A stretch of DNA of 64,000 bases from Candidatus Obscuribacter phosphatis. GTDB lineage: Bacteria > Cyanobacteriota > Vampirovibrionia > Obscuribacterales > Obscuribacteraceae. The stretch covers positions 396,369-460,368 of the forward strand of contig MOYA01000003.1 of assembly GCA_001899315.1 (NCBI GenBank), read 5' to 3'. Below the pieces are notes generated by a model. It was not told where the DNA came from. It saw only the letters and a program-made list of their open reading frames with translations, and did not search any database. Below, piece by piece: positions 1-64,000 of the stretch; the first letter of the stretch is position 1, and the number at the start of each line of letters is the position of its first letter. Both the position numbers and the translations under genes were made by a program.

Positions 1-1657
1 CCGCCATTCTGCCATCGCCCGCACCGTCCCCCGATTTACTGACAACCCTGACTTCTTTCTCGAATTCTTCGCCGCGAAAATTATTCAGGCTTGAATCATC
101 GGCAAGTGAGTCGCCAACCTCTAGAAAGGGGTCTTGCTCGGGGGCATTGCCTTGATATTGACTCTTGCCATACTGATTTTGATTAGCCCCCTGATTATAT
201 TGACCCTGCTTATACTGGCGCTGGTAACCCTGATTTTGCGAATACTGATTCTGCGAATACTGATTTTGTGAATATTGGCCGGGTCTGAACTGGCTTTGCT
301 TATTGTTGTACGAATAGGCATCACGGTCCATGCGATTGGCTCGCCGATATTGACCAACATCGGCCAATATTTCTTCTTCTCGCACCTGCAATTTCATGGC
401 CCAGAGCCTAATGTATTCGCCTCGACCAACGGCATTTTTGATCAGAGCCAAGATGGGCACAATCTTACGGGCGGCATCAATTCGACCTAGACGCGAATGC
501 AAATCAATGCCCTTAACCGCTTGTTCTAGTTGATAATCGACCATCAACGCCGCTTTATCTATGGCCGCTTGAAAGGAAGTTACACCGGTCGGTCCGGAGC
601 GCAGACATTCATCAGGATCTTTACCGCCGGGTATGGCAATGACCCGCAATTCGATGCCGATGCCTTCGGCAATTTGGCTGAGCATCTCGATACCGCGCTC
701 TACGGCTCGTACACCGGCGGCATCGGCGTCGAAAGACAGATAAACTCGCTTGCTTTCGGTGTAACGCACCAAGAGCTTAGACTGTTGCTCGGTAAGCGCC
801 GTGCCGAGAGTAGCCACAGTATTGGTAAAGCCAAACTGATGAGAAGTTATCGCGTCAAAATAACCCTCGACCACTATCACCGAGTCTTTAGACTTGATTG
901 CTTCCTTAGCCAGGTTAAAACCAAATAGATGCAAACCCTTGTGATAAATGGGTGTTTCAGGCGAGTTGAGATATTTGACCTGATCGTCGCCCAGGGTTCT
1001 GCCACCAAAGGCGATGACACGACCTTCGCTGTCGCAAATGGGAATCATAAGACGATTGCGGAACAAATCATAATGCCCGCTAGACTCTTGCCGCCGCCGC
1101 ACCAGACCAGCCTCCTCCAAAGTAGCGGCCGAAACCTTGGTCTTCTCGGTGAGGAAACGCAAGAGCCCGTCCCAACTATTTGGGGCATAGCCGAGCTTGA
1201 ACTTCTCGATTGTTTCAGGCGAAAGTCCACGATCTTCAAGATACTTACGGGCGAAAGCGCCTTCCACAGGGTCGCGCAAAAGGCGCAGATAATATTCGCT
1301 GGCTTGCTGGTAAAGCATCAAAATTTGCGAGCGGCGATCGTACTCTTTGCGATCTTCCACCGATTCAGCCAGCTTGACGCCATATTTGCGCGCCAATTCG
1401 CGCACCGAATCAATAAATTCAAGACCTTTGGTCTTTTGCACAAAGGCAAAAACATCGCCGCCTTCGCCACAGCCAAAACACTTAAAAATGCCTTTCTCTG
1501 CATTTACATGAAATGATGGGGTTTTCTCGCCATGAAAGGGACAGAGCCCCTTGTAATCTTTACCGGCGCGCTTGAGAACAACGGTCTCTGATATGACCTC
1601 AAGAATGCCTGCGCGCATTCTCACTTCAGCAATGACTTCAGACGTCACGCCTTTCAA
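1..1657 (-). CDS. dnaG: DNA primase DnaG (C-terminus beyond left edge)
   Basis: Makes RNA primers at the replication fork together with the replicative helicase. About 552 residues are visible. The N-terminal CHC2 zinc finger has C39, H42, C60 and C63 (LCPFH, then KCFGC). The TOPRIM core follows, with EGYFD near 850-890 and the DADAAG acidic motif near 690-725. I chose the TTG at 1655-1657 because GGGAGG lies seven bases upstream and the zinc finger then sits at the usual distance from the N-terminus. Between the catalytic core and the helicase-binding domain, positions 121-320 encode an unusual Gln/Asn/Tyr-rich linker with repeated YSQNQ units. The frame is open to base 1, so the C-terminal domain is outside the window. 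Confidence 0.96.
   Translation of the reverse strand, partial: MKGVTSEVIAEVRMRAGILEVISETVVLKRAGKDYKGLCPFHGEKTPSFHVNAEKGIFKCFGCGEGGDVFAFVQKTKGLEFIDSVRELARKYGVKLAESVEDRKEYDRRSQILMLYQQASEYYLRLLRDPVEGAFARKYLEDRGLSPETIEKFKLGYAPNSWDGLLRFLTEKTKVSAATLEEAGLVRRRQESSGHYDLFRNRLMIPICDSEGRVIAFGGRTLGDDQVKYLNSPETPIYHKGLHLFGFNLAKEAIKSKDSVIVVEGYFDAITSHQFGFTNTVATLGTALTEQQSKLLVRYTESKRVYLSFDADAAGVRAVERGIEMLSQIAEGIGIELRVIAIPGGKDPDECLRSGPTGVTSFQAAIDKAALMVDYQLEQAVKGIDLHSRLGRIDAARKIVPILALIKNAVGRGEYIRLWAMKLQVREEEILADVGQYRRANRMDRDAYSYNNKQSQFRPGQYSQNQYSQNQYSQNQGYQRQYKQGQYNQGANQNQYGKSQYQGNAPEQDPFLEVGDSLADDSSLNNFRGEEFEKEVRVVSKSGDGAGDGRMA
121..320 (-). repeat. Q/N/Y-rich repeat encoding the DnaG linker
   Basis: In the dnaG frame this DNA encodes units such as QYSQN repeated three times, then further QYxQG-like units. 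It is an in-frame degenerate 15-base repeat of CAA/CAG/AAT/TAT codons inside an otherwise ordinary primase. Confidence 0.85.
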
Positions 1658-1929
1658 AGAGGAACCTCCCGTGCGCAAGCACGCTTTCGCTTTCTATATC
1701 TAGTCAAGTTTATAACAACTTGGCGCCCTCTAAATAGAAAAGCCAAGTAAGCAAACAACAGCAAAATAAGCCTTTCCAGAGCAGCGAAGCAGCCCCGAAC
1801 CGGCACCGCAGACCACCGCCCCAGCTTGACATGCCGCCTTCTCAGGTGAAAGACGTTTGGATTGTTTATAATTTCCAGCTAATATTTCCACCCTGAGTTG
1901 GTTCCTTAAATTCAGCCGCGGAGGCTCTC
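1658..1929. promoter_or_regulatory. divergent intergenic region between dnaG and hydA
   Basis: This region separates two divergent genes, so it should hold promoters in both directions. On plus, TATAAT at 1867-1872 is a good -10 candidate for hydA, but no convincing -35 lies 16-18 bases upstream. On minus, AT-rich DNA around 1695-1720 could hold the dnaG promoter. I see no RNA gene here. Confidence 0.35.
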
Positions 1930-3351
1930 ATGAGAACACTAATCAAAAACGGCCGTGTCATAACCGCTGTGGATGACTATTTTGGCGACATTTTGATTGA
2001 AGGAGAGCGCATCAACCTAATAGGCGAATCGCTCGAAATGGAAGCTGACAAGGTTATCGACGCAGAGGGACTCTTGGTCATACCAGGCGGCATCGACGCC
2101 CACACTCATATGGATATGCCCTTTGGCGGCACCACCTCGGCCGACGACTTTGAAAGCGGCACCAGGGCAGCCGCCCATGGAGGCACTACAACGATCATCG
2201 ACTTTGCCATTCAAAATAAAGGGCAATCGCTCTATGACGCCCTAGACACCTGGCACGGCAAAGCCGCCGGGAAAGCCGCCATAGACTATGGTTTTCACAT
2301 GATCGCCACCGATCTGCCGCGAGAGCGTATGGGTGAAATGAAGAAACTGATCAACCACGAAGGTGTGACCAGCTTCAAGCTCTTTATGGCTTACCCGGGC
2401 GTTTTGTTGGTCGATGATGCCACCATTTTTAGAGCCATGACAACAGCCGGTGAAGAAGGGGCGCTTATCTGCATGCACGCCGAAAACGGCGTGGTTATCA
2501 ATGAAATAGTGCAATACGCTCTAGAGCGCGGTTGCACTGCACCCAAGTTTCACGCCCTGACTAGGCCGACCAAGGCCGAGGCCGAAGGTGTCAACCGCGC
2601 CATAGCTCTGGCTGAAATGGCCGGTTCGCCGGTCTATATAGTGCACCTGAGCTGCTACGATGCCCTGAAAAAGATCAAAGAAGCCAGAGACGAAGGCATT
2701 CCAGCCTTTGCCGAAACCTGCCCGCAATATCTTTTCCTCGACTACACTCACTATGAAAGCAAAGACTTCGAAGGTGCTAAATATGTTATGACACCGCCGC
2801 TTCGAGAGAAATGGAACCAGGAAGAACTCTGGACCGGTCTGCGCATGAATGACCTGCAGACTGTCTCTACCGACCATTGCCCCTTCTGTTTCAACGATCA
2901 AAAACAACTCGGCAAAGACGATTTCAGCAAAATTCCCAACGGTGGACCCGGCGTAGAAAACAGAATGAGCCTGATTTTCAATGGCGGAGTTGTGGAAGGT
3001 CGAATCAATCTCAATCGTTTCGTGGAGATTACATCGACCGCCGCCGCCAAGATTTTCGGTCTTTTCCCGCGAAAGGGAACCATAGCAGTGGGTTCGGACG
3101 CCGATATAGTTCTTTTCGACCCCAACAAGAAGATGACAATCAGCGCCAAGACCCACCATATGAAAGTCGACTACAGCTGCTACGAAGGCAAAGAAGTGCA
3201 GGGAACGGCCGAATATGTCTTTTCTAGAGGCAAATTGATCATTGAAAAAGGTAAATATCTCGGAAAAGCAGGCGACGGAAGCTTCCTAAGGCGTTCAACC
3301 GTGCAACATAAGACTAAGGAATCGGTCTTAAACATCACAAAGCAGAAATAA
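1930..3351 (+). CDS. hydA: dihydropyrimidinase / D-hydantoinase family amidohydrolase
   Basis: Opens cyclic diamides (dihydropyrimidines or hydantoins) in the cytoplasm, usually in reductive pyrimidine breakdown. The 473-residue length fits the family. The metal site is visible: HTH at residues 58-60 in GGIDAHTHMDMPFGG, the lysine of SFKLFMAYPG near residue 149 that is carboxylated in this family, an HAEN histidine, and STDHCPF carrying the catalytic aspartate. GGAGG lies eight bases before the ATG. The partner enzymes of the pathway (beta-ureidopropionase, dihydropyrimidine dehydrogenase) are not adjacent, so the physiological substrate is open; hydantoinase and dihydropyrimidinase cannot be separated by motif alone. 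Confidence 0.93.
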   Translation: MRTLIKNGRVITAVDDYFGDILIEGERINLIGESLEMEADKVIDAEGLLVIPGGIDAHTHMDMPFGGTTSADDFESGTRAAAHGGTTTIIDFAIQNKGQSLYDALDTWHGKAAGKAAIDYGFHMIATDLPRERMGEMKKLINHEGVTSFKLFMAYPGVLLVDDATIFRAMTTAGEEGALICMHAENGVVINEIVQYALERGCTAPKFHALTRPTKAEAEGVNRAIALAEMAGSPVYIVHLSCYDALKKIKEARDEGIPAFAETCPQYLFLDYTHYESKDFEGAKYVMTPPLREKWNQEELWTGLRMNDLQTVSTDHCPFCFNDQKQLGKDDFSKIPNGGPGVENRMSLIFNGGVVEGRINLNRFVEITSTAAAKIFGLFPRKGTIAVGSDADIVLFDPNKKMTISAKTHHMKVDYSCYEGKEVQGTAEYVFSRGKLIIEKGKYLGKAGDGSFLRRSTVQHKTKESVLNITKQK

Positions 3352-3436
3352 AGCGCCATTTGGCTGTTAAAATTTTACTTGCAGTTTAAATGACGAAACA
3401 AGCGTAAACTCCCCAGGCAATCTCAGGATGGTAATC

Positions 3437-4351
3437 ATGGGCTACACACAAGAATTCACAAGACTAGTGACCGAAGAACGGAACGCCAGGACAATGGACC
3501 TGGACGTACTGGAAACAGAAGAACTAGTGGCCCGCGTGCAGAAGGAAGACTTCGACGTGGCGGTGGCAGTGCAGAACGTAGTACCTGAAATTGCCAAAGC
3601 AGTCGACATAATCGTTGGCAAGCTGAGCCAGGGTGGCAGACTGATTTATTTTGGAGCAGGCACCTCGGGCAGACTGGGTGTGCTTGATGCCACCGAATGT
3701 CATCCTACTTTTGGTGTCGATAGAGAGCTTGTGCAGGCTTGCATAGCCGGTGGCAAAGAAGCAATGTTTGTCTCTTTCGAAAATGCCGAAGACTCCAAAG
3801 AACTGGGCGAGCAAGACGCAGTCAAGCTCAAGATTACAGACAAAGATGTATTGGTTGGTATCACAGCCAGCGGCAGAACACCCTATGTGATCGCCGCTTG
3901 CGAACTAGCCAAGAAAGCCGGCGCCGCCACAGTGGCTCTGGTCAATAACTTCGATTCACCGCTGGCTTCAGTCTGCGATGTCACTATTGCTCCTATTGTC
4001 GGTGCCGAAGCCTTGACCGGCAGTACCCGCATGAAAGCAGGTACAGCCCAGAAAATGGTGCTCAATTTGCTTTCCACCTGCACCATGGTGAGACTGGGCA
4101 AAGTCTATGAAAACCTCATGGTCGACCTCAAACCAACCAATGAAAAGCTGAGAGAAAGAGCAGTTTCAATGATTGCCTTGCTTTGCGATGTTGCCCGCCC
4201 CATAGCCGAAGGAGCCCTAGTCGCTTCCAATGGTCATGCCAAAACAGCAGTGCTTATGCTTAAGCGCAAAATGGGACGCGTGCAAGCAGAAGAATTAATC
4301 GCCAAGTCGGGCGGTTCACTGCGCAAAGCCCTCGTCGCCTCGCAAAACTAG
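3437..4351 (+). CDS. murQ: N-acetylmuramic acid 6-phosphate etherase MurQ
   Basis: Cleaves the lactyl ether of MurNAc-6-phosphate to give GlcNAc-6-phosphate and lactate in peptidoglycan recycling. It has the SIS-fold signatures of MurQ: FGAGTSGRLGVLDATEC, VSFENAEDSKELG, GITASGRTPYVI and GSTRMKAGTAQKM. The C-terminal helical part keeps the NGHAKTAVLMLKR pattern. I prefer the ATG at 3437 (AGG nine bases upstream) over the in-frame ATG at 3428, which abuts the AGG. No anmK or murK is adjacent. The aldo/keto reductase follows 16 bases later and may be co-transcribed. Confidence 0.95.
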   Translation: MGYTQEFTRLVTEERNARTMDLDVLETEELVARVQKEDFDVAVAVQNVVPEIAKAVDIIVGKLSQGGRLIYFGAGTSGRLGVLDATECHPTFGVDRELVQACIAGGKEAMFVSFENAEDSKELGEQDAVKLKITDKDVLVGITASGRTPYVIAACELAKKAGAATVALVNNFDSPLASVCDVTIAPIVGAEALTGSTRMKAGTAQKMVLNLLSTCTMVRLGKVYENLMVDLKPTNEKLRERAVSMIALLCDVARPIAEGALVASNGHAKTAVLMLKRKMGRVQAEELIAKSGGSLRKALVASQN

Positions 4352-4367
4352 AGCCATTTTCTAAGCA

Positions 4368-5453
4368 GTGGCCTTAGACGATTACATCACATTAGGCAGA
4401 AGCGGTCTGAGAGTCAGCCCGCTCTGCTTGGGTGCCATGACCTTTGGTCAGGAATGGGGCTTTGGCACAGACGAAGCCGCTTCGCATGCCATTTTGAGTG
4501 AATATTTTGAGCGCGGCGGCAATTTTATCGACACCGCCAATGTCTATACGAAAGGGCACTCTGAGGTCATTCTCGGTAATTTCCTCAACAAGAACTTCAG
4601 AAGAGATCGGGCAGTCATCGCCACCAAGTTTTTCGGCACAATGTATCCCTCTGATCCAAATGCCGGGGGCGCCAACCGCAAGACAATCATGCAAGCCCTA
4701 GAGGCATCACTGAAGCGCTTGCGCACAGATTATGTCGATCTTTATTGGATGCACTGCTGGGACAAATTTACCCCCATCGAAGAGACCATGTCGTGCTTGG
4801 ACGACCTGGTGAGAAGCGGCAAAGTACGCTATATCGGATTTTCAGATACGCCCGCCTGGAAAACAGCTGAAGCCCACACCCTAGCTAAACTGCGCGGCTG
4901 GACCGCCTTGAGCGCTATTCAAATTGAATATTCGCTTTTGGAACGCACAGTCGAAGGCGAATTGATACCAATGGCTCTCGAACTAGGACTGGGCGTTACA
5001 CCTTGGTCGCCTCTCAAATTTGGCATATTGACCGGCAAATACACACGCGAAAATCGACACAAGGCAAGCCCCGACAGAGGCGAATGGATAACCAGTCAAC
5101 TGGCAAAAGAAAAAACTTTTGAAGTTATCGACGCAGTCATGGCCGTCGCCAAAGAAATGCAGACCACACCGGCCAAAGTTGCCATCGCTTGGCTGCAAGC
5201 CCAACCCGGCGTGACTGCGCCTATAATAGGCGTGCGCACAAAAGAACAACTTTTAGACAACATACAGCTAGATATCAAACTTGGGGCAGAGCAAATCAAA
5301 CTTTTGTCGGATGCATCCAAACCAAAACTAAACTTCCCCTTCGACTTTTTGAAGGGCGCCGGGACATTTATGGCCGCTGAAACCAAGATAAACGGCGAAG
5401 CCTATGGAGAAAGTCTGCTTGCGCCTAAAACAGACGCCGACAGATTTGTCTAA
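4368..5453 (+). CDS. aldo/keto reductase
   Basis: NAD(P)H-dependent reductase of the AKR TIM-barrel superfamily, close in pattern to the oxidoreductase group with GAMTFG near the start. The catalytic tetrad is visible as D55, Y60, K87 and H129 (FIDTANVY, VIATKFF, YWMHCWD). The nucleotide-binding end is SPLKFGILTGKY and PIIGVRTKEQLLDN. Length is 361 residues. The start is GTG at 4368, 16 bases after murQ, with only a weak ribosome site; no ATG is available before the conserved N-terminus. The substrate cannot be told. The stop codon sits inside a 13-base tandem repeat. Confidence 0.9.
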   Translation: MALDDYITLGRSGLRVSPLCLGAMTFGQEWGFGTDEAASHAILSEYFERGGNFIDTANVYTKGHSEVILGNFLNKNFRRDRAVIATKFFGTMYPSDPNAGGANRKTIMQALEASLKRLRTDYVDLYWMHCWDKFTPIEETMSCLDDLVRSGKVRYIGFSDTPAWKTAEAHTLAKLRGWTALSAIQIEYSLLERTVEGELIPMALELGLGVTPWSPLKFGILTGKYTRENRHKASPDRGEWITSQLAKEKTFEVIDAVMAVAKEMQTTPAKVAIAWLQAQPGVTAPIIGVRTKEQLLDNIQLDIKLGAEQIKLLSDASKPKLNFPFDFLKGAGTFMAAETKINGEAYGESLLAPKTDADRFV

Positions 5454-5496
5454 AATATTTGTCTAAAATATTTGCCTAGAATATTTGCCTAAGAAA
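5445..5496. repeat. 13-base tandem repeat, four copies, spanning the AKR stop codon
   Basis: The unit TTTGTCTAAAATA is present twice exactly and twice with small changes. Because 13 is not a multiple of three, its stop codons at 5451, 5464, 5477 and 5490 fall in all three reading frames. Confidence 0.9.
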
Positions 5497-5525
5497 TCCC
5501 ACTAAAAAATCCAGATTCACACGAG

Positions 5526-6974
5526 CTAATTGGCTGCCCGCAGATAAAAGACTCCAGCTTCATCTTCTTCCATCCGCCGCCAGTTTTTCTCTTGTCCAAG
5601 GGCATGATCTAGTGGTCCATTTTTAGGAACAAGTGCAAATTGCAATTTGTACTTATCAAATAAAGCTTGCCAGCCTTTTTCGGCACCGAGCATGACCTTA
5701 TAATCAGAGATAAACTGAGAGGGATAGAAATCGGTTTTCTCATCGACAAAGATTTTTCTGTGTAGTCGAAAATAGATATAAGGTCCCCAGTTATCGTAGT
5801 TGAAACCTTGGGTTTCGGGGGGCAAGCTTTCGATACACTTGACCGTCTTTGTCGGCTGGGTGGCGACGTACATATCTTGCTGCTTATACTGCCCATCAAA
5901 CAAATAAACCGCAATCACAAGCAGGGTCAGAAAAGCCGAAACAAACCATGGCACCATGCCGTTTTTCTTGGCACTGACAGGCGCGCCGCCCCTAAGCTTT
6001 TGCCAGGCCGGACCAAAACTTGGCAAAGCCAATAAAGCCAAATAAGGCATCAAGCGGGCCGACATAAAGCCACTACCGGCGAAGGCAACAAAAAGGAGAA
6101 GTTCGGCTGTCGGCGGCAGAAAGCGAGCGGCTAAATTAAGCCCCAGCCAAAGTGCTATCAAGACCAAATAAGCTGGGCTGCCCGGAAACATTTTGATATC
6201 GAAGGGAGCCCATTCTAAGCCCTTCTGAGTAATTTGCGGATGGGAAAGATAGGCGAAGAGATAATCCCAGAAGGCGAGCCCTCTCAAGTTAAGCAAAGAG
6301 CCCAAAAAAGTAGCGGCAAGGGGCAAGAGATAAGCTTGCCAGTTGAAATTTTGCCAGTTAAAATTCTGCGGCTCAGTCTGAGAGTCCACCTTGCGCCTTA
6401 AAATCAAATCGAGAAGATCGCCCGCCAATTTGCTGCCCAAGACAAGCAAAGCAAGCACCACACTGCCGTGAAAATTCACCCAAAGAATGGAAAGGACGCC
6501 GCAAATAAGCGCCTTTTTGAGCGGTGCCGCTTTAGAGACGAAAGCTAAATAATAGAAAGCTAGAAAGAGAACATAACTTATGGCATGGGGGCGAGCCGAC
6601 CAGTGAATGGTCGTACAAAGAAACACTGGAATCCAAAAAATCCAAGCGCTGAAGCGACCTAGTCCGCGCACCCGACCTAAAACCAAAGTGCAAAGCAGGG
6701 CGATGCCGAGGGGCAAAGCCCCGGCCACAACCACGCCGTTCAGGCCAAAGAGCTGATACATCAAGCCGAACAAAACATCGGTGCCAAGCTCATGGGTAAG
6801 CCAGGGATAAGCAGGATTTATCGACCAGGTATAAGTTGTGGTGGGAATCTGGTGTTTAGTAAGAATATAGAGACCGGTGTCTATATGCCGACAGGTGGCA
6901 CCGTCGCGCAGCAAGACATAAGGACAACCAAAGAGTAGATTGAGCAAGAAGAATGGCAAAAAGAGCGGCGTCAA
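5526..6974 (-). CDS. polytopic membrane protein, GT-C glycosyltransferase-like
   Basis: Predicted inner-membrane protein of about 482 residues with around ten hydrophobic segments and a soluble C-terminal tail. The first loop carries GATCRHIDTGLYIL and then YPWLTHELGTDVLFGLMY, the layout typical of lipid-linked-sugar (GT-C) transferases and related proteins. The family assignment is by architecture; the donor and acceptor are unknown. The start is uncertain. The TTG at 6974 has no Shine-Dalgarno, yet the frame is open upstream to a stop near 7052 without ATG or GTG and encodes a basic AKKKRK stretch that would suit a cytoplasmic N-terminus. It lies 123 bases downstream of the ThiF/rhodanese gene on the same strand. 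Confidence 0.7.
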   Translation of the reverse strand: MTPLFLPFFLLNLLFGCPYVLLRDGATCRHIDTGLYILTKHQIPTTTYTWSINPAYPWLTHELGTDVLFGLMYQLFGLNGVVVAGALPLGIALLCTLVLGRVRGLGRFSAWIFWIPVFLCTTIHWSARPHAISYVLFLAFYYLAFVSKAAPLKKALICGVLSILWVNFHGSVVLALLVLGSKLAGDLLDLILRRKVDSQTEPQNFNWQNFNWQAYLLPLAATFLGSLLNLRGLAFWDYLFAYLSHPQITQKGLEWAPFDIKMFPGSPAYLVLIALWLGLNLAARFLPPTAELLLFVAFAGSGFMSARLMPYLALLALPSFGPAWQKLRGGAPVSAKKNGMVPWFVSAFLTLLVIAVYLFDGQYKQQDMYVATQPTKTVKCIESLPPETQGFNYDNWGPYIYFRLHRKIFVDEKTDFYPSQFISDYKVMLGAEKGWQALFDKYKLQFALVPKNGPLDHALGQEKNWRRMEEDEAGVFYLRAAN

Positions 6975-7097
6975 GGGGGGAAGGACAAACTTCCTCTTCT
7001 TCTTAGCCGAGACTTCTTGATCAGATTCGATGATAAAAGCTCCAGAGTTTTACTAAGTATTGCCAAGCCAGAAAATAATATCGTAATTGGTGCCCAA

Positions 7098-8276
7098 CTA
7101 ATCGATGGCATCGAAATCGCTGTCCAGTCCTTCCCCCTGAAAAGATCGATGCCACTCCATTATGCCGCCATCGAGATTGACCACATTTTCCACCCCGCTT
7201 GCCTGCAAAATGCGCACAGCCTGTATACTGCGCTGCCCTGAACGGCAATAGACAACCACAGAGCCTAATTTAGATTCTGATTTAGACTCTGATTTAGATT
7301 CTTGATTAGACAAAGCAAGCGCGGTCTCTATAGACGATTTAGAGATAGATAATTGGGAAAGCGGCAAATGCACGGCATTTTTAAAGCGCATCGTGCGAAA
7401 CTCTGCAAGCTCTCGCACATCGAGCAAAGTCAAATCGGGCTTTTGCAGCTGTTCATGCAGCTTCTGGACCGAAATAGATCTGACTGGCATTGATTCCAAA
7501 TGGCTAGATTTTAGAGGGACCGACTTAGCATCATTATCGAAAGCGCGGCAAATGCAGTCGGCTTGTCTCGGTATGGCAATTTTGTAAAAGTCAAAAGTGA
7601 GCAAATCGAAAAACTGCATCACCCCCACAAGTGGTGAAGACCGCCCGAGAAGTAATTGCAAGACCGCCGTCGCCTGGGCGCAACCAACCAGCCCGGGCAA
7701 AACGCCCAAGACCCCGGTCATCTGGCAGGTGGGCACACTGGCAAAAGCCGGCATATAACAGCGAAAACAAGGACCACCGGGGGCGAAGACCGAGCACTGT
7801 CCTTGAAATTTGTGCAGGGCACCATAAACAAAAGGAATGCCGAGCGCCAGACAAGTATCGTTGATGAGATATCGCGCCTCAAGTGAGTCGGTGCAATCGA
7901 CCACCAAATCAAAGCCTGCCAATAGTTCAAAGACATTTTCAGACGAGAGAAAGCGAGACTCTTTTTTTAGTTTGATCTTGCTGTTCTTAGCCAAAATATT
8001 GGTGGCGGCGGCATCTACTTTACTCGTACCGAGATCGGCTTCGTTGAACAAAACCTGCCTGTGCAAGTTGGACAATTCCACTTTATCGCCGTCACACAAA
8101 CCCAGCTCACCCACACCGGCGGCAGCAAGATAGGTGGCCACCGGCGCCCCCAGACCGCCCAAGCCGACCACCAAAACTTTAGATGCCAAAAGGGCGGCTT
8201 GTCCTTCTATGCCAAGTTCGGGCAGGGTCGTCTGCCTAAGATAACGCTCTAAATCAAGAGCTTCATTGCTTTTCAT
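7098..8276 (-). CDS. MoeB/ThiF-type adenylyltransferase with C-terminal rhodanese domain
   Basis: E1-like enzyme that should adenylate the C-terminus of a ubiquitin-like sulfur carrier and transfer sulfur to it (MoeZ/MOCS3 layout), for molybdopterin, thiamine or thiolation pathways. Visible parts are the nucleotide loop GLGGLG, ATP-contact NLHRQ, the CFRC and CIC zinc cysteines, and TCQMTGVLGVLPG with the conserved active cysteine. The rhodanese loop is YCRSGQRS. The start is the ATG at 8274-8276, which overlaps the upstream stop as TAATG, a sign of translational coupling. An earlier TTG (8351) is less likely. A 12-base repeat adds an ESKS stretch inside the rhodanese domain. No sulfur-carrier gene is adjacent. 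Confidence 0.88.
   Translation of the reverse strand: MKSNEALDLERYLRQTTLPELGIEGQAALLASKVLVVGLGGLGAPVATYLAAAGVGELGLCDGDKVELSNLHRQVLFNEADLGTSKVDAAATNILAKNSKIKLKKESRFLSSENVFELLAGFDLVVDCTDSLEARYLINDTCLALGIPFVYGALHKFQGQCSVFAPGGPCFRCYMPAFASVPTCQMTGVLGVLPGLVGCAQATAVLQLLLGRSSPLVGVMQFFDLLTFDFYKIAIPRQADCICRAFDNDAKSVPLKSSHLESMPVRSISVQKLHEQLQKPDLTLLDVRELAEFRTMRFKNAVHLPLSQLSISKSSIETALALSNQESKSESKSESKLGSVVVYCRSGQRSIQAVRILQASGVENVVNLDGGIMEWHRSFQGEGLDSDFDAID
7267..7302. repeat. 12-base in-frame tandem repeat in the rhodanese domain
   Basis: Three copies of the unit GATTTAGATTCT (one with a single change, the first starting AA) encode SKSESKSES on minus, just before the active-site loop strand of the rhodanese domain. 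Confidence 0.85.
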
Positions 8277-8506
8277 TAGAGCAAGCGGCGCCTGCAACCG
8301 GCGCAAAAAACCCGCAAATTGCTGGAGCGAAAATAGCGCACTTCCGACCAACTGCGGCTATAGCTCAGATAAAGCCTTTCATCGCTTATGCCGCGATAGG
8401 CTATATGAACTACACCCTGACAGCAAAGCTCATCTTCTTGCGCTGTTGGCTCCTGCGGCTTTTTGCCGGTCAAGCGGGCGATAAAGTTTTTGAAAGCTGC
8501 AAGCAT
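8276..8506 (-). CDS. small cysteine-containing hypothetical protein
   Basis: A 76-residue protein I do not recognise, between the sensor kinase and the ThiF gene. It has a basic amphipathic N-terminus (MLAAFKNFIARLTGKK), a CC pair near residue 29, and a C-terminal CAGCRRR motif, so a small metal site is possible. The ATG at 8506 follows GGGG by five bases; a GTG at 8512 is the alternative. It starts 13 bases after the kinase stop, and its own TAA shares a base with the ATG of the next gene. That tight packing is the main evidence that it is real. Confidence 0.6.
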   Translation of the reverse strand: MLAAFKNFIARLTGKKPQEPTAQEDELCCQGVVHIAYRGISDERLYLSYSRSWSEVRYFRSSNLRVFCAGCRRRLL

Positions 8507-8518
8507 TGCCACCCCAAA

Positions 8519-10003
8519 TCAACTAATAGGCAGTTGAATGGTAAAGGTCGAACCTTTTCCCACTGTAGAGTCTACCGCAACCGTACCATGATGCCGCGCA
8601 ACGATCTCGCGGGTGATGGCCAGACCCAGACCGGTGCCGCCGGTTCCTCGGGTGCGTGCCTTGTCGGCGCGATAAAACCTTTCAAAAATATGGGGCAGAT
8701 CGGCTGGTTCGATGCCGACACCGGTGTCACTTATTTTTACCAAGACTTTAGCATCGTTGGTGGTAAAAGCCTGCACCGCCACCAAGCCGCCGTCAGGCGT
8801 GTAATTGATGGCATTGGTCAATATATTGGTCACCGCTCGCAAAAGCTGCAAGAAATTACCCAAAACTCTAATTTCAACATCGGGCAGAGCCTCAGGTTCG
8901 GCGGCTTCTTGCCCTTCGGCATTGCGGAAGACCAAGCGCACGCCTTTCTTATCGGCACTACCGCGCACCTGTTCGACGGCGTCGCTGACTAATTGATGAA
9001 TACTGACAGCCTCTTGGTCGGAAGCTTCAGCACCACTATCCAGCTTGGAAATATCGAGCAGATCTTGAATGAGACTGGTTAAGCGATCTGCCAAACGCTC
9101 CAGAGACTGTAAGAACTGGGCTCGCAACTTGGGGTCTTCGGCAGCCCCTGCTTGCAGAGCCTCCACCACCGAGCCTATAGCCATGGTCGGAGTCTTTAGT
9201 TCATGTGAGGCGTTGGCAATAAATTCTTGACGCATACGCTCTTGCTCTCGCAGGCGACCGATCATTTGGTTGAAAGAAAGACAAAGCTCACCTATCTCGT
9301 CTTTGCGACTGACCGGCAGAAAGGCTGAAAAGTCGCCTGAAATTGAAATCTGCTTAGCCAGAGCGCTCATCTCTTTCACCGGTCTATTGACGCGGGTGGC
9401 CAGCCAGAGCGAAATGAGCACGGTGACAAGACCGGTGGCAAAAATAATTTCGAGGAAAACAATCAAATCTCGCTGCAGTCGTCTTTCTATCTCGGTGAGG
9501 GCGACACCTACCCTAATTACGCCTGTGGTTTCACCCATAGAACGTACCGGATAAGCCACATACAACCAGTTGGTATTGCTCACCGGCTCAGAACGAGTAC
9601 TGTTGGAAATGACGCCGGCCAGGGCTTCGTTGATTTCTTGCTCGTTGGAAAGATTTTTACCGGCTAAAGGCGGCGCCGAATCAGAGAGCAAGCGCCCGTC
9701 TTTGTCGACCACGACGATGGCTACACCCAACCGAGAAGCCCGCCTTTCCACCGCCGACTGAATGCGCTTGCGAGCCTGGGCAGAATCGAGCACCAAGTCA
9801 TTATCAATCTCAAGACCAAGGTTGACCGCTTCTACTTCTAGAGTGTTCTGTAGATCGGTGAGCGATTCCTTTCTTATGGCCACCAAAGCCCAAAGACTGA
9901 CGGCCAAAAGTGCGATGGTAATCACCAATAAATAGGTAATAAGAAGTTGGTTAGCCAAACTCCTGAATAGCCATTTATGGAGGATGCGGTCTAAAAGATT
10001 CAC
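8519..10003 (-). CDS. sensor histidine kinase (WalK/PhoR-like)
   Basis: Membrane two-component sensor of 494 residues. A transmembrane segment near residues 18-43 is followed by an extracytoplasmic sensor region to about 180 with PAS/Cache-like strands, a second transmembrane segment near 185-205 and a HAMP domain (RVNRPVKEMSALAK). The HisKA motif NASHELKTP has the phospho-accepting H267. The ATPase domain shows N, G1 (DTGVGI), F (FERFYR) and G2 (GTGLGLAI) boxes. No response regulator is adjacent, so its partner is encoded elsewhere. It heads an apparent minus-strand operon with the small cysteine protein and the ThiF/rhodanese gene. Confidence 0.93.
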   Translation of the reverse strand: MNLLDRILHKWLFRSLANQLLITYLLVITIALLAVSLWALVAIRKESLTDLQNTLEVEAVNLGLEIDNDLVLDSAQARKRIQSAVERRASRLGVAIVVVDKDGRLLSDSAPPLAGKNLSNEQEINEALAGVISNSTRSEPVSNTNWLYVAYPVRSMGETTGVIRVGVALTEIERRLQRDLIVFLEIIFATGLVTVLISLWLATRVNRPVKEMSALAKQISISGDFSAFLPVSRKDEIGELCLSFNQMIGRLREQERMRQEFIANASHELKTPTMAIGSVVEALQAGAAEDPKLRAQFLQSLERLADRLTSLIQDLLDISKLDSGAEASDQEAVSIHQLVSDAVEQVRGSADKKGVRLVFRNAEGQEAAEPEALPDVEIRVLGNFLQLLRAVTNILTNAINYTPDGGLVAVQAFTTNDAKVLVKISDTGVGIEPADLPHIFERFYRADKARTRGTGGTGLGLAITREIVARHHGTVAVDSTVGKGSTFTIQLPIS

Positions 10004-10391
10004 CTATATTCCTTACTCTTGGAATGCAAAAGAAAAGTCTAACCTTGTTTTTACAAGCCGCCGGAACAATGCTCAAAAGGCAGACCGGTTCTATATTCCT
10101 TTTTCTTACAGAGCCCCTCGATCAAGTTCTTGACTAGCCCCAAAAACACACCCTGCAATTTGTTCGATTCCAGAATGGCTTCCACAATCACTATAATCTC
10201 TTTGTATGTTTGATTGGGCTACCTGGCAGCAGGCTTTTCAAGTAATTAACACCTGAGGGTCTGCACTAGCAAGTTACTAAACCAGGCAAAAACCAAAATA
10301 AGGTTGCCGGAGTAACCAATCTAAATTATCAAGCACCACGCTTATGAAAAGCAGCAAAGGTGCTAAGCGACATGGGAGGTCCTGTTTAGAA
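10004..10391. other. divergent intergenic region before trxA
   Basis: A 388-base gap between the kinase (minus) and trxA (plus). It contains a TATAAT at about 10193 on plus without a good -35, and AT-rich DNA near 10304-10335 that could hold a trxA promoter. I see no RNA gene or convincing reading frame. Confidence 0.3.
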
Positions 10392-10712
10392 ATGTCCGTT
10401 GCAAACGTAACCGATTCCACCTTCGAGCAGGAAGTGCTTAAAGCCGACATTCCGGTACTCGTTGATTTCTGGGCCCCCTGGTGCGGACCCTGTAAAGCCG
10501 TAGCGCCGGTAGTCGAAGATCTTTCCAAGGAATACGAGGGAAGACTGAAAGTAGTCAAGCTAAATACTGACGAGAATCCAAAAACCGCGCAAGCCTACAA
10601 AATTCGCGGTATTCCCAGCCTCTTCCTCTTTAAGAGCGGACAGGTGATGGAAGAAGTAGTAGGAGCCGTGCCGAAATCTACGCTTACCCAGCACATCAAC
10701 AAGCACGTGTAA
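10392..10712 (+). CDS. trxA: thioredoxin
   Basis: Cytoplasmic disulfide reductase of 106 residues with the classical WCGPC active site (C31, C34) and cis-proline loop GIPSLFLF. It starts at the ATG at 10392 with GGGAGGT eleven bases upstream; an upstream in-frame ATG at 10344 would add 16 residues not seen in thioredoxins. The C-terminus, [13 protein letters not shown], is normal. It is followed 45 bases later by the fasciclin gene, possibly as one transcript ending at the hairpin at 11324. Confidence 0.96.
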
Positions 10713-10757
10713 TTAACAGTTTAAGCAGCCTAATTTGTTGTAAGTAAAGGAGAAGCT

Positions 10758-11303
10758 ATGCAACTTAATCAGTGGAGTCGCCGTTCATTCGCGCTTTCAG
10801 CAGCGCTTTTGGTCGGTATCGGTCTTGTGGCTGGTACTTCGCAAGAAGCCTCGGCCAGACACCACAGAAGACATCACAGAGTAGTCAGACACAATGATCT
10901 GGCTTCTGTAGCCGCTCGCACCCCCGAACTCAAGACTTCGGTGGAAGCCTACAAAAAGGCTGGTATGACCGGTATGCTCCGTCGTGGCGGTCAGCACACA
11001 GTATTCATGGTGAGCGATGCTGGTTGGGGCAAAATGCCCAAAGAAAACCGCGAAGGTTTGATGAACGACCAGAAGAAGCTTCAAGAAGTGCTGAAATACC
11101 ACATTTTGAAAGGCAAGCAAGAGGCAGCTGAACTTCTCAACAAGCGCTCAGCCGTAACCCTTCAGGGCGAAAGCCTCATGCTTGATAACAAAGACGGCAC
11201 CCTTATCGTCGATGGTTGCATCACCACAACCCCCGATGTTAAGGCTTCCAACGGCGTTATCCACATCATCGACTACATTCCGGTGCCCGAAAGAGGCAAA
11301 TAA
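10758..11303 (+). CDS. secreted fasciclin (FAS1) domain protein
   Basis: A 181-residue exported protein with one FAS1 domain, a fold used in adhesion or matrix proteins. A basic n-region and hydrophobic core (ALSAALLVGIGLVAG) end near ASA, forming a signal peptide. A His/Arg-rich stretch (RHHRRHHR) follows, then the FAS1 core with LASVAARTPELKTSVEAYKK, HTVFMVSDAGWGKMP and the C-terminal ASNGVIHIIDYIPVP motif. AAAGGAGAAGCT precedes the ATG, a strong ribosome site. The hexahistidine-like patch could bind metal, which is inference. Transcription probably stops at the hairpin just downstream. Confidence 0.92.
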   Translation: MQLNQWSRRSFALSAALLVGIGLVAGTSQEASARHHRRHHRVVRHNDLASVAARTPELKTSVEAYKKAGMTGMLRRGGQHTVFMVSDAGWGKMPKENREGLMNDQKKLQEVLKYHILKGKQEAAELLNKRSAVTLQGESLMLDNKDGTLIVDGCITTTPDVKASNGVIHIIDYIPVPERGK

Positions 11304-11323
11304 TCGGAATTTTCAGCAATTGG

Positions 11324-11365
11324 AAAAGAAAGAAACGGGCGCAAGCTCGTTTCTTTCTTTTTAGG
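11324..11365 (+). terminator. strong intrinsic terminator after the fasciclin gene
   Basis: A perfect 14-base inverted repeat (11324-11337 with 11348-11361) closes on a short GC inner stem with a GCAA loop and ends in a T-rich tract. The A-rich left arm could let it work in both directions. Confidence 0.9.
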
Positions 11366-11424
11366 CAAACCTCGGCATCAAGCCGGTTTTACTTTTATCG
11401 CCTATTATGTAATCAGCCAGGCTC

Positions 11425-11460
11425 AGCCAATATACAATATTAGCCAATATACAATATAGG
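11425..11460 (+). promoter_or_regulatory. direct repeat in the promoter region of the triple-AAA protease operon
   Basis: The sequence AGCCAATATACAATAT occurs twice, at 11425-11440 and 11442-11457, just 26 bases before the operon's first start codon. The second copy contains TACAAT, a plausible -10. The doubled AT-rich dyad could be an operator or two overlapping promoters. Confidence 0.5.
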
Positions 11461-11482
11461 TATTCTTAAACCAGGAAGAAAT

Positions 11483-11989
11483 ATGAGAGAACTTGCCATT
11501 GGATTTCTAATCGCCTTGCTCTTTTCCAGCTATATGAACGGCACCAAACAAGACAGCCAGTCCAGTTGGTTTCCGACGGCACAGTCAAGCGCAGGCGGCG
11601 AGCAAAGCGTAGAACTTATTGATGACATCAATGAGGGCACCTTTCAGGGCGAAGTTTTGGACAGCCACGAACCGGTTCTAGTGGAGTTTTATGGCCCGGA
11701 ATGTTCTATTTGCCAGCAGATGAAGCCCGATATGGCTAAGCTTGCCGAAGAAAGCAACGGCTTTTTGAAGATCTACAAGGTCGATGCCAAAGCCAATCAG
11801 GTCTTGGCTGAAAGATATGAGATCATCAACTTGCCAGGTTTTGTCTTATTCAATAAAGGCAAAGTTGTGAACGCCACCAGCGGCAAATTCACCAAGCAAG
11901 AATTGGAAAACTGGATCAAAAAAGAACTGGACATGCCGCTATCGGCAAACTCAGAGCCAGTGAGCACTGAACCGACACAAACAAAATGA
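11483..11989 (+). CDS. membrane-anchored thioredoxin-fold protein
   Basis: A 168-residue protein with an uncleaved-looking N-terminal hydrophobic segment (residues 4-18), a Ser/Gln-rich spacer and a thioredoxin fold at about 45-155. The active-site position reads CSIC (C74, C77) in EFYGPECSICQQMKP, unlike the WCGPC of the nearby trxA, and the cis-proline loop is INLPGFVLF. It should act in thiol exchange or reduction on the outer face of the membrane. AGGAAG precedes the ATG. Its stop overlaps the next start as ATGA, and the triple-AAA protease follows, so the three are likely one operon. Confidence 0.85.
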   Translation: MRELAIGFLIALLFSSYMNGTKQDSQSSWFPTAQSSAGGEQSVELIDDINEGTFQGEVLDSHEPVLVEFYGPECSICQQMKPDMAKLAEESNGFLKIYKVDAKANQVLAERYEIINLPGFVLFNKGKVVNATSGKFTKQELENWIKKELDMPLSANSEPVSTEPTQTK

Positions 11990-12234
11990 AGTATCTATTC
12001 TGGGGTTTCATTATTGCTCTTCTTTTCACGATGATTATGTCACCGAGTGCTTTCCCGCCGGTGCGCATGCCTGTGGGTATAGCCGAAAGCAGACCAGCAG
12101 CTATGGGCACCAAGCGTATGGAAGGCGGTATTCCAGAGATAGATGTAGTTGATTCAAACGGACTATCTAGATACGCCATAAAAGTTTCAGACAAGCACGG
12201 CAATCGCAATGTGCAATTTCCACATAACGACTAG
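11986..12234 (+). CDS. small membrane-anchored hypothetical protein
   Basis: An 82-residue protein not recognised. It has a hydrophobic N-terminal segment (FWGFIIALLFTMIMSPSAF) that could be a signal anchor, then a short Pro/Gly-rich soluble part. It overlaps the previous stop by four bases (ATGA), indicating translational coupling, and ends 15 bases before the protease start. Its N-terminus resembles that of the thioredoxin-like protein just upstream (GF-IALLF), so the two anchors may be related. A role as a small subunit or adaptor of the neighbouring protease is inference from position only. Confidence 0.7.
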   Translation: MKYLFWGFIIALLFTMIMSPSAFPPVRMPVGIAESRPAAMGTKRMEGGIPEIDVVDSNGLSRYAIKVSDKHGNRNVQFPHND

Positions 12235-12249
12235 GAGTTAACTAGAGAA

Positions 12250-15200
12250 ATGAAGAACTGGGTTCGTTGGGTATTATTCATACTCTGGGTGATTGCTCTA
12301 ATAGCCACTGCGCAGTACTGGAACCCGTTCACATCGGTCTCCGCCCTGCTCAAATATTCGATCATTTCGGTGATAGCAGCCGGGGTCTACGGCGCCCTCT
12401 TCATCCTCATTCAGTTCTACATACTGCTTTCAATCATCTTTCCCTTGCCGCCGCGGGGCGATGCCAAAGCACCGCAAAATTTCTGGCGCAAAACTTTCAA
12501 GTTCTTTTATAAAGACTCGCCGATAAACCCCAAAGCGCCTAAGTTTCTCAATGAAATGATCGGCAACGAAGCGGCCAAGATAGAAATCAAAGAAGCCATC
12601 GATATATTGCAAAAGGCTGTGCACTATGAAGGTTCCGGCGCCCAAGTACCTAAAGGCATGCTCTTTGTCGGACCACCCGGCGTCGGTAAAACACTCTTTG
12701 CCCGCGCCATCGCCAACGAAGTAGGCGTGCCTTTCTATGTTGTGGAAGGCGGTGCCATCAGTGGTCTCTTCCTTGGTTTGGGTGTGCTTAAACTGAAGAC
12801 CCTATTCAATAAATTGAAGAGACATGACCGCGCCATTTTGTTCATCGACGAAATCGAATCAATGGCCAGCAAACGCCAGCAAGACCAGGGCTTTGGCGGC
12901 GTCGCCGACATGAATATGACTCTCAACACCTTGCTCACCGAAATGGACGGCTTTCAAGGCTCTAGACTGATGGTCATCGGCGCCACCAATAACGATGGCA
13001 TGCTCGACCCGGCCTTGCTGCGCGCCGGGCGCATGGACAGACGCATTTACTTTCAGATGCCCACTCCGATGGAAAGAAAGCATCTCTTTGAATACTATCT
13101 CTCCAAAGTGGCTTACGATAAAGAGTCCATCGACTATGAACAGATAGTCAATCTCACCACCAATTATTCTCCAGCTGAAATCGCCTCGGTGGTAAACGAA
13201 GCAGCCCTGATCGCCAGACGCCCCGGCAACCCCAATACAGTCAATACCGAAATGATTCTGCAGGCGCTTGACCGGGTTTCGGTTGGTCTCGAGCGCTCCA
13301 TCTCAAACTCAGACGTGGCCACAATCACCCACGATGCCACTATCCGTTTCAGCTCAGTGATCGGCATCGAAGACATCAAACAAGAAGTCTCTGAAATTGT
13401 CGACTTTTTAAAGAGAGGCGACGAACTGCGCAAAATTGGCGCTAAATTACCCAAGGGCATCTTGATGATAGGCCCACCCGGCGTCGGTAAATCAATGCTG
13501 GCTAAAGCCATTGCCAACGAAGCCGGTGTACCCTTCTATGGTTTTTCAGCCAGCATGCTTATCGGTACATTCCGGGGACAGGGCGCCGACCGCATCAGGT
13601 CTATCTATACCCAAGCAAGAAAGAGCCCTGCCGCCATCGTCTTTATCGATGAGATCGATTCTATTGCCGGCACCGTCAGTGATACCGGCACCAACCGCAC
13701 CCACGAACTCAATCAAATCTTGGTGGAACTCGACGGTCTTGGCCGTTCCAACGTCATCACCATAGGCGCCACCAACCTAGAAGAATCGCTTGATTCGGCA
13801 TTCTTTAGAGCTGGTCGCTTTGACCGCAAAGTATATATTGGCCTACCCGACCGCGAAGCACGCAAAGAAATCTTTGCTAAATACCTGAAAGAAATCAAAA
13901 TGGAAGCCGAACCAGACCTGGCTAAACTAGCCAAGTTGTCGGTTAATTTTTCGGGAGCAGATATTGCCGCTGCTTGCAACGAAGCCGCTATTTTGGCAAT
14001 CAGACACGGTCGGCATGTGGTCACAGAAGCCGACCTCGAAGCAGCCATAGACAAGCTTTCGGTCACAGCCGGTCACAAACTCAATACAGGCGGCATGAAC
14101 CTCAGCCGTGTGCCCGACCTCGATGTCAAAATCGACGACGTCAAAGGCATGGACGAAGCCAAAGCCGAAGCTGCCGAAGTTGTAGCACTACTTAAGAACA
14201 TCGACCTGGTGATTTCACTTGGTTTGAAAGCCCCCAAAGGTATCTTGCTTTCAGGCCCGCCCGGCACCGGTAAAACAATGCTGGCCAAAGCCATCGCCAA
14301 CGAAGCCGGTGTGGCATTCTATGCTCTTTCAGGCGGCGAATTTCAATCGATGTGGGCAGGCGTGGGCGCCACCAGGGTGCGCAAAGTCTACGAACAAGCT
14401 CGTCGCAGCGGCAAACCAGCTATAGTCTTTATCGACGAGATAGATGCCATCGGCGCCACAAGAGGTACAGATCTAGGCGGTGGTGCCATTCAAGACGCCA
14501 ACCACACACTCAATCAGTTCTTGGTTGAATTAGACGGCTTCGGCAAGCATAAAGTGCTCACCATCGGCGCCACCAATAATCCAGGTATGCTCGATTCGGC
14601 TCTGCTTAGACCCGGTCGCTTTGACCGGATCATCGAAGTGCCCCTGCCAAATCTGGAAGGCAGAGAAGCCATACTCAAGCAATACATTGAAAAATACAAA
14701 ATGGAAAGCGATGTCAGCCTGCTTGAAATAGCTAGAATGACAGTATTCAGCTCGGGCGCTGACCTGGCAAATATAGTGAACGAAGCGGGACTCTTCGCCA
14801 TTCGCGAAGGTCGTACTTTGATTAAGAGCGAAGACATCTTCAAAGCCATTCAAAGAGTAAATTTCGGCATTTCCAAAAGCCAAAAAATCTTGCTGGAAGA
14901 ACTCTGGAGCACAGCCTATCACGAAGCTGGACATACAATCGTCACTTACTTCAAAGGCAAGAAAGAGCTGATCCAGGTGGTGACCATTGTTCCCACTGGC
15001 AGAGCCCTGGGCTTCATGTGGGCGGTGCGCAAAGACGATCCCTTCCACCATGCCCCCACCCGCGAAGAACTGCTCACCGAAATCGAAATCAGCTTGGGCG
15101 GCTATGTCGCCGAAAGCTTCTATATGGAGACCACCACCGCCGGAGTCTCGGCTGATCTAAGTAATGTCGCCTCGACAGCCAGTGACATGATTAGACGATA

Positions 15201-15693
15201 TGGCATGGGTAGCTTTGTCTTCAATACCGATGGCGCTAAAGGCTCTAGACAAAACCGTTTATCTGAGTCTACCGAAGCGCAGATAGACAAAGAAATCAAG
15301 AAAATCACCGATGATTGCCTAGAGAACGTGCGCAACTTGATCAGAAGCAAACGTGCCGAACTAGACCTTTTGGCTAGGGCGCTGGTTGAAAAAGAAACCC
15401 TGCGCTATCGCGATCTGGTTGCCATACTGGAGCCGCACCGCACAAAAGAAGATATCGACAAAGAAATCTTCACCCATGCCGAAAGAAAGCAAGTGGGCAC
15501 ACCGCCCATTGTCAGCCTCGATTTGCTTTCGGGTCTGAAAGAAATTGCGAGTCTAGAAAAGAACGGTAAGAACGGCACTAATAGCAGCAATGGCAATCAT
15601 GCAGAGCAAACTGAAAATGCCGAACAAGACGCCGGACAAGGCGCCGGACAAAGGTCCGAAGATAGCCCGGAAAATAAAGAAGGTCAAAATTAA
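12250..15693 (+). CDS. FtsH-like membrane protease with three tandem AAA+ modules and an M41 peptidase domain
   Basis: A 1147-residue protein, versus 600-700 for ordinary FtsH. Two transmembrane segments lie near residues 5-22 and 34-65. Three AAA+ modules follow, each with intact Walker A (GPPGVGKT 141-148, GPPGVGKS 408-415, GPPGTGKT 669-676), Walker B (FIDEIES, FIDEIDS, FIDEIDA) and second region of homology (GATNNDGMLDPALLRAGR and equivalents). Zinc protease motif HEAGH is at 891-895, with the later ADLSNV aspartate as third ligand. The pore-loop aromatic is clearest in module 3 (SMWAGVGA). The last 50 residues are a hydrophilic Asn/Gln/Glu tail that overlaps the next gene. It should unfold and degrade membrane or exported proteins; the triplication is not a standard FtsH layout. 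Confidence 0.92.
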   Translation: MKNWVRWVLFILWVIALIATAQYWNPFTSVSALLKYSIISVIAAGVYGALFILIQFYILLSIIFPLPPRGDAKAPQNFWRKTFKFFYKDSPINPKAPKFLNEMIGNEAAKIEIKEAIDILQKAVHYEGSGAQVPKGMLFVGPPGVGKTLFARAIANEVGVPFYVVEGGAISGLFLGLGVLKLKTLFNKLKRHDRAILFIDEIESMASKRQQDQGFGGVADMNMTLNTLLTEMDGFQGSRLMVIGATNNDGMLDPALLRAGRMDRRIYFQMPTPMERKHLFEYYLSKVAYDKESIDYEQIVNLTTNYSPAEIASVVNEAALIARRPGNPNTVNTEMILQALDRVSVGLERSISNSDVATITHDATIRFSSVIGIEDIKQEVSEIVDFLKRGDELRKIGAKLPKGILMIGPPGVGKSMLAKAIANEAGVPFYGFSASMLIGTFRGQGADRIRSIYTQARKSPAAIVFIDEIDSIAGTVSDTGTNRTHELNQILVELDGLGRSNVITIGATNLEESLDSAFFRAGRFDRKVYIGLPDREARKEIFAKYLKEIKMEAEPDLAKLAKLSVNFSGADIAAACNEAAILAIRHGRHVVTEADLEAAIDKLSVTAGHKLNTGGMNLSRVPDLDVKIDDVKGMDEAKAEAAEVVALLKNIDLVISLGLKAPKGILLSGPPGTGKTMLAKAIANEAGVAFYALSGGEFQSMWAGVGATRVRKVYEQARRSGKPAIVFIDEIDAIGATRGTDLGGGAIQDANHTLNQFLVELDGFGKHKVLTIGATNNPGMLDSALLRPGRFDRIIEVPLPNLEGREAILKQYIEKYKMESDVSLLEIARMTVFSSGADLANIVNEAGLFAIREGRTLIKSEDIFKAIQRVNFGISKSQKILLEELWSTAYHEAGHTIVTYFKGKKELIQVVTIVPTGRALGFMWAVRKDDPFHHAPTREELLTEIEISLGGYVAESFYMETTTAGVSADLSNVASTASDMIRRYGMGSFVFNTDGAKGSRQNRLSESTEAQIDKEIKKITDDCLENVRNLIRSKRAELDLLARALVEKETLRYRDLVAILEPHRTKEDIDKEIFTHAERKQVGTPPIVSLDLLSGLKEIASLEKNGKNGTNSSNGNHAEQTENAEQDAGQGAGQRSEDSPENKEGQN

Positions 15694-16888
15694 ACACTTC
15701 CCACTGCTGGTCTTACTTATTTGTCTATCGGCTTTGTCTGCGGCTATAGCAGCAACAGAAAAAGCCGAGACAATAGAGAGAAAAGGGGAAAGAGAAAATC
15801 CCGCACTACCGGTAATACTAAAAGTAGAACCAGACCAAGCACTTACAGCACGTCTTGTCGGCACAAGTGGCACTGCAGACAAGACTGGCTTTTGCGGCGG
15901 AGACGCCGCCTATTCTATTGCCGCCAAAGACCTTAGCCTCTGGCTATTCGGCGATAGTTTTTATGGCAAAATCGAAGACGGTAAAAGAAAAGATTGCCTT
16001 CTACCCCGTAACTGTATTGCCACCGACAAACCCCTAGATAAAAAAGGCAAGCTGCAATTTCAAATTAGTGAGGCTGACTTTTTTGCCGCCCCAAAGCCGG
16101 ACGGTTCTTACTTTTGGCCGGGCGACGGTATTTATATAAACAAAAACCGTTTTCTCATTTTTCAACACCTGATCAAGACCGACACCGAGTTGCCCGCGCC
16201 TTTTCAGTTTCGCATCAGCGCCAACTATGCCACTTATCTTGATATTGCCCCCAGCAAAGCAAAGTCGCAGACCAAAATAATCAACAAAAGCCTAGAGATA
16301 AAGACTGAAGATTCACTCTTAGCTGTAGCCTGCTTGAGAGAGAGAGAGAAAGATGGAGACAAAAGCAGGGACTATTTATATCTCTACAACACAGCTGAGA
16401 GAATGAGCAAAGACGGCTCACACCCTTGTACACTCTCGCGCTTACCGCTTGAAGAGATAGCTAACCCCGAGAAAATCGCCCAAGCTATAGCCAACATGGA
16501 ATGGTGGCAAAGCTCAAATAAATGGCAAAGAAACCAGAAGCAAGCAGCTATCTTGTTTGCCGACGGCGCCAGCGAAATGTCGGTGGTTAGAATCCCCGGG
16601 CTAAAGAGACTCTACGCCTTTTATATTCCAGCAGACAAAAGCGCCATCATGATAAGAAGCGCCAAAAGACCGGAAGGACCATGGAGCGACAGAGTAGAAG
16701 TGCTCGCTCTCAAGCCGGGAGACGGACTTTTTTGTTATAGCGTCAAAGCACATCCCGAATATTCGAGAAAACACGGACAGCTTTCTTTAACCTACAATGT
16801 CAACGCCACCGACAGCAATAGGCTATTCGCAGATAGCTCGCTTTACTTTCCAAAAGCAATCAAAATCGAAGTAAAAGAAACTGACTAA
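15617..16888 (+). CDS. secreted or membrane-anchored protein, DUF4185/beta-propeller-like
   Basis: About 423 residues. A basic n-region (KIARKIKKVKIK) precedes one hydrophobic segment (FPLLVLLICLSALSAAIAA), giving a signal peptide or anchor. The exported part has LSLWLFGDSFYGKI and later VVRIPGLKRLYAFYIP and EGPWSDRVEV, a pattern like the DUF4185 and glycosidase-related beta-propeller proteins; the match is by eye. The start is not certain: ATGs at 15590, 15599 and 15617 are in frame, and all lie inside the 3' end of the protease gene. The charged n-region itself is in the overlap, so at least about 75 bases are probably read in two frames. Confidence 0.7.
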   Translation: MPNKTPDKAPDKGPKIARKIKKVKIKHFPLLVLLICLSALSAAIAATEKAETIERKGERENPALPVILKVEPDQALTARLVGTSGTADKTGFCGGDAAYSIAAKDLSLWLFGDSFYGKIEDGKRKDCLLPRNCIATDKPLDKKGKLQFQISEADFFAAPKPDGSYFWPGDGIYINKNRFLIFQHLIKTDTELPAPFQFRISANYATYLDIAPSKAKSQTKIINKSLEIKTEDSLLAVACLREREKDGDKSRDYLYLYNTAERMSKDGSHPCTLSRLPLEEIANPEKIAQAIANMEWWQSSNKWQRNQKQAAILFADGASEMSVVRIPGLKRLYAFYIPADKSAIMIRSAKRPEGPWSDRVEVLALKPGDGLFCYSVKAHPEYSRKHGQLSLTYNVNATDSNRLFADSSLYFPKAIKIEVKETD

Positions 16889-16901
16889 ATTAGCTGCTTG
16901 G

Positions 16902-17273
16902 TCAATCGGACGAAAGTTTTTCAGCCATCTGAATAATGCGCAGATATTTGCTTTGCAGTTGGGTGAGTTCCCAACCAATTCTTTCAATCTCTCTTGTCTG
17001 AGAAGGGTCTGGTTCTTGACCACGCCAACGGTCAAGAGTGCTGGAGCAAACTTTCAACTTATCCATCTCACGGCGATAAACTTTATCTACTTCACCTGAA
17101 ATAGCGCCAAACCCAGAGGGCGCCGCTGTTGATAGACTATCCAACGCTTTTTCCAACTTACGAAAAATATCTTCGGCGTTGCCTGTGGAAATCTCAATGA
17201 AATTAGCCAGTTCGGCAATGCGCTCCAGAGGCAGCTTCTCTATATGCGATACCGATTCAACTTTCTTTTCCAT
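16902..17273 (-). CDS. helical hypothetical protein
   Basis: A 123-residue soluble protein, not recognised, rich in charged residues and predicted mostly helical (EKLPLERIAELANFIEIS, IFRKLEKALDSLS, TQLQSKYLRIIQMAEKL), possibly coiled coil. The ATG at 17273 follows GAGAG by nine bases; a TTG at 17282 is in frame upstream. It lies 20 bases downstream of the metzincin gene on the same strand and is probably co-transcribed with it. It converges on the preceding plus-strand gene with a 13-base gap. Confidence 0.65.
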   Translation of the reverse strand: MEKKVESVSHIEKLPLERIAELANFIEISTGNAEDIFRKLEKALDSLSTAAPSGFGAISGEVDKVYRREMDKLKVCSSTLDRWRGQEPDPSQTREIERIGWELTQLQSKYLRIIQMAEKLSSD

Positions 17274-17293
17274 CAAAATCAACTCTCAAAAAC

Positions 17294-18346
17294 TTATTGA
17301 AACTGGGCGCCCGGCGGAATTCCGTATAGTTTACGAATACTATTTTTGTCGCGAGCGGTAAGCAAGGCTGTGAAGGGCTCTCTAGCTGTGGGGAACATTA
17401 TATCGCGGGGATTATTGGAATGGTTCAAACCTAGGGCATGCCCCACCTCATGCAAGGTCGTGGCCTCGATTTCACGGGGATCTTGATCTGTACTAAAGAA
17501 AACCTCTACCTTGGCAAATTTGAGATTGTCTTCCAGCCCTTCATCGTCATCACGCATGGTTTCTCCGAGAATAGAACCAAAGCCACGCTCTCTGCGATAC
17601 TTGAGAAGCTTGCAGACAATGCGCGCTTCTTCTTGAGAGACTAGCTGGTAACGCAAAAAACCACCGGACGCTTGCCGCCATTGCTCAAAAGAATTGAGAA
17701 CGGCTTTCTTGAACTGCAAACTATATTCTTTAAATGCAGGGTCAACCAAAATGGCGATTTTGATAGGAAAATCTTTTCTATCGAAGTGCTGCAATTCTTC
17801 TTCTTCGGCAAAAAGATAGTCGGGGCTATTGACTGGACCTTGCGATTTATAAAGCTCGATTTTGCCAATTAGAGACCGCAGATAAGCAAACCCCTGGGCG
17901 CTGCCTTGCAAGGTCAGCCCTAGTGAAGCCTCTTTCTCGGCTTGCTCAAATTTACCCATGCAAAAATAATAGTAAGCCATACTGCCCCGCGGCTCCGCCA
18001 GCTTAGGTCGCAGTTGCACGCAACGCTCAAGATAATCAATCGCCTTTTGATAGCGACCCTGACGGCTCAGTAACTTGGCATAAAGGAAAAGAAGGTCGTA
18101 GTCGTCTCTATATCTGCTTTCGGTCTGAGCCTGCTCTAGTAAGTTGAGCGCCTTGACATAATCATGCTGCAGGTAAAGTTTTCGCACCTGCGCGATCAAG
18201 ACTTTTTTACTAGCTGAATCACTACTATTTTGAGCTTTATTATATTGAGTCTTGCTCTGGGCCTGCGCCTGCTGGCATGGCAAAAGCAAAATGATGACAG
18301 CCAATGCCGCAGCAAGATTTTTGGACAAAAGTTTTCGACCGCTCAT
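17294..18346 (-). CDS. secreted metzincin metalloprotease with TPR repeats
   Basis: A 350-residue exported protein. A signal peptide (LAAALAVIILLLPCQQAQAQ) is followed by TPR-like helices at about 50-165 (DYDLLFLYAKLLSRQGRY, KAIDYLERCVQLRPKLAEP, GSMAYYYFCMGKFEQAEK). The C-terminal half is a matrixin-like catalytic domain with the full zinc motif HEVGHALGLNH at 299-309 and a methionine turn DIMFP about nine residues later. Metzincins of this type cut extracellular or envelope proteins. Joining TPR repeats to a matrixin-like domain is unusual but plausible for substrate or partner docking. The ribosome site is weak. Confidence 0.9.
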   Translation of the reverse strand: MSGRKLLSKNLAAALAVIILLLPCQQAQAQSKTQYNKAQNSSDSASKKVLIAQVRKLYLQHDYVKALNLLEQAQTESRYRDDYDLLFLYAKLLSRQGRYQKAIDYLERCVQLRPKLAEPRGSMAYYYFCMGKFEQAEKEASLGLTLQGSAQGFAYLRSLIGKIELYKSQGPVNSPDYLFAEEEELQHFDRKDFPIKIAILVDPAFKEYSLQFKKAVLNSFEQWRQASGGFLRYQLVSQEEARIVCKLLKYRRERGFGSILGETMRDDDEGLEDNLKFAKVEVFFSTDQDPREIEATTLHEVGHALGLNHSNNPRDIMFPTAREPFTALLTARDKNSIRKLYGIPPGAQFQ

Positions 18347-18403
18347 ACCACAAGTATAGACTGGTATGAACGGTCGAATTGTATTTATGCAACTGCTGAC
18401 AGC

Positions 18404-20458
18404 TTAGGGCGTGAAAGCAGAAAGGTCATTGGGATCAGCTGCGGTTGGTCCTTTAGCTGGTTGAGCCTTTCTGGCTGCTTCTTTGGCTGCTGCTTCTCTA
18501 GCCGCCGCTTCTTTAGCTGCTGCTTCTTTAGCCGCCGCTTCTTTAGCTGCTGCTTCTTTAGCCGCTGCTTCTCGGGCTGCAGCTTCGGCCTGCTGCTGTT
18601 GTTGCTGTTGTAGCTGTTGGTCGGTGCCGGTCATCACCGGATTACCCGAGCCGTCTTTGACAACATTACCAGAGCCGTCTCTCAGAGGTTGAGCGCCACC
18701 GGCTTTGGCAGCCTCGGCTGCTTTGGCCGCTTCAGCCGCTTTAGCTGCTTCAGCTGCATCAGCAGGTTCGGCTTTACCTGCAGGAGCCGCGGCGTCGCCA
18801 CCACTGCGCTGCGGGTCAAATTGGTCAACGACATCGCGCTGTTGCTTGGCGGCAGCTTCAGCAGCGGCCTTTTCGGCAGCCTCTTTACGCTTAGCCACTT
18901 CAGCATCAAACTCAGCCAGCTTGGCTTTCACTTGCTCATCAGCCCAGCCTTCTGGTCTTACTCTGATGGGAGCCTGTCCTCTCATGAGCATCTTGTCGGT
19001 GTCCAGTCTGCCGGTCCAGCCATTGAGCTTAGCCAGTGCATCAGAGAACTTAACGACATTGGGCTCGCTAAAGTCTTGACCATTGGCTTTCAACTCGCGG
19101 CGAGCCAGTCTATCCCAGCCGTCGCCGGGCATGACATCGCGAAACTCACGCTTCTTATAGGCTTCAGCCAACTCTTTGGCATAGGCTTCGCGAGTTTTGG
19201 CGATGGCTGCGTCATCTGCATTGGCAGGCAATTCAGGCAGCTTAGGATCTTCGTACTTCTCGACCGGCCTGGGTGCAGGTGCATCGGCACGGCTCTCACG
19301 AGCCTGTCTTTGTCTTTCGACACGGCGTTGTGCCGCTTCTTCGCCTTCAACTTCTTGACCGGGTTGTCTCGGTCTGCGTCTTACTTCGGCCACACCTTCA
19401 GGCGCCCGCTCGTCTGGAGAAACGGCTCTGCCCCTTCTTACTTCGGCGACACCTTCAGGATTAGGCTGTCCTTGAACGACCCGACCATCCCTTCTTACTT
19501 CGGCGACACCGCTGGCATCACCCACAGCTTGCACATTGGTGGTGGCACGTCTTTCAGCTTCTTGTGCGGCCCTGCCACGAGGAGAAGCAGAAGCGTAGAG
19601 AGCATCGGGATTGGTGCCGAGAGACTTAGACAGTCGGCTTAGATCGACATTGTGGTTGTATTCGGGCTGACCATGCGAATCTCTGTTATTGCCTGGGCGT
19701 TCACCACGCATCAACTGCACCGCTGGGCTGTCCCAGTTGTTATAAAGCTCTTGGGCGGTCTGCACATCTTTCTGGCTGAATCCGTCGGTACCGGGTGCCA
19801 TCGTGCTGGCTTGACGCAGATAGGCGCCAACGGCATCTCTGTCGAATGAATCGTTGGGCTTGCCGCTGTCGAGAGAGACGAGACGGTTAAACAAACTCTT
19901 GGATGGATCACCGTTATTGCTGACCAGATTGTCGGTCAACCGTCTAACATCTTGGTTTGTCGCCACTTCGCGGTCGGCTTCGTACTGCTTGACCTGATTG
20001 GCATCTTTGCCTTTTTCGCGGCGTTCGATAGCCTCGTTAAGGTCGCCTTGAGCCAATCCACCTCTTTTGCCGAGAATGAAGCGGTTATTCTGCAAAGCCG
20101 AATAACGCTGCGAGACATCGTCAAGGAAGGCTGCTTCAAGCGGATTCTGGGCCTTATCTACCGAGACTTCGCCCCGGCCCAAACGACCATCTCTCTGCAA
20201 GCTATCAAGCCTGTCGAAATTTTGCTTGGTCCAGATTTCGGCAAAGTTCTGCAACTGCTTCTGGTCCATACCTTCGACCACCTTACTGGTGTACTTCTGA
20301 AGGTCTTCGGAGTTTTCACCGTATTTGCCCTCGGCCCTGGTGAACTCTCGCATGAGAGCATCATAGCCCTGCTGACCGCCAGCGCTGGCGCCCTGCAGAG
20401 TGGCATCGACACGTTTCTGCATTTCATCGTCTTTAGGGCTTGGTTTATCGTTAGCCAT
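18404..20458 (-). CDS. large low-complexity protein with LysM-like domain and EAAAK helices
   Basis: 684 residues without a clear signal peptide. The N-terminal 270 residues are helical and polar. GVAEVRR occurs three times near 315-365. A LysM-like segment at about 438-505 has VMPGDGWDRLARREL, LAKLNGWTGR and MLMRGQAPIRV. The C-terminus is low complexity: AAEAAKAAEAAKA, two DGSGN units, a run of eight Gln, then six near-perfect EAAAK/REAAAK units forming a rigid helix. The organisation suggests a cell-wall or scaffold protein. It starts at ATG 20458 with GGAG twelve bases upstream. The function is unknown. Confidence 0.8.
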   Translation of the reverse strand: MANDKPSPKDDEMQKRVDATLQGASAGGQQGYDALMREFTRAEGKYGENSEDLQKYTSKVVEGMDQKQLQNFAEIWTKQNFDRLDSLQRDGRLGRGEVSVDKAQNPLEAAFLDDVSQRYSALQNNRFILGKRGGLAQGDLNEAIERREKGKDANQVKQYEADREVATNQDVRRLTDNLVSNNGDPSKSLFNRLVSLDSGKPNDSFDRDAVGAYLRQASTMAPGTDGFSQKDVQTAQELYNNWDSPAVQLMRGERPGNNRDSHGQPEYNHNVDLSRLSKSLGTNPDALYASASPRGRAAQEAERRATTNVQAVGDASGVAEVRRDGRVVQGQPNPEGVAEVRRGRAVSPDERAPEGVAEVRRRPRQPGQEVEGEEAAQRRVERQRQARESRADAPAPRPVEKYEDPKLPELPANADDAAIAKTREAYAKELAEAYKKREFRDVMPGDGWDRLARRELKANGQDFSEPNVVKFSDALAKLNGWTGRLDTDKMLMRGQAPIRVRPEGWADEQVKAKLAEFDAEVAKRKEAAEKAAAEAAAKQQRDVVDQFDPQRSGGDAAAPAGKAEPADAAEAAKAAEAAKAAEAAKAGGAQPLRDGSGNVVKDGSGNPVMTGTDQQLQQQQQQQAEAAAREAAAKEAAAKEAAAKEAAAKEAAAREAAAKEAARKAQPAKGPTAADPNDLSAFTP
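18472..18620. repeat. 15-base coding repeat (EAAAK) plus polyglutamine run
   Basis: On minus this encodes consecutive AAKEA/AAREA units and eight consecutive glutamines. The 15-base period with alternating synonymous codons shows the repeat is held at protein level. Confidence 0.9.
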
Positions 20459-20737
20459 TTTTCAAGTAACTCCTTGATTATGCTTAAGAACTTGGGAGTG
20501 CTACTTGCGATATGCCCGGGCCGCTTCCATTTCATTCCAGTTAAATGACTGAAAAGGGTTGTCAATACCTAAATTCAGAAGAATAGAATCAGGATTGCCG
20601 GTATGTAATTTCTGCAAGGGGGATGGTTAGCATTCCTAAGCATGACATCCAAGTTGTCACATGTCATTGGGAAAATTACGTAGGAACCTGACCGAAAGAG
20701 ATTAAAATAGGGGAGCAGGCACTTCAGTAAGCGAGCA

Positions 20738-21367
20738 ATGGCTCAAGACAGCTCCAAAGGACAACCAATTTCACTCATCGACCTGGAAGAATTCAAACCT
20801 CAGACCGAAGAAGATTCCAGAGAAAGAGCCATTTTTTATGCGACGGCCATGGCGGTCCTCGCCGGCAACATATTGACCTCGTACATAAACTATTGCAAGT
20901 CGGCAGTGGTATTCAGCCCCAATGGGCAATTCAAGCCAGTTGAAACACCACCGATTTCAGAAGAATTGTTCAAACAAATAGCCAAAGAAGTACAGACAGT
21001 AAGTCTTTGGCTGGCTGTCTGCGAAAACAGCGACGATGAGGTCCCCGAATGGTTCAAAGAGTTTTCTTACTTCTCTCTGAGAGCCAGCGACGAACTCATA
21101 GAAGCACCTTTGGCCAAAGAGGTCTTTGAACTCTATCCTCTCGATTTAGGCATCATACCCACCATTCAGTCGCTTTCTATGAATGTCTGCCATAAACTCG
21201 CCCTAGGCGAAACTAGAGTTGATGCAGCTTTAGCTCTAGGAGACATTATTTTGGAAGCCGCCCGCCAACGCATCGAACTTCTGAAATTCTCCCTCAGTCA
21301 GTCGATGCTGGTCTTGGACACTTGGGTAGCCGAAGTAAAACCAGGCGCCTTTCAGCTTCAGTTTTAG
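20738..21367 (+). CDS. hypothetical soluble protein
   Basis: A 209-residue protein I do not recognise. It is acidic at the N-terminus (DLEEFKPQTEEDSRERA) and otherwise mixed helical, with FYATAMAVLAGNILTSYINY as the most hydrophobic part and no signal peptide. It begins at ATG 20738 with a weak GCGAG ribosome site. It converges on the CPBP protease gene and overlaps its stop by four bases. The AT-rich upstream gap (20459-20737) would hold its promoter and that of the divergent low-complexity gene. Confidence 0.75.
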   Translation: MAQDSSKGQPISLIDLEEFKPQTEEDSRERAIFYATAMAVLAGNILTSYINYCKSAVVFSPNGQFKPVETPPISEELFKQIAKEVQTVSLWLAVCENSDDEVPEWFKEFSYFSLRASDELIEAPLAKEVFELYPLDLGIIPTIQSLSMNVCHKLALGETRVDAALALGDIILEAARQRIELLKFSLSQSMLVLDTWVAEVKPGAFQLQF

Positions 21368-22401
21368 GGATTAAAAGCAAATAGAAAAGTCGTGCAAAGG
21401 TTATAGCCGGCATGACCGATTATCGTAGTGGTGGTATTGGTAAAGCGCCTGGCAATGCCCATACAGCAAGACCAGAGAGCCACCTGCACAATCAAGATTG
21501 GCGCCTGGGCAAATTGTCCATGCATGACCCCGTGCAAAAAGGCAGCCGGCAAAATTCCAATAACCGGCTGAAAAGCACCCCTTATCAGAGTTTCTTCGCC
21601 GATACCGGCACAAAGAGCGGTGGCGATGGCTAGCAAGGCGGCTGAGCCGAGATTTTCGGCATGGAAGGCACCGGCATTATAGGCTGATATCTGCCCGGCC
21701 ATGCCCTGCCCGGTGGAATGAGTAAAGAGAGACCAAAGCCAGTCGTAAAAGAAACTGAAGAAGATAAGACCGATACCGAGAGCCAGCTGTTTGAGGCTTG
21801 GTTTTTGCCAACCAAGGCGTTCCACAAAGGTCTGCTTGAATTTTCGCGAAACCAAAAGTCCGCAACCAAAAGCCGAAACAGTAATTAGACCCAAACCGTT
21901 GTATTCGAAGAGCTGCTGCAGAGTGATAGGCATCGGCAATGGAATACCGGGAATGGCAAAGCCTGATGCAGATAGATTGGCATTGGCAATATAAAAGCCA
22001 AAGCAAACGATGAAGCAAAAGAGCCCATTCATATGAGGAATGGAATCTTCCTGGTAAATCTTCTGGGCCACGAGCGATGCCCCCAGGGTCATCTTGTGAC
22101 GCAGAGGACCAGTGAGAGCGCGCAAAGAGACAAAGCCATCAAGCACAGTCAATATCTTCGACAAGATCAACCGGAAGGGTCTCAAGAGAATCAAGAAAAG
22201 CAGTATTGAAACCACTAGGTTGACCGTTCTGGTGTATTCGGTCTCTTGCGGGCTCGGCACCAGGTTATAGAGTACGTAAGCCCCTGCAAAGACAAATATG
22301 AAGCCGCGTATGACCCAAGCTAGCCAGGCTTTCTTGCGTGAGCCATGGGCAATCAAGCCCAAGACCGAGCAAACAAAGATAAAGAACATTTCTGGGGACA
22401 T
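21364..22401 (-). CDS. CPBP family intramembrane metalloprotease
   Basis: 345 residues with about eight hydrophobic segments. The CPBP/Abi (Rce1-like) motifs are present: EETLIRGAFQPVIG (the EExxxR motif), FLHGVMHGQF with the second histidine group, and GHAGYNLCTTFLFAF as the third motif. Proteins of this family cleave membrane substrates or prenylated peptides, or act in bacteriocin immunity and envelope maintenance; the substrate here is unknown. The N-terminal half adds extra transmembrane segments. CAAGAGGCTTCG precedes the ATG. It stands alone between a convergent gene and a divergent small gene. Confidence 0.87.
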   Translation of the reverse strand: MSPEMFFIFVCSVLGLIAHGSRKKAWLAWVIRGFIFVFAGAYVLYNLVPSPQETEYTRTVNLVVSILLFLILLRPFRLILSKILTVLDGFVSLRALTGPLRHKMTLGASLVAQKIYQEDSIPHMNGLFCFIVCFGFYIANANLSASGFAIPGIPLPMPITLQQLFEYNGLGLITVSAFGCGLLVSRKFKQTFVERLGWQKPSLKQLALGIGLIFFSFFYDWLWSLFTHSTGQGMAGQISAYNAGAFHAENLGSAALLAIATALCAGIGEETLIRGAFQPVIGILPAAFLHGVMHGQFAQAPILIVQVALWSCCMGIARRFTNTTTTIIGHAGYNLCTTFLFAFNP

Positions 22402-22540
22402 CGAAGCCTCTTGAAAACCTAAAGATTCAGGGTAAAAACCAGGTTTAATCTATTTTGACCATGCTAACATATTGTCAAGGTACAGATATCTGGGTATCTT
22501 CTATCATAGGGGTATTCCTATTTTTGACCCACCCTATTCT

Positions 22541-22586
22541 TTCGACTATTTGAGTAGAGGAAAAGTTCGGAACAAAAATAGTCGAA
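22541..22586 (+). promoter_or_regulatory. perfect 11-base inverted repeat in the leader of the small secreted protein
   Basis: TTCGACTATTT at 22541-22551 is exactly reverse-complementary to 22576-22586, with a 24-base loop. It lies 44 bases before the start codon and downstream of AT-rich DNA that could be a promoter, so it may be an RNA hairpin in the leader or a protein-binding dyad. Confidence 0.6.
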
Positions 22587-22629
22587 TGAGAGTCCCATTA
22601 GGTTACGTTCGGAGGTATACACAACGAAG

Positions 22630-22842
22630 ATGAAGAAAAGCCTATTAACTGCCGGTCTTGTACTAGGTGCTCTCGGCGCAGGGACAGCCAGCTTTGCTAG
22701 CGGCCCTCTTACCGTAGCTCCTACGCCAGTACCGACCAAAACCGTAATGGCCTCGGTGAACGTAAAGCCGATTCAAACCAATCTGCTCAAGAGCTATCGC
22801 TCGGTTAGAGCCTTCTGGTTGTCTCGCGCTCTCGTCCGCTAA
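22630..22842 (+). CDS. small secreted protein
   Basis: A 70-residue protein with a clear signal peptide (MKKSLLTAGLVLGALGAGTASFA) and a short mature part rich in Pro, Thr and Val that ends in a basic SRALVR. Not recognised. GGAGGT lies 13 bases before the ATG, longer than usual. It has its own structured leader and its own strong terminator, so it is a monocistronic unit, perhaps highly expressed. Confidence 0.75.
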   Translation: MKKSLLTAGLVLGALGAGTASFASGPLTVAPTPVPTKTVMASVNVKPIQTNLLKSYRSVRAFWLSRALVR

Positions 22843-22867
22843 GAGAAGCCAATCAGGTATAAAAGGA

Positions 22868-22896
22868 AAGAGCCGCCTAACAGCGGCTCTTTTTTG
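22868..22896 (+). terminator. intrinsic terminator after the small secreted protein
   Basis: AGAGCCGC (22869-22876) pairs with GCGGCTCT (22883-22890) around a six-base loop and is followed by six T. Confidence 0.93.
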
Positions 22897-22970
22897 ATGG
22901 CAAATTACTAGCCGGACAAGTCAGACCGAACAAACCTATATATAGAATAGATACACAAGAACGACCCTGG

Positions 22971-23306
22971 CTATTTGCCGATACGCAAAATGACTTCGTC
23001 GGGTCCGGCCAGATTGAGGCGCTCCCGAGCCAAACGCTCGATACCGCTTGCAGATCTATAAGAGCTCAGACCATCACGCAGTTCTTTATTGATTTCCTCT
23101 GCCTGCTTCTGCCCTTCTTTCAAGACCTGGGCTTGTTTGTGCAAAAACAACTGTCGCTCGAAAGAAAGAAAGATGGCTCGCCCGGCCTGAAAAATAGCCA
23201 AACCGGTGACCAATAAGACAATGATGTGCCTGACTGTTTTGCTTTTCACCGGCAGCTTTTTGCCGGAAACATTTAGATTACTTGCGTCCATCTGCAAATC
23301 AAACAC
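22971..23306 (-). CDS. FtsB/DivIC-like septum formation initiator protein
   Basis: A 111-residue single-pass membrane protein: short cytoplasmic part, one transmembrane segment (HIIVLLVTGLAIFQAGRAIF), a coiled coil (LHKQAQVLKEGQKQAEEINK) and the family C-terminus with IERLARERLNLAGPDEV. Proteins of this type join FtsL and FtsQ/DivIB in the divisome. The GTG at 23306 overlaps the upstream phosphohexomutase stop by eight bases and has AAAGG upstream; the ATG at 23291 is the alternative. It is probably co-transcribed with the mutase. Confidence 0.85.
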   Translation of the reverse strand: MFDLQMDASNLNVSGKKLPVKSKTVRHIIVLLVTGLAIFQAGRAIFLSFERQLFLHKQAQVLKEGQKQAEEINKELRDGLSSYRSASGIERLARERLNLAGPDEVILRIGK

Positions 23307-24750
23307 CTACTGCCTTTGCACCCTCTAAAATTTCGTCGATTTGCGCTTTGAAGTCAAGCATGAGCGCATCAATTAATTGTTCACTTGTACCCTCACCAGA
23401 TACACGAATGACAGGTTCAGTACCAGATGCCCTGATTAAAAGCCAATTATCATCGTCATAATAGAGCTTGAGACCATCCAGCTTACTGACTCTCAGTAAG
23501 GGCTTGCCGCCCAACTCTTTGATTGGATTTTCTTCTAGACGCTTGAGCAAGAGTTTCTGTGTGGCATCGGTGAGATGCAAGTCTCCTCTTCGTTGAAAAA
23601 AGGTGACCCCCGCCTCGTCCGCCAGATCTTGCCAAATCGCCTCTAGACTTTTCCCTTCCAAGGCCAGCATCTCAAGCACCAACAAATTGGCCAAGATACC
23701 GTCCTTTTCTGGAATGTGACCCTTGATAGAGACGCCGCCCGACTCTTCGCCGCCAATTAAGACATCATCGGTGCGCATCTTTTCGCCGATATATTTGAAG
23801 CCCACCGGAGTCTCGATCAGAGGCAGAGCAAAGAGCTTGGCCACATGGTCAAGCATATGACTGGTGGCCACGTTTCTGACCACGGCGCCTTGCAAACCAT
23901 GGCGCTTATGTAAGTGTCTGGTCAATAGACAAAGCAGTTGATTGGGGGTAAAGAACTTGCCACCGGCACCGACAACAGCAAAGCGGTCGGCGTCTCCATC
24001 GGTGGCTAGGCCCAAATCAAAATCGCCCTGGGCCATCACCGCCTTCAGTTCAGATAGATATTTTTCAGTCGGCTCGGGCATGCCGCCGCCAAACAAGGGG
24101 TCTCTATAGCCATGCAAGACAGTGAAATCAACACCCGCCCTTTGCAGCATCACATCTAGATAACCACGACTAGTGCTATAAAGGGCATCATAAGCCACTT
24201 TAAGACCAGCTTTCTTGATGGCGGCAAGATCAATCAGCTTTGATAGCGCCACCAAATATGGTTCATGGGCGCTAAAGCGATCTGCTTCCTGCCGGCTCAG
24301 CTTGACCACTTCTTTTCTGCGCTCAGGCGGCACATGCTTGAGATTGGCGACAATCTTTTCGGTGATGTCGTTGGTGGCAGGACCACCATAAGGGGGGATA
24401 TATTTGACGCCGCAATACTCAGGCGGATTGTGACTGGCAGTAAATTGAAGGGCACCGGCTGTGGGTTCAGCTTGGCCTGCCCAGGCAATGCAAGGGGTGG
24501 GAATATCGCGGTCGCTCACTTTCACTTTAAGCCCCATAGCCATAAGCACTTGAGCCGCTCTCAAGGCAAAACGATCTGCCATAAAGCGAGTGTCATAACC
24601 AATCAAAACCGGCTTTCTATCAAGCTCAGACACTTCTTGCTGCAAATAGAGACCGATGGCGTAAGCAACTCTTTCAACGTTTTCAAAAGTAAACTGATCG
24701 GCTATTACCGCTCTCCAGCCGTCAGTGCCAAACTTTATTGCCTCTGCCAT
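23299..24750 (-). CDS. phosphoglucomutase/phosphomannomutase family protein
   Basis: Interconverts hexose 1- and 6-phosphates for cell-envelope sugars and glycogen. All four alpha-D-phosphohexomutase motifs are present: TASHNPPEY with the catalytic serine, the metal loop DGDADRFAVV, the sugar-binding GGEESGG and the phosphate-binding RASGTEP. Length is 483 residues. The ATG at 24750 has GGGGAG four to five bases upstream and is preferred to an in-frame TTG at 24771. Substrate specificity (glucose, mannose or glucosamine phosphate) cannot be set from these motifs, although the layout resembles the cyanobacterial and archaeal-type PGM/PMM group. Confidence 0.93.
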   Translation of the reverse strand: MAEAIKFGTDGWRAVIADQFTFENVERVAYAIGLYLQQEVSELDRKPVLIGYDTRFMADRFALRAAQVLMAMGLKVKVSDRDIPTPCIAWAGQAEPTAGALQFTASHNPPEYCGVKYIPPYGGPATNDITEKIVANLKHVPPERRKEVVKLSRQEADRFSAHEPYLVALSKLIDLAAIKKAGLKVAYDALYSTSRGYLDVMLQRAGVDFTVLHGYRDPLFGGGMPEPTEKYLSELKAVMAQGDFDLGLATDGDADRFAVVGAGGKFFTPNQLLCLLTRHLHKRHGLQGAVVRNVATSHMLDHVAKLFALPLIETPVGFKYIGEKMRTDDVLIGGEESGGVSIKGHIPEKDGILANLLVLEMLALEGKSLEAIWQDLADEAGVTFFQRRGDLHLTDATQKLLLKRLEENPIKELGGKPLLRVSKLDGLKLYYDDDNWLLIRASGTEPVIRVSGEGTSEQLIDALMLDFKAQIDEILEGAKAVGV

Positions 24751-24796
24751 GAACTCCCCTTCAAGAAACAAACTAGACGCGACACCAGAAGTAAAT

Positions 24797-26119
24797 CTAG
24801 ACCGCTCCGAGGGCTAGATAATTGCCCATATACTCGCGCAAAGAAGCCCAAGCTGTGCCGGCCTGCTTTCTACCCCAATGCTTGTCGGTCACTTCCTTGG
24901 TGCCGGGCGGCATCACCCCCGATGGCTTCATCTGCTCTAAGTCGCGATCCGAACCAAACTCGACAACACTGCCGTCTCTGCCGTAAAAACGATAATGCCC
25001 ATGCCCGAGCTTACCCCGCCGCCCTTCTCCTGATTCGCTCTTCATTTCATCTAATTCGGGCTGACGGCTGACAGGGCTAAATCTAGTGGCCATGCGAAAA
25101 CCATCTGAACAAAAGATGGCGGTCATGGCATACCACTGGCCAAACTCATCAGCCAAAAGACGCTTTTCGATGTGCACCGAGCGCACCAAATCTAGACTCC
25201 AATATTGACCATCGGCTCGCCCAATCGAAACGCAGCCGAAAGGATCAACCTGCAGGGTCTCTCCCTGAGCCATAACCCGCCCAGAACCATCTCTGACAAT
25301 CACCCCGTGTTTATCGCGCTTTGCACTGGAATGCACGCGACCCTCATGATCTAGACGAAGGAAAGAAATCAAATGTCCAGCCGCGTCATAGCTGAACTCA
25401 ACCCGGTCACCGAACTTGGTATGAATTTCCTTCACCCGCCCCAGTGAGTCTTTCATGAGAGCCGCACCCGAATCAAAGGTCTCGCGCCGCTCACCGCGTT
25501 CCTTTGCATTGGTTACCTGCGAATTGCTTGCCTGAAAAGAGCCGCTCAAGCTCTTTCCACGCTGCGCCGGTGCTGCAGCCGGCTCAGATGCAAACCTTTC
25601 ACTGGCTCTCACCCAGTCAGGTGCGCGCTCACCCCATTCGAACTGCACCTTGGGTAGATAAGAGAAATCTTCGCTATCTATGTCATCATCATCGAAATCA
25701 TCTTCCGAATAGTCGATATCAGCCTCATAGAAATTATCTGGAGCCGGCTCATGAGGCTTAGGCAAGCGGCTTGCGGCACCAGAGGCGGAGCCTGCCTGCT
25801 TGCCCGGCTCTTTGTTGTCAGAGCCATTGCGTTGCCCTTTCAACCAGGCATCGAGCATCCGCTCCGCTCTAGAGCTGCTCACTGCATTGGCACTGACCAC
25901 AATACCGGCAGAGTTGAAGCGGTCTCCGTCTAGAAGAGCCTTTTCAGCAGCCGATGCATTGACCGACAAATAGTCTAAAAAACGTTTGCGAAAATCACTG
26001 AGGCTTTCCCCGGGCATCGGGAAATCGGCTTGAATAGCCGGCAAGAGACGACCGACGCGCCCCTGAGCCCTAAAGCTATGACGTCTTGCAGATGAAGCGC
26101 TGTGGTTTGTCTTGGGCAT
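24797..26119 (-). CDS. YD/RHS-repeat-like hypothetical protein
   Basis: About 440 residues. After a basic N-terminus comes an acidic low-complexity patch (DDFDDDDIDSED) near the middle, then a segment with YD-repeat flavour: GRVKEIHTKFGDRVEFSYD, GHLISFLRLDHEGRV and HGVIVRDGSGRVM. The C-terminal part continues as short beta-strand repeats (GHYRFYGRDGSVVEFG). It may be a small relative of RHS/wall-associated proteins, but no export signal is visible. The start is uncertain: ATG 26119 is chosen, with ATG 26161 and TTG 26233 also in frame; the last would overlap the upstream gene by 35 bases. Confidence 0.6.
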   Translation of the reverse strand: MPKTNHSASSARRHSFRAQGRVGRLLPAIQADFPMPGESLSDFRKRFLDYLSVNASAAEKALLDGDRFNSAGIVVSANAVSSSRAERMLDAWLKGQRNGSDNKEPGKQAGSASGAASRLPKPHEPAPDNFYEADIDYSEDDFDDDDIDSEDFSYLPKVQFEWGERAPDWVRASERFASEPAAAPAQRGKSLSGSFQASNSQVTNAKERGERRETFDSGAALMKDSLGRVKEIHTKFGDRVEFSYDAAGHLISFLRLDHEGRVHSSAKRDKHGVIVRDGSGRVMAQGETLQVDPFGCVSIGRADGQYWSLDLVRSVHIEKRLLADEFGQWYAMTAIFCSDGFRMATRFSPVSRQPELDEMKSESGEGRRGKLGHGHYRFYGRDGSVVEFGSDRDLEQMKPSGVMPPGTKEVTDKHWGRKQAGTAWASLREYMGNYLALGAV

Positions 26120-26198
26120 GGGGTTTAGCCCGGTACCTAGTGAGCGGCAGAGTACCTGCATAAATGCGGATAAATTGTACCACTCAAAAACCTGATGC

Positions 26199-27008
26199 TT
26201 AGTCTTTTCTATACTGGGTGACTTGGGTTTCAAGCCATCCTCTCACCTGCAAAGACTCCGCCATTTTCACGCCTGTCATGCGCTCATCGTACATTGCCAC
26301 GCAAAACTGACCCATATTTATCTTGCCTTGGCTAAGTAAATACTCAGCTAATTGCAGCGATTTCATTTCACTATCGGTTACATATCCGGCTGAAAGAATG
26401 AGATCGGCTAAAGGAACGTCAGGGAAACTGCGCATTTGGTTGGTCAAAGCTTGCACTTCAGCCGCCCCGATAAAGTGCGCTTCTTTGAGCAGCTCGACAA
26501 GCATGGGCATAGGCTGCTGAACAATCGGCTGGGTGGTGACCATGAGCGGCTGCGGGGTGCGCACTTCTTGCGCCACCAAAAGCTCAAAGCTGCCGTCGTC
26601 GGGAATAAGACCTTTTGAAACAAGCTCACCACGACTGACGATAAGATCGTGACTGAGTCTCAATCTCGGCTTGCGCAAAATAAAGCCGGCATCTAATACT
26701 TGAAAATATTCGGGCTTGCGATCTTTCGGACTGCCTTCTCTCAAGAACTTCTTAGCTGCTTTGAAAAAACCAGCCACAACAATCGAAGGCGGCACATCGC
26801 AATCGATCTCGAGAGTGCTGTACAAATTGCGGGGAGTCTCGGTCTGGTTCGGTCTTAGATCGGGCACCAAGTCAGGAAACAGTTGGTAAAGCTCACTGCA
26901 TGAATTGACCTGGCCGGCGACATCATTGTCGGCCCAACTTTGTCTTAGAGCTGCGCACAAAATCTGGCTTTCCAGCTCGATCCTGTTTGCTCCACCGGTG
27001 TCAGCCAT
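26199..27008 (-). CDS. protein with degenerate J-like and MshEN-like regions
   Basis: A 269-residue soluble protein. Residues about 60-130 (NLYSTLEIDCDVPPSIVVAG ... VLDAGFILRKPRLRLSHD) follow the spacing of a J domain but lack the HPD motif. The C-terminal third holds two units resembling the N-terminal domain of type II secretion/type IV pilus ATPases: LVELLKEAHFIGAAEVQALT and LADLILSAGYVTDSEMKSLQ, about 30 residues apart. Related units occur in the protein at 41223-43097. It lies 15 bases downstream of the FHA gene and is likely co-transcribed, so a signalling role is plausible but inferred. Confidence 0.65.
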   Translation of the reverse strand: MADTGGANRIELESQILCAALRQSWADNDVAGQVNSCSELYQLFPDLVPDLRPNQTETPRNLYSTLEIDCDVPPSIVVAGFFKAAKKFLREGSPKDRKPEYFQVLDAGFILRKPRLRLSHDLIVSRGELVSKGLIPDDGSFELLVAQEVRTPQPLMVTTQPIVQQPMPMLVELLKEAHFIGAAEVQALTNQMRSFPDVPLADLILSAGYVTDSEMKSLQLAEYLLSQGKINMGQFCVAMYDERMTGVKMAESLQVRGWLETQVTQYRKD

Positions 27009-27023
27009 GCTACCGAATCACTC

Positions 27024-27476
27024 CTAATTCTTCTCTACTTCAAAGGTCAACTCTGTATGACCAACTCGCACTTTATCGCCAGGCGACAAAACCTGACGCT
27101 TAACCACTGGATGTCCATTCAGCAAGGTGCCGTTTGTGGAACCCAGATCTTCAATCCAGAAATCACCGTCTTCAAAAGTTATCCAGGCATGATGCCTCGA
27201 TGTAAAAGTGTCGTCCGGTATGACCACTTGGTTGGAAGGGTCTCTGCCGATTTTGACTTTGGAAGTCTTCATCGAATAGCGCTGCCCGGTCTTCTGAACC
27301 ACCACAACTACTGTGTTCTGGATAGGCTCTTCCACGACCTTAGAATCGCTCTGCTTGAGATAATCAAGCTGCAAACTCTTCAAATCAAGATCTGTCACCG
27401 TAGCACAATAAACGCAGCGGGTGCCCACCGGGGTGGGACGTCCACAACTAGGACAAGCTTCTGTATTTTCCGGCAT
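27024..27476 (-). CDS. FHA-domain protein with N-terminal zinc ribbon
   Basis: 150 residues. An N-terminal zinc-ribbon has CPSC and CVYC cysteine pairs. The C-terminal FHA domain, which reads phosphothreonine, has the conserved IGRD (with the phosphate-contacting arginine), SRHHAWI, and LGSTNGTLLNG. TAGGAGTCGC precedes the ATG. With two Ser/Thr kinases at 36-40 kb, this is a plausible phosphopeptide reader in the same network, though not in the same operon. It heads a cluster of three minus-strand genes. Confidence 0.92.
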   Translation of the reverse strand: MPENTEACPSCGRPTPVGTRCVYCATVTDLDLKSLQLDYLKQSDSKVVEEPIQNTVVVVVQKTGQRYSMKTSKVKIGRDPSNQVVIPDDTFTSRHHAWITFEDGDFWIEDLGSTNGTLLNGHPVVKRQVLSPGDKVRVGHTELTFEVEKN

Positions 27477-27648
27477 GCGACTCCTAACCTAACCCTCAGA
27501 GCGCCAGTTTTCATGAAGTGAACTTTTCATGAAGCACCGCTGCGACACAGGCCTATTATACGCACCCAATAAGGCTAGTAATTCAGGTTCTTCTTCTGAC
27601 AACGAATTCTTTTAAAGATAGTTTGCCCCGCCCTCCGGGCCGGATAAC

Positions 27649-27682
27649 AAAAAAATACCTCCAGGCCTTTAATTTCCTGGAT
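27649..27682 (-). terminator. intrinsic terminator of the zinc-ribbon gene
   Basis: On minus, TCCAGG pairs with CCTGGA around a ten-base loop and a run of seven T follows after four bases. It lies about 26 bases beyond the stop at 27708. Confidence 0.7.
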
Positions 27683-27707
27683 CTCAAGTTTGGGGGCGGG
27701 AAAGAAG

Positions 27708-28055
27708 TCAGGCGCTGGCAGTTCTTACCGAATCATCGGCTTTGGCCACTTCATCTTCGGGCAGGCCTTCACCGCCGCCCTTGCGGGTGCGGAAGCAATA
27801 GGTGCAGTAAACAGGCTTATAGCCCTTGGGCTGGAAAGGTACACGGGTAGGCGAACCACATTCGGCACAGGCGACTTCAGCTGTGCGACCCGGGTCTTCA
27901 CCGTTTCTTTGCACCCGCATCAAAATTCGACAGTTGGGACAGCGCTTGGGCTCATTTACCAGGCCTTTGGTATGAAAAAACTCCTGCTCGCCGGCTGAAA
28001 AGACAAAAGTCTTATTGCAATCCCGGCAATTTATATCCTTATCGTGGAAAACCAT
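27708..28055 (-). CDS. zinc-ribbon protein
   Basis: A 115-residue cytoplasmic protein with three cysteine pairs or groups: INCRDCNKTF, RCPNCRILM and VACAECG ... VYCTYCF. This matches small zinc-ribbon proteins with a probable-zinc-ribbon N-terminus and a CxxC C-terminus, common in Cyanobacteria and Chloroflexi and of unknown function; nucleic-acid or protein contact is the usual guess. AGGTGG lies six bases before the ATG. It has its own terminator on minus. Confidence 0.85.
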   Translation of the reverse strand: MVFHDKDINCRDCNKTFVFSAGEQEFFHTKGLVNEPKRCPNCRILMRVQRNGEDPGRTAEVACAECGSPTRVPFQPKGYKPVYCTYCFRTRKGGGEGLPEDEVAKADDSVRTASA

Positions 28056-28276
28056 AGCGCGCCACCTGTGATATAGGGGTTTCCTTAGTCAAGCGGTTTT
28101 CTCAACAAATTTGCAAGGAGCTATTGATAGGCAAGAAAACCTGAGACGATAAAAGTCTCGATAAACCCATGGTATCACGAAGGCATTTTTAGAGGATATA
28201 GCCCAGCCCCCCGCTAGGGATATCACCATAGAAATATGGCAATCCCCTTAACTGCCAAGAGCTTCACTAACAGCCC

Positions 28277-29269
28277 TCACCGACGAGAATAGGCACCCAC
28301 GCTAAGATCCGCTTCATTTCCCGAAAAGAACGCAGCACTGGCAACCATGGCGGCATTATCGGTACAGAGAGCTATGGGTGGTCGAAAGATCTTGAAACCC
28401 TCAGCCAATGCAAGCTTTTCAAAACGTGATCGCAAATCGCTATTGGCAGCCACGCCGCCCGCCAAGACAATGCGGTCGACGCCATAAGCCTTGGCGCATT
28501 GCACAGTTTTGCGAAAAAGCACACGATTGACGGCATCCTGAAAAGATGCAGCAACATCGGCCGCCACTAAGCCCGACCTGGGGTTTTCCACAGTACGCAT
28601 CACCGCCGTTTTCAAACCACTAAAGCTGAAATCATAGCCGGGCACCTGCCCCTCGGGAAAACTATAGGCCTGGGGATTGCCCTGGCTAGCCAAGCGGTCT
28701 ACAGCCGGTCCACCGGGATAACCAAGCCCTAAAATGCGCGCCACTTTGTCATAAGCCTCGCCCGAGGCATCGTCGATAGTTTGACCGACTATCTCAAAAT
28801 CTTTATAGCTTTTGAAGTGCATAATCTGGGTATGCCCGCCGCTCACAACCAGAGCGATAAAGGGAGGCTCCAACTCGGTTCCTATATAGTTGGCGCAAAC
28901 ATGGGCTTGAATATGGTCCACAGTGAGAAGGGGTTTGTCTAAAGCCCAAGCCATGGCTTTTGCTCCAGCCAAGCCGACCAGCAATGTACCGATTAAGCCG
29001 GGACCATTGGTGCAGGCGATGGCACTGACAGCAGAAAGTACTTCGCTTGTGGAAATGGCAAGCACGCCTGAAGCTTCCAGCAAAAGCTCGTCCAAGAGCG
29101 GATTGAAGGCCTCTAAATGCCGCCTGGCAGCTACTTCCGGCACTACGCCGCCAAAGGCACGGTGCACTTCGGTTTGCGAAACCAATTTAGAGGCAATCAA
29201 GCGCCTGCCGCTTTCCACAAGGGCAAAGGCAGTTTCGTCGCAGCTAGTTTCAATTCCCAGACAAAGCAT
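28277..29269 (-). CDS. tsaD: tRNA N6-threonylcarbamoyladenosine synthase subunit TsaD
   Basis: Transfers the threonylcarbamoyl group to A37 of ANN-decoding tRNAs, with TsaB and TsaE. Length is 330 residues. The ASKHA-fold motifs are LGIETSCDETAFALV at the N-terminus, the metal-binding H119 and H123 in VDHIQAHVCANY, VSGGHTQIMH, DDASGEAYDKVARILG and the AGGVAANSDLR loop. GAAGAGT precedes the ATG. No tsaB or tsaE lies alongside. Intergenic DNA downstream (28056-28276) shows nothing I can identify. Confidence 0.97.
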   Translation of the reverse strand: MLCLGIETSCDETAFALVESGRRLIASKLVSQTEVHRAFGGVVPEVAARRHLEAFNPLLDELLLEASGVLAISTSEVLSAVSAIACTNGPGLIGTLLVGLAGAKAMAWALDKPLLTVDHIQAHVCANYIGTELEPPFIALVVSGGHTQIMHFKSYKDFEIVGQTIDDASGEAYDKVARILGLGYPGGPAVDRLASQGNPQAYSFPEGQVPGYDFSFSGLKTAVMRTVENPRSGLVAADVAASFQDAVNRVLFRKTVQCAKAYGVDRIVLAGGVAANSDLRSRFEKLALAEGFKIFRPPIALCTDNAAMVASAAFFSGNEADLSVGAYSRR

Positions 29270-29404
29270 ACTCTTCAGTTGGCAATCCCGATTTCTACCG
29301 GCTATCTAAACTACCACTTGTTTGGGGCGAATATTTATCTTGCAAACAAGACAACCTATTGACAATGAGCCGGTTCGAGCTTACTATCTTTTCAATTAAC
29401 GCCC

Positions 29405-29470
29405 GGTTCAGGTGCCCGCTTTTTGGGCATATAGAAGGGAAGCCGCGAAATCGGCTGGTTAATTGAGGAG
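29405..29470 (+). promoter_or_regulatory. structured leader with two stem-loops, riboswitch-like
   Basis: TGCCC (29413-29417) pairs with GGGCA (29425-29429), and AGCCG (29441-29445) with CGGCT (29452-29456), joined by ATAGAAGGGA. The piece AGGGAA-GCC-GCGAAAT-CGGC recalls the core of cobalamin riboswitches, but the later conserved boxes are not found, so this is only a candidate structured 5' leader for the secreted-protein genes downstream. Confidence 0.3.
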
Positions 29471-29535
29471 AGCCTGTCTCTACCTTAACTTACTAACAAT
29501 TTGCAGCAATGCTCAGGTCATCGGGTGGCCAGCCA

Positions 29536-30198
29536 ATGAAAAATTATATTCAGACGTTTTCAAGAGCATCTCTCTTTATCAAAGTCCAGGTTGCGGTCTG
29601 GCTGCTTGCCGGGACGACTGCGGCATATGCCCAATCTTTCGATCTGGGCGGCGGTTCCACTGGCGGTGTCAGCATCGGCGCCAATGGTCCCACCGGTGTT
29701 TTGAATAATGCTTCGATGGCTGGGGACGCCCCCACCATAGGTGGAGCAGGCGGTTTTGCAGGCGGTCCGGCTTCTATGGGCGACGCCGGCACAATCGGAA
29801 GAACCAGCTTCCGCACCGGTTTCGGCAATCAAGGCATGGGCATCAACAGCAATGGTCCAACAGACCCAGCCCAGAACCCTTTCAGTGGGCCCGGCAACAA
29901 TTTTGGCATGAGCAACACCACCACCGGTCTCATGGCCCCATACTCGGTCGACAACGCACCCATGCCGGTTTCAGCCACCAATAGTGGTCACATGGATTAC
30001 GGCTTCACCGCTGGACCGCAGCAGTATTATGACAGCATGTACGGTTTGACCAGAGCCGGCAACAACCTTATAGACGACCTCGGCAGAAGATTCACCGGAG
30101 GCTTCATCACAAGCGGCAGACAATCTCTGCCCAGAGTCTCCACCGGTTCGGTAGACATCAATACAGTCACCCGCGGCAGTGCCGGATTTGGACCTTAA
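29536..30198 (+). CDS. secreted glycine-rich protein 1
   Basis: 220 residues. A signal peptide (SLFIKVQVAVWLLAGTTAAYAQ) leads to a Gly/Ala/Thr/Asn-rich mature part (GGGSTGGVSIGANGPTG, GGFAGGPASMGDAGTIG), then a region with Tyr and Arg (GPQQYYDSMYGLTRAG). Not recognised. I prefer the ATG at 29536 because it puts the signal peptide at the N-terminus; ATG 29509 would add nine residues. First of three adjacent genes for exported Gly/Asn-rich proteins with similar style, likely one operon behind the structured leader. Confidence 0.75.
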   Translation: MKNYIQTFSRASLFIKVQVAVWLLAGTTAAYAQSFDLGGGSTGGVSIGANGPTGVLNNASMAGDAPTIGGAGGFAGGPASMGDAGTIGRTSFRTGFGNQGMGINSNGPTDPAQNPFSGPGNNFGMSNTTTGLMAPYSVDNAPMPVSATNSGHMDYGFTAGPQQYYDSMYGLTRAGNNLIDDLGRRFTGGFITSGRQSLPRVSTGSVDINTVTRGSAGFGP

Positions 30199-30239
30199 CC
30201 TGGTTCAAGTCGAGTTTTTCTCATGCGGAGCATTCAAAA

Positions 30240-30899
30240 ATGAAAAGAGTAACCGGACTGACATTAATAGCACTTGCGACATCCCTGATGGGCTTCGCTC
30301 CCTATGCTTCAGCGCAAGGTTATGACACATCGGGTTTGATGCCCACCAATCGCGATATGGGCTATATTTCTCCCAATTTCGGACAAGCCAATAATTCTTT
30401 AGGCTCAAAGGGCGATATTGACAGAGGCAGCTACGAAACCGGCGCTTCGCCCTCTGACTATCAACAATATAACAAGCGAGAAAGTTCGTTCAGCGGCAAA
30501 CAACTCTCTAACGGCGACTACGGACAAGTAAGCGGACGCAGTCTCAATAGCCCCATACATCCTTTTGGTCTTGAACTACCTTATGCCTCGACGGGCGGAT
30601 TGGCTCCAGTATTTGGTTATGGCAGCCAGAACACCGGCGCACCTAGATTCACCAGCGTTTTAGATCTCCCTGTCACAACCATTCTCCCAGGCGGTGGACA
30701 CATTTCGGTGGTCCCGAGCACCGGACAAGTGGTCAGCCGCATCGGCGGAGTGAGAGGCGGTATGACAGTTGGTGCCGATGGCATCAGCGGCGGCTCTATC
30801 GGTAATGGCTCCGGCTTCGGCGGCACCTTCGGATCTGGAGGCGGCACCGTCGGCGGTACGATTCCAGGCCTCGGCACCTTCGGTAATAGCGGTTTCTAA
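30240..30899 (+). CDS. secreted glycine-rich protein 2
   Basis: 219 residues with a signal peptide (GLTLIALATSLMGFAPYASA). The mature part starts with GYDTSGLMPTNRD and has a Tyr/Ser/Asn-rich middle. The segment LDLPVTTILPGGGHISVVPS is followed by a strongly glycine-rich C-terminus (GGSIGNGSGFGGTFGSGGG). GGAG lies nine bases before the ATG. It follows protein 1 by 41 bases. The glycine-rich tail suggests a surface or matrix component; no enzyme motif is seen. Confidence 0.78.
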   Translation: MKRVTGLTLIALATSLMGFAPYASAQGYDTSGLMPTNRDMGYISPNFGQANNSLGSKGDIDRGSYETGASPSDYQQYNKRESSFSGKQLSNGDYGQVSGRSLNSPIHPFGLELPYASTGGLAPVFGYGSQNTGAPRFTSVLDLPVTTILPGGGHISVVPSTGQVVSRIGGVRGGMTVGADGISGGSIGNGSGFGGTFGSGGGTVGGTIPGLGTFGNSGF

Positions 30900-30969
30900 T
30901 TTCTAACCTAGTTTGGATATTTCAAAAGAAAGTCAGATAGCAATCAATTCAAAGTGAGAGGCTAAAAAA

Positions 30970-31776
30970 ATGTCAACCAAAGTGAGTAACCGAGAAAGCG
31001 GTTACACAGCCAAGAAAATCAAACCTCTAGTGGGCGCCGCTCTTTTGGCGGTCTTTGGTTTACAAGCTCTGCCTGCGAAAGCCCAAAGCGTTGGCGACAT
31101 TGTGGCCGGACAAGTGCTCAACCAATTGATGGGCGGCAACCGCAACCAGAACCGCCGCAACTTGCCGCCTGTCAGAATGGATAGTTTTGTACAACAAGCC
31201 GGCGGTCACGCCGAGCATATTTACGGCGACGAAGGGGCAAACGGCCTGCCGCCATATTTTGGATTTAGTAAGGCCCACCGCATTGATACAGGCATCATGG
31301 GCACCAGAAACGCTGGTCTGACCACCGGTCACGGCAGCATCATGCCCGACGCTTGGGGCGGCGACGAATATATCGGCGCCGAGTGGTCGGATACCAACAG
31401 AGGTCGTCCACCGCAGCACTGGGGCGGGCAAAACCTAGACGCCGCGGCACTTGGACAAGCCGCAGCCACAGGACTGATTCAACAGGGCTTGACCGGTCTT
31501 ACATCTTCAGGTAATGACGGCGGCGCCGGACAAGCAACTGGCGGCGATGGACTGCCACCGGCACCGGGACCGGGTTTTCAACCGGCCACAGTGCACGGTC
31601 AATTTGTAGGTTATTACAGCCCCGAAGAAGTAGCCCTATCGCAAACTGACTTCCCTGCTGCATTTGAACAGTTTGTCTATAGCGGACGCTATATGGGCTC
31701 GGCTGAAAACGCCCGCTACATATTGGAAGTAGAAATGGGTCGCCCGCAAAACGGCAGAACCATACCTGGAACTTAA
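30970..31776 (+). CDS. secreted Gly/Asn-rich protein 3
   Basis: 268 residues. A basic n-region and hydrophobic core (PLVGAALLAVFGLQALPAKA) form a signal peptide. The mature part has an Asn/Arg-rich stretch (GGNRNQNRRNLPP), His/Trp/Gly-rich parts (PDAWGGDEYIGAEWSD, RPPQHWGGQN) and a charged C-terminus. AAGTGAGAGG precedes the ATG. Third of the exported trio and closed by the terminator at 31846. No family recognised. Confidence 0.75.
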   Translation: MSTKVSNRESGYTAKKIKPLVGAALLAVFGLQALPAKAQSVGDIVAGQVLNQLMGGNRNQNRRNLPPVRMDSFVQQAGGHAEHIYGDEGANGLPPYFGFSKAHRIDTGIMGTRNAGLTTGHGSIMPDAWGGDEYIGAEWSDTNRGRPPQHWGGQNLDAAALGQAAATGLIQQGLTGLTSSGNDGGAGQATGGDGLPPAPGPGFQPATVHGQFVGYYSPEEVALSQTDFPAAFEQFVYSGRYMGSAENARYILEVEMGRPQNGRTIPGT

Positions 31777-31845
31777 TGAGCTTCTGATAAGAACTTAGTT
31801 AGAACCGAGCGCCAAGCTTGAGTCCTCAATAATTGATAGTCAAAT

Positions 31846-31884
31846 GAAAAGCAACATGTTAAAAACTATGTTGCTTTTCTCTTT
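31846..31884 (+). terminator. intrinsic terminator closing the secreted-protein operon
   Basis: A 12-base perfect stem (31846-31857 with 31868-31879) with a ten-base loop is followed by TCTTTCTT. The A-rich left arm also gives a T-tract on minus. Confidence 0.85.
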
Positions 31885-31965
31885 CTTGGGCTGAATAAGC
31901 AGAGGACAGGGAATGTCTTGATTACTTACTAATACAGCTGCCCTAAAACTTATTGAGGAATATAA

Positions 31966-32340
31966 ATGCCCGAAGTGGTTTCCACGGCAAAGGCCCCTCA
32001 GGCCATTGGTCCGTACAGTCAGGCCGTCAAACATGGCGGTCTAGTTTTTGTATCAGGTCAGATTCCCCTAAGGCCCGACGGCAGCTTGGAGTCGGGTGGT
32101 ATAACCGCCGAAACCAAGCAGGTTCTGGAGAACTTGAAGAACATACTGGCAGCGGCCGGCTCTAGCTTTGAACAAGTCTTGAAAACAACCGTCTTTTTGA
32201 AAGACATGGGCGACTTTGAAGCAATGAATAAAGTTTATGCCGAATATTTTGCCGCGCACAAACCGGCAAGAGCCACTATTCAAGTGGCTAAATTGCCCAA
32301 AGACGTTTCGGTCGAAATCGAATTAGTGGCGGCGTGCTGA
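31966..32340 (+). CDS. ridA: RidA family enamine/imine deaminase
   Basis: 124-residue RidA/YjgF/UK114 protein that hydrolyses reactive enamine and imine intermediates from PLP enzymes. Motifs are GPYSQAV, VFVSGQIP, TTVFLKDMGDF, the substrate-carboxylate arginine R102 in PARATIQVAKLP, and the C-terminal EIELVA with the conserved glutamate. The subunits form a trimer in this family. ATTGAGGAATATAA precedes the ATG. The prepilin peptidase gene follows with no gap (its alternative GTG start overlaps). Confidence 0.95.
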   Translation: MPEVVSTAKAPQAIGPYSQAVKHGGLVFVSGQIPLRPDGSLESGGITAETKQVLENLKNILAAAGSSFEQVLKTTVFLKDMGDFEAMNKVYAEYFAAHKPARATIQVAKLPKDVSVEIELVAAC

Positions 32341-32342
32341 TT

Positions 32343-32921
32343 ATGGGTCTAAGTATCACCGACATAATCGCCCTGGTCACCACCGCCATTGGTGCCGGCA
32401 CCGATCTTTCCACCCGCAAAATCTACAATTGGCTGACCTTCCCCACTGCAGTCTTGGGTGTGGTCCTAAACGGCTATTTCAACGGCATCTATACCGGCTT
32501 TCAAAAAGTAGGCGCCGTTGAAGCGGCCTGCGCCTGGGCTATAGCCACAGCAATAATGTGCTTTCCCAACCCCGGCAAAAGAATGCACTTCGGCGACGTC
32601 AAGATGATGGCAGCGGTGGGCGCCTTACTAGGCTATATCAAGTTTTTGATTTGCATGTTCTATTTCAGTCTTTTTTACGGGCTGGTAGCCATGTTTCTCA
32701 TTCTCAAATCAATACCGAAAGAACAAGTTAAGGGATTTTTGCTCTTGCTTAAGTCTTTTGTATTTGCCGGGGTGAACCTATCAGAAGGCTTCGACATGGC
32801 CGAGGTAGACAAGGCCAGGAAGAAGTTAATCCCACTTGGTCCGATCATTTTCGCAGCCACTCTGGCAGCAGTTTTTGCCGACCGCTTTACCATGCACTTC
32901 CTTGGCTTTACTTGGTACTAA
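32343..32921 (+). CDS. prepilin peptidase-like (A24, CpaA-type) membrane protein
   Basis: 192 residues, about six hydrophobic segments. The two catalytic aspartates of A24 peptidases are seen in GTDLSTRKIYNWLT and MHFGDVKMMAAVGA (the FGDVK variant of GxGD). There is no N-methylation domain, so it fits the short CpaA/TadV-type enzymes that cut type IVb pilin leaders. The protein has an extra C-terminal membrane segment. Start at ATG 32343, with GTG 32334 overlapping ridA as the alternative. No pilin gene is close, but the SAF (CpaB-like) proteins at 46.3 and 53.8 kb and MshEN proteins may hint at tad-type parts elsewhere. Confidence 0.82.
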   Translation: MGLSITDIIALVTTAIGAGTDLSTRKIYNWLTFPTAVLGVVLNGYFNGIYTGFQKVGAVEAACAWAIATAIMCFPNPGKRMHFGDVKMMAAVGALLGYIKFLICMFYFSLFYGLVAMFLILKSIPKEQVKGFLLLLKSFVFAGVNLSEGFDMAEVDKARKKLIPLGPIIFAATLAAVFADRFTMHFLGFTWY

Positions 32922-33009
32922 AGGGCAGCGTTTTTAGCATAAGGCGCGCTCTTAACCGCACATTAACCAGCCTCTGCCATAGTTAGACAAGTTGCAGAGG
33001 AAGCAAATT

Positions 33010-33171
33010 ATGAGCGCCGCCACAGGCATTGTTTATCTAGATTTCTTAGTCAGACCCTTTCTAAAAGTGGCTATGAAGTTTCCAGCCATAGGGCTCTTCG
33101 TACTCTTCGTCGTCTATGCCGCCATCGGCTATATTGCACTAAAGAGCGCCTTTCTTTCAGACCACACATAG
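33010..33171 (+). CDS. 53-residue small membrane protein
   Basis: A short frame with a good ribosome site (AGAGGAAG eight bases before the ATG). It encodes one hydrophobic segment (FPAIGLFVLFVVYAAIGYIAL) with basic residues just before it (RPFLKVAMK), as in a single-pass membrane protein with a cytoplasmic N-terminus. Not recognised. It lies between the prepilin peptidase and the amidohydrolase, same strand. Confidence 0.6.
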   Translation: MSAATGIVYLDFLVRPFLKVAMKFPAIGLFVLFVVYAAIGYIALKSAFLSDHT

Positions 33172-33197
33172 ACAAGCAAGCATAGTAAAATTTGGCG

Positions 33198-34919
33198 ATG
33201 ATTCGCCAAACAAAATTATTGCCCAGACATTCATTTTTGACTTTGACCTTCTCGTCTTTGCTTTTGGTCGGCAGCATTACTTTTAGTGCACTGCCTGCGC
33301 AAGCCAAAGATCTGATCATCCATAATGCCCGCATCGTCACCATGGAAGATCACCTGCAAACGAGCTATCAAGCCATGTCGGTCGTTGATGGACGTATTGA
33401 AAAGCTAGGCAGTGACGCCGAAATTCTTGCCCTAAAAAAGAAAAAGACAAAAGTAATCGACTGCCATGGCAAACTAGTCTTGCCCGGTCTGCATGACAGC
33501 CACACCCATCTGGCTGAGGGGGCGCTTGAGATGACCCAGCTCAGGCTAAATGACTGTCGCAACCTTGCCGAAATAATAGAAAAGACAAAAGACTATATAA
33601 AGACCCATGCCGAACTGAAAGAAATTGTCGGTCATGGCATAGCTTTGCCTGCCGTGGCCGAAGCCCCGCTTACTTGCACCGACTTAGACAAACTAAGCAC
33701 TAAACCCATCTTGCTCTATAGCGAAGATGGGCATTCGCTCTGGGTGAACAGCAAAATACTCAATCGCATCGATAAAAATCTACTGCAAGAAAAAATCAAA
33801 GAGAAGCTAGCCGGCACCTTGGCAGATGGCAGCGCCAGCGGCAATCTGCAAGAAGAGGCCATGGAACTAGCCGAATCTTTTATCAAGGGGCCCAGCCGCA
33901 GACATTTTGCCGCCGTACTGAAACAAGCGGTAGAAAACGCGAATTCGCTTGGTATTACCAGCATTCAAGATGCCCATGTGCGAGACAATGTTCTCAGGGC
34001 ATACTACGACCTAGCCAGACGCAAAGACTTAAATCTTAGAGTAGAAGCCGCTTTAGCCACAAGACCCGATATGGATGCCGGCGACCTGCTTAAGCTGCAA
34101 GCCAAATCTTACAACTATACCTGCGGCAATTTGAGAGCCCGCTCAGCCAAAATCTTTTTAGATGGCGTGATTGAAACAGGCACGGCCGCCCTCATAAAGC
34201 CCTATGACGACAACCAAGAAAATTTAGGCAGAACCAATTTAGACCAATTAAAGCTGAACAGACTGGTATTAGAACTGGTATCAAGGCATTTTCAGGTGCA
34301 TATTCATGCGATAGGCGACAGAGCCGTGCGCATGGCTCTTGACTCTTTCGAACCTCTCAGCGAAATTTCGAAAAGCGAAGACCTAAGAAATATGATCGCC
34401 CACCTCGAACTTGTAGACGAACACGAATTACCTCGTTTTCACAAGCTGGGCGTTATTGCTAATATCCAACCCTACTGGGCTTTCCGCGACCCTTATGTGA
34501 CCAAGCTGACCGTGCCTAAACTAGGTCAATTGAGAACAGAAAGAATCTATCCTTTCGCTTCGCTCTCAAGCAGTGGTGCGCGCCTAGCAGCCGGCAGCGA
34601 TTGGACTGTTTCGACCATGAATCCCTTTAAAGCCATGCAAGTAGCCATGACCAGACAAGCCGTAGACGAAACACCGCAAGCCCCCTTGAACCCCAAAGAA
34701 GCTTTAACCTTAGAAGAGATCTTGAGTGCCTACACCACAGGCGGTGCTTACGCCAATCATCTAGATAAAGTTTGCGGCACTCTCAGCCCAGGCAAATATG
34801 CCGATTTCATTGTCTTAGACCAAGATATAACCAAGTTGCCGCCCAATCAAATAGGACAGACCAAAGTGCTTGAGACTTATCTGGAAGGCAAGAGAGTTTT
34901 TCCTCTAGACAGCAAATAA
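33198..34919 (+). CDS. secreted amidohydrolase (YtcJ-like, amidohydrolase 3 family)
   Basis: 573 residues. A signal peptide (LTLTFSSLLLVGSITFSALPAQA) is unusual for this mostly cytoplasmic family. The metal-dependent barrel shows LPGLHDSHTHLAEGAL, the variable strand with KIFLDGVIETGTA, HIHAIGDRAVRMALD, IAHLELVD and the C-terminal aspartate in LAAGSDWTVSTMNP, followed by SPGKYADFIVLDQD. Substrate unknown; relatives act on N-substituted formamides and cyclic amides. The ATG at 33198 is preceded by a weak site, TTTGGCG. Its 3' end overlaps the convergent GT87-like gene by 43 bases. Confidence 0.9.
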   Translation: MIRQTKLLPRHSFLTLTFSSLLLVGSITFSALPAQAKDLIIHNARIVTMEDHLQTSYQAMSVVDGRIEKLGSDAEILALKKKKTKVIDCHGKLVLPGLHDSHTHLAEGALEMTQLRLNDCRNLAEIIEKTKDYIKTHAELKEIVGHGIALPAVAEAPLTCTDLDKLSTKPILLYSEDGHSLWVNSKILNRIDKNLLQEKIKEKLAGTLADGSASGNLQEEAMELAESFIKGPSRRHFAAVLKQAVENANSLGITSIQDAHVRDNVLRAYYDLARRKDLNLRVEAALATRPDMDAGDLLKLQAKSYNYTCGNLRARSAKIFLDGVIETGTAALIKPYDDNQENLGRTNLDQLKLNRLVLELVSRHFQVHIHAIGDRAVRMALDSFEPLSEISKSEDLRNMIAHLELVDEHELPRFHKLGVIANIQPYWAFRDPYVTKLTVPKLGQLRTERIYPFASLSSSGARLAAGSDWTVSTMNPFKAMQVAMTRQAVDETPQAPLNPKEALTLEEILSAYTTGGAYANHLDKVCGTLSPGKYADFIVLDQDITKLPPNQIGQTKVLETYLEGKRVFPLDSK

Positions 34920-36130
34920 CCAGTGAGAATGCTTAGAGCAAGAAAGTGATAATTGACCGCCGAACCTTGCAAAGTAAGAATATAGTGAATCAGGGCATAG
35001 AACGGCAAAGTAAAACATAGCACCGGCACAACAAAGCCAAGCAAATAAGACCAAGCAGGCAGGAAGCGACTCTGCATCACAGGCTTAAGCGTCAAAATCA
35101 AAGCCGGCAAAAGCAGCACCAGGTCATAGCTATAGCAATGCAGCGAAAGAACCAAACCAAGAGGCACCGCCATTAGTGCGGTGGCAAGGGCCGGGCAGGC
35201 TTTTCTAAAAGCGGCACCCAAACAGGTTGTCGCAAGCAAAGTCAAGGCAAAGACAATGCTGCTCAGGGTGTTTATCCAAACCGCCGCTTCCTTGCCCCAA
35301 AATGGCAAGCGCAAAAGCTGACCCCTCAAAGTGGGGGTAGCCTCTGGGTTCATCCAGGTTAAATCGAGCATGGAAAACTGAAACAAAGAAAAATAGCCGC
35401 GGTAGGCTTCGCCGCAGTAGAACCAGGAAAAGAGCAAAAATGCCCCGCAAAGCAAGGCGAAATAGAGAGCAAAGCGCAGCCGCAACGCGCCCAAATGAAA
35501 GGCAAAAATGGTCAAAGCCAAATGTGGCTTAAGTAAAAACGGCAGCAAAACAAGAGCCGCCGGCCACCATTTCTCGCTGCCTCGTCTGACAAAATAAAGA
35601 TGCAAAGCCAAACTTAGAAAAAGAAAAGCCGAAAGTTGTTCGATGCGCAAGGCTTCCCAAACAGGACCAGTAAAGGGTAAGACGGCGCCAAGCCACATGA
35701 AAACCCGAGAGCCCATTTTGAAAGTCTTCATAAGCAGGCAAAGACCAAGAAGAAATAAGGCAAGCAAGAGAATCTTGACCAGAAAATAGGCATGTGCAGC
35801 AGGAAATACCAAAAGCGGAAGAAGAAAGGGCAGCGCCCAAGGACCAACATAAAGCGGAATAGCCCGGGTGCCTAAAGCCGGAAAGGTAGCAATCTGATAA
35901 GGAAAGAATTGGGCGACATCGTAGATGTCTTTAGCCCTGCCTGCAAAATAGAGGGCGGCGCCGCAATAAAATTCGCTTAGATCGGTGACTTGAAAGATAT
36001 TTTTGGCCGGCGGTGAAAGCACCAAAGTGATTGCTATAAACAGCAAGATGCCAAAAAGATAGTCAATTATCGTTTTGCCACTCTGCCTGCCGACCTCTTT
36101 ATCCAATCGATAGATCCTTAAACTTGTCAC
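34877..36130 (-). CDS. GT87-like polytopic mannosyltransferase-type membrane protein
   Basis: 417 residues, around ten hydrophobic segments. The first extracytoplasmic loop has the family signature DLSEFYCGAALYFAG followed by DIYD, as in GT87 (DUF2029) polyprenyl-phosphate-dependent mannosyltransferases. LLPFLLKPHLAL in the middle is also typical. It probably adds sugars to a lipid-linked or surface glycan on the outer face. The start is GTG at 36130. The last 43 bases overlap the end of the convergent amidohydrolase gene. Confidence 0.78.
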   Translation of the reverse strand: MTSLRIYRLDKEVGRQSGKTIIDYLFGILLFIAITLVLSPPAKNIFQVTDLSEFYCGAALYFAGRAKDIYDVAQFFPYQIATFPALGTRAIPLYVGPWALPFLLPLLVFPAAHAYFLVKILLLALFLLGLCLLMKTFKMGSRVFMWLGAVLPFTGPVWEALRIEQLSAFLFLSLALHLYFVRRGSEKWWPAALVLLPFLLKPHLALTIFAFHLGALRLRFALYFALLCGAFLLFSWFYCGEAYRGYFSLFQFSMLDLTWMNPEATPTLRGQLLRLPFWGKEAAVWINTLSSIVFALTLLATTCLGAAFRKACPALATALMAVPLGLVLSLHCYSYDLVLLLPALILTLKPVMQSRFLPAWSYLLGFVVPVLCFTLPFYALIHYILTLQGSAVNYHFLALSILTGYLLSRGKTLLPSR

Positions 36131-36199
36131 CGCTGAGGCTGCAATTGTGGCATATTAAGGCAACAATTTAGTGATTTTGCCCCCGCCGCCGAAATACCC

Positions 36200-38284
36200 T
36201 TGTCAAACCAAAATCAAGACCAGTCATTTGCCCCAGGAACCGTTATCGGCGGCTCTTACAGAATCTTGCGTCTGCTTGGCGAAGGCGGCATGGGGGCAAT
36301 TTATGAAGTCGAGCACGTGCATTTCACCAAGCGCTTTGCCCTCAAACTGCTCACCAAGGCAAGCGTGACAGAAACCGACTGGCTTAGATTTAAGCAAGAA
36401 GCCAAAGCCCTTTCTAAGCTGCCCCATGAAAATATCGTCCAGGTGAATGACTTGGGCATCGACAAAGGCGTGCCATTTTATGTAATGGAGCTTGTAAAAG
36501 GTGAAAGCCTGCGCAAAAAACTAAAAGACCGAGGCAAACTTTCTATGAAAGAGAGCCTGACCATTTTTGAAAAACTAGCCTCGACCCTGGCTTATGTGCA
36601 CGAAAACGGCATAATTCACCGCGACATCAAGCCAGACAATATCATGATTATCAGTCAGACAAAGCAGACCGAAGGCGGCACCAAGCAGGAGCTTGGCATT
36701 AAGCTGGTTGATTTCGGCATTTCCAAGCTATCAAACCCTGATACGCCCGGACTGACCCGTGCCGGTGAGGTCTTCGGCAGCCCAATTTATATGAGCCCCG
36801 AACAGTGCATCGGGCAAAAGGTAGACGGACGCAGCGATATCTATGCCATGGGTTGTGCCCTGTTTGAATGTCTCACATCTAAATCACCTTTCCTAGGCAA
36901 AAATGCCGCCGAGACCATTACAAAGAAACTCTCCGACCCACCACCACTTCTAAATGACGTCACACCAGATCAAAATTTTCCGCTAGAGCTGGAAGATTTA
37001 GTTGATTCAATGTTGGCTAGAGAGCCCGAGCGGCGCCCGGAATCAGCGGCTCGGGTGGCAGCAAAGTTGAGAAAGATAAGAAAGGCATTGCTCGATGGGC
37101 CGCCACAGTCGACGGCCAGGCGCCCGGTACGCACCAGTCAACACCAGCAGCCAAACACACAGAACCGTCCTCGCTTTGACGCCGAAGTGACCCAAACCAA
37201 TCTCAATAATGGGCTTGGGCTAAAAGTCGCGATTGCTGCTATCGGCTTGGTGGTGCTCACTTTACTAATTGTTTTCGTTGCCTTGCTGGCGCCGCTTTCG
37301 TCAAAAAACGATAGCGCCAGAAGTCATGTCGAAGAAGAGAATTCAGTCAAACTGCCGGAAAAGGAAAAGCGCAACTTAATCATTTATGGTGGGCATCCTG
37401 AATATGCAACACCGCCCGATTGGAATTTTCTAGAGAAAGCACCATTTTTGAGCAGACGCAAACCAAGCGGTGAGATCATTCTCAATTTTCCAGGCAAGAG
37501 CACTATCGGCAAATTTAGATTCACCATACTTGGTGCTCGCACCTCTGAAAAATTGGAAGCGAGAGGCTCTCAAACCCTGCCCAAGGATACCTGGGTCTTC
37601 TTCCAGCCGCGCGATGACTTGTTTAACCGACCATACCTGCTTAGGAAGCTGGAAGATGGCAGCATCTCAGACCTAGACTGCGAGTCTGAGATGTTCAACT
37701 GCGACTGCCTCGATGAACTTACTCACCTAAAATCGCTCAACTCGCTGCATATCAATCATACTAATATCAACAATCAATGCCTGTCTAAACTAAATTCGCT
37801 CAAGTCGCTAGAAAAGGTCGAACTCGACATCCCGACTCTCGAAGACGATGAAATAGCCAAGCTCAAGATTCTCAACAATCTGCGCTATATCAATATTGCC
37901 GGCAGCAAAAGTCGCTCCAAGACAATCGCCGCTCTGGCCGGCTCTAAAAAACTGAGAACACTCGTGCTTGATGGATGCCCGCTGACAGACCAAGACTTTC
38001 TCAACATAAGCAAAATAGTCAGCCTAGAAAGGCTAGATATTGCGGGCAGCGCCCCTTCAAACCAAAACTTGCTAGCCTTGCAAAAACTGTCAAACCTCAA
38101 GGGAATCGATATCAGAGACTGTACAATTCCAGAAGAAACTTTCAAACTTTTCAAGGCTTTCCCATCCCTGCAAGGCATAAGATCTGACCTGTCAGGCGAA
38201 GCACTAAACAACATGAGACAATATCTCGCCCCAGTACAAATAGATGACGACAAATCAAAATTTAGAAACAGGCTATTCTATTAG
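36200..38284 (+). CDS. membrane Ser/Thr protein kinase with leucine-rich C-terminal domain (1)
   Basis: 694 residues. The N-terminal Hanks-type kinase (about 16-285) has the glycine loop LGEGGMGAIYEV, lysine in FALKLL, HRDIKPDNIM, LVDFGIS and IYMSPEQ. One transmembrane segment near 345-367 (IGLVVLTLLIVFVALLAPL) leads to an outside part with leucine-rich-like repeats (LTHLKSLNSLHINHTNI, LRTLVLDGCPLTDQDFL, LERLDIAGSAPSN). No PASTA domains. The start is TTG at 36200; no ATG is available in frame before the kinase. The paralogue follows 16 bases later. Confidence 0.93.
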   Translation: MSNQNQDQSFAPGTVIGGSYRILRLLGEGGMGAIYEVEHVHFTKRFALKLLTKASVTETDWLRFKQEAKALSKLPHENIVQVNDLGIDKGVPFYVMELVKGESLRKKLKDRGKLSMKESLTIFEKLASTLAYVHENGIIHRDIKPDNIMIISQTKQTEGGTKQELGIKLVDFGISKLSNPDTPGLTRAGEVFGSPIYMSPEQCIGQKVDGRSDIYAMGCALFECLTSKSPFLGKNAAETITKKLSDPPPLLNDVTPDQNFPLELEDLVDSMLAREPERRPESAARVAAKLRKIRKALLDGPPQSTARRPVRTSQHQQPNTQNRPRFDAEVTQTNLNNGLGLKVAIAAIGLVVLTLLIVFVALLAPLSSKNDSARSHVEEENSVKLPEKEKRNLIIYGGHPEYATPPDWNFLEKAPFLSRRKPSGEIILNFPGKSTIGKFRFTILGARTSEKLEARGSQTLPKDTWVFFQPRDDLFNRPYLLRKLEDGSISDLDCESEMFNCDCLDELTHLKSLNSLHINHTNINNQCLSKLNSLKSLEKVELDIPTLEDDEIAKLKILNNLRYINIAGSKSRSKTIAALAGSKKLRTLVLDGCPLTDQDFLNISKIVSLERLDIAGSAPSNQNLLALQKLSNLKGIDIRDCTIPEETFKLFKAFPSLQGIRSDLSGEALNNMRQYLAPVQIDDDKSKFRNRLFY

Positions 38285-38300
38285 AATTTAAAGTCAAGCC

Positions 38301-40388
38301 ATGGATGAATCTAGACCACAAAGCGATCTCGATGCCTCATTAAAGCCCGGCGATATCATCGGCGGTGACTATCAAATCATTGGGCTTGTGGCTGCGGGCG
38401 GCATGGGCAAGGTCTACAAGGTCAAACACCTAAAGCTAGGCCGAGAACTTGCTCTCAAAACCTTAAAGGTGAACCGCGGCACCCAAAGAGACTGGCAAAA
38501 AGACTGGAACAACTTCATCACCGAAGCAAAAGTGCTAGCCAGACTTGAACATCCGCATCTAGTCAAAGTCTATGACCTCGGCACAATCGACAATCGCCTG
38601 CCTTATTTTGTTATGGACTTTGTAGAAGGCGGCACACTCTCGCAAAGAATTCACAAAAGCGCCCTGCCTATAGATTTAGCGCTCAATTTGTTTGAAGAAG
38701 TGGCCGACGGCCTAGCTTATGCCGAAGACCTTGGTCTTTTGCATAGAGACATCAAACCAAGCAATATACTGCTCACCAGTTTAAGCGACCAGAATCAACA
38801 CGCCAAGCTGGTCGACTTTGGCTTATCGTCCACCTTGCATTCGCTGCAAGAGGTGGGCTGGCAAATAGCTGGAGCGGCAGCCAGGGTCTGCGGCAGCCCG
38901 CCCTATATGAGCCCAGAGCAAACGAGAGGCGAAGTCACCGACCAGCGCTCCGACATCTATTCATTTGGCTGTTCTCTGTTTGAAACTTTGACCGGTACGC
39001 CTCCTTTTGTCGGCGACACATCTTTGATCGTACTGAGCAAACATCAATTAGAAGAACCGCCCAGCCTGAAAGAAGCCACTCTAGGCAATGATTTTCCAGA
39101 ACCCTTGGAAAGATTTGTCAGACGCATGCTGGCTAAAGATCCGGCAATGCGTTACCAGTCTTTTCATGAAGTCAAAGCGCTCATTGCAAAACTGCGAAGC
39201 GCCCTGGCCAAAAGCGAGCAAACACCTAAGGCAAGCAAAAAGAACACCACCATAGCAAGCAAGGAAGAACAGGAAAGAACTAAAAAGACTTCTGCCCAGA
39301 AGACGCCTGTCAAGGCGACCATTCTTGCAGCAGCAGCGCTCTTGGTTGTGGCAGGTGGCGGCGCTTGGTTTTACCAAGCCTCAAAAACAACGCCACCACA
39401 GGCGACACCTAAAGAGAGCACACCAGAACTGGGTGAGCGCCTAAAAGACCCTGAGGAAGCGGCAATTAACGCTTTCAAGAAAAAGAGCGAGAACGACCCA
39501 GGCAAATTAGTAGACTGGTACTGGAGCAGTCATCAGGCATTCAGCCCGCTAGATGCAGGCGGCAAATACCAAATATTCAATTGCCCCGAAGGCATAAACA
39601 TGGGCAATTTCGCCATTTTTGATGCCAATGCGATGTCGCTCTCGGGCAAGACGATTGAAGCCGACGGCAGAATTATCCTACCCGAGGGCGAAAAGCTTAT
39701 CTATACACCTTCTCAGCTAGCTCTAGAACACCCTCAGTTTTTTCAAGCCTTTAAAGACAATGAACTATTCGGTATTAATCTAGCCAAAGCCAGCCGCTTG
39801 ACCGAAAATTCGCTCACACTCTTAGACTTTAGACCAGACATCGAGTATCTCGATCTATCGGGTGCAAATTTTGAAGCCAAACACTTAGCCAAGTTAGAAC
39901 AACTAACCAAGCTGCGCTTTCTGCGCATACCCAATACATTTTTGACCGGTGCCGATTTGGCTGGGTCAGTGGGTGCAGCTGTCTTGAAACGTCTCAAAGG
40001 GCTAGCCATCGGCAGAATAGCCAAAATGCCTGAAGCCCTTGCCGTCTTAGCAAAAAATGCCGACCTAACCTATCTTGAGATAATCGACGAACCCTTAGAC
40101 AAAGATTCGATGAAACAAATCGCAGCCGTAAGCAACTTAGAAACAATTCGCTTTGATAAATCACTCAATAACAGCTATCTTGTAAGCGAATTGAAGCCTC
40201 TCAAGAAGCTTAGCCAACTTGATATTGTCACAAGTCTAATTAGACCAAATATCAAAGAAGCTTTGTCTGAGCTTGGCAATTTGAAGATTATGGTGGTGAG
40301 GGAAGGCTTTATTGATAAAGAGCTTTTGGAAGAGCTAAAGGCAGCCTTTCCTGAGGTGCAATTCAAAGTAGAACCGGAAAGAATCTAG
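38301..40388 (+). CDS. membrane Ser/Thr protein kinase with leucine-rich C-terminal domain (2)
   Basis: 695 residues and the same layout as the gene 16 bases upstream, from which it probably arose by duplication. Kinase motifs are GLVAAGGMGKVYKV, LALKTLK, HRDIKPSNILL, LVDFGLSS and PPYMSPEQ. A Lys-rich juxtamembrane stretch precedes the transmembrane segment near 345-362 (ILAAAALLVVAGGGAWFY). The exterior part has leucine-rich-like units (LEYLDLSGANFEAKHL, LRFLRIPNTFLTGADL). The glycine loop begins VAAGG in place of LGEGG, still compatible with activity. The two kinases likely form one operon and sense envelope ligands. Confidence 0.93.
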   Translation: MDESRPQSDLDASLKPGDIIGGDYQIIGLVAAGGMGKVYKVKHLKLGRELALKTLKVNRGTQRDWQKDWNNFITEAKVLARLEHPHLVKVYDLGTIDNRLPYFVMDFVEGGTLSQRIHKSALPIDLALNLFEEVADGLAYAEDLGLLHRDIKPSNILLTSLSDQNQHAKLVDFGLSSTLHSLQEVGWQIAGAAARVCGSPPYMSPEQTRGEVTDQRSDIYSFGCSLFETLTGTPPFVGDTSLIVLSKHQLEEPPSLKEATLGNDFPEPLERFVRRMLAKDPAMRYQSFHEVKALIAKLRSALAKSEQTPKASKKNTTIASKEEQERTKKTSAQKTPVKATILAAAALLVVAGGGAWFYQASKTTPPQATPKESTPELGERLKDPEEAAINAFKKKSENDPGKLVDWYWSSHQAFSPLDAGGKYQIFNCPEGINMGNFAIFDANAMSLSGKTIEADGRIILPEGEKLIYTPSQLALEHPQFFQAFKDNELFGINLAKASRLTENSLTLLDFRPDIEYLDLSGANFEAKHLAKLEQLTKLRFLRIPNTFLTGADLAGSVGAAVLKRLKGLAIGRIAKMPEALAVLAKNADLTYLEIIDEPLDKDSMKQIAAVSNLETIRFDKSLNNSYLVSELKPLKKLSQLDIVTSLIRPNIKEALSELGNLKIMVVREGFIDKELLEELKAAFPEVQFKVEPERI

Positions 40389-40426
40389 CCCGAATTGATA
40401 GACGGCTTAGATTTACCCAGGACAGA

Positions 40427-40486
40427 TTTTGAAATAGCTTTTGAAATAGCTTTTGAAATAACTTTCGAGATAGCTTTTAAGATAAG
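40427..40486. repeat. 12-base tandem repeat between convergent genes
   Basis: Five consecutive copies of a 12-base unit close to TTTTGAAATAGC, the first two exact. It lies in the 120-base gap between the second kinase and the VOC gene, just past both stops. Confidence 0.88.
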
Positions 40487-40508
40487 GCTGGAACCGACTT
40501 CACCAGAA

Positions 40509-40895
40509 CTAGTCTTCATAAACCTCGAGCGGCAAGTCGTCGGGATCTCTAAAGAACGTAAACTTCTTACCGGTATACTCGTCGATGCGCATGTCTTCGA
40601 CCGGCACACCGCGCCCCCGCAAAGCATCAATAAAGGCAGGCACGTCCTTAACTGAAAAAGCCAGATGCCGCAAGCCACACGCCTCTGGACGAGTCAGCCG
40701 CGCCGGTGTTTCAGGAAAGGAAAAGAGCTCTAGCTGCCCGTCGCCGACCTTGAGATCAAGCTTGTAAGATTGCCTCTCGGCTCTATATGCTTCCGCTATA
40801 ATTTTTAAACCGAGGGTCTCTGTATAAAAGCGCTTAGAGCGCTGATAATCAGAAACAATAATGGCGACATGATGAATCTTGGCGGCAGTAAGCAT
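40509..40895 (-). CDS. VOC family protein, YaeR/GloA2-like
   Basis: 128-residue vicinal-oxygen-chelate protein with metal ligands at H9, E56, H77 and E124. It has the distinctive YaeR-type segments LELFSFPETPARLTRPEA, CGLRHLAFSVKDV, DEYTGKKFTFFRDPDDLPLE. These resemble lactoylglutathione lyases, but the group is largely uncharacterised, so glyoxalase activity is not certain. The start is the ATG at 40895 without a strong ribosome site. It converges on the kinase operon and diverges from the small gene at 40958. Confidence 0.9.
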   Translation of the reverse strand: MLTAAKIHHVAIIVSDYQRSKRFYTETLGLKIIAEAYRAERQSYKLDLKVGDGQLELFSFPETPARLTRPEACGLRHLAFSVKDVPAFIDALRGRGVPVEDMRIDEYTGKKFTFFRDPDDLPLEVYED

Positions 40896-40957
40896 AATCT
40901 CAAGCTCGTTTGGAAACGCTGTTATTGTAATAACAAAAGGGAGCGGCGCGCATCTTT

Positions 40958-41176
40958 ATGACAGAAAAAGAAAATGGAGCCAAAAGCATAGGCACCTGCA
41001 AAATGGACGCCCAGGGCACCCTTATACTTGATTTGATTGCCGAAGGTGATGACGGTTTAATTGGACACGGTCAACTGGTCTACGCCAAAGATCATCCTCA
41101 ATACCAGATGATCTTGCAACATGTTGGGCCGATGTTTCCAGGCGAAATCAAAGCAGTTATGCCCTGGCCCGACTAA
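40958..41176 (+). CDS. small hypothetical protein
   Basis: 72 residues, soluble, with no signal or motif I recognise (GTLILDLIAEGDDGLIGHG, PQYQMILQHVGPMFPGEIK). The even beta/alpha pattern and GGGAG upstream of the ATG support a real gene. It diverges from the VOC gene by 62 bases. It converges on the MshEN/TPR gene with 46 bases of T-rich, repeat-like DNA between. Confidence 0.6.
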   Translation: MTEKENGAKSIGTCKMDAQGTLILDLIAEGDDGLIGHGQLVYAKDHPQYQMILQHVGPMFPGEIKAVMPWPD

Positions 41177-41179
41177 GGG

Positions 41180-41235
41180 GCTTTATTTGTTCATTTATTT
41201 GTTCACTTAATTATTCATCTGTTTATTCATTCATA
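41180..41235. repeat. degenerate short tandem repeat at the stop of the MshEN/TPR gene
   Basis: On minus, units like TGAACAAATAAA recur (two exact 12-base copies and two or three diverged ones), starting inside the last codons of the gene and giving several closely spaced stop codons. Confidence 0.65.
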
Positions 41236-43097
41236 GTATTGAGCGAGGCGCCCAGGTCGATAACCCGCCAGGTGCCGGTTATCAGCCCATCAATTGAGCG
41301 CCTGGAAGTGACCACTCGCTCTCTCAAGCCGTCCACTTTAGCATCGAGTGCAAGTGTAATTGGATTGGTCGGTCCCAAGCTCTCTCGACAAACTTTCGCT
41401 GCTTCTTTATAGCAACGCAAAGACTCTTGCAAGTCGCCAAGCTGAAAATAGAGCATGGCGGCATTCTGCCAACCACAGGCGACATCTGGATGGTCAGCGC
41501 CCAAGATTTCAGAAACCACGTCAATATAAGTCATAGTCTCAATCAAGGCATCATCGTTGCGCCCCATAAAATAGAGAGTCTTACCGAGATTATTGAGAGA
41601 CTGTGCATAAGGTATGCTCTTCCGTCCAAAATTCTCAAGATTGAGCTTGGTCAGCTCTTTCTGCAAAGATTCGGCTTTGACAAAGTCTTTCTGCTCAAAA
41701 CAAATATAAGAGAGACGCTCTAAGCAATAGCGATAGCGTCCGTCTTTATAGCTCAAGAGCGCCGTACATAACTGCTCGTACAAGAGCCTGGCATTTTGTA
41801 GGTCGCCCAAAGCCACCAACTGCTCAGCCATCTCTTTCATATTCAACAAAGACGAATCAGTAGCCTTAATCAGCTTTTCTGTGGGCTCAACTGCAATGCA
41901 TGGCGGTTTCTTCAGCCAGCGCAGTTCTTCTAGAGCTTCAGGCACAGAAATATTGCGCCGCCGCGCATACTCAAACAAAGTCGAAGCCGAATCGAAAGAA
42001 TAGCGGCGGTCTTCATAGAGAGCATAACACTGCTCCATAAGCTCAATTGTGGGCTCATCGAGCATGCCCGAAATCAAAAGCGCCTGCTTAACCAGACGCT
42101 GGTTCTTTTTAGCCATTTCAAAGGCCTGGTCAATATTGGTGCCGCTGGTATGATCGAGCGATTTCAAAAACTCAAAAAAGGTAAGCACTCGGCTATCTGA
42201 CTTATCCTCAATCTGCTCTTCATAAGCCGACTGACTAATTGCATCAGACAGCGAAAAACCGTCTTCAAGACGCCGCAGCACAGCCTTGAGCTGGGGCAGT
42301 TTGATAATTCCCTCAGCCAAACTAGACTGCAAAAGCAGCACATTATCTAACTGCGCCTTAGTAATATAGCGTTTCTCAAGCAAAATCTCGCCAATTGATT
42401 TGCGCCCGATTATGCTTAACTCTAGAGACTCAAGCAGCTTTCTTTCGCTAATTAGACCGGACAAAACAAGCAACTCACCAAGCTTGGGAACATTCATCAC
42501 CGGCTGTTCATAAAAATTCTTGGTGCGCAGCTGAGTAGCCTGAGCCAGCTGTCGTTTGCGCGATTCAAGCAAGACATCGACAGCTTCTTCGCGACTAAGC
42601 CTTTTCTGCCGAATCATCATCTGCACATTCAAGGCAGTGCTCAAGAAAGCATCTGAAATCACCCCGGCAGAAACCAACATACGCCCCAGAGGCAGACGCA
42701 CTCGCTCTTGCTGCCGCAGATAGGTCTCAAGCTGCGCTTCCGAGATAACAGTAGAAGAAACAAGCAGTTCACCCAGGGGTGACAATTGCTTCTCGAGCGA
42801 GCGCTCCCAGCCAAACTCTAAAAGAGCGTCCTCCAGCCGCCTGCCGCTGCCGCGCACCGAAAAGAAAGCACGCCTAGCCTGCTCTAGATTGACGAGTTCT
42901 TCTCTAAGCAAACTCTGACACAAAATCAAATTGCTCAAATCATTTTCTGAAATAAGCCCCGACAAAACCAAGACACGCCCCAGGGGCAAACCGGTATCGC
43001 TAGATATAGCCAAAGACTGACTAATCTGCTCGACAGTGCAGGCTTCCATCTGTACCGCCAGATCGCCCAACAAATAAGTGTTACTAATAGCTACCAT
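41223..43097 (-). CDS. three-MshEN protein with C-terminal TPR repeats
   Basis: 624 residues, soluble. The N-terminal 260 residues contain six units of the pattern LGxxLVxxGLIxxxxLxxxL with glycines at G11, G40, G109, G138, G207 and G236. That is three pairs, each offset by exactly 29, the 24+5 spacing of MshEN domains that bind cyclic di-GMP or nucleotides in pilus and secretion ATPases. There is no ATPase domain. The canonical motif arginine is mostly replaced (Pro, Lys, Ser), so ligand binding is doubtful. Residues about 420-600 are TPR-like (YAQSLNNLGKTLYFMGRN, AAMLYFQLGDLQESLRCY). A regulatory scaffold is the best guess. Confidence 0.8.
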   Translation of the reverse strand: MVAISNTYLLGDLAVQMEACTVEQISQSLAISSDTGLPLGRVLVLSGLISENDLSNLILCQSLLREELVNLEQARRAFFSVRGSGRRLEDALLEFGWERSLEKQLSPLGELLVSSTVISEAQLETYLRQQERVRLPLGRMLVSAGVISDAFLSTALNVQMMIRQKRLSREEAVDVLLESRKRQLAQATQLRTKNFYEQPVMNVPKLGELLVLSGLISERKLLESLELSIIGRKSIGEILLEKRYITKAQLDNVLLLQSSLAEGIIKLPQLKAVLRRLEDGFSLSDAISQSAYEEQIEDKSDSRVLTFFEFLKSLDHTSGTNIDQAFEMAKKNQRLVKQALLISGMLDEPTIELMEQCYALYEDRRYSFDSASTLFEYARRRNISVPEALEELRWLKKPPCIAVEPTEKLIKATDSSLLNMKEMAEQLVALGDLQNARLLYEQLCTALLSYKDGRYRYCLERLSYICFEQKDFVKAESLQKELTKLNLENFGRKSIPYAQSLNNLGKTLYFMGRNDDALIETMTYIDVVSEILGADHPDVACGWQNAAMLYFQLGDLQESLRCYKEAAKVCRESLGPTNPITLALDAKVDGLRERVVTSRRSIDGLITGTWRVIDLGASLNTMNE

Positions 43098-43297
43098 CGA
43101 TCAAATAGTAAATTCTGCTTGCCTGAAAGAAACCGAACCTGAAACACCTAAAATCTTACCCTATACAAATGATGCCCCGCTGCGCCAGAGATTCACACAC
43201 CAAACCGTCAATTTCACGAAATTTTCATGGACACAGAGACAATAATACCCAATCAACTTTTCTACACCTGCAAAATTTGCCAGCAAGGCCTTTACTA

Positions 43298-45082
43298 ATG
43301 TCAGAACTAGCAGCCAAAGCAGAAACCGCCCGCAGCGAATCGGTCTATAACGGTGCACAGCCGGCCCAGTTCGATGGGCTAGGACGCAAACCAGAGCCCA
43401 GCGCCGACCAAAAGCTCGGGCAGCTATCTGACCAAAAGCAAGAAGCAGACGGCAGTAAGGGTCCCGACCTGTTGCTCTTTGCCGTCAAGCAAAACAGTCA
43501 GTCTGAAGCAGCGAAACAAGCCGAAAGGCTCTTGCCGCCGGTAATGATCGACTATGGCAATTCTCTAGTCACTTCCAATCTGAAACCCAAAAGCGAAAAG
43601 ACCGAACAGCCCCCTCAAAGCCAAGAAAACCGGCGCCCGGCAATAAAATGGGAAGACTCACCAAAGCCCAGCCAAGAATCTTTCAAAGCTGCCGAAAAGC
43701 CACAAGAAAAGGCGCCGCCAAAGCTGCCAGAGAGGCTGCTCGAAAGGCAACCGGAGAAACAGCCCGAGAGACAACCGGAGAAACAGCCTGAAAAATCAAC
43801 TGACAAATCAACGGAAAAATCAACAGAAAAACCGGTAGAGGCGCAGAAAGAAAGATTGCCAGTGGACGGCAGAGAAGCGCGAGCCTACCTGCACGGTGAC
43901 GGTAAATCTCTGCCGCCTATCGCCCGCGACTTTGCCAACGTGGGGCGCCATATGCTGCAAAAGCAAGAAGAAGCCGAAAAACTGCGCCCTCAAATTTATG
44001 TAGCCCAAAAGGGAGGAGACAGTCGCTTTCCCCAGGGCACAAAAGAGAACCCCTATACCAGCATACAGGACGCGGTTGACCGTTCTGCCGGAGGCACAGT
44101 TATAAACGTCGCCCCAGGCGTCTACAAAGAACGCATCAAGGTAGACCGCTCCGACATTTCAATCAAAACCAGCGAAAGCAATCCTGCCATCATAGAGCCC
44201 GGCGTCGGCGCCAAAGGCCGAGGCGATGCCGGTTTTTCAATCGGCTCTTATACCAGCAATGTAGCCATCAAAAATTTTGAGATAAGAAACTTTGACGGCA
44301 CTAAAGGCGGTATCAGAATCGACGGACGCAATATCTCAGACATAACGATCGCCGGCAATAATGTGCACTCAGCAAACGGCGCCGAAGGCATAAGCGTCTA
44401 CGGCAGAGGCAAAGAAGAAAGCGAGAGGGTAAAAAACATAGACATAGTCTCGAACAAAGTGCACAATCTAAAGCTGGGACAGCTGGAAGCCATGCCCATA
44501 AATGGCAATGTCAGCGAGTTTAAGGTAATCGGAAACGCCGGCTATAACCTCGACAATCTCTATATAGACGCCATAGGCGGAGAGAAAACCTCTGCAAACA
44601 AAGATCTAGACCAACCACGAAAGGGTTTAATTGCCTACAACTTTGCCGACGGCATATCATCAACAAATAATGGCTCTTACAAAAGAGAACCTTCGGCAGC
44701 CGGTATCTATGTAGACGGCGCCAAACAGCTTGAGATAAGACACAACTATGTGCGCGGCTCAGACTTTGGCATCGAAATCGCCAGCGAGCACAAAGGTCTC
44801 GCCGCTCGCCAAATAAATGTATCGGGCAACATATTTGAAAACTCAAAACTTGCATGGCTGACCCGAGGCGGCGAAGCCAACCGCCCAGGTGGCGCCCGCG
44901 AGACCTCGGTCTGGAACAACACCGTGATTGGCAACAAAAGAGTACAGACCCAAGAAAATGTCGACCTGCAGACTTTTAGAATATTCGGCAATCAAGCCTA
45001 TGCCACGGCAGAAACAATTAGAGAACTGCCAACCGCCTTGGCTGTTTTGATGAAAAAGAATCGCGAGAATGCCGGCCGCTGA
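43298..45082 (+). CDS. right-handed beta-helix protein with charged repeat linker
   Basis: 594 residues. The first 240 are polar and disordered-looking, with PEKQPERQPEKQPEKS and STDKSTEKSTEKP repeats. From about 250 a parallel beta-helix begins, with IYVAQKGGDSRFPQGTKENP and YTSIQDAVDRSAGGTVINVA (DUF1565-like start of pectate-lyase-type helices), followed by many N-turn repeats such as ISDITIAGNNVHSANG and LEIRHNYVRGSDFGIEI. It may bind or cut polysaccharide, but catalytic residues cannot be assigned. I chose the ATG at 43298 (AAGG upstream). No signal peptide is visible, so export would need another route. Confidence 0.8.
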   Translation: MSELAAKAETARSESVYNGAQPAQFDGLGRKPEPSADQKLGQLSDQKQEADGSKGPDLLLFAVKQNSQSEAAKQAERLLPPVMIDYGNSLVTSNLKPKSEKTEQPPQSQENRRPAIKWEDSPKPSQESFKAAEKPQEKAPPKLPERLLERQPEKQPERQPEKQPEKSTDKSTEKSTEKPVEAQKERLPVDGREARAYLHGDGKSLPPIARDFANVGRHMLQKQEEAEKLRPQIYVAQKGGDSRFPQGTKENPYTSIQDAVDRSAGGTVINVAPGVYKERIKVDRSDISIKTSESNPAIIEPGVGAKGRGDAGFSIGSYTSNVAIKNFEIRNFDGTKGGIRIDGRNISDITIAGNNVHSANGAEGISVYGRGKEESERVKNIDIVSNKVHNLKLGQLEAMPINGNVSEFKVIGNAGYNLDNLYIDAIGGEKTSANKDLDQPRKGLIAYNFADGISSTNNGSYKREPSAAGIYVDGAKQLEIRHNYVRGSDFGIEIASEHKGLAARQINVSGNIFENSKLAWLTRGGEANRPGGARETSVWNNTVIGNKRVQTQENVDLQTFRIFGNQAYATAETIRELPTALAVLMKKNRENAGR

Positions 45083-45259
45083 AAGTAGCCTTGAGAAGAC
45101 ACCGCAAGAAGCTGCCGAGAAAAGCAGAAAGAGAAGCGCGAGACGAGACGAGAAGAGAAGGGAAACTACGCAGACTGGAGCATAAATCAATGAAGGTGCT
45201 CAGCGAAAATAGTCTATAATGAAATTCGCTTTTCTAATCTTCATCGGCAAGAAAGACAA

Positions 45260-46198
45260 ATGGAAGACCAGCCTAACGCGCCAGAAAACAAAGTACTTTT
45301 GCCGGGCGGCAAAACTATTGGCGAGCGACTGGCCGGTCCAAAAGCTGTTATTGGTTCTTCGATAACAATCAATGCAGCAGCTTACAGTTTTTTCTTTGCC
45401 GCGCTGACCATGGGTATTGCGCTGGCAGGGGCGTTTTATCCCTTCTACTACAATCTCTTGCCGTTGCTAACTTTCTTTGTGATTTTGGCGGCCTTATTGG
45501 CTTTGAGCGCCGGCACCCAAATACCTCGGCTCAACAACTATTATCTAACTTTGTGTGAGAAAACCGGCAATTTTGAGCTAGACAAAGAGACTAGAGCGGC
45601 GCGCTTAATTGCCATGAAAATAACGGGACAACTGACATGGTTAGCCATTTCATTGGGTCTTTTCTGCATGCTGGTGCATCCGATAGATCTACTTGGCATA
45701 ATTATGTTCAGCACAATTATCGCCTTAAACTTAAAGGGTCAAGCCATAGGGCACAAGCGCCTGATGCAAAATCTGGATGTAGCAAAACTGCAGCCAAAGA
45801 ATCATAGCGAGACTAGTCTAGAAGACAAACCAAAGCTAGAAGACAAGAAAGAAAAGCCGGTATTGAAAGTGGTGACAGACAATACCGCAAAAGATAGAAC
45901 TAAAGACGCAGCTAAAGAAGTGGCGACGGCAGCGTCACCAAAGCAAGCGACTGTGACACCGCTTGCTATTGCAGAACAATCTGTTGAAGCCTTGCTAATG
46001 CAAGTAAAGACAGCCAAAAACAGTCAAGAAGCCAATGCTCTAGCCTATAAGTGCTTGCTAAAAATGAAACCAAAGAAAGCGCCGAAACCAGACGGCGACC
46101 AGGTGCACGCCCTGGTGGACGAGCTTATCAGAATCAAGCGAAACAATGATGCCGACAAGATTTCGGCGCGCTATCTCGAACTTTTGGAAGCTGATTAA
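45260..46198 (+). CDS. membrane protein with charged C-terminal tail
   Basis: 312 residues, not recognised. Four hydrophobic segments (SFFFAALTMGIALAGAFY, LLTFFVILAALLALSAG, LTWLAISLGLFCMLV, LLGIIMFSTIIALNL) span about 40-165. A cytoplasmic tail follows, rich in Lys/Asp/Thr/Ala (KPKLEDKKEKPVLKV, AAKEVATAASPKQ), then a helical end that looks TPR-like (SQEANALAYKCLLKMKP). AAGAAAG precedes the ATG. It is followed by a SAF protein in the same direction after 132 bases. Confidence 0.7.
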   Translation: MEDQPNAPENKVLLPGGKTIGERLAGPKAVIGSSITINAAAYSFFFAALTMGIALAGAFYPFYYNLLPLLTFFVILAALLALSAGTQIPRLNNYYLTLCEKTGNFELDKETRAARLIAMKITGQLTWLAISLGLFCMLVHPIDLLGIIMFSTIIALNLKGQAIGHKRLMQNLDVAKLQPKNHSETSLEDKPKLEDKKEKPVLKVVTDNTAKDRTKDAAKEVATAASPKQATVTPLAIAEQSVEALLMQVKTAKNSQEANALAYKCLLKMKPKKAPKPDGDQVHALVDELIRIKRNNDADKISARYLELLEAD

Positions 46199-46330
46199 GC
46201 TATCAAAGCTATGCTGCAGAGCGCAAACTTGCGCCGAAGGTAGGTTTAGCCACTGACACAGCCAGCCCATTTTTTGAGGTCAAAAGCCGCTGGTGAGACT
46301 TTTCTATTGAATTAAAACTGTGAGGTCTTT

Positions 46331-46924
46331 ATGCGCATCTATCCGGCTCTAGCATTTGCGACTTTCGGCTTACTCAGCTGCGCTACCGTTGCCATTGCAG
46401 ACCAAATTGGCTTTGATGTTACTACTGGACAAAAAAGAGCGCTCAATAAGACTGACAAGACCCTCGTCGGAACTAAACAAAGCATAGACGCCGGTCAAGT
46501 CATACAACGAAACAGCCTAGGCATAACAATTTTACCGCCCGGCGCTGAGCTAGCGCCAGGACAGTTTTCCTCCCCCAAAGAGTGCATTGGCAAGATTGCA
46601 AAAATCTCGCTGAGCTGCTCCACATGCATAGACCAAGCAAGCGTAAAGGAAGCTCGAAAACCGATAAACTTCAGCATAGCAGTGCAAGCAGTATCAGATT
46701 TAGCGGCTGGGGAATTCGTTGAACCAAGTAAAGTAAAGACGATTGAGAAGTCCGTACCACCGGAGCAAACGCCTATTGAATGGCTTTCGAACTTAAGAGA
46801 TGTGGTTGGACGAAAGACAATCAAAGCAGTAAGGCGAGGTGAGATTTTGACTGAGTCACACTTTGGTCCAAGAGGCACTATTCTCCACCCAGAAGAAGTA
46901 AAGTATTTTGAGAACAACAAATAG
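46331..46924 (+). CDS. exported protein with two SAF-like domains
   Basis: 197 residues with a signal peptide (LAFATFGLLSCATVAIA). Two segments resemble SAF domains, the fold of FlgA and CpaB: VGTKQSIDAGQVIQRNSLGI near 47-80, and VSDLAAGEFVEPSKVKTIEK then VGRKTIKAVRRGEILTESHF near 118-180. SAF proteins act in pilus or flagellar assembly, or bind carbohydrate. Cysteines SCSTC in the middle could form a disulfide. GAGGT precedes the ATG. A second SAF gene lies at 53.8 kb. Confidence 0.78.
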   Translation: MRIYPALAFATFGLLSCATVAIADQIGFDVTTGQKRALNKTDKTLVGTKQSIDAGQVIQRNSLGITILPPGAELAPGQFSSPKECIGKIAKISLSCSTCIDQASVKEARKPINFSIAVQAVSDLAAGEFVEPSKVKTIEKSVPPEQTPIEWLSNLRDVVGRKTIKAVRRGEILTESHFGPRGTILHPEEVKYFENNK

Positions 46925-47034
46925 AAAGCAGCGTTGCCTAAATGTCAGCCTGCTAGGTTTGAGAAGGGCTTGGCGTGGTTGAAGCAGATTATCGAACAAT
47001 CAACAGACTGCTAACTACTAGTCAGATCAGTCAT

Positions 47035-47961
47035 TCAACTCCTTGAATGCCACCACTGATAGAATTCAACACCCAGACCTTGGCTCCTGCTGTGTATTTC
47101 GCCTGCAAGAGCCTTACTAAACTCAACGCCATTAAACTTTACTGCTCCGCCGACAATTGCGGCAAGCGCTTCCACGGCTCGCAATGTAGCAGGCGCGCTC
47201 AGCGAAAAGGGTAACTGCCAGTAATACGGATGCACCTGAAAAATTCCGTCAGGTCGCTGGAAGACCTTAGTTGTAGGATGTCCATTCGGATCGGCCAACA
47301 TAAATGCCACCACTCTTCCATTAGATACCATGGCACTATCCTTCACAATTCGCCAGTTAAGGCTCTGCTGCAAACTACTGAGTTCGACGGTTCTGGAGGG
47401 AACGATATGAAACAAAAAATAATCGGATACCCCCTCTACTGGACCAATCGGAATTTCAAGGGGCGCGCCTCCGTCCTTGTCGGTATTCTGACGACTCACT
47501 TCCCAGACCTTAACAAGATGAGCAACATAGGGTCCATTAACATCAAGAAGACTATCAATATTTGCTCTGGTAATCTTCCGATCTCCGATATCCTCTCTAA
47601 GGTCGGCATCAAGAGACTCTGCCAATGATAGACCCACATCAAAGGCATCAAGAGCCACCTCAGGAAACCGATAGTGCAGATAGCTGAGAGAAAGGACGAT
47701 GCTCCCGGCTCCCGACTGATCGTGTTGGACTGACAACCAAGGTATTCCCGAATGATGACGGAGCCAAAAGGTAGAATCATCGATCCTCCGCAGAATGGGC
47801 GCCCCTTTCATCGCCTCATGAAACTCCGGTGAGGTAATTGGCCCTCGTCTCGTCTCTGAAACTAATTTGAAACCAAGAATCTTATGTGTGGCGGCCTGCG
47901 CTAAAGACTCACCTTGTTCTCTTGAAATTTTCAACTCGAAAGTCACTAATTGTCGCTCCAC
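47035..47961 (-). CDS. hypothetical protein
   Basis: About 308 residues, mostly soluble, with no signal peptide. Not recognised. Notable stretches are STFWLRHHSGIPWLSVQH, SIVLSLSYLHYRFPEV and IFQVHPYYWQLPFSLS. The start is probably GTG at 47961, with AGGG seven bases upstream; a TTG at 47967 is also in frame. From here to about 55.4 kb the genes are mainly unrecognised, widely spaced and of different codon feel from their neighbours, so this may be the start of an accessory region. Confidence 0.7.
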   Translation of the reverse strand: MERQLVTFELKISREQGESLAQAATHKILGFKLVSETRRGPITSPEFHEAMKGAPILRRIDDSTFWLRHHSGIPWLSVQHDQSGAGSIVLSLSYLHYRFPEVALDAFDVGLSLAESLDADLREDIGDRKITRANIDSLLDVNGPYVAHLVKVWEVSRQNTDKDGGAPLEIPIGPVEGVSDYFLFHIVPSRTVELSSLQQSLNWRIVKDSAMVSNGRVVAFMLADPNGHPTTKVFQRPDGIFQVHPYYWQLPFSLSAPATLRAVEALAAIVGGAVKFNGVEFSKALAGEIHSRSQGLGVEFYQWWHSRS

Positions 47962-48265
47962 AGTCAAGCCCTAGAAAGCGACTATCTTACATCAGATTGA
48001 CGGAAGCACCATCAATAGCAGAAGACGAAACAAACAGTCTATCCTGCACTGCCAATAAATCTATCAATTTCAATCTTCGCCGCTTCTGCATAAGAACCTG
48101 TAAAGACTCTCTCCAGTGGTAAAACGCCTGAAGGACCGAGGAGTAGATAAGCGCTTATCAGACATGCCTTTTCACAAGTATTTGCTTTTTGACGTTGAGC
48201 AGTCTTGGATTAGTCGACAGGATATCTGGGTTGGGAGCCGCCTGAACTAACGACACAGAAGAAAC
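47962..48265. other. intergenic region without identifiable features
   Basis: About 300 bases between two minus-strand genes. I find no convincing reading frame, RNA gene, terminator or repeat. Confidence 0.4.
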
Positions 48266-48436
48266 TCAAGAATATCGCACCCACTCTAGTACGGCAGGCT
48301 GAGAGGGCTTATGCGTATGCTTCTTAGCCTTTGGACTTGCCCAAACAGAGTTACCATCAGAGAACACCACTGGCAAGAGCAATAAAAGCAATCCTGATGC
48401 GTTCTGCGAAAACTTTCGCGAATTATGCGCTTTCAT
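48266..48436 (-). CDS. possible small secreted protein
   Basis: A 56-residue frame starting MKAHNSRKFSQNASG, then a run of leucines and LPVVFSDGNSVWA that reads as a signal peptide, and a basic short tail (SPKAKKHTHKPSQP). GGAG lies 11 bases before the ATG. The signal-like layout is the only support; a longer frame starts at 48481. It could be a chance frame. Confidence 0.4.
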   Translation of the reverse strand: MKAHNSRKFSQNASGLLLLLLPVVFSDGNSVWASPKAKKHTHKPSQPAVLEWVRYS

Positions 48437-48626
48437 TAGTTCTATTTCTCCAGAAGCGTTTGATAGCTTCCAGGTTATCAAAAAAACTTGACACGGGTCA
48501 AACTCAACTGAAAAAGTTCTTCTCTTGAAAGACTCGATGACGTTTGTATGGACAGAGGACTGAGAAAAGAACTCAAGGGCGCACTCTAGTTAAACTCGAT
48601 ACTTAGCGCTCAAGTGAGCGAGTATA

Positions 48627-49580
48627 TCATTGGCAAACTTCTAGAGCCGCTTTAATAACAGGAATGATGGGATCGTCCTCCGTCCTGTCGAGCAACTTTA
48701 CAAGATGACTTCTCAATTCAGGTGAAGCAAAAGAGATGGCTGATTCTACAGCTATAAGTGGCACGGGATCTGTATTCAACTCCGCAATCAACACACTCAG
48801 TGCCCTTTCGTCTTTATCCTTGAATTTGCTAAGAGCGGAAATCGCCTCCAGCCTTGTAAACCTTTCAGTATCAGCCAGCCTATCAACGAAAATATTCTTC
48901 AACGGAAGCAGATCTTCAAGATCATCCAAGGCACTTCCCAATCCAGTAACGGCCCAGTTGCGAACCTCTGGGTCTTCATCACGTGACAGTGCCATCAAGC
49001 AATTTACTCCGTCTTGGTCATCAGTCCCAAAGAAACAAGCAGCGAGAGCAAATCGAACAGCAGGGTCGCTGTGACTCACCAAGTGTTTTAGGTGAGAAAC
49101 GCTCTCTTGGGCGCCTAGATGATACATTGCATAGCAAAGAGATTCTAAGACTGCGGGTTCCTTCTCTATCTTTGACAGTTCGTAAAGCTTTGGAACTATC
49201 TCGGATTCAAAGGATTCGCCGAGCCGATATGTGAATGCTCTAACAGCGAGTTCTCTCTCAGCGGCAATAGGACTATCCAGCAAGCGGATCAGTTTGTCCT
49301 TATCATCCTTCGAGGTTCGTATTTGAAGGGCAGAACATGCAACTTTGGCGTTTACACCACCACAAAGATACGTGCTTATCAGGAACTCTGTAGTCTGACT
49401 ATTTATCAAATTGACATAAGCCTGCACTTGGCGAGCAGTAAATCCACATCCTTGAACTTTTTCTGCAACACCATTGTTATAAACATCATTAGCTGATAAC
49501 AGATACCGCCATCTCTCTGACGGGAAGTCGATTTCTTCTACGGCTGTCACAAACTTGGACTCAAAGACCGTCTCAGGCAT
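48627..49580 (-). CDS. HEAT-repeat protein
   Basis: 317 residues, soluble. From about 90 onward it is built of HEAT-like helical pairs: LIRLLDSPIAAERELAVRAF, VSHLKHLVSHSDPAVRFALA, LMALSRDEDPEVRNWAVTGL and LADTERFTRLEAISALSKF. These form a curved scaffold for protein binding in other families. The N-terminal 85 residues (FPSERWRYLLSANDVYNNG) are unrecognised. AGGAGTAGGATTTT precedes the ATG. It is 24 bases downstream of the next minus-strand gene, so the two may be co-transcribed. Confidence 0.85.
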   Translation of the reverse strand: MPETVFESKFVTAVEEIDFPSERWRYLLSANDVYNNGVAEKVQGCGFTARQVQAYVNLINSQTTEFLISTYLCGGVNAKVACSALQIRTSKDDKDKLIRLLDSPIAAERELAVRAFTYRLGESFESEIVPKLYELSKIEKEPAVLESLCYAMYHLGAQESVSHLKHLVSHSDPAVRFALAACFFGTDDQDGVNCLMALSRDEDPEVRNWAVTGLGSALDDLEDLLPLKNIFVDRLADTERFTRLEAISALSKFKDKDERALSVLIAELNTDPVPLIAVESAISFASPELRSHLVKLLDRTEDDPIIPVIKAALEVCQ

Positions 49581-49604
49581 AAAATCCTACTCCTATCGAC
49601 CAAC

Positions 49605-50861
49605 CTATTTTCTTGAAGACTCTGTTCTTTGCAGAGTGGGCGCCACACTCAAACAACCTATATCTTTAGACAGGATTCTTCCAAAGATTCTTTTGACTCC
49701 ATCTTGATACTTGTCTGAAACTAGAGTTCTATAGCCTGCGGCGATATCATTGCCGCTTTTATCTCGAGAATATACTATCTCCAATTGCTTCGATGGTTCG
49801 GCCGGTTCACAGCATCCTGTTCCCGTCAGGGCAAACCAATCGAATCGATTGAATGGAGGATTCTGAAAAACTCGCCGAGAAAGATAAAGTCGTCTTTTAT
49901 CCATCGCGGGCGATGCTTCACTAAAGATAGGCTCGCCCAATAGTTCTCTAATCTCTTTTCTACTTTTGCCAATGAGAGGATAGCTGTGAATCAAATCAAA
50001 CAACATATTCTCTCGTCCGAACTTATTAGAAGACCAAGATTGTGCAGTAAACCGAAAGCCCGGATGAACCAAATGCGCATCTAGACTCTCGCCTGCATAG
50101 ATGAAGTCAAATGGTTTGGTAAAACTGCCTGGTACCGCCCTCAAGTTCTTATCTTCCCAAGCAGTGAGGATTGTTCTGTGATAAGAGTCAGGAATAAAGC
50201 GAAATCTGCGCACTTTAGACTTGTCTGCAGTCAATTCGATCTCAAGATAGGCGACCTTAAAAGTTCTGTTTTTGTTTGGAGGATGCCCAATAAATTGGCA
50301 TAGATGCTTCCTGGGCGCGCCGACAAATCGATATAGCTTATTCATATCGCTGGCAGCATCTCTAAGTTGTGGGTTTTCCCATCGCCAGTCACCAAATTTC
50401 AAATTTAGATAGCCCTCGCCTGAATATTGCCCAATCTGAAAGAGCGGTGCCATATCATTGCCAGAGGTCATACGCAGAATCAGTTTCTCACCGGCAAACT
50501 CACCGAGATCAAATTCATCTTCATACAGTTCGCCGATTGGGAAAGATCTAAAAGGGCCCCCAATCAAAGAAATTATTTCGGCGCGGTTGGTCTTGTGCAC
50601 AATCAGGCGCAATAGATTGATCAGCATGCTTTGTCTTTTAGACACGTCACAAGCCCAAAGCGCAGCACCAAATGGACGCGACGGCGACTCCAAAATCACC
50701 CGGTCTATTAGATAGGGATTGACAGGTTGGCGAAAGCGCGATTCATTAGTGGCAAGAGCGAGATCCGCGGAAGGCTCTGGACTGCCCGCGAATACAATGG
50801 ACGAGCTTGTAAACAAAGCTAGACAAAAGCAAAACGCAAACTTAGAACGGATCCCAGACAT
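49605..50861 (-). CDS. secreted hypothetical protein with BamE/SmpA-like segments
   Basis: 418 residues with a signal peptide (FAFCFCLALFTSSSIVFA). Two segments, RAEIISLIGGPFRSFPIGEL and GKSRKEIRELLGEPIFSEAS, resemble the short alpha-turn of BamE/SmpA-like outer-membrane lipoprotein folds, which often read as GxxxxEVxxxLGxP. Otherwise unrecognised. The cysteine pair GCCEP lies near the C-terminus. Copy A of the dispersed 60-base repeat lies 60 bases upstream, and its minus strand offers a TTGACA that could be this gene's -35. Confidence 0.7.
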   Translation of the reverse strand: MSGIRSKFAFCFCLALFTSSSIVFAGSPEPSADLALATNESRFRQPVNPYLIDRVILESPSRPFGAALWACDVSKRQSMLINLLRLIVHKTNRAEIISLIGGPFRSFPIGELYEDEFDLGEFAGEKLILRMTSGNDMAPLFQIGQYSGEGYLNLKFGDWRWENPQLRDAASDMNKLYRFVGAPRKHLCQFIGHPPNKNRTFKVAYLEIELTADKSKVRRFRFIPDSYHRTILTAWEDKNLRAVPGSFTKPFDFIYAGESLDAHLVHPGFRFTAQSWSSNKFGRENMLFDLIHSYPLIGKSRKEIRELLGEPIFSEASPAMDKRRLYLSRRVFQNPPFNRFDWFALTGTGCCEPAEPSKQLEIVYSRDKSGNDIAAGYRTLVSDKYQDGVKRIFGRILSKDIGCLSVAPTLQRTESSRK

Positions 50862-50920
50862 AAATCGTTTCCAGCCTTAATTAGCTAAGTCAGTAACCTT
50901 CGCAGTATTGCCATTCAGTT

Positions 50921-50977
50921 CGGAACCTGTCAACAACTTTGAGACAGTTTCTTTCTTAGTGTAAATGCAATTCAGCG
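50921..50977. repeat. dispersed repeat, copy A
   Basis: About 57 bases matching copies at 54170-54232 and 55297-55360, with shared core CAACAACTTTGAGACAGTTT and GTGTAAATGC. It contains a small CTGTC/GACAG stem. This copy lacks about five bases before GTGTAAATG. Confidence 0.85.
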
Positions 50978-51045
50978 TGTCTCTACGTTCAATAAACCTA
51001 CTGAATGAGCTGCTGGAAGCAGCCATCAGTGTAAGATAGCGAATC

Positions 51046-52341
51046 CTATGGTTTTTCAGAATGACAAGCGGGCATAATGAAAGGTCTGCCCAAACGGATA
51101 TCTTGATCTCCTTCGTACGAATCCGGAACTGGAGTAAACCTTGGAAATTCAGCTCGGGGACTAAGTTCTGGCTTTACGCTGCCGGTTGATACATCTTGCA
51201 TGACGTCACGCGTTGAAAGACAATCCACAAATGCGATTCCTTCAGAGAATTGCGCCGCTGTAGAGAACTGCGGGGCGATCACATACTGGCCATCTTCATT
51301 GATGTAGCCCCATCTCTTAGAATCCACTTGGACCGCGGCCAAGCCATCGCTAAAGTTATGTGCATTCTTGAAGACCGGTTTCACAGCAGTCCTTCCGCTC
51401 CGATCGATAAATCCATAGCTTCCGCTTTCCACAATTAGAGCTCGCTCTCCTTCAAATGGAAAGGCAAAGTCATATTTCGGCGGAATTACAAAATCCCCAG
51501 TCTTATCGATGAATCCAAATTTATTGTCTACAGCGATTGGTGCCAATCCTCCCCGAAATATTGAAGGACTCATTAGCGAATGAGGATACTTGGAGTTTCT
51601 TTCGAAACTGCTCAGGGAAACGTTCTCCGATAGATCTAGTCTGCCGAAGCTAAGGTCTTTACGAACGAAGATTGACTTGTCGTGCTGAGGATCTAGGTCT
51701 AATATAACTTTTCCCGTTTTGTCAATGAAACAAAGTCTTTGTCCACGTTGCCATGCAAGTGAAAGACCTTCAGAGTATCCTGATACGAAGTCGTATTTAG
51801 GCTTAACCGCCCATGCGCCAGTCTGATCAATAAACCCAATCTTTCTATCGACCTCTACCGCCGCTAAGCCCTCGGAAAAGCCTGCGGCGCTGTCAAAAAG
51901 ATAGTCGATTTCCAGTTTCCCGGTCCGTCCTATGTAACCGTACTTTCCACTCGAACTAACTGCGGCTAGACCTTCTCGGAAGTTGTGCGCATCTCGAAAT
52001 TTAGCTGGAATAACAAATCTTCCAAGATTGCTTATAAAGCCAAACTGGCTATTTCTTGCTACAGGGGCTAGACTCTCAGAAAATGGCAGAGCATGGCAAA
52101 ATGAATGTCTCATCAATCGACCGTTGATACTAAGGAATCCGGATCTGTCGCCGCCACCAGCTCCAACTAAGGCATAGCCGTACTCAAATCTACTTGCCGG
52201 AGTCATCTTTGAGCCCTTGGGCAACGGAAAAATCAGATCGCCTGATTGCGAGACACATTGCTGGCTAGACGGCTGAGCATGAAGAGACTGTGGGATGACC
52301 GCAGCGCAGACAAGAAACGAAAATATGGTCTTTATCTTCAT
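51046..52341 (-). CDS. secreted WG-repeat protein
   Basis: 431 residues with a signal peptide (TIFSFLVCAAVIPQSLHA). The mature part is a string of WG-type beta repeats, each with a GFI(D/S)xxGxFVI core and an FSEGLAAV turn: QFGFISNLGRFVIPAKF, KYGYIGRTGKLEIDYLF, KIGFIDQTGAWAVKPKYDF, KFGFIDKTGDFVIPPKYDF and more, at least seven in all. WG-repeat proteins are usually exported and thought to bind ligands or partners. I prefer the ATG at 52341 because it places the signal peptide first; a longer frame begins at 52389. Confidence 0.9.
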   Translation of the reverse strand: MKIKTIFSFLVCAAVIPQSLHAQPSSQQCVSQSGDLIFPLPKGSKMTPASRFEYGYALVGAGGGDRSGFLSINGRLMRHSFCHALPFSESLAPVARNSQFGFISNLGRFVIPAKFRDAHNFREGLAAVSSSGKYGYIGRTGKLEIDYLFDSAAGFSEGLAAVEVDRKIGFIDQTGAWAVKPKYDFVSGYSEGLSLAWQRGQRLCFIDKTGKVILDLDPQHDKSIFVRKDLSFGRLDLSENVSLSSFERNSKYPHSLMSPSIFRGGLAPIAVDNKFGFIDKTGDFVIPPKYDFAFPFEGERALIVESGSYGFIDRSGRTAVKPVFKNAHNFSDGLAAVQVDSKRWGYINEDGQYVIAPQFSTAAQFSEGIAFVDCLSTRDVMQDVSTGSVKPELSPRAEFPRFTPVPDSYEGDQDIRLGRPFIMPACHSEKP

Positions 52342-52479
52342 ACTCTCATGCAACACTACAAAGTCAGCTATTGTCAAATCACTGATCACTGAGAGAGGCG
52401 CGTCTTGGTAGATCGTTCATCCCATTCAAGTGCCAAATTGCTCCTCTTCATGTCGCAACCGCTCAACGGAAACTCTGTC

Positions 52480-53070
52480 TCAATCTTTTGTTTCGCTTGG
52501 CTTGACCTCAAATTGTTCTCTGTTTGGTGCCTTTAGCTTTTGGTTCTTTACTTTCTCTATTTTACCTATTAAGGGAGGGCGCTCAGACACTGGGATTGGT
52601 AGTTCCAGATGAAGAGTGGGTTGTGTTTTGCTTGTTATATACAAATTAGAAGCGGCAGCTTCCTGAGGCAATGAATAAAAACAACGGAATCTACGGCTTT
52701 TGCCTGAATCAAGCCTAAACCGCGCAGGTGCGATAGGTTCGCCCGAAAACTTCTTGCCATCTTTCGACATAACCTCTAGCTGTCTAGAGCGCACTAAAAT
52801 TGGATTGTCGCCTTTATTAGTTATGCAGATCAGCAAGAACAGTCCTCTGCTTTCAATGAAGCACTCAGTTGAACCCTTTACATAGAAGAAGTGACTGATG
52901 TTAAAATCCACATCTCCTTGGCTCCATGAGAGGCCTAGAGGCCTCCAACCCACCGATTTATCACGAGGATCATTCATGTCGGCGAGTACTCTTTGAGGAA
53001 AAGATACTGAAATGGACAAACTAGAGAAGACTAGCAGTAGTGATAACAAAATGCGCGATTGGCGTGTCAT
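52480..53070 (-). CDS. secreted hypothetical protein
   Basis: 196 residues with a signal peptide (ILLSLLLVFSSLSISVSFP). The mature part looks beta-rich (GLFLLICITNKGDNPILVRS, SRRFRCFYSLPQEAAASN), perhaps an immunoglobulin-like fold, ending in a Lys/Pro-rich tail. Not recognised. The ATG at 53070 follows GGGA by eight bases; an ATG at 53085 is the alternative. It lies in the accessory-looking stretch with similar exported proteins on the same strand. Confidence 0.65.
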   Translation of the reverse strand: MTRQSRILLSLLLVFSSLSISVSFPQRVLADMNDPRDKSVGWRPLGLSWSQGDVDFNISHFFYVKGSTECFIESRGLFLLICITNKGDNPILVRSRQLEVMSKDGKKFSGEPIAPARFRLDSGKSRRFRCFYSLPQEAAASNLYITSKTQPTLHLELPIPVSERPPLIGKIEKVKNQKLKAPNREQFEVKPSETKD

Positions 53071-53295
53071 AAACAGGTCCCTCATGTATCTATCACTGAT
53101 TGATAGTTGCAGATAAAATCTCGAAGTCTCCCTTTAGGGCTTTGATTCTTCAAAGGGGTTTAGGTGGGTCTGCCTCTAGCCCCAAATCTTTCCAAGCTGC
53201 GTTCTGCTCCTTGTGGACAAGCTCCAGTTATAATGCCCGAACTTTTCACTACCTTACCTTGCTCAATCGAGACAAGTCAAACCAATATCGGAACC

Positions 53296-53802
53296 CTATT
53301 GATTGCCCTTATCGCTGAAACCCGTTTTGCAGGCAAAGATGGAATCAATAGTTAGCGTTACTGTGCTCGGACCGTTGACGCACCAGAGACGAATGCTCTG
53401 AGTTTGACACCCAAGCTTAGCTCCGTTGTCGAGCAGCACGCGATTCCATTCATTCATCGTCAGGTGCGGCAATGCCAACCGAATAACTGGCGTTTCGCCC
53501 TTTGCATCACTGCAAAAATCAATAAGATACTCACCACTGGAAATATTCTCATTTGGCTTAATGAAGAACGCTAATTGATCGTAATCACTCACATCTTGTA
53601 AGGATGTTCGGAAATAGGCAACTTTCCCACGCATAAAGGCTTTTCCAATTTCAATTGTGCAAGCGCTATCTGATCTTGCCTTTCCAGAAATACCACCAAG
53701 CGTAATGACGTTTTTACTGGGTGTCCATGGCTCGCCGGAAGTGTATATACCCTTAGTTTGAGATGAATCTGCCGGTTGATTCGACCTCGACTGATGTTCG
53801 TT
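53296..53802 (-). pseudogene. beta-sandwich-like domain, in frame with the SAF gene beyond a TGA
   Basis: The frame runs for 168 codons straight after the TGA (53803-53805) of the SAF gene, with no other stop. It encodes a beta-rich domain resembling carbohydrate-binding modules: WTPSKNVITLGGISGKARSD, CTIEIGKAFMRGKVAYF, YDQLAFFIKPNENISSGEYL, VTLTIDSIFACK. The only usable start inside it is ATG 53634, which would delete the first strands of the domain, and no GTG, TTG or CTG lies before it. This suggests that one original gene of about 272 codons was split by a nonsense change, or that the TGA is read through. Confidence 0.6.
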
Positions 53803-54114
53803 TCAACTTGCGGAACCGCTGAGACCTGGCTGGTGATTCTTATGTACGATCACTTGGCCCGCGGCAACGCCTAGTGAAAGCCTACCTGCGGCATCAGCTA
53901 GCGATGTCAGCGCCCCATCTGGGACTTCCTCAACCTTAACCTGCTTTAGGGCAATGGATTCGGATTCTATCACCATGCCGTCTGGTATCGCTATCAATGC
54001 GCAGACAACTGTACGTTTGACCTCTTTCAAGTGAACCGAAACATAGACGAAGTAACCTGCTGCACCCAGCATGCACAAGATCCCTGCCATTAAAGCTTTC
54101 TTTGCGATTTTCAT
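53803..54114 (-). CDS. membrane-anchored SAF-domain protein (CpaB-like)
   Basis: 103 residues. An N-terminal transmembrane segment (LMAGILCMLGAAGYFVYVSV) is followed by a SAF domain: ALIAIPDGMVIESESIALKQ, LADAAGRLSLGVAAGQVIVH. This is the CpaB/FlgA-type fold used in pilus assembly. It ends in a TGA, after which the same frame stays open for 168 codons encoding another domain, so it may be the N-terminal part of a longer protein. Copy B of the dispersed repeat lies 56 bases upstream of its start. Confidence 0.75.
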   Translation of the reverse strand: MKIAKKALMAGILCMLGAAGYFVYVSVHLKEVKRTVVCALIAIPDGMVIESESIALKQVKVEEVPDGALTSLADAAGRLSLGVAAGQVIVHKNHQPGLSGSAS

Positions 54115-54169
54115 ATCCTTTCAGCTATTTTAGACATGTGGTGCAGCACATGGCAGCATTTCTCACCCG

Positions 54170-54232
54170 CGGAACCTGTCAACAACTTTAAGACAGTTTT
54201 CCTTCTTGATTTAGTGTAAATGCTTTTCAGCA
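54170..54232. repeat. dispersed repeat, copy B
   Basis: 63 bases closely matching copy C at 55297 (differences mainly at CCTGTC versus GCCTC and a few single bases). Its right-hand partner segment continues only at 54407, after 174 unrelated bases. Confidence 0.9.
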
Positions 54233-54406
54233 TTTGCCGATTTAATACCTTTAAGGGTACCTCAAAAGGCGCTGAGCGCGTTCCGCCTTTTCAATAACGC
54301 CTTTAGGATGGATCTAGAAGGCGGTTACTAACATTATCAAGATTGCCGGACACAGCCGATAATTGTGATACCATTCGCGATATCTTAAAGCTAAGATAGT
54401 TTAGAA

Positions 54407-54435
54407 AAAGGCTGAGAGCTAGAAAGTGCCGAAAT
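54407..54435. repeat. second segment of the dispersed repeat (detached from copy B)
   Basis: AAAGGCTGAGAGCTAGAAAG plus GTGCCGAAAT continues here; the same segment follows copy C without a gap at 55359-55388. Confidence 0.8.
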
Positions 54436-54712
54436 CGACTAATTCGCTATACCTGCCAAACGCAACAGTGCAAAGTTATTCTGTTCAAGCAAGGCAAAGT
54501 TACGCTGCTCGTAACAGTTCCAGTGTCGACAAGTGAGACGAAAACAGAAACCCGTTCATTTTCACCTCTGTGTATTTCTTATGGTGTCGAAGTAAGTCGA
54601 ACGTTCATGATTATTAAATCGCTCAATCCCTACCGCGGTGCTAGCCATTGTTTCGCGGTTCTTTATCTCCCAGCCACAAGGTGCCGAGGGCTGTAAGCTT
54701 TCCTTCTGCCGG

Positions 54713-54725
54713 GTTTATGGTAAAC
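54713..54725 (+). promoter_or_regulatory. dyad GTTTA-TGG-TAAAC upstream of the antitoxin
   Basis: A perfect five-base dyad with a three-base centre, 31 bases before the antitoxin start. Such sites are commonly bound by the antitoxin to repress its own operon; that role is inferred. Confidence 0.4.
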
Positions 54726-54756
54726 TGTGAACCAGTATCCGTATTGAGAGCCTCTA

Positions 54757-54972
54757 ATGACTCAATCACGCAAGCAAAAACCCACCGTCGCTCAGGTCTT
54801 GAAACTCGTTGATCAACTGACTGACGAGGAACGTGAGCAAGTGATGCACAAACTCAAGGCCGAGGATTTCCGGCGGGATATACAAAAAGGTATAGATGCT
54901 GCTGACCGCGGTGAACTGAAGGACGCGGACGAGGTGATCGCCAGGCTCCGCAAGAAAGCTCAATCACGGTAA
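54757..54972 (+). CDS. type II antitoxin
   Basis: 71-residue acidic/basic helical protein (KPTVAQVLKLVDQLTDEERE, FRRDIQKGIDAADRGELKDA) of the size and pattern of ParD/RelB-type or addiction-module antitoxins; the C-terminal half has the ADEVIARLRKK helix that usually wraps the toxin. It starts at ATG 54757 with a weak GAGCC upstream site. It lies ten bases before the toxin gene. Confidence 0.85.
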   Translation: MTQSRKQKPTVAQVLKLVDQLTDEEREQVMHKLKAEDFRRDIQKGIDAADRGELKDADEVIARLRKKAQSR

Positions 54973-54982
54973 TGACACATTC

Positions 54983-55288
54983 GTGAAACTCCGAATCACT
55001 TCTACCGCCGAACTGGACCTAGAAGAGATAGAAGCATATATCTCAAGTGACAATCCGATTGCAGCAGATCGCTTTCTTGAATTGCTCGCAGAGCGCTTCA
55101 AGCTGATAGCAGAAATGCCGGGCATCGGTCGACGTCGCGACAACTATGCTCGCGGAGCTCGCAGCCTTGCGGAGGGTGACTACGTTATCATCTACCGCGT
55201 GAAAGGCGAATCCTTAGAAATCCTTCGCGTGTTACATGGTGCCCGCGATCCGGAAAGAGTAATTCGAGAAAATCAAATTGAGGATTGA
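54983..55288 (+). CDS. ParE/RelE-family toxin
   Basis: 101 residues with the typical toxin pattern: TSTAELDLEEIEAYISSDNP, LIAEMPGIGRRRDN, SLAEGDYVIIYRVKGESLEI and LRVLHGARDPERVI. The RVLHGARD end is characteristic of ParE-type toxins, which block gyrase in studied cases, while RelE members cut mRNA; the choice here is by pattern. The start is GTG at 54983; the ATG just upstream is out of frame. Genes and order fit a complete type II module. Confidence 0.9.
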   Translation: MKLRITSTAELDLEEIEAYISSDNPIAADRFLELLAERFKLIAEMPGIGRRRDNYARGARSLAEGDYVIIYRVKGESLEILRVLHGARDPERVIRENQIED

Positions 55289-55296
55289 GTAAATAG

Positions 55297-55388
55297 CGGA
55301 ACGCCTCAACAACTTTGAGACAGTTTTCCTTCTTAGTTTAGTGTAAATGCCTTTCAGCAAAGGCTGAGATCTAAAAAAGTGCCGAAAT
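55297..55388. repeat. dispersed repeat, copy C with contiguous second segment
   Basis: The 64-base core (55297-55360) matches copies A and B and runs directly into the 30-base second segment (55359-55388), so this is probably the intact form. It lies between the toxin gene and the convergent gene at 55441. Confidence 0.9.
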
Positions 55389-55440
55389 ACAGAAACTGTC
55401 ACAGGCTCGAACAGAAAAGTTTTCAGCGGTGAAATCACCG

Positions 55441-55881
55441 CTATTTTTTCGCTTGCTCAGAATCGTAGACAACATAAACTCCAGAGGCCGCGGCACCTAG
55501 AATCAAAACCCTTTCGTAACCAAACTCTGCAAAAAACGCTTTATAGTCATTCAAGATCTGCTGAATCCTTTCTTTTTTCATATTCATTATCGGCTTTAAA
55601 AACCAAACAGCCAAAAGTCGTTTGTCTTTCTGCTTTTTCAAAAACAGGTGAATCTGATTTTTTGTAAAGTAGATTGGCTCGTAAGAATCCCTTTCTTTGC
55701 AATAATTTCCAATATAAACATCTATTGCATCTTGTCCTACGCACTCGATTGTCAGGCTAGCCTTAGCGAGAGTGGAGAATACTTTATTGTGCAAAGGATC
55801 TCTTTTTGGAAAAGCTGGATAAAAACGAGACTCAAATGCCAGGCAAGATGGCGCAGATACGAGAGCAAAGACTAGTAGCAT
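55441..55881 (-). CDS. secreted or anchored hypothetical protein
   Basis: About 146 residues. The N-terminus (MLLVFALVSAPSCLAF) reads as a signal peptide, perhaps of a lipoprotein (PSC). The mature part is beta/alpha mixed (SLTIECVGQDAIDVYIGNYC, FTKNQIHLFLKKQKDKR) and ends with GYERVLILGAAASGVYVVYD. Not recognised. The ATG at 55881 has no good ribosome site; a TTG at 55908 with GGGA upstream is the alternative. It lies downstream of the histidine kinase gene on the same strand. Confidence 0.6.
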   Translation of the reverse strand: MLLVFALVSAPSCLAFESRFYPAFPKRDPLHNKVFSTLAKASLTIECVGQDAIDVYIGNYCKERDSYEPIYFTKNQIHLFLKKQKDKRLLAVWFLKPIMNMKKERIQQILNDYKAFFAEFGYERVLILGAAASGVYVVYDSEQAKK

Positions 55882-55960
55882 GATGTACGGGAAGGAAGTA
55901 CCAACCAATAGTTCCCGCAGTCCGGCGGTCTTTTGATCTTGACGGCTTCTCAACAAAAAC

Positions 55961-57451
55961 CTAAGCTTCTTCAACCGGCAGCGCAAACCAAAACCTAGAC
56001 CCTTGGCGCGGGCGGCTATCCACGCCCACTTCGCCACCATGAGACTCAATCACCAGCTTACAGATCGCCAGCCCCAGACCAAAACCTTTAGAGCGCTTTC
56101 CTTCTTTAGACTGATAGAACTTGCTGAAGAGTCTATCTTGGTCTTCTTCACTGATACCAGGTCCCTGATCTTGCACCGAGACCACCAAAAACTCTTGATC
56201 TCGCCCGGTGAAAACAGCTATCGAAGAGCCTTCGGGCGAAAACTTAATGGCGTTGGACAAATAGTTGACCAACACCTGAATCACGCGCGCCCTATCAGCT
56301 GTGACAGTCTCTCTAGTGGTCTCATTGACTATTTGAATATGCTTCTGATTGGCTAGACCGCCCACGCTCTGCAAGGCTTCTTCCACCACATCGCCGATCT
56401 CGACTTCTTCCAAATCTAATTCAAGTCTGCCTGCTTCTAATTTTTCAACTGTAAGCAAGTCGCTAACCAGTGACACCAAGCGAGTGATATTGCGCTTAAT
56501 TGTTTCAACGTGCCTGACTGACGAAGGGCCAAGCTGGGTCTTAGAGTCTTTGGTGAGCAAATCGAGAGCCACCTGCGACGACATCAAAGGCGAACGCAGG
56601 TCGTGAGCCACCATTTCCATGATAGAGCTGCGGTCTTCCTGCGCTTCTCTGATTTTTTGAGCGGCATCGTGCAAAACATTATCTAGATACCAAAGTTCGT
56701 CGCTGCCCGATACCCTGCGGGTTGAAGTTTCACCAGCCGGTAAGCTGCGAGCGTTTTCTACCAGCACAGATAGACGACCGGTGATGTCGCGCAAAAAGAC
56801 CATAACCAGCAAGACCGCTACAACAAAGTTGCCGAGTACACCGTACAAGACAATCTCTTTTACTTTTTCACGAGACTCAGCTTCTTTCTTTCTGACTTTC
56901 TCTAGATATTCGCGCTGTTCTTTCAACAGATGAGTAACTGTGCGGCTCTTAATACCAGCCTGTTTGACAAAAGGTCGCAGCTCTTGCAGGCGCAGCAAGG
57001 TATCGGCATAGTTGGCACCGTCGGCGGGGGGCTCAAGATGCTCAAAACGCTTGAATTCATCCTCAGACATCTCCTTAAGCTCGGTGATAATCTGCTTCAT
57101 GCGAGGATCATCGCCCACAAGCCTTTCCAACTCGTCAAACTCTTTGGCGATTTCGACGCGAGACTCTCGACTGGCGACGGCATACATTTTATTGCCGGTC
57201 ATTATATAGGTGGCCAGATTGCCTGATGCCGTGGCAAAAATAGACATGAGCCAGTTCATGTGCTCGACTATGGTGCTCTGGCGGCGCTCTGAAATAGCGA
57301 GCTGCTCTGCCCTGGTGACCAGATCGCTCAATTGAAAGAAGAAAAAGCTCTCAAGCAAAATGGGCGTCAAAACTAGCGCCAGCCCCTTATGCACGATTTT
57401 AGGAGCAAATCGTCTGCGTTTTGTTGTTTCGCTCGAATTTTCTTCGGACAC
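55961..57451 (-). CDS. sensor histidine kinase with CHASE3-like sensor
   Basis: 496 residues. A first transmembrane segment near 22-42 and a second near 203-220 flank a helical extracytoplasmic domain (NWLMSIFATASGNLATYIMT, EFKRFEHLEPPADGANYADT) like CHASE3. A HAMP-like linker precedes the HisKA motif MVAHDLRSPL with H283. The ATPase boxes are NYLSNAIKFSP, DQGPGIS, LFSKFYQ and GFGLGLAICK. The start is GTG at 57451. It is divergent from the response regulator, which is its likely partner, with a palindrome between. Confidence 0.92.
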   Translation of the reverse strand: MSEENSSETTKRRRFAPKIVHKGLALVLTPILLESFFFFQLSDLVTRAEQLAISERRQSTIVEHMNWLMSIFATASGNLATYIMTGNKMYAVASRESRVEIAKEFDELERLVGDDPRMKQIITELKEMSEDEFKRFEHLEPPADGANYADTLLRLQELRPFVKQAGIKSRTVTHLLKEQREYLEKVRKKEAESREKVKEIVLYGVLGNFVVAVLLVMVFLRDITGRLSVLVENARSLPAGETSTRRVSGSDELWYLDNVLHDAAQKIREAQEDRSSIMEMVAHDLRSPLMSSQVALDLLTKDSKTQLGPSSVRHVETIKRNITRLVSLVSDLLTVEKLEAGRLELDLEEVEIGDVVEEALQSVGGLANQKHIQIVNETTRETVTADRARVIQVLVNYLSNAIKFSPEGSSIAVFTGRDQEFLVVSVQDQGPGISEEDQDRLFSKFYQSKEGKRSKGFGLGLAICKLVIESHGGEVGVDSRPRQGSRFWFALPVEEA

Positions 57452-57463
57452 GGGGCTATCCAG

Positions 57464-57477
57464 ATTACCGTGGTAAT
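57464..57477. promoter_or_regulatory. palindrome between kinase and response regulator
   Basis: ATTACC-GT-GGTAAT is a perfect six-base dyad, 13 bases from the kinase start and 67 from the regulator start. It could be the regulator's autoregulatory site. Confidence 0.45.
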
Positions 57478-57543
57478 TTTCTCATTTATTCAGGGTACGA
57501 TAATAGACAATCAGAAATTGGGCAACTACAAAATTCCAAAATA

Positions 57544-58218
57544 ATGGCAAAAATACTTCTCGTAGAAGACGATCTAGAACTTTCGCAGCGCATGGAAGAC
57601 TGGTTTTCGCTGGAAAACCACAATCTGGAAGTGGTACATAGCGGCGAAGACGCCTTGCAAATGCTCACCAGTTTTGAGTTTGACGTTGTAGTCATGGACT
57701 GGGGGCTGCCCGGCATGACCGGTCTTGAGGTTGTGAAGCAGTACCGTAAACAAGGCGGCGCGGCACCCATAATCTTTTTGACCGGACGCGGCGAAATAGA
57801 CAACCGCGAACAGGGTCTAGACTGCGGTGCCGACGACTATATGGTTAAACCCTTTGATGTGCGGGAGCTATCGGCTCGCATACGTTCGCTTTTGCGGCGC
57901 CCTAAGGGGCTTTTGCCGACCGAACTGGCAATCAAGGGGGTCAAGCTTGAATTAGAGACGCGCACCGTCAAAGTAGGAGAGCAGAGCGCCCATTTGATGC
58001 CCAAGCAATGCGCCCTACTTGAATACCTCATGCGCCACCCCAATCGCCCCTTCGGCGCCAAAGCCCTGCTTGACGCGGTCTGGCCCTCCGATAGCGAAGC
58101 TTCAGAAGACACTGTGCGCACTTGTATGAAAACTCTGCGTCGGCAGCTGTCCACCCTCGGCAAAGAAGATTTCATCAAGACCATGCTTGGTTCAGGTTAT
58201 TTGATTGAAGACAAATAA
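57544..58218 (+). CDS. OmpR-family response regulator
   Basis: 224 residues. The receiver domain has acidic residues E8-D10, phospho-acceptor D52 (VVMDWGLPG), T80 and K102. The C-terminal winged-helix DNA-binding domain (about 127-222) has LMPKQCALLEYLMRHPNRPF, DTVRTCMKTLRRQLSTLG and the GSGYLIED wing. Start at ATG 57544, though the frame is open upstream into the kinase gene. It presumably receives phosphate from the divergent kinase. A hairpin follows at 58235-58263. Confidence 0.94.
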   Translation: MAKILLVEDDLELSQRMEDWFSLENHNLEVVHSGEDALQMLTSFEFDVVVMDWGLPGMTGLEVVKQYRKQGGAAPIIFLTGRGEIDNREQGLDCGADDYMVKPFDVRELSARIRSLLRRPKGLLPTELAIKGVKLELETRTVKVGEQSAHLMPKQCALLEYLMRHPNRPFGAKALLDAVWPSDSEASEDTVRTCMKTLRRQLSTLGKEDFIKTMLGSGYLIEDK

Positions 58219-58234
58219 GATGTCTAGATAGTAA

Positions 58235-58263
58235 TTGGCTGGCGTTTTTTAGGCGCCAGCCAA
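58235..58263. other. ten-base hairpin downstream of the response regulator
   Basis: TTGGCTGGCG (58235-58244) pairs with 58254-58263 around a loop of six T and AGG. The T-run is in the loop, not after the stem, so it may be an attenuator or a weak terminator. Confidence 0.5.
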
Positions 58264-58435
58264 GCTCCCCCAAGGAAACTTTCGATTGATTTCAAAGAGT
58301 GTCAGCTCATCTCTTTGTGACTAGAGAGTACGATCTCAAACGTAAAAGATTCGTGAAACGGCCAAGGCATCTTATAATCGCCCAAAGAAAGCTTTAGACA
58401 GGCAAGAAAGGCAAGGGACCGGCAACTTGGAATAT

Positions 58436-60073
58436 ATGCAAAGCTCTGGGCAAAGCTCTGCTCAAGTCTCAAAGTCAGACAAAAGCTGCAAAATAATCTT
58501 TATCACCGCTCTTCTGTTCTTTTTGGCGGGCTTGCTGCATTACATACTTAGCCCCCTGGCAATTGCCGGAGACACAGCCATGTATCTGCAATGCGGGCAG
58601 CTGCTATGGCAGGGGCAGTTACCCTATGTCGATTTTCTCGACCTGAACCCGCCGCTCATCATGTATATATCGATGATACCGGCACTAATGTCAAAGCTGG
58701 GCGGCATCAATCTTGCTCTAGCCGGTGCTCTGTTTACGTCTTTTCTAGCCCTATTTGCTTTCATGCTTACAGCCGGCTGCGCCAAATTTGTCTTTAGGCG
58801 AATGACAGAAGAAGAAAAATACCAACCCGCCCTTCTGGCTACGGCTCTTTTTACGCCAGTTATTTTGAACGGGCTTGCGATGTTCGACTTTGGGCAAAGA
58901 GAGCACCTCTATAGTCTCTTCCTTTTGCCGTTCTTTCTCTTGCGCTATGGCAGATATCTGCAATATTTCTCAGAGCCGCCAAATCAATCTGAAATTGATA
59001 GTAAGAAAACCCAGAGTAGCGAAAGAATTTTGGCGGTGCTTGTCGGGCTAAGCGTTGGTCTGATGTTGTCATTTAAGCCGCATTTTTTGCTGGCGCCGGC
59101 TTTACTAGAGTTGTATTGGTTGGCGCGCTATAAAAAACCTCGGCTGCTTTTAAGCCCCGAGCTGCTTGTTGCGCCACTGCCCCTGGTGCTCTATCTGGGC
59201 TCATTTTTTATTATGCCCGCCGCCATAAAGTCTATTTATTTCGGTGAAATCGCCCCCCTATTGGTCAAGGGCTATGCTTGTTTCAATATTGTCAAAGATG
59301 TCGTAGTCAACATGGTCTGGCGCTTTTCCATCACCGCCTATTTTGTTTCGCTTTTACTGCTTTTGGCTATACCCAAGCAACTAGCCTTAAGAGCACCTCT
59401 GGCGATAATGCTTTCGGCGGCACTGGCCCTAATAGAATTGCAGCAAAAATTTTGGAATTATCATGCCCTGCCTCTTTATTTATGGGAAGCCTTTATTTTG
59501 CTTTTGGCGGCGAACGTGCTTTGCCGAGCTTTGCCGGGCAAGACAAAGAAAGCCCTGGCTTACGGCGCTTTAAGTATTTGCTTTCTTGCCTTGCAGGGTG
59601 GTTGTTTCTTGTTTCACGACCTTGTCGAGAAAAACTGGCTTAGACCCTGGGACGATTATCTCGCCCAAAACGCTCAAGCCGGCGACAGCGCCTTATTGCT
59701 CGATACATCTGACACCCCATGGTTTAAGTCGGCCTTGCGATTCGATCTCAAGCCAGGCTCAAGATATCTCTGGCTTTATGCTGTGCCGATGCTGCAATAT
59801 CAAATCGATAACGGCAAGGCACAAGAAAAAGAGAAAGCCAAAGCGGCTCTAGAGGCGCTTTTCGCCAATCTAGCCCAAGAAATAGACAACCGCAAACCAA
59901 AGTATGTGCTTATCAAAAGAAAAGAAGCCTTTGGCATGAATCCAGACTTAGACTTTTATCGTTTCTTGCTTGAGAGGGGTCTAGCGGCGCCGCTTTCGCA
60001 GTATGATACGGTTAAAGATTATGGCGACAATTTATTGCTAGTGCGCAAGATAGAAAACAAGAAACAGGGCTGA
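58436..60073 (+). CDS. GT-C family glycosyltransferase-like membrane protein
   Basis: About 545 residues, ten or more hydrophobic segments. The first loop AGDTAMYLQCGQLLWQGQLP carries the acidic residue typical of ArnT/PMT-type GT-C enzymes, followed by YVDFLDLNPPLIMYI. Also notable is LNGLAMFDFGQREHLY. The C-terminus is a soluble domain (PKYVLIKRKEAFGMNPD). It should transfer a sugar from a polyprenyl-phosphate donor outside the membrane. The start is ATG 58436; TTG at 58427 is also in frame. The next GT-C gene begins five bases after its stop. Confidence 0.82.
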   Translation: MQSSGQSSAQVSKSDKSCKIIFITALLFFLAGLLHYILSPLAIAGDTAMYLQCGQLLWQGQLPYVDFLDLNPPLIMYISMIPALMSKLGGINLALAGALFTSFLALFAFMLTAGCAKFVFRRMTEEEKYQPALLATALFTPVILNGLAMFDFGQREHLYSLFLLPFFLLRYGRYLQYFSEPPNQSEIDSKKTQSSERILAVLVGLSVGLMLSFKPHFLLAPALLELYWLARYKKPRLLLSPELLVAPLPLVLYLGSFFIMPAAIKSIYFGEIAPLLVKGYACFNIVKDVVVNMVWRFSITAYFVSLLLLLAIPKQLALRAPLAIMLSAALALIELQQKFWNYHALPLYLWEAFILLLAANVLCRALPGKTKKALAYGALSICFLALQGGCFLFHDLVEKNWLRPWDDYLAQNAQAGDSALLLDTSDTPWFKSALRFDLKPGSRYLWLYAVPMLQYQIDNGKAQEKEKAKAALEALFANLAQEIDNRKPKYVLIKRKEAFGMNPDLDFYRFLLERGLAAPLSQYDTVKDYGDNLLLVRKIENKKQG

Positions 60074-60078
60074 ACAGC

Positions 60079-61737
60079 ATGAAAAAGAAAATGCCTTTTG
60101 CCCTCTGGTTAGTAATTGTCACCTTGCTTGGTGGGCTATTGCGCGCCGCCTTGCTCAATATTGGTTTAACCATTGACGATGCTTGCACGGCCGATGTTAT
60201 TGAAGCCAAAACAATAAGCGATCTCTTCTTACGCATCAAAGTCTATGAGATGAGCCCGCCACTCTATTTTCTTATACTCAAAGGCTTCACCAGTCTCTTT
60301 GGCATAAGCGCTTTGACCATGGCTTTACCCTCGATGGTTTTCGGCACAGTCAACATAGTGCTCACGGCTCTGCTTGCCCGCAAGGCAACGGCGGCGACGG
60401 TGCAGGCGGCGCCGACCAGCTGCTATGTAGAACGCACCGCTCTGCTTGCCGCATTTTTTCAGGCGATGTCGCCGCTTGCCATAATTTATAGCCACGAGGC
60501 ACGCACCTATGCCCTGGCAGGCTGTCTGCTTACGCTCTGCGCCTATTACTTTATAGACTATTTTGCAGGCAATAAAAAAACACCCGGTCGTTTTTTGCCT
60601 TTATTTCTCAGCAGCGCCGCTCTGGTCTATACCCACTATACAGCCATATTTTATTTGCTTGTTTTTGTCTTTTTGGCCATGGTCTTTCAGTTTAGCAAAA
60701 GCAACGACAGCACCAAGCCAATAAAAGCGGTGCCGCCCATTGTGCTTGCCCTGGTCAGTTTAGCGCCATGGCTGCCCATTCTCAATTATCACAAAGCCGT
60801 CGGCACCCCCTGGGCAGATGCTACGCCAATTGCCAACTTTGCCCATGTCTTTCTAGGCAACCTGGCAGGCATGATGCCACTGCCTGTAGTACCGGCATAT
60901 TTATCCATTTCTTTTATAGCGCTGCCGGCTCTACTTTTGCTTGCCATTATAAAGCGCAAGGCATCAGCAAAGTTGCTCAAAGAAAAACTGAGCAATCCAG
61001 TCATACTGACCTTGCTTTTGCCTTTGCTCTTCACCTGCGCCGCGATTGGTTATATTACCCCTTATATGTTCGGCTATGTCCGCTATTTAAGCCCGCTTGT
61101 GCCGTTCTCTTCTATTTTGGCGGCCTTGGCGGCGGCTCATTTGGTCAAAACAATCGCGGCATTGCGAGGGCGCAAACATTTCAAAAGAGAGGCAATCTCG
61201 GCGCTCTTGCTCTTTCTGCCCTTGGCTTTGGGTGGGGCTATTTTTGAGGTCTCGCTTTTGGCAAAACAACCACGCTCTGGGCTAAGACCGCTAGCCAAAG
61301 AAATAGCCAGCAAAGAGCCAATATATAGCGAGGCAGTAATTTGGACTGCGCCTGATTTTGTCGGCATGATTTTGAGTTTTTATCTTAAGCACGACAATAA
61401 GACTGTGGCGATGCCCGATATTACAGGCTTTGCCTGCCCCGAGTCGGGGTCTCGCCCAATTATGCACGAAGAAGACGTCAATGTTTTGAAAGAGCCAAAT
61501 TTGTGGGAAAAACACAAAAGACTAATTGATGAAAAAAAGGCGGCGGGAGCTAAGCGCCTAATTTTTGTCAGAGACACTTATAAGCCCAGCTCTAAGCTTA
61601 TGCCGGTGAAAGAAATTGATGACAACTTTGAAGACAAACTCAAGCAAAATTTCAAAGTGGAAGCGGTGCGCAACTATAAAGGAAGCGGCGGTAGCTATGA
61701 TGTTACTGTTTTTAGTTTGACCGAGACAAAAGACTAA
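60079..61737 (+). CDS. GT-C family (PMT-like) glycosyltransferase
   Basis: 552 residues, about eleven hydrophobic segments. Motifs typical of the group are LTIDDACTADVIEAK in the first loop with the DD pair, then YEMSPPLYFLILKGFTSLFG and SPLAIIYSHEARTYALAG. It has a soluble C-terminal domain. It pairs with the gene just upstream (five-base gap), so both may act on one glycan; specificities are unknown. The stop codon lies in a 14-base tandem repeat. Confidence 0.85.
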   Translation: MKKKMPFALWLVIVTLLGGLLRAALLNIGLTIDDACTADVIEAKTISDLFLRIKVYEMSPPLYFLILKGFTSLFGISALTMALPSMVFGTVNIVLTALLARKATAATVQAAPTSCYVERTALLAAFFQAMSPLAIIYSHEARTYALAGCLLTLCAYYFIDYFAGNKKTPGRFLPLFLSSAALVYTHYTAIFYLLVFVFLAMVFQFSKSNDSTKPIKAVPPIVLALVSLAPWLPILNYHKAVGTPWADATPIANFAHVFLGNLAGMMPLPVVPAYLSISFIALPALLLLAIIKRKASAKLLKEKLSNPVILTLLLPLLFTCAAIGYITPYMFGYVRYLSPLVPFSSILAALAAAHLVKTIAALRGRKHFKREAISALLLFLPLALGGAIFEVSLLAKQPRSGLRPLAKEIASKEPIYSEAVIWTAPDFVGMILSFYLKHDNKTVAMPDITGFACPESGSRPIMHEEDVNVLKEPNLWEKHKRLIDEKKAAGAKRLIFVRDTYKPSSKLMPVKEIDDNFEDKLKQNFKVEAVRNYKGSGGSYDVTVFSLTETKD

Positions 61738-61768
61738 ATCGAAAAGACTAAATAGAAAAGACTAAATT
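61727..61768. repeat. 14-base tandem repeat, three copies, spanning the GT-C stop codon
   Basis: The unit GAAAAGACTAAAT plus one variable base occurs three times (first copy begins C). The stops TAA at 61735, 61749 and 61763 lie in all three frames. Confidence 0.9.
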
Positions 61769-61788
61769 TAAAAGGAGCCAAGACAAGC

Positions 61789-63093
61789 ATGACCAAAGCG
61801 ATTAGCAAAGCCGCGACAAAACAAAAAATGCCTGGCTTCAACTATATCAAGCATAACTTTGTCGTGCCGCTTGCTTATGGCAAAGGGCTTAGCCCGGTTG
61901 GCTCTGAGACAATCAATGTCTTTGCTCGCGAATTATTTTTGCCCGAGTGTGAAGAGAAAAGAGAGAGTTTGCCTATTCTGGTCTTTTTTCAAGGCGGACC
62001 CGGTTTTGAATCACCGAGACCGCTTGCCCTTGATGGCTGGATTAAGCGAGCCTTGCAAGAATACAGAGTGCTTTTGCTTGACCAGAGGGGGGTAGGCAAT
62101 AGTACTGCCGTTAGTCTTGAAGGCTTGCTCAAGCTGAGCGATTATAAAGAGCGCGCTGACTATCTGAGCAATTTTAGAGCCGACTCGATAGTGAAAGACA
62201 GCGAGATGATTAGGCGCGCCCTCATCGGCGACCGCAAATGGACGACACTGGGTCAAAGTTTTGGTGGCTTCATCACCACTACTTATCTTTCATATTTTGC
62301 AGAAGGCTTAGAAAAATGTTTTATCACCGGTGGTTTGCCACCGCTTGCCAATAACCCCGATGAGGTCTATAGAGCGCTTTACCCAAGAGTGATACAAAAG
62401 AATGCCCTCTACCAAGAACTCTTCCCAGAGGACCATAAAGTCGTCAAAGCAATAGTTCAGCACTTGCTCGATCACAAAGAAGAACTAAGCACAGGCGAAA
62501 TCTTGAGTGCTAGACGGTTTCTAGGGGCTGGTTTGAACTTTGGCTACAAGAGCGGCGGCTTCGACACTTTGCATTATCTTTTAGAGCGCGCCTTTGAAGG
62601 CGACAGACTCTCTTTCTATTTCAAACGCAACTTTGAAAACTTACTTACATTCAATACCAATATCAGTTATGCAATTTTGCACGAAGCAATCTATTGCCAG
62701 GGAGAAGCCTCTAACTGGTCGGCAGAGCGACTGCTTTCTCAGTTTCCCGAATTTGCGGTTGATGCTGCGCAACCGCTCTTTACCGGTGAGATGATCTATC
62801 GCTTTATGTTTGATGAGTATGCTTGCCTAAAGCCGCTCAAAGACACAGCCCAAGCCCTTGCCGAAAAAAGCAACTGGCCAAATCTATATGATAAAGACGC
62901 CTTGCAGCGCAATCAAGTGCCGGTGGCAGCCTGCGTCTATTATGACGACATGTATGTCGACAGAGAACTTTCGCTAGAATGTGCCGCCACCATCAGTGGC
63001 ACCAAGACTTTAATCACAAACGAATATGAGCATGATGGGCTCAGAAGAGACGGCGAGAATATACTGAGCAAGCTTATGTCGATGGTCAAATAA
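61789..63093 (+). CDS. S33-family prolyl aminopeptidase-like hydrolase
   Basis: 434-residue alpha/beta hydrolase. The oxyanion motif FFQGGPGFESP, DQRGVGNST, the nucleophile elbow GQSFGGFITT and a late histidine in YEHDGLRRDGE fit the proline iminopeptidase group, which removes N-terminal proline from peptides. The cap region is long, as in the larger proline iminopeptidases. AAAAGGAG lies 12 bases before the ATG. It follows the GT-C pair by 51 bases and ends before a shared terminator. Confidence 0.9.
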   Translation: MTKAISKAATKQKMPGFNYIKHNFVVPLAYGKGLSPVGSETINVFARELFLPECEEKRESLPILVFFQGGPGFESPRPLALDGWIKRALQEYRVLLLDQRGVGNSTAVSLEGLLKLSDYKERADYLSNFRADSIVKDSEMIRRALIGDRKWTTLGQSFGGFITTTYLSYFAEGLEKCFITGGLPPLANNPDEVYRALYPRVIQKNALYQELFPEDHKVVKAIVQHLLDHKEELSTGEILSARRFLGAGLNFGYKSGGFDTLHYLLERAFEGDRLSFYFKRNFENLLTFNTNISYAILHEAIYCQGEASNWSAERLLSQFPEFAVDAAQPLFTGEMIYRFMFDEYACLKPLKDTAQALAEKSNWPNLYDKDALQRNQVPVAACVYYDDMYVDRELSLECAATISGTKTLITNEYEHDGLRRDGENILSKLMSMVK

Positions 63094-63116
63094 AACTCGG
63101 CTGAGATAAATAAGAA

Positions 63117-63149
63117 GGCGCCGCTCTTGCAAACGGCGCCTCTTTATTT
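63117..63149. terminator. bidirectional hairpin terminator between convergent genes
   Basis: GGCGCCG (63117-63123) pairs with CGGCGCC (63134-63140) around a ten-base loop. TCTTTATTT follows on plus; the minus side has a TTCTTATTTA stretch. Confidence 0.75.
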
Positions 63150-63174
63150 GGTATCGCTATTTCGATTTACCTGA

Positions 63175-63630
63175 TTACGATTTGAAAGGCTCCAAATCTC
63201 CAGGTTTTCTCAGCATCTTATTGACTTCATCAAGGTGCAATTCTTCACCAAGAAGCATTTCGCGGGCGTATTCTTCTAAGAGAACCGACTTGCCTTCCAC
63301 TGCATGCTTGAGCTCATAATAAGCGGCAATGGCTTGGCTTTCATGCTCCAAGCTTTCGCGCAAAATATCGCCCAAATCGTGTTTCTCTGTTTCGAGCAAG
63401 GGTCCAATTTTGAGCGAGGGGTGCCCGCCAAGCAAGGTGACGAGTTCGCCTGCTTTATGAGCGTGCAATAGACTCTCATTAGCGTTTGCTTTAAGCCAGC
63501 CCACAATCGGAATGCGGTTATAGCCATAGACCATGAGCGAATAGTGGGTGTAACGAACCACACCAGCCAACTCCAACTCCATAATCTTATTGAGAATTGT
63601 TATCGCTTTTTGTTTATCCTTATCATCCAT
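63175..63630 (-). CDS. bacterioferritin-like diiron protein
   Basis: 151 residues of four-helix ferritin fold. Likely metal ligands lie in LELAGVVRYTHYS, NESLLHAHKAGE (ExxH), LEHESQAIAAYYEL and MLLGEELHLDEV (ExxH), the usual pattern of bacterioferritin and bacterioferritin-like proteins for iron storage and peroxide handling. No Met is seen at a clear haem position. The ATG at 63630 has GGAG about ten bases upstream; a TTG at 63639 is less likely. Confidence 0.9.
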   Translation of the reverse strand: MDDKDKQKAITILNKIMELELAGVVRYTHYSLMVYGYNRIPIVGWLKANANESLLHAHKAGELVTLLGGHPSLKIGPLLETEKHDLGDILRESLEHESQAIAAYYELKHAVEGKSVLLEEYAREMLLGEELHLDEVNKMLRKPGDLEPFKS

Positions 63631-63748
63631 GCTGCTCAATCTCCTCTAGTTGCAGCTATAACTTTAGCTGATTGAAAACCGAGATGTTCCGCGCATTATT
63701 CATTAAATAGTGCGCGAAAAATCAAAACACTGCTGAAATCCGCTAAAA

Positions 63749-64000
63749 CTAGGGCTTTTTAACAGGCTTTACAGTTGCATTATTTGGCGAGCCGGCTTTA
63801 GCTTCGCTCATATCTTTTTCGATCTTCTCAAGCACTTCTTTCATTTGCGGCGAAGCATCGAGCTTTATGCACTCAGCTTTGATCTTGGCCACATCGTCGG
63901 CTCTACCGGCACCCAAGTAAGCGGCATAGACCAAAACTATGCTATTGGGAAAGGGATTGAAATCTTTCGACACTTCGGTATCGGGACCGGGATTTTTGAG
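63749..64000 (-). CDS. hypothetical protein, C-terminal part only
   Basis: The frame is open to the right edge, so only the last 83 residues are seen. They include FNPFPNSIVLVYAAYLGAG, DDVAKIKAECIKLDASPQMK and EVLEKIEKDMSEAKAG, helical and possibly TPR-like, ending in a basic VKPVKKP. A GTG at 63973 could be taken as a start, but the continuing open frame upstream (PGPDTEVSKD) suggests a longer gene. Family unknown. Confidence 0.6.
   Translation of the reverse strand, partial: LKNPGPDTEVSKDFNPFPNSIVLVYAAYLGAGRADDVAKIKAECIKLDASPQMKEVLEKIEKDMSEAKAGSPNNATVKPVKKP

Follow-up and report, generated by a model that had tools for sequence, protein, structure and literature searches.

The window analysed here is a stretch of 64,000 nucleotides from Candidatus Obscuribacter phosphatis (contig MOYA01000003.1, positions 396,369 to 460,368 of the forward strand). 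On its minus strand, positions 41223-43097 hold a single open reading frame with an ATG start that encodes a protein of 624 amino acids; a plus-strand frame over the same positions was ruled out by its many stops. The encoded protein consists of four MshEN units and a TPR tail and lacks an ATPase domain. The neighbouring genes encode two Ser/Thr kinases with leucine-rich repeats, a glyoxalase-fold protein and one protein without a Pfam match. The two kinase genes adjoin one another at 36200-40388 (+), and each product carries its leucine-rich-repeat region at the C-terminus; in the corresponding locus of a relative whose array gene is 84% identical, the kinases are about 40% identical. The protein without a Pfam match (43169-45082, +) has 637 amino acids, and its gene runs divergently from the array gene at a distance of 71 bp; by its sequence it looks like a right-handed beta-helix preceded by a disordered Pro/Glu/Lys-rich N-terminus. 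A WG beta-repeat protein is encoded at 51046-52389 (-), with six matching stretches and 210.7 bits. The array gene has the same neighbours only within the genus, and it is better conserved than they are. Since their conservation ends at the genus, the derivation of a partner from synteny was dropped.

A reading of this locus made from the sequence alone (the sequence-only reading) had proposed MshEN domains joined to TPR repeats without an ATPase, and profile searches bear this out. The NCBIfam model NF053729 (MshE-related c-di-GMP domain) matches the protein in three stretches with 109.6 bits, against a curated cut-off of 38 bits. The Pfam search gave no match to the T2SSE ATPase domain, and TPR_12 matches three stretches of the tail with 69.5 bits (cut-off 30.1). 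At gathering level Pfam reports TPR families only, and by itself it would call the protein a TPR protein. Pfam matches to DUF4388 and FumaraseC_C cover short helix-turn segments within the repeats and were discounted as similarity at the level of the fold, and a search of a viral structure library gave no convincing match. The TPR tail spans residues ~415-596 (41310..41855, -) and is of the kinesin-light-chain type, as indicated by TPR_12, by kinesin light chain chains in the PDB and by the hairpins of the model. It shares the LG-DHPDVA signature with the kinesin light chain TPRs, but the relationship is limited to the tail and the kinesin context is absent.

The MshEN part is built as a strict superrepeat of 98 residues, with units starting at about residues 9, 107, 205 and 304. 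The unit 1 core covers residues 9-61 (42915..43073, -; supported by NF053729), unit 2 residues 107-159 (42621..42779, -; 50.6 bits with NF053729), unit 3 residues 205-257 (42327..42485, -) and the degenerate unit 4 residues ~304-356 (42030..42188, -). Each core comprises two 24-residue motifs and a 5-residue spacer, an arrangement that is exact in units 1-3, where motifs start at residues 9/38, 107/136 and 205/234, and degenerate in unit 4. Successive cores are separated by spacers of 45 residues, and the spacer itself gives a weak MshEN-like score at an offset of 49. With an independent profile, built without the source genome, units 1 to 4 score 45.5, 55.0, 40.6 and 21.6 bits, whereas the best of 1000 shuffled controls reaches 16.7 bits; unit 4 has an E-value of 1e-5 among the 1001 sequences. 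LG-type pairs 29 residues apart occur three times, whereas 5000 shuffles average 0.006 and never exceed 1. As both the unit scores and the LG-pair count exceed the shuffles, the pairing is real and a chance pairing of motifs was ruled out. The glycine positions given in the sequence-only reading (11/40, 109/138 and 207/236) and their spacing of 29 are exact, but its count of three MshEN pairs has to be raised to four units. The pairing recurs in homologues as well: a custom profile run over 1166 ORFs from the collected loci found the same unit register, including that of unit 4, in many proteins of the family.

Structure prediction gave a similar picture at the level of the single unit. An AF2 model of unit 1, computed with an alignment of the protein's own units, is confident (pLDDT 88, pTM 0.78) and places helices at residues 10-16, 22-35, 39-45 and 51-65, which correspond to the MshEN_N bundle, followed by linker helices at 71-81 and 88-94. 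It superimposes on c-di-GMP-bound PilF-GSPIIB with 0.9 Å over 51 residues, 33% of which are identical. Among solved structures, Foldseek ranks the c-di-GMP complexes of MshE and of PilF-GSPIIB (8pdk/8pfa) as the best matches at probabilities of 0.99-1.00, and MshEN structures make up eight of the first ten (0.96-1.00); the E-values are weak, about 1, because the domain is short. On the basis of this model, unit 1 is assigned the four-helix MshEN_N fold. For the second half of the unit, the search of PDB structures returned no MshEN_C match. The full-length AF2 model is poor overall (pTM 0.34), although each unit comes out with about six helices and the TPR tail is modelled with confidence as helical hairpins, mostly at pLDDT 77-92. 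The full-length fold was considered too uncertain to serve as evidence on packing between units.

Whether the units could bind c-di-GMP was judged against published MshEN proteins. In the MshEN domain of Vibrio cholerae MshE (VcMshEN), an Arg stacks on the guanine, leucine triads grip this base, glycine backbone amides read it and the Gln that ends each motif bonds the ribose-phosphate (PMC5013675). The extended consensus at position 1 of the motifs in c-di-GMP-binding MshEN domains is R/K/L (PMC11731258). Thermus PilF provides a graded set of cases: GSPII-B has Lys and Leu at the Arg positions and binds with a KD of 6 nM, and GSPII-C has Pro at motif II and still binds near 500 nM. Single Gln-to-Glu changes in GSPII-B lower affinity 77-158-fold and leave 460-950 nM, while the double change abolishes binding (PMC11731258). 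GSPII-A, with H/S/A/R at the key positions, does not bind c-di-GMP (PMC12002112).

Seen against these cases, the pockets of the four units differ. Unit 1 reads L-L-G-D..S / P-L-G-R..Q, unit 2 P-L-G-E..Q / P-L-G-R..Q and unit 3 K-L-G-E..S / S-I-G-E..Q, so that the first positions are L, P and K in motif I and P, P and S in motif II. Unit 2 retains the leucine triads, both glutamines and both pocket glycines. Units 1 and 3 have Ser for the motif-I Gln and still carry the motif-II Gln, and unit 3 also has Arg for G47. Unit 4 has neither Gln and has lost the pocket glycine and motif-II Gln positions. Judged by the PilF binding data, unit 2 would be the most binding-competent unit and the likeliest c-di-GMP site, units 1 and 3 would be doubtful binders and unit 4 a probable non-binder. 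Several features count against binding: firstly, Ser stands at the motif-I Gln of units 1 and 3; secondly, unit 3 has Arg for G47 and shares its Ser at position 1 of motif II with the non-binding GSPII-A, whose end residues are altered as well; and lastly, unit 2 has Pro first in both motifs, a combination that is absent from the binding studies consulted. The sequence-only reading had taken the loss of the usual arginine as a sign of changed or lost binding. This argument is weak in view of the affinities of GSPII-B (K, L) and GSPII-C (Pro), and the rule that a lost Arg means lost binding was ruled out by these data. Most paralogues also retain R/K in motif I. The family-wide exchange of the motif-I Gln for Ala, Ser or Gly, which that reading passed over, is more likely to be of consequence than the missing Arg.

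This exchange is part of a wider pattern. Among 67 non-redundant arrays, motif I of units 1-3 is R/K-L-G in most proteins, with the Gln replaced by A, S or G. In motif II, Pro stands for Arg in 59/68, 65/67 and 45/66 of units 1, 2 and 3, and the Gln is kept in 66/68, 65/67 and 64/66, respectively. Pocket glycines of units 1-3 are kept in about 97-99% of 67 non-redundant proteins, and the hydrophobic triads hardly vary in these units across about 67 divergent proteins. A unit 2 with both glutamines is confined to the clade of the window protein. Such an asymmetric pocket (R/K and no Gln in motif I, Pro and Gln in motif II), uniform in units 1-3 of many genera, could suit a different guanine nucleotide, namely cGAMP or a mononucleotide, and VcMshEN does bind cGAMP, although more weakly than c-di-GMP (PMC5013675). 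We consider such a change of ligand very unlikely, since the guanine-reading backbone Gly contacts are kept in both halves, GGDEF enzymes are abundant and unit 2 of the window protein itself departs from the asymmetry.

Unit 4 follows a different course. It is degenerate in the family, with the motif-I Gly in 14/55 and the motif-II Gln in 12/55 proteins. Nevertheless, in comparison with an 84%-identical orthologue the unit 4 core is identical over its 53 residues, whereas the other MshEN cores are 89-91% and the TPR tail 77% identical (dS in this comparison is mostly saturated). In 395 family pairs, conservation lies above the core average in the MshEN cores and below it in spacers 1 and 3 and in the TPR tail. 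Because its pocket has decayed while its core is strongly conserved, unit 4 looks like a contact surface that may owe its preservation to something other than ligand binding. The same observation speaks for a ligand-free structural scaffold, in which the MshEN fold would serve throughout as an alpha-solenoid brick that has lost c-di-GMP binding and makes protein contacts together with the TPRs. The suboptimal pockets of units 1 and 3 would fit this, and PilF GSPII-A shows that a naturally non-binding MshEN domain can persist (PMC12002112). A brick, however, would not need the near-invariant motif-II Gln, glycines and triads of units 1-3, nor the second Gln kept in unit 2 of the clade, and we regard a wholly ligand-free array as unlikely.

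The window protein is not the stand-alone oddity that the sequence-only reading took it for, since it is one of 16 proteins with at least three MshEN units in the source genome and belongs to a family that extends over the order. The source genome (5.49 Mb; Candidatus Obscuribacterales) contains 68 MshEN matches in 31 reading frames, of which only two also carry a T2SSE ATPase. The 27 genomes examined from the order contain 1017 MshEN matches (median 39 per genome), whereas the median is 1 for 13 genomes of the class that belong to other orders; in the class members searched outside the order there is at most one match of ~60 residues, in frames of about 650-700 amino acids. In a 117-genome sample of the phylum, no arrays were found outside the source genome. 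No plasmid-borne copies were found. Full-length homologues occur in at least six genera (g1, g69, g77, g78, g79 and g85), and arrays as well as array-TPR proteins are present in the sister family within the order; the same architecture is thus found in relatives. A search with the window protein by itself identified named relatives among MAGs, a Candidatus Obscuribacterales protein that is 98% identical and a Candidatus Melainabacteria protein that is 84% identical (L046, L047).

A quick maximum likelihood tree unites the window protein's TPR-tailed relatives in one group of 14 rows (SH-aLRT 96), and a second, separate TPR group comprises five rows; several rows are on long branches. By this topology, the TPR tail is fused in one 14-member clade and was gained independently in another. 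Array genes adjoin one another at three loci (G121:C248, L078; G130:C6, L109; G165:C15, L113), and for this reason the family may have grown partly by local duplication. Two further forms of MshEN protein were encountered. Compact ORFs of ~127-129 amino acids in several genera hold two MshEN domains 54 residues apart without a spacer (G126:C50:6232-6546; G134:C234:19743-20057; G139:C2:337997-338299; G135:C152:670-972). In the source genome, degenerate MshEN-type pairs come after a Ser/Thr kinase in a reading frame on contig C4 of G000 (L039:901-2901, +), which suggests that kinase-MshEN fusions exist there.

The source genome has 20 strong GGDEF matches and two EAL matches, and it has no match to PilZ; the 27 order members have 16 PilZ matches in total. 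The GG[DE]EF motif is present in nine of the 20 strong GGDEF matches and absent from the other 11, and many of the latter may be receptors or pseudo-enzymes. Over 40 relatives the MshEN and GGDEF counts are correlated (Spearman 0.89; within the order 0.66), but MshEN counts also follow genome size (rho 0.83; within the order 0.68), and the correlation is thus confounded and supportive only. At two other loci (L016 and L020) a separate TPR gene directly adjoins the array gene on the same strand, and at a third (L024) a gene for a PATAN (DUF4388)/partial-GGDEF protein (621-2756, +) ends about 35 bp upstream of the array. These layouts support a working link of arrays, TPRs and c-di-GMP signalling.

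MshEN is otherwise the docking and regulatory N-domain of type IV pilus and type II secretion motors, and the source genome encodes an MshEN-bearing PilB (L035) besides other T2SSE ATPases. An array could act as a decoy or regulator that docks to such a motor in place of the N-domain of PilB or GspE. The sequence-only reading had suggested a look for co-occurring tad or pilus genes; neither kind lies next to the window gene, and the paralogues examined have no pilus genes beside them either. Sixteen arrays also far exceed the motors in number, and the second half of the units lacks resemblance to MshEN_C in the PDB search. A motor decoy is therefore improbable.

Comparison with known systems shows what the arrays share and where they depart. 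With V. cholerae MshE (5htl; PMC5013675) they have in common the 53-residue core with its 24+5+24 motifs, the four-helix bundle, the LG motif, the leucine triads and the motif-II Gln. Unlike MshE, the window protein has four copies in a 98-residue superrepeat without an ATPase, and the arrays have a two-helix linker in place of MshEN_C, a motif-I Gln that is mostly replaced and Pro for the motif-II Arg. GSPII-A/B/C of Thermus thermophilus PilF (8pdk, 9g1w; PMC11731258, PMC12002112) resemble the array in being consecutive MshEN-type domains and in a first position without Arg; of these PilF domains, some bind and some do not, as may also hold for the units of the array. PilF, however, is a traffic ATPase whose three domains, of ~140-170 amino acids each, follow one another at irregular intervals, whereas the window protein combines a strict 98-residue periodicity with a TPR tail and has no ATPase. 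Nearly every array member, if not every one, aligns with the MshEN regions of E. coli NfrB (PRK11234) and the related PRK15489, and this match extends beyond the MshEN core (103-184 of P0001). Unlike the arrays, NfrB is a membrane glycosyltransferase with a single MshEN; its partner NfrA carries TPRs (PMC8669469).

The idea of a c-di-GMP-responsive scaffold, already raised in the sequence-only reading, remains plausible, and we favour (probability about 0.58) a soluble cytoplasmic adaptor that would bind c-di-GMP and switch in response. The N-terminal 400 residues form four head-to-tail units of 98 residues, each a four-helix MshEN_N bundle with a two-helix linker. The ligand would most likely be bound in unit 2, whereas units 1 and 3 would bind it less tightly, if at all; unit 4, with its pocket lost, would probably provide a packing or protein-contact surface. 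Binding would shift the way in which units pack in the array, and this change would reach a partner protein through the TPR tail.

MshEN itself is a known domain, and what is apparently new is its arrangement as a conserved four-unit array with a TPR tail in a paralogous family that extends over an order. In the papers on MshEN that were consulted, no description of such arrays was found; an earlier notice is possible, but this large family in a group of non-photosynthetic cyanobacteria is apparently undescribed. In c-di-GMP signalling the enzymes have long outnumbered the known receptors. Where cyclases are numerous in an order, PilZ proteins are scarce or absent and MshEN arrays have expanded greatly, the receptor side becomes readable from the genome, and the array proteins look like the main c-di-GMP readers of this group. 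We tentatively propose that the Obscuribacterales use four-unit arrays of ~98-residue MshEN units, many per genome, as multi-site c-di-GMP decoders that have taken over from PilZ as the principal class of receptor, in which units with dead pockets and TPR or other tails would give each paralogue its own partners. Intact and decayed pockets within one protein form a natural series that could sharpen the rules of ligand binding by MshEN domains.
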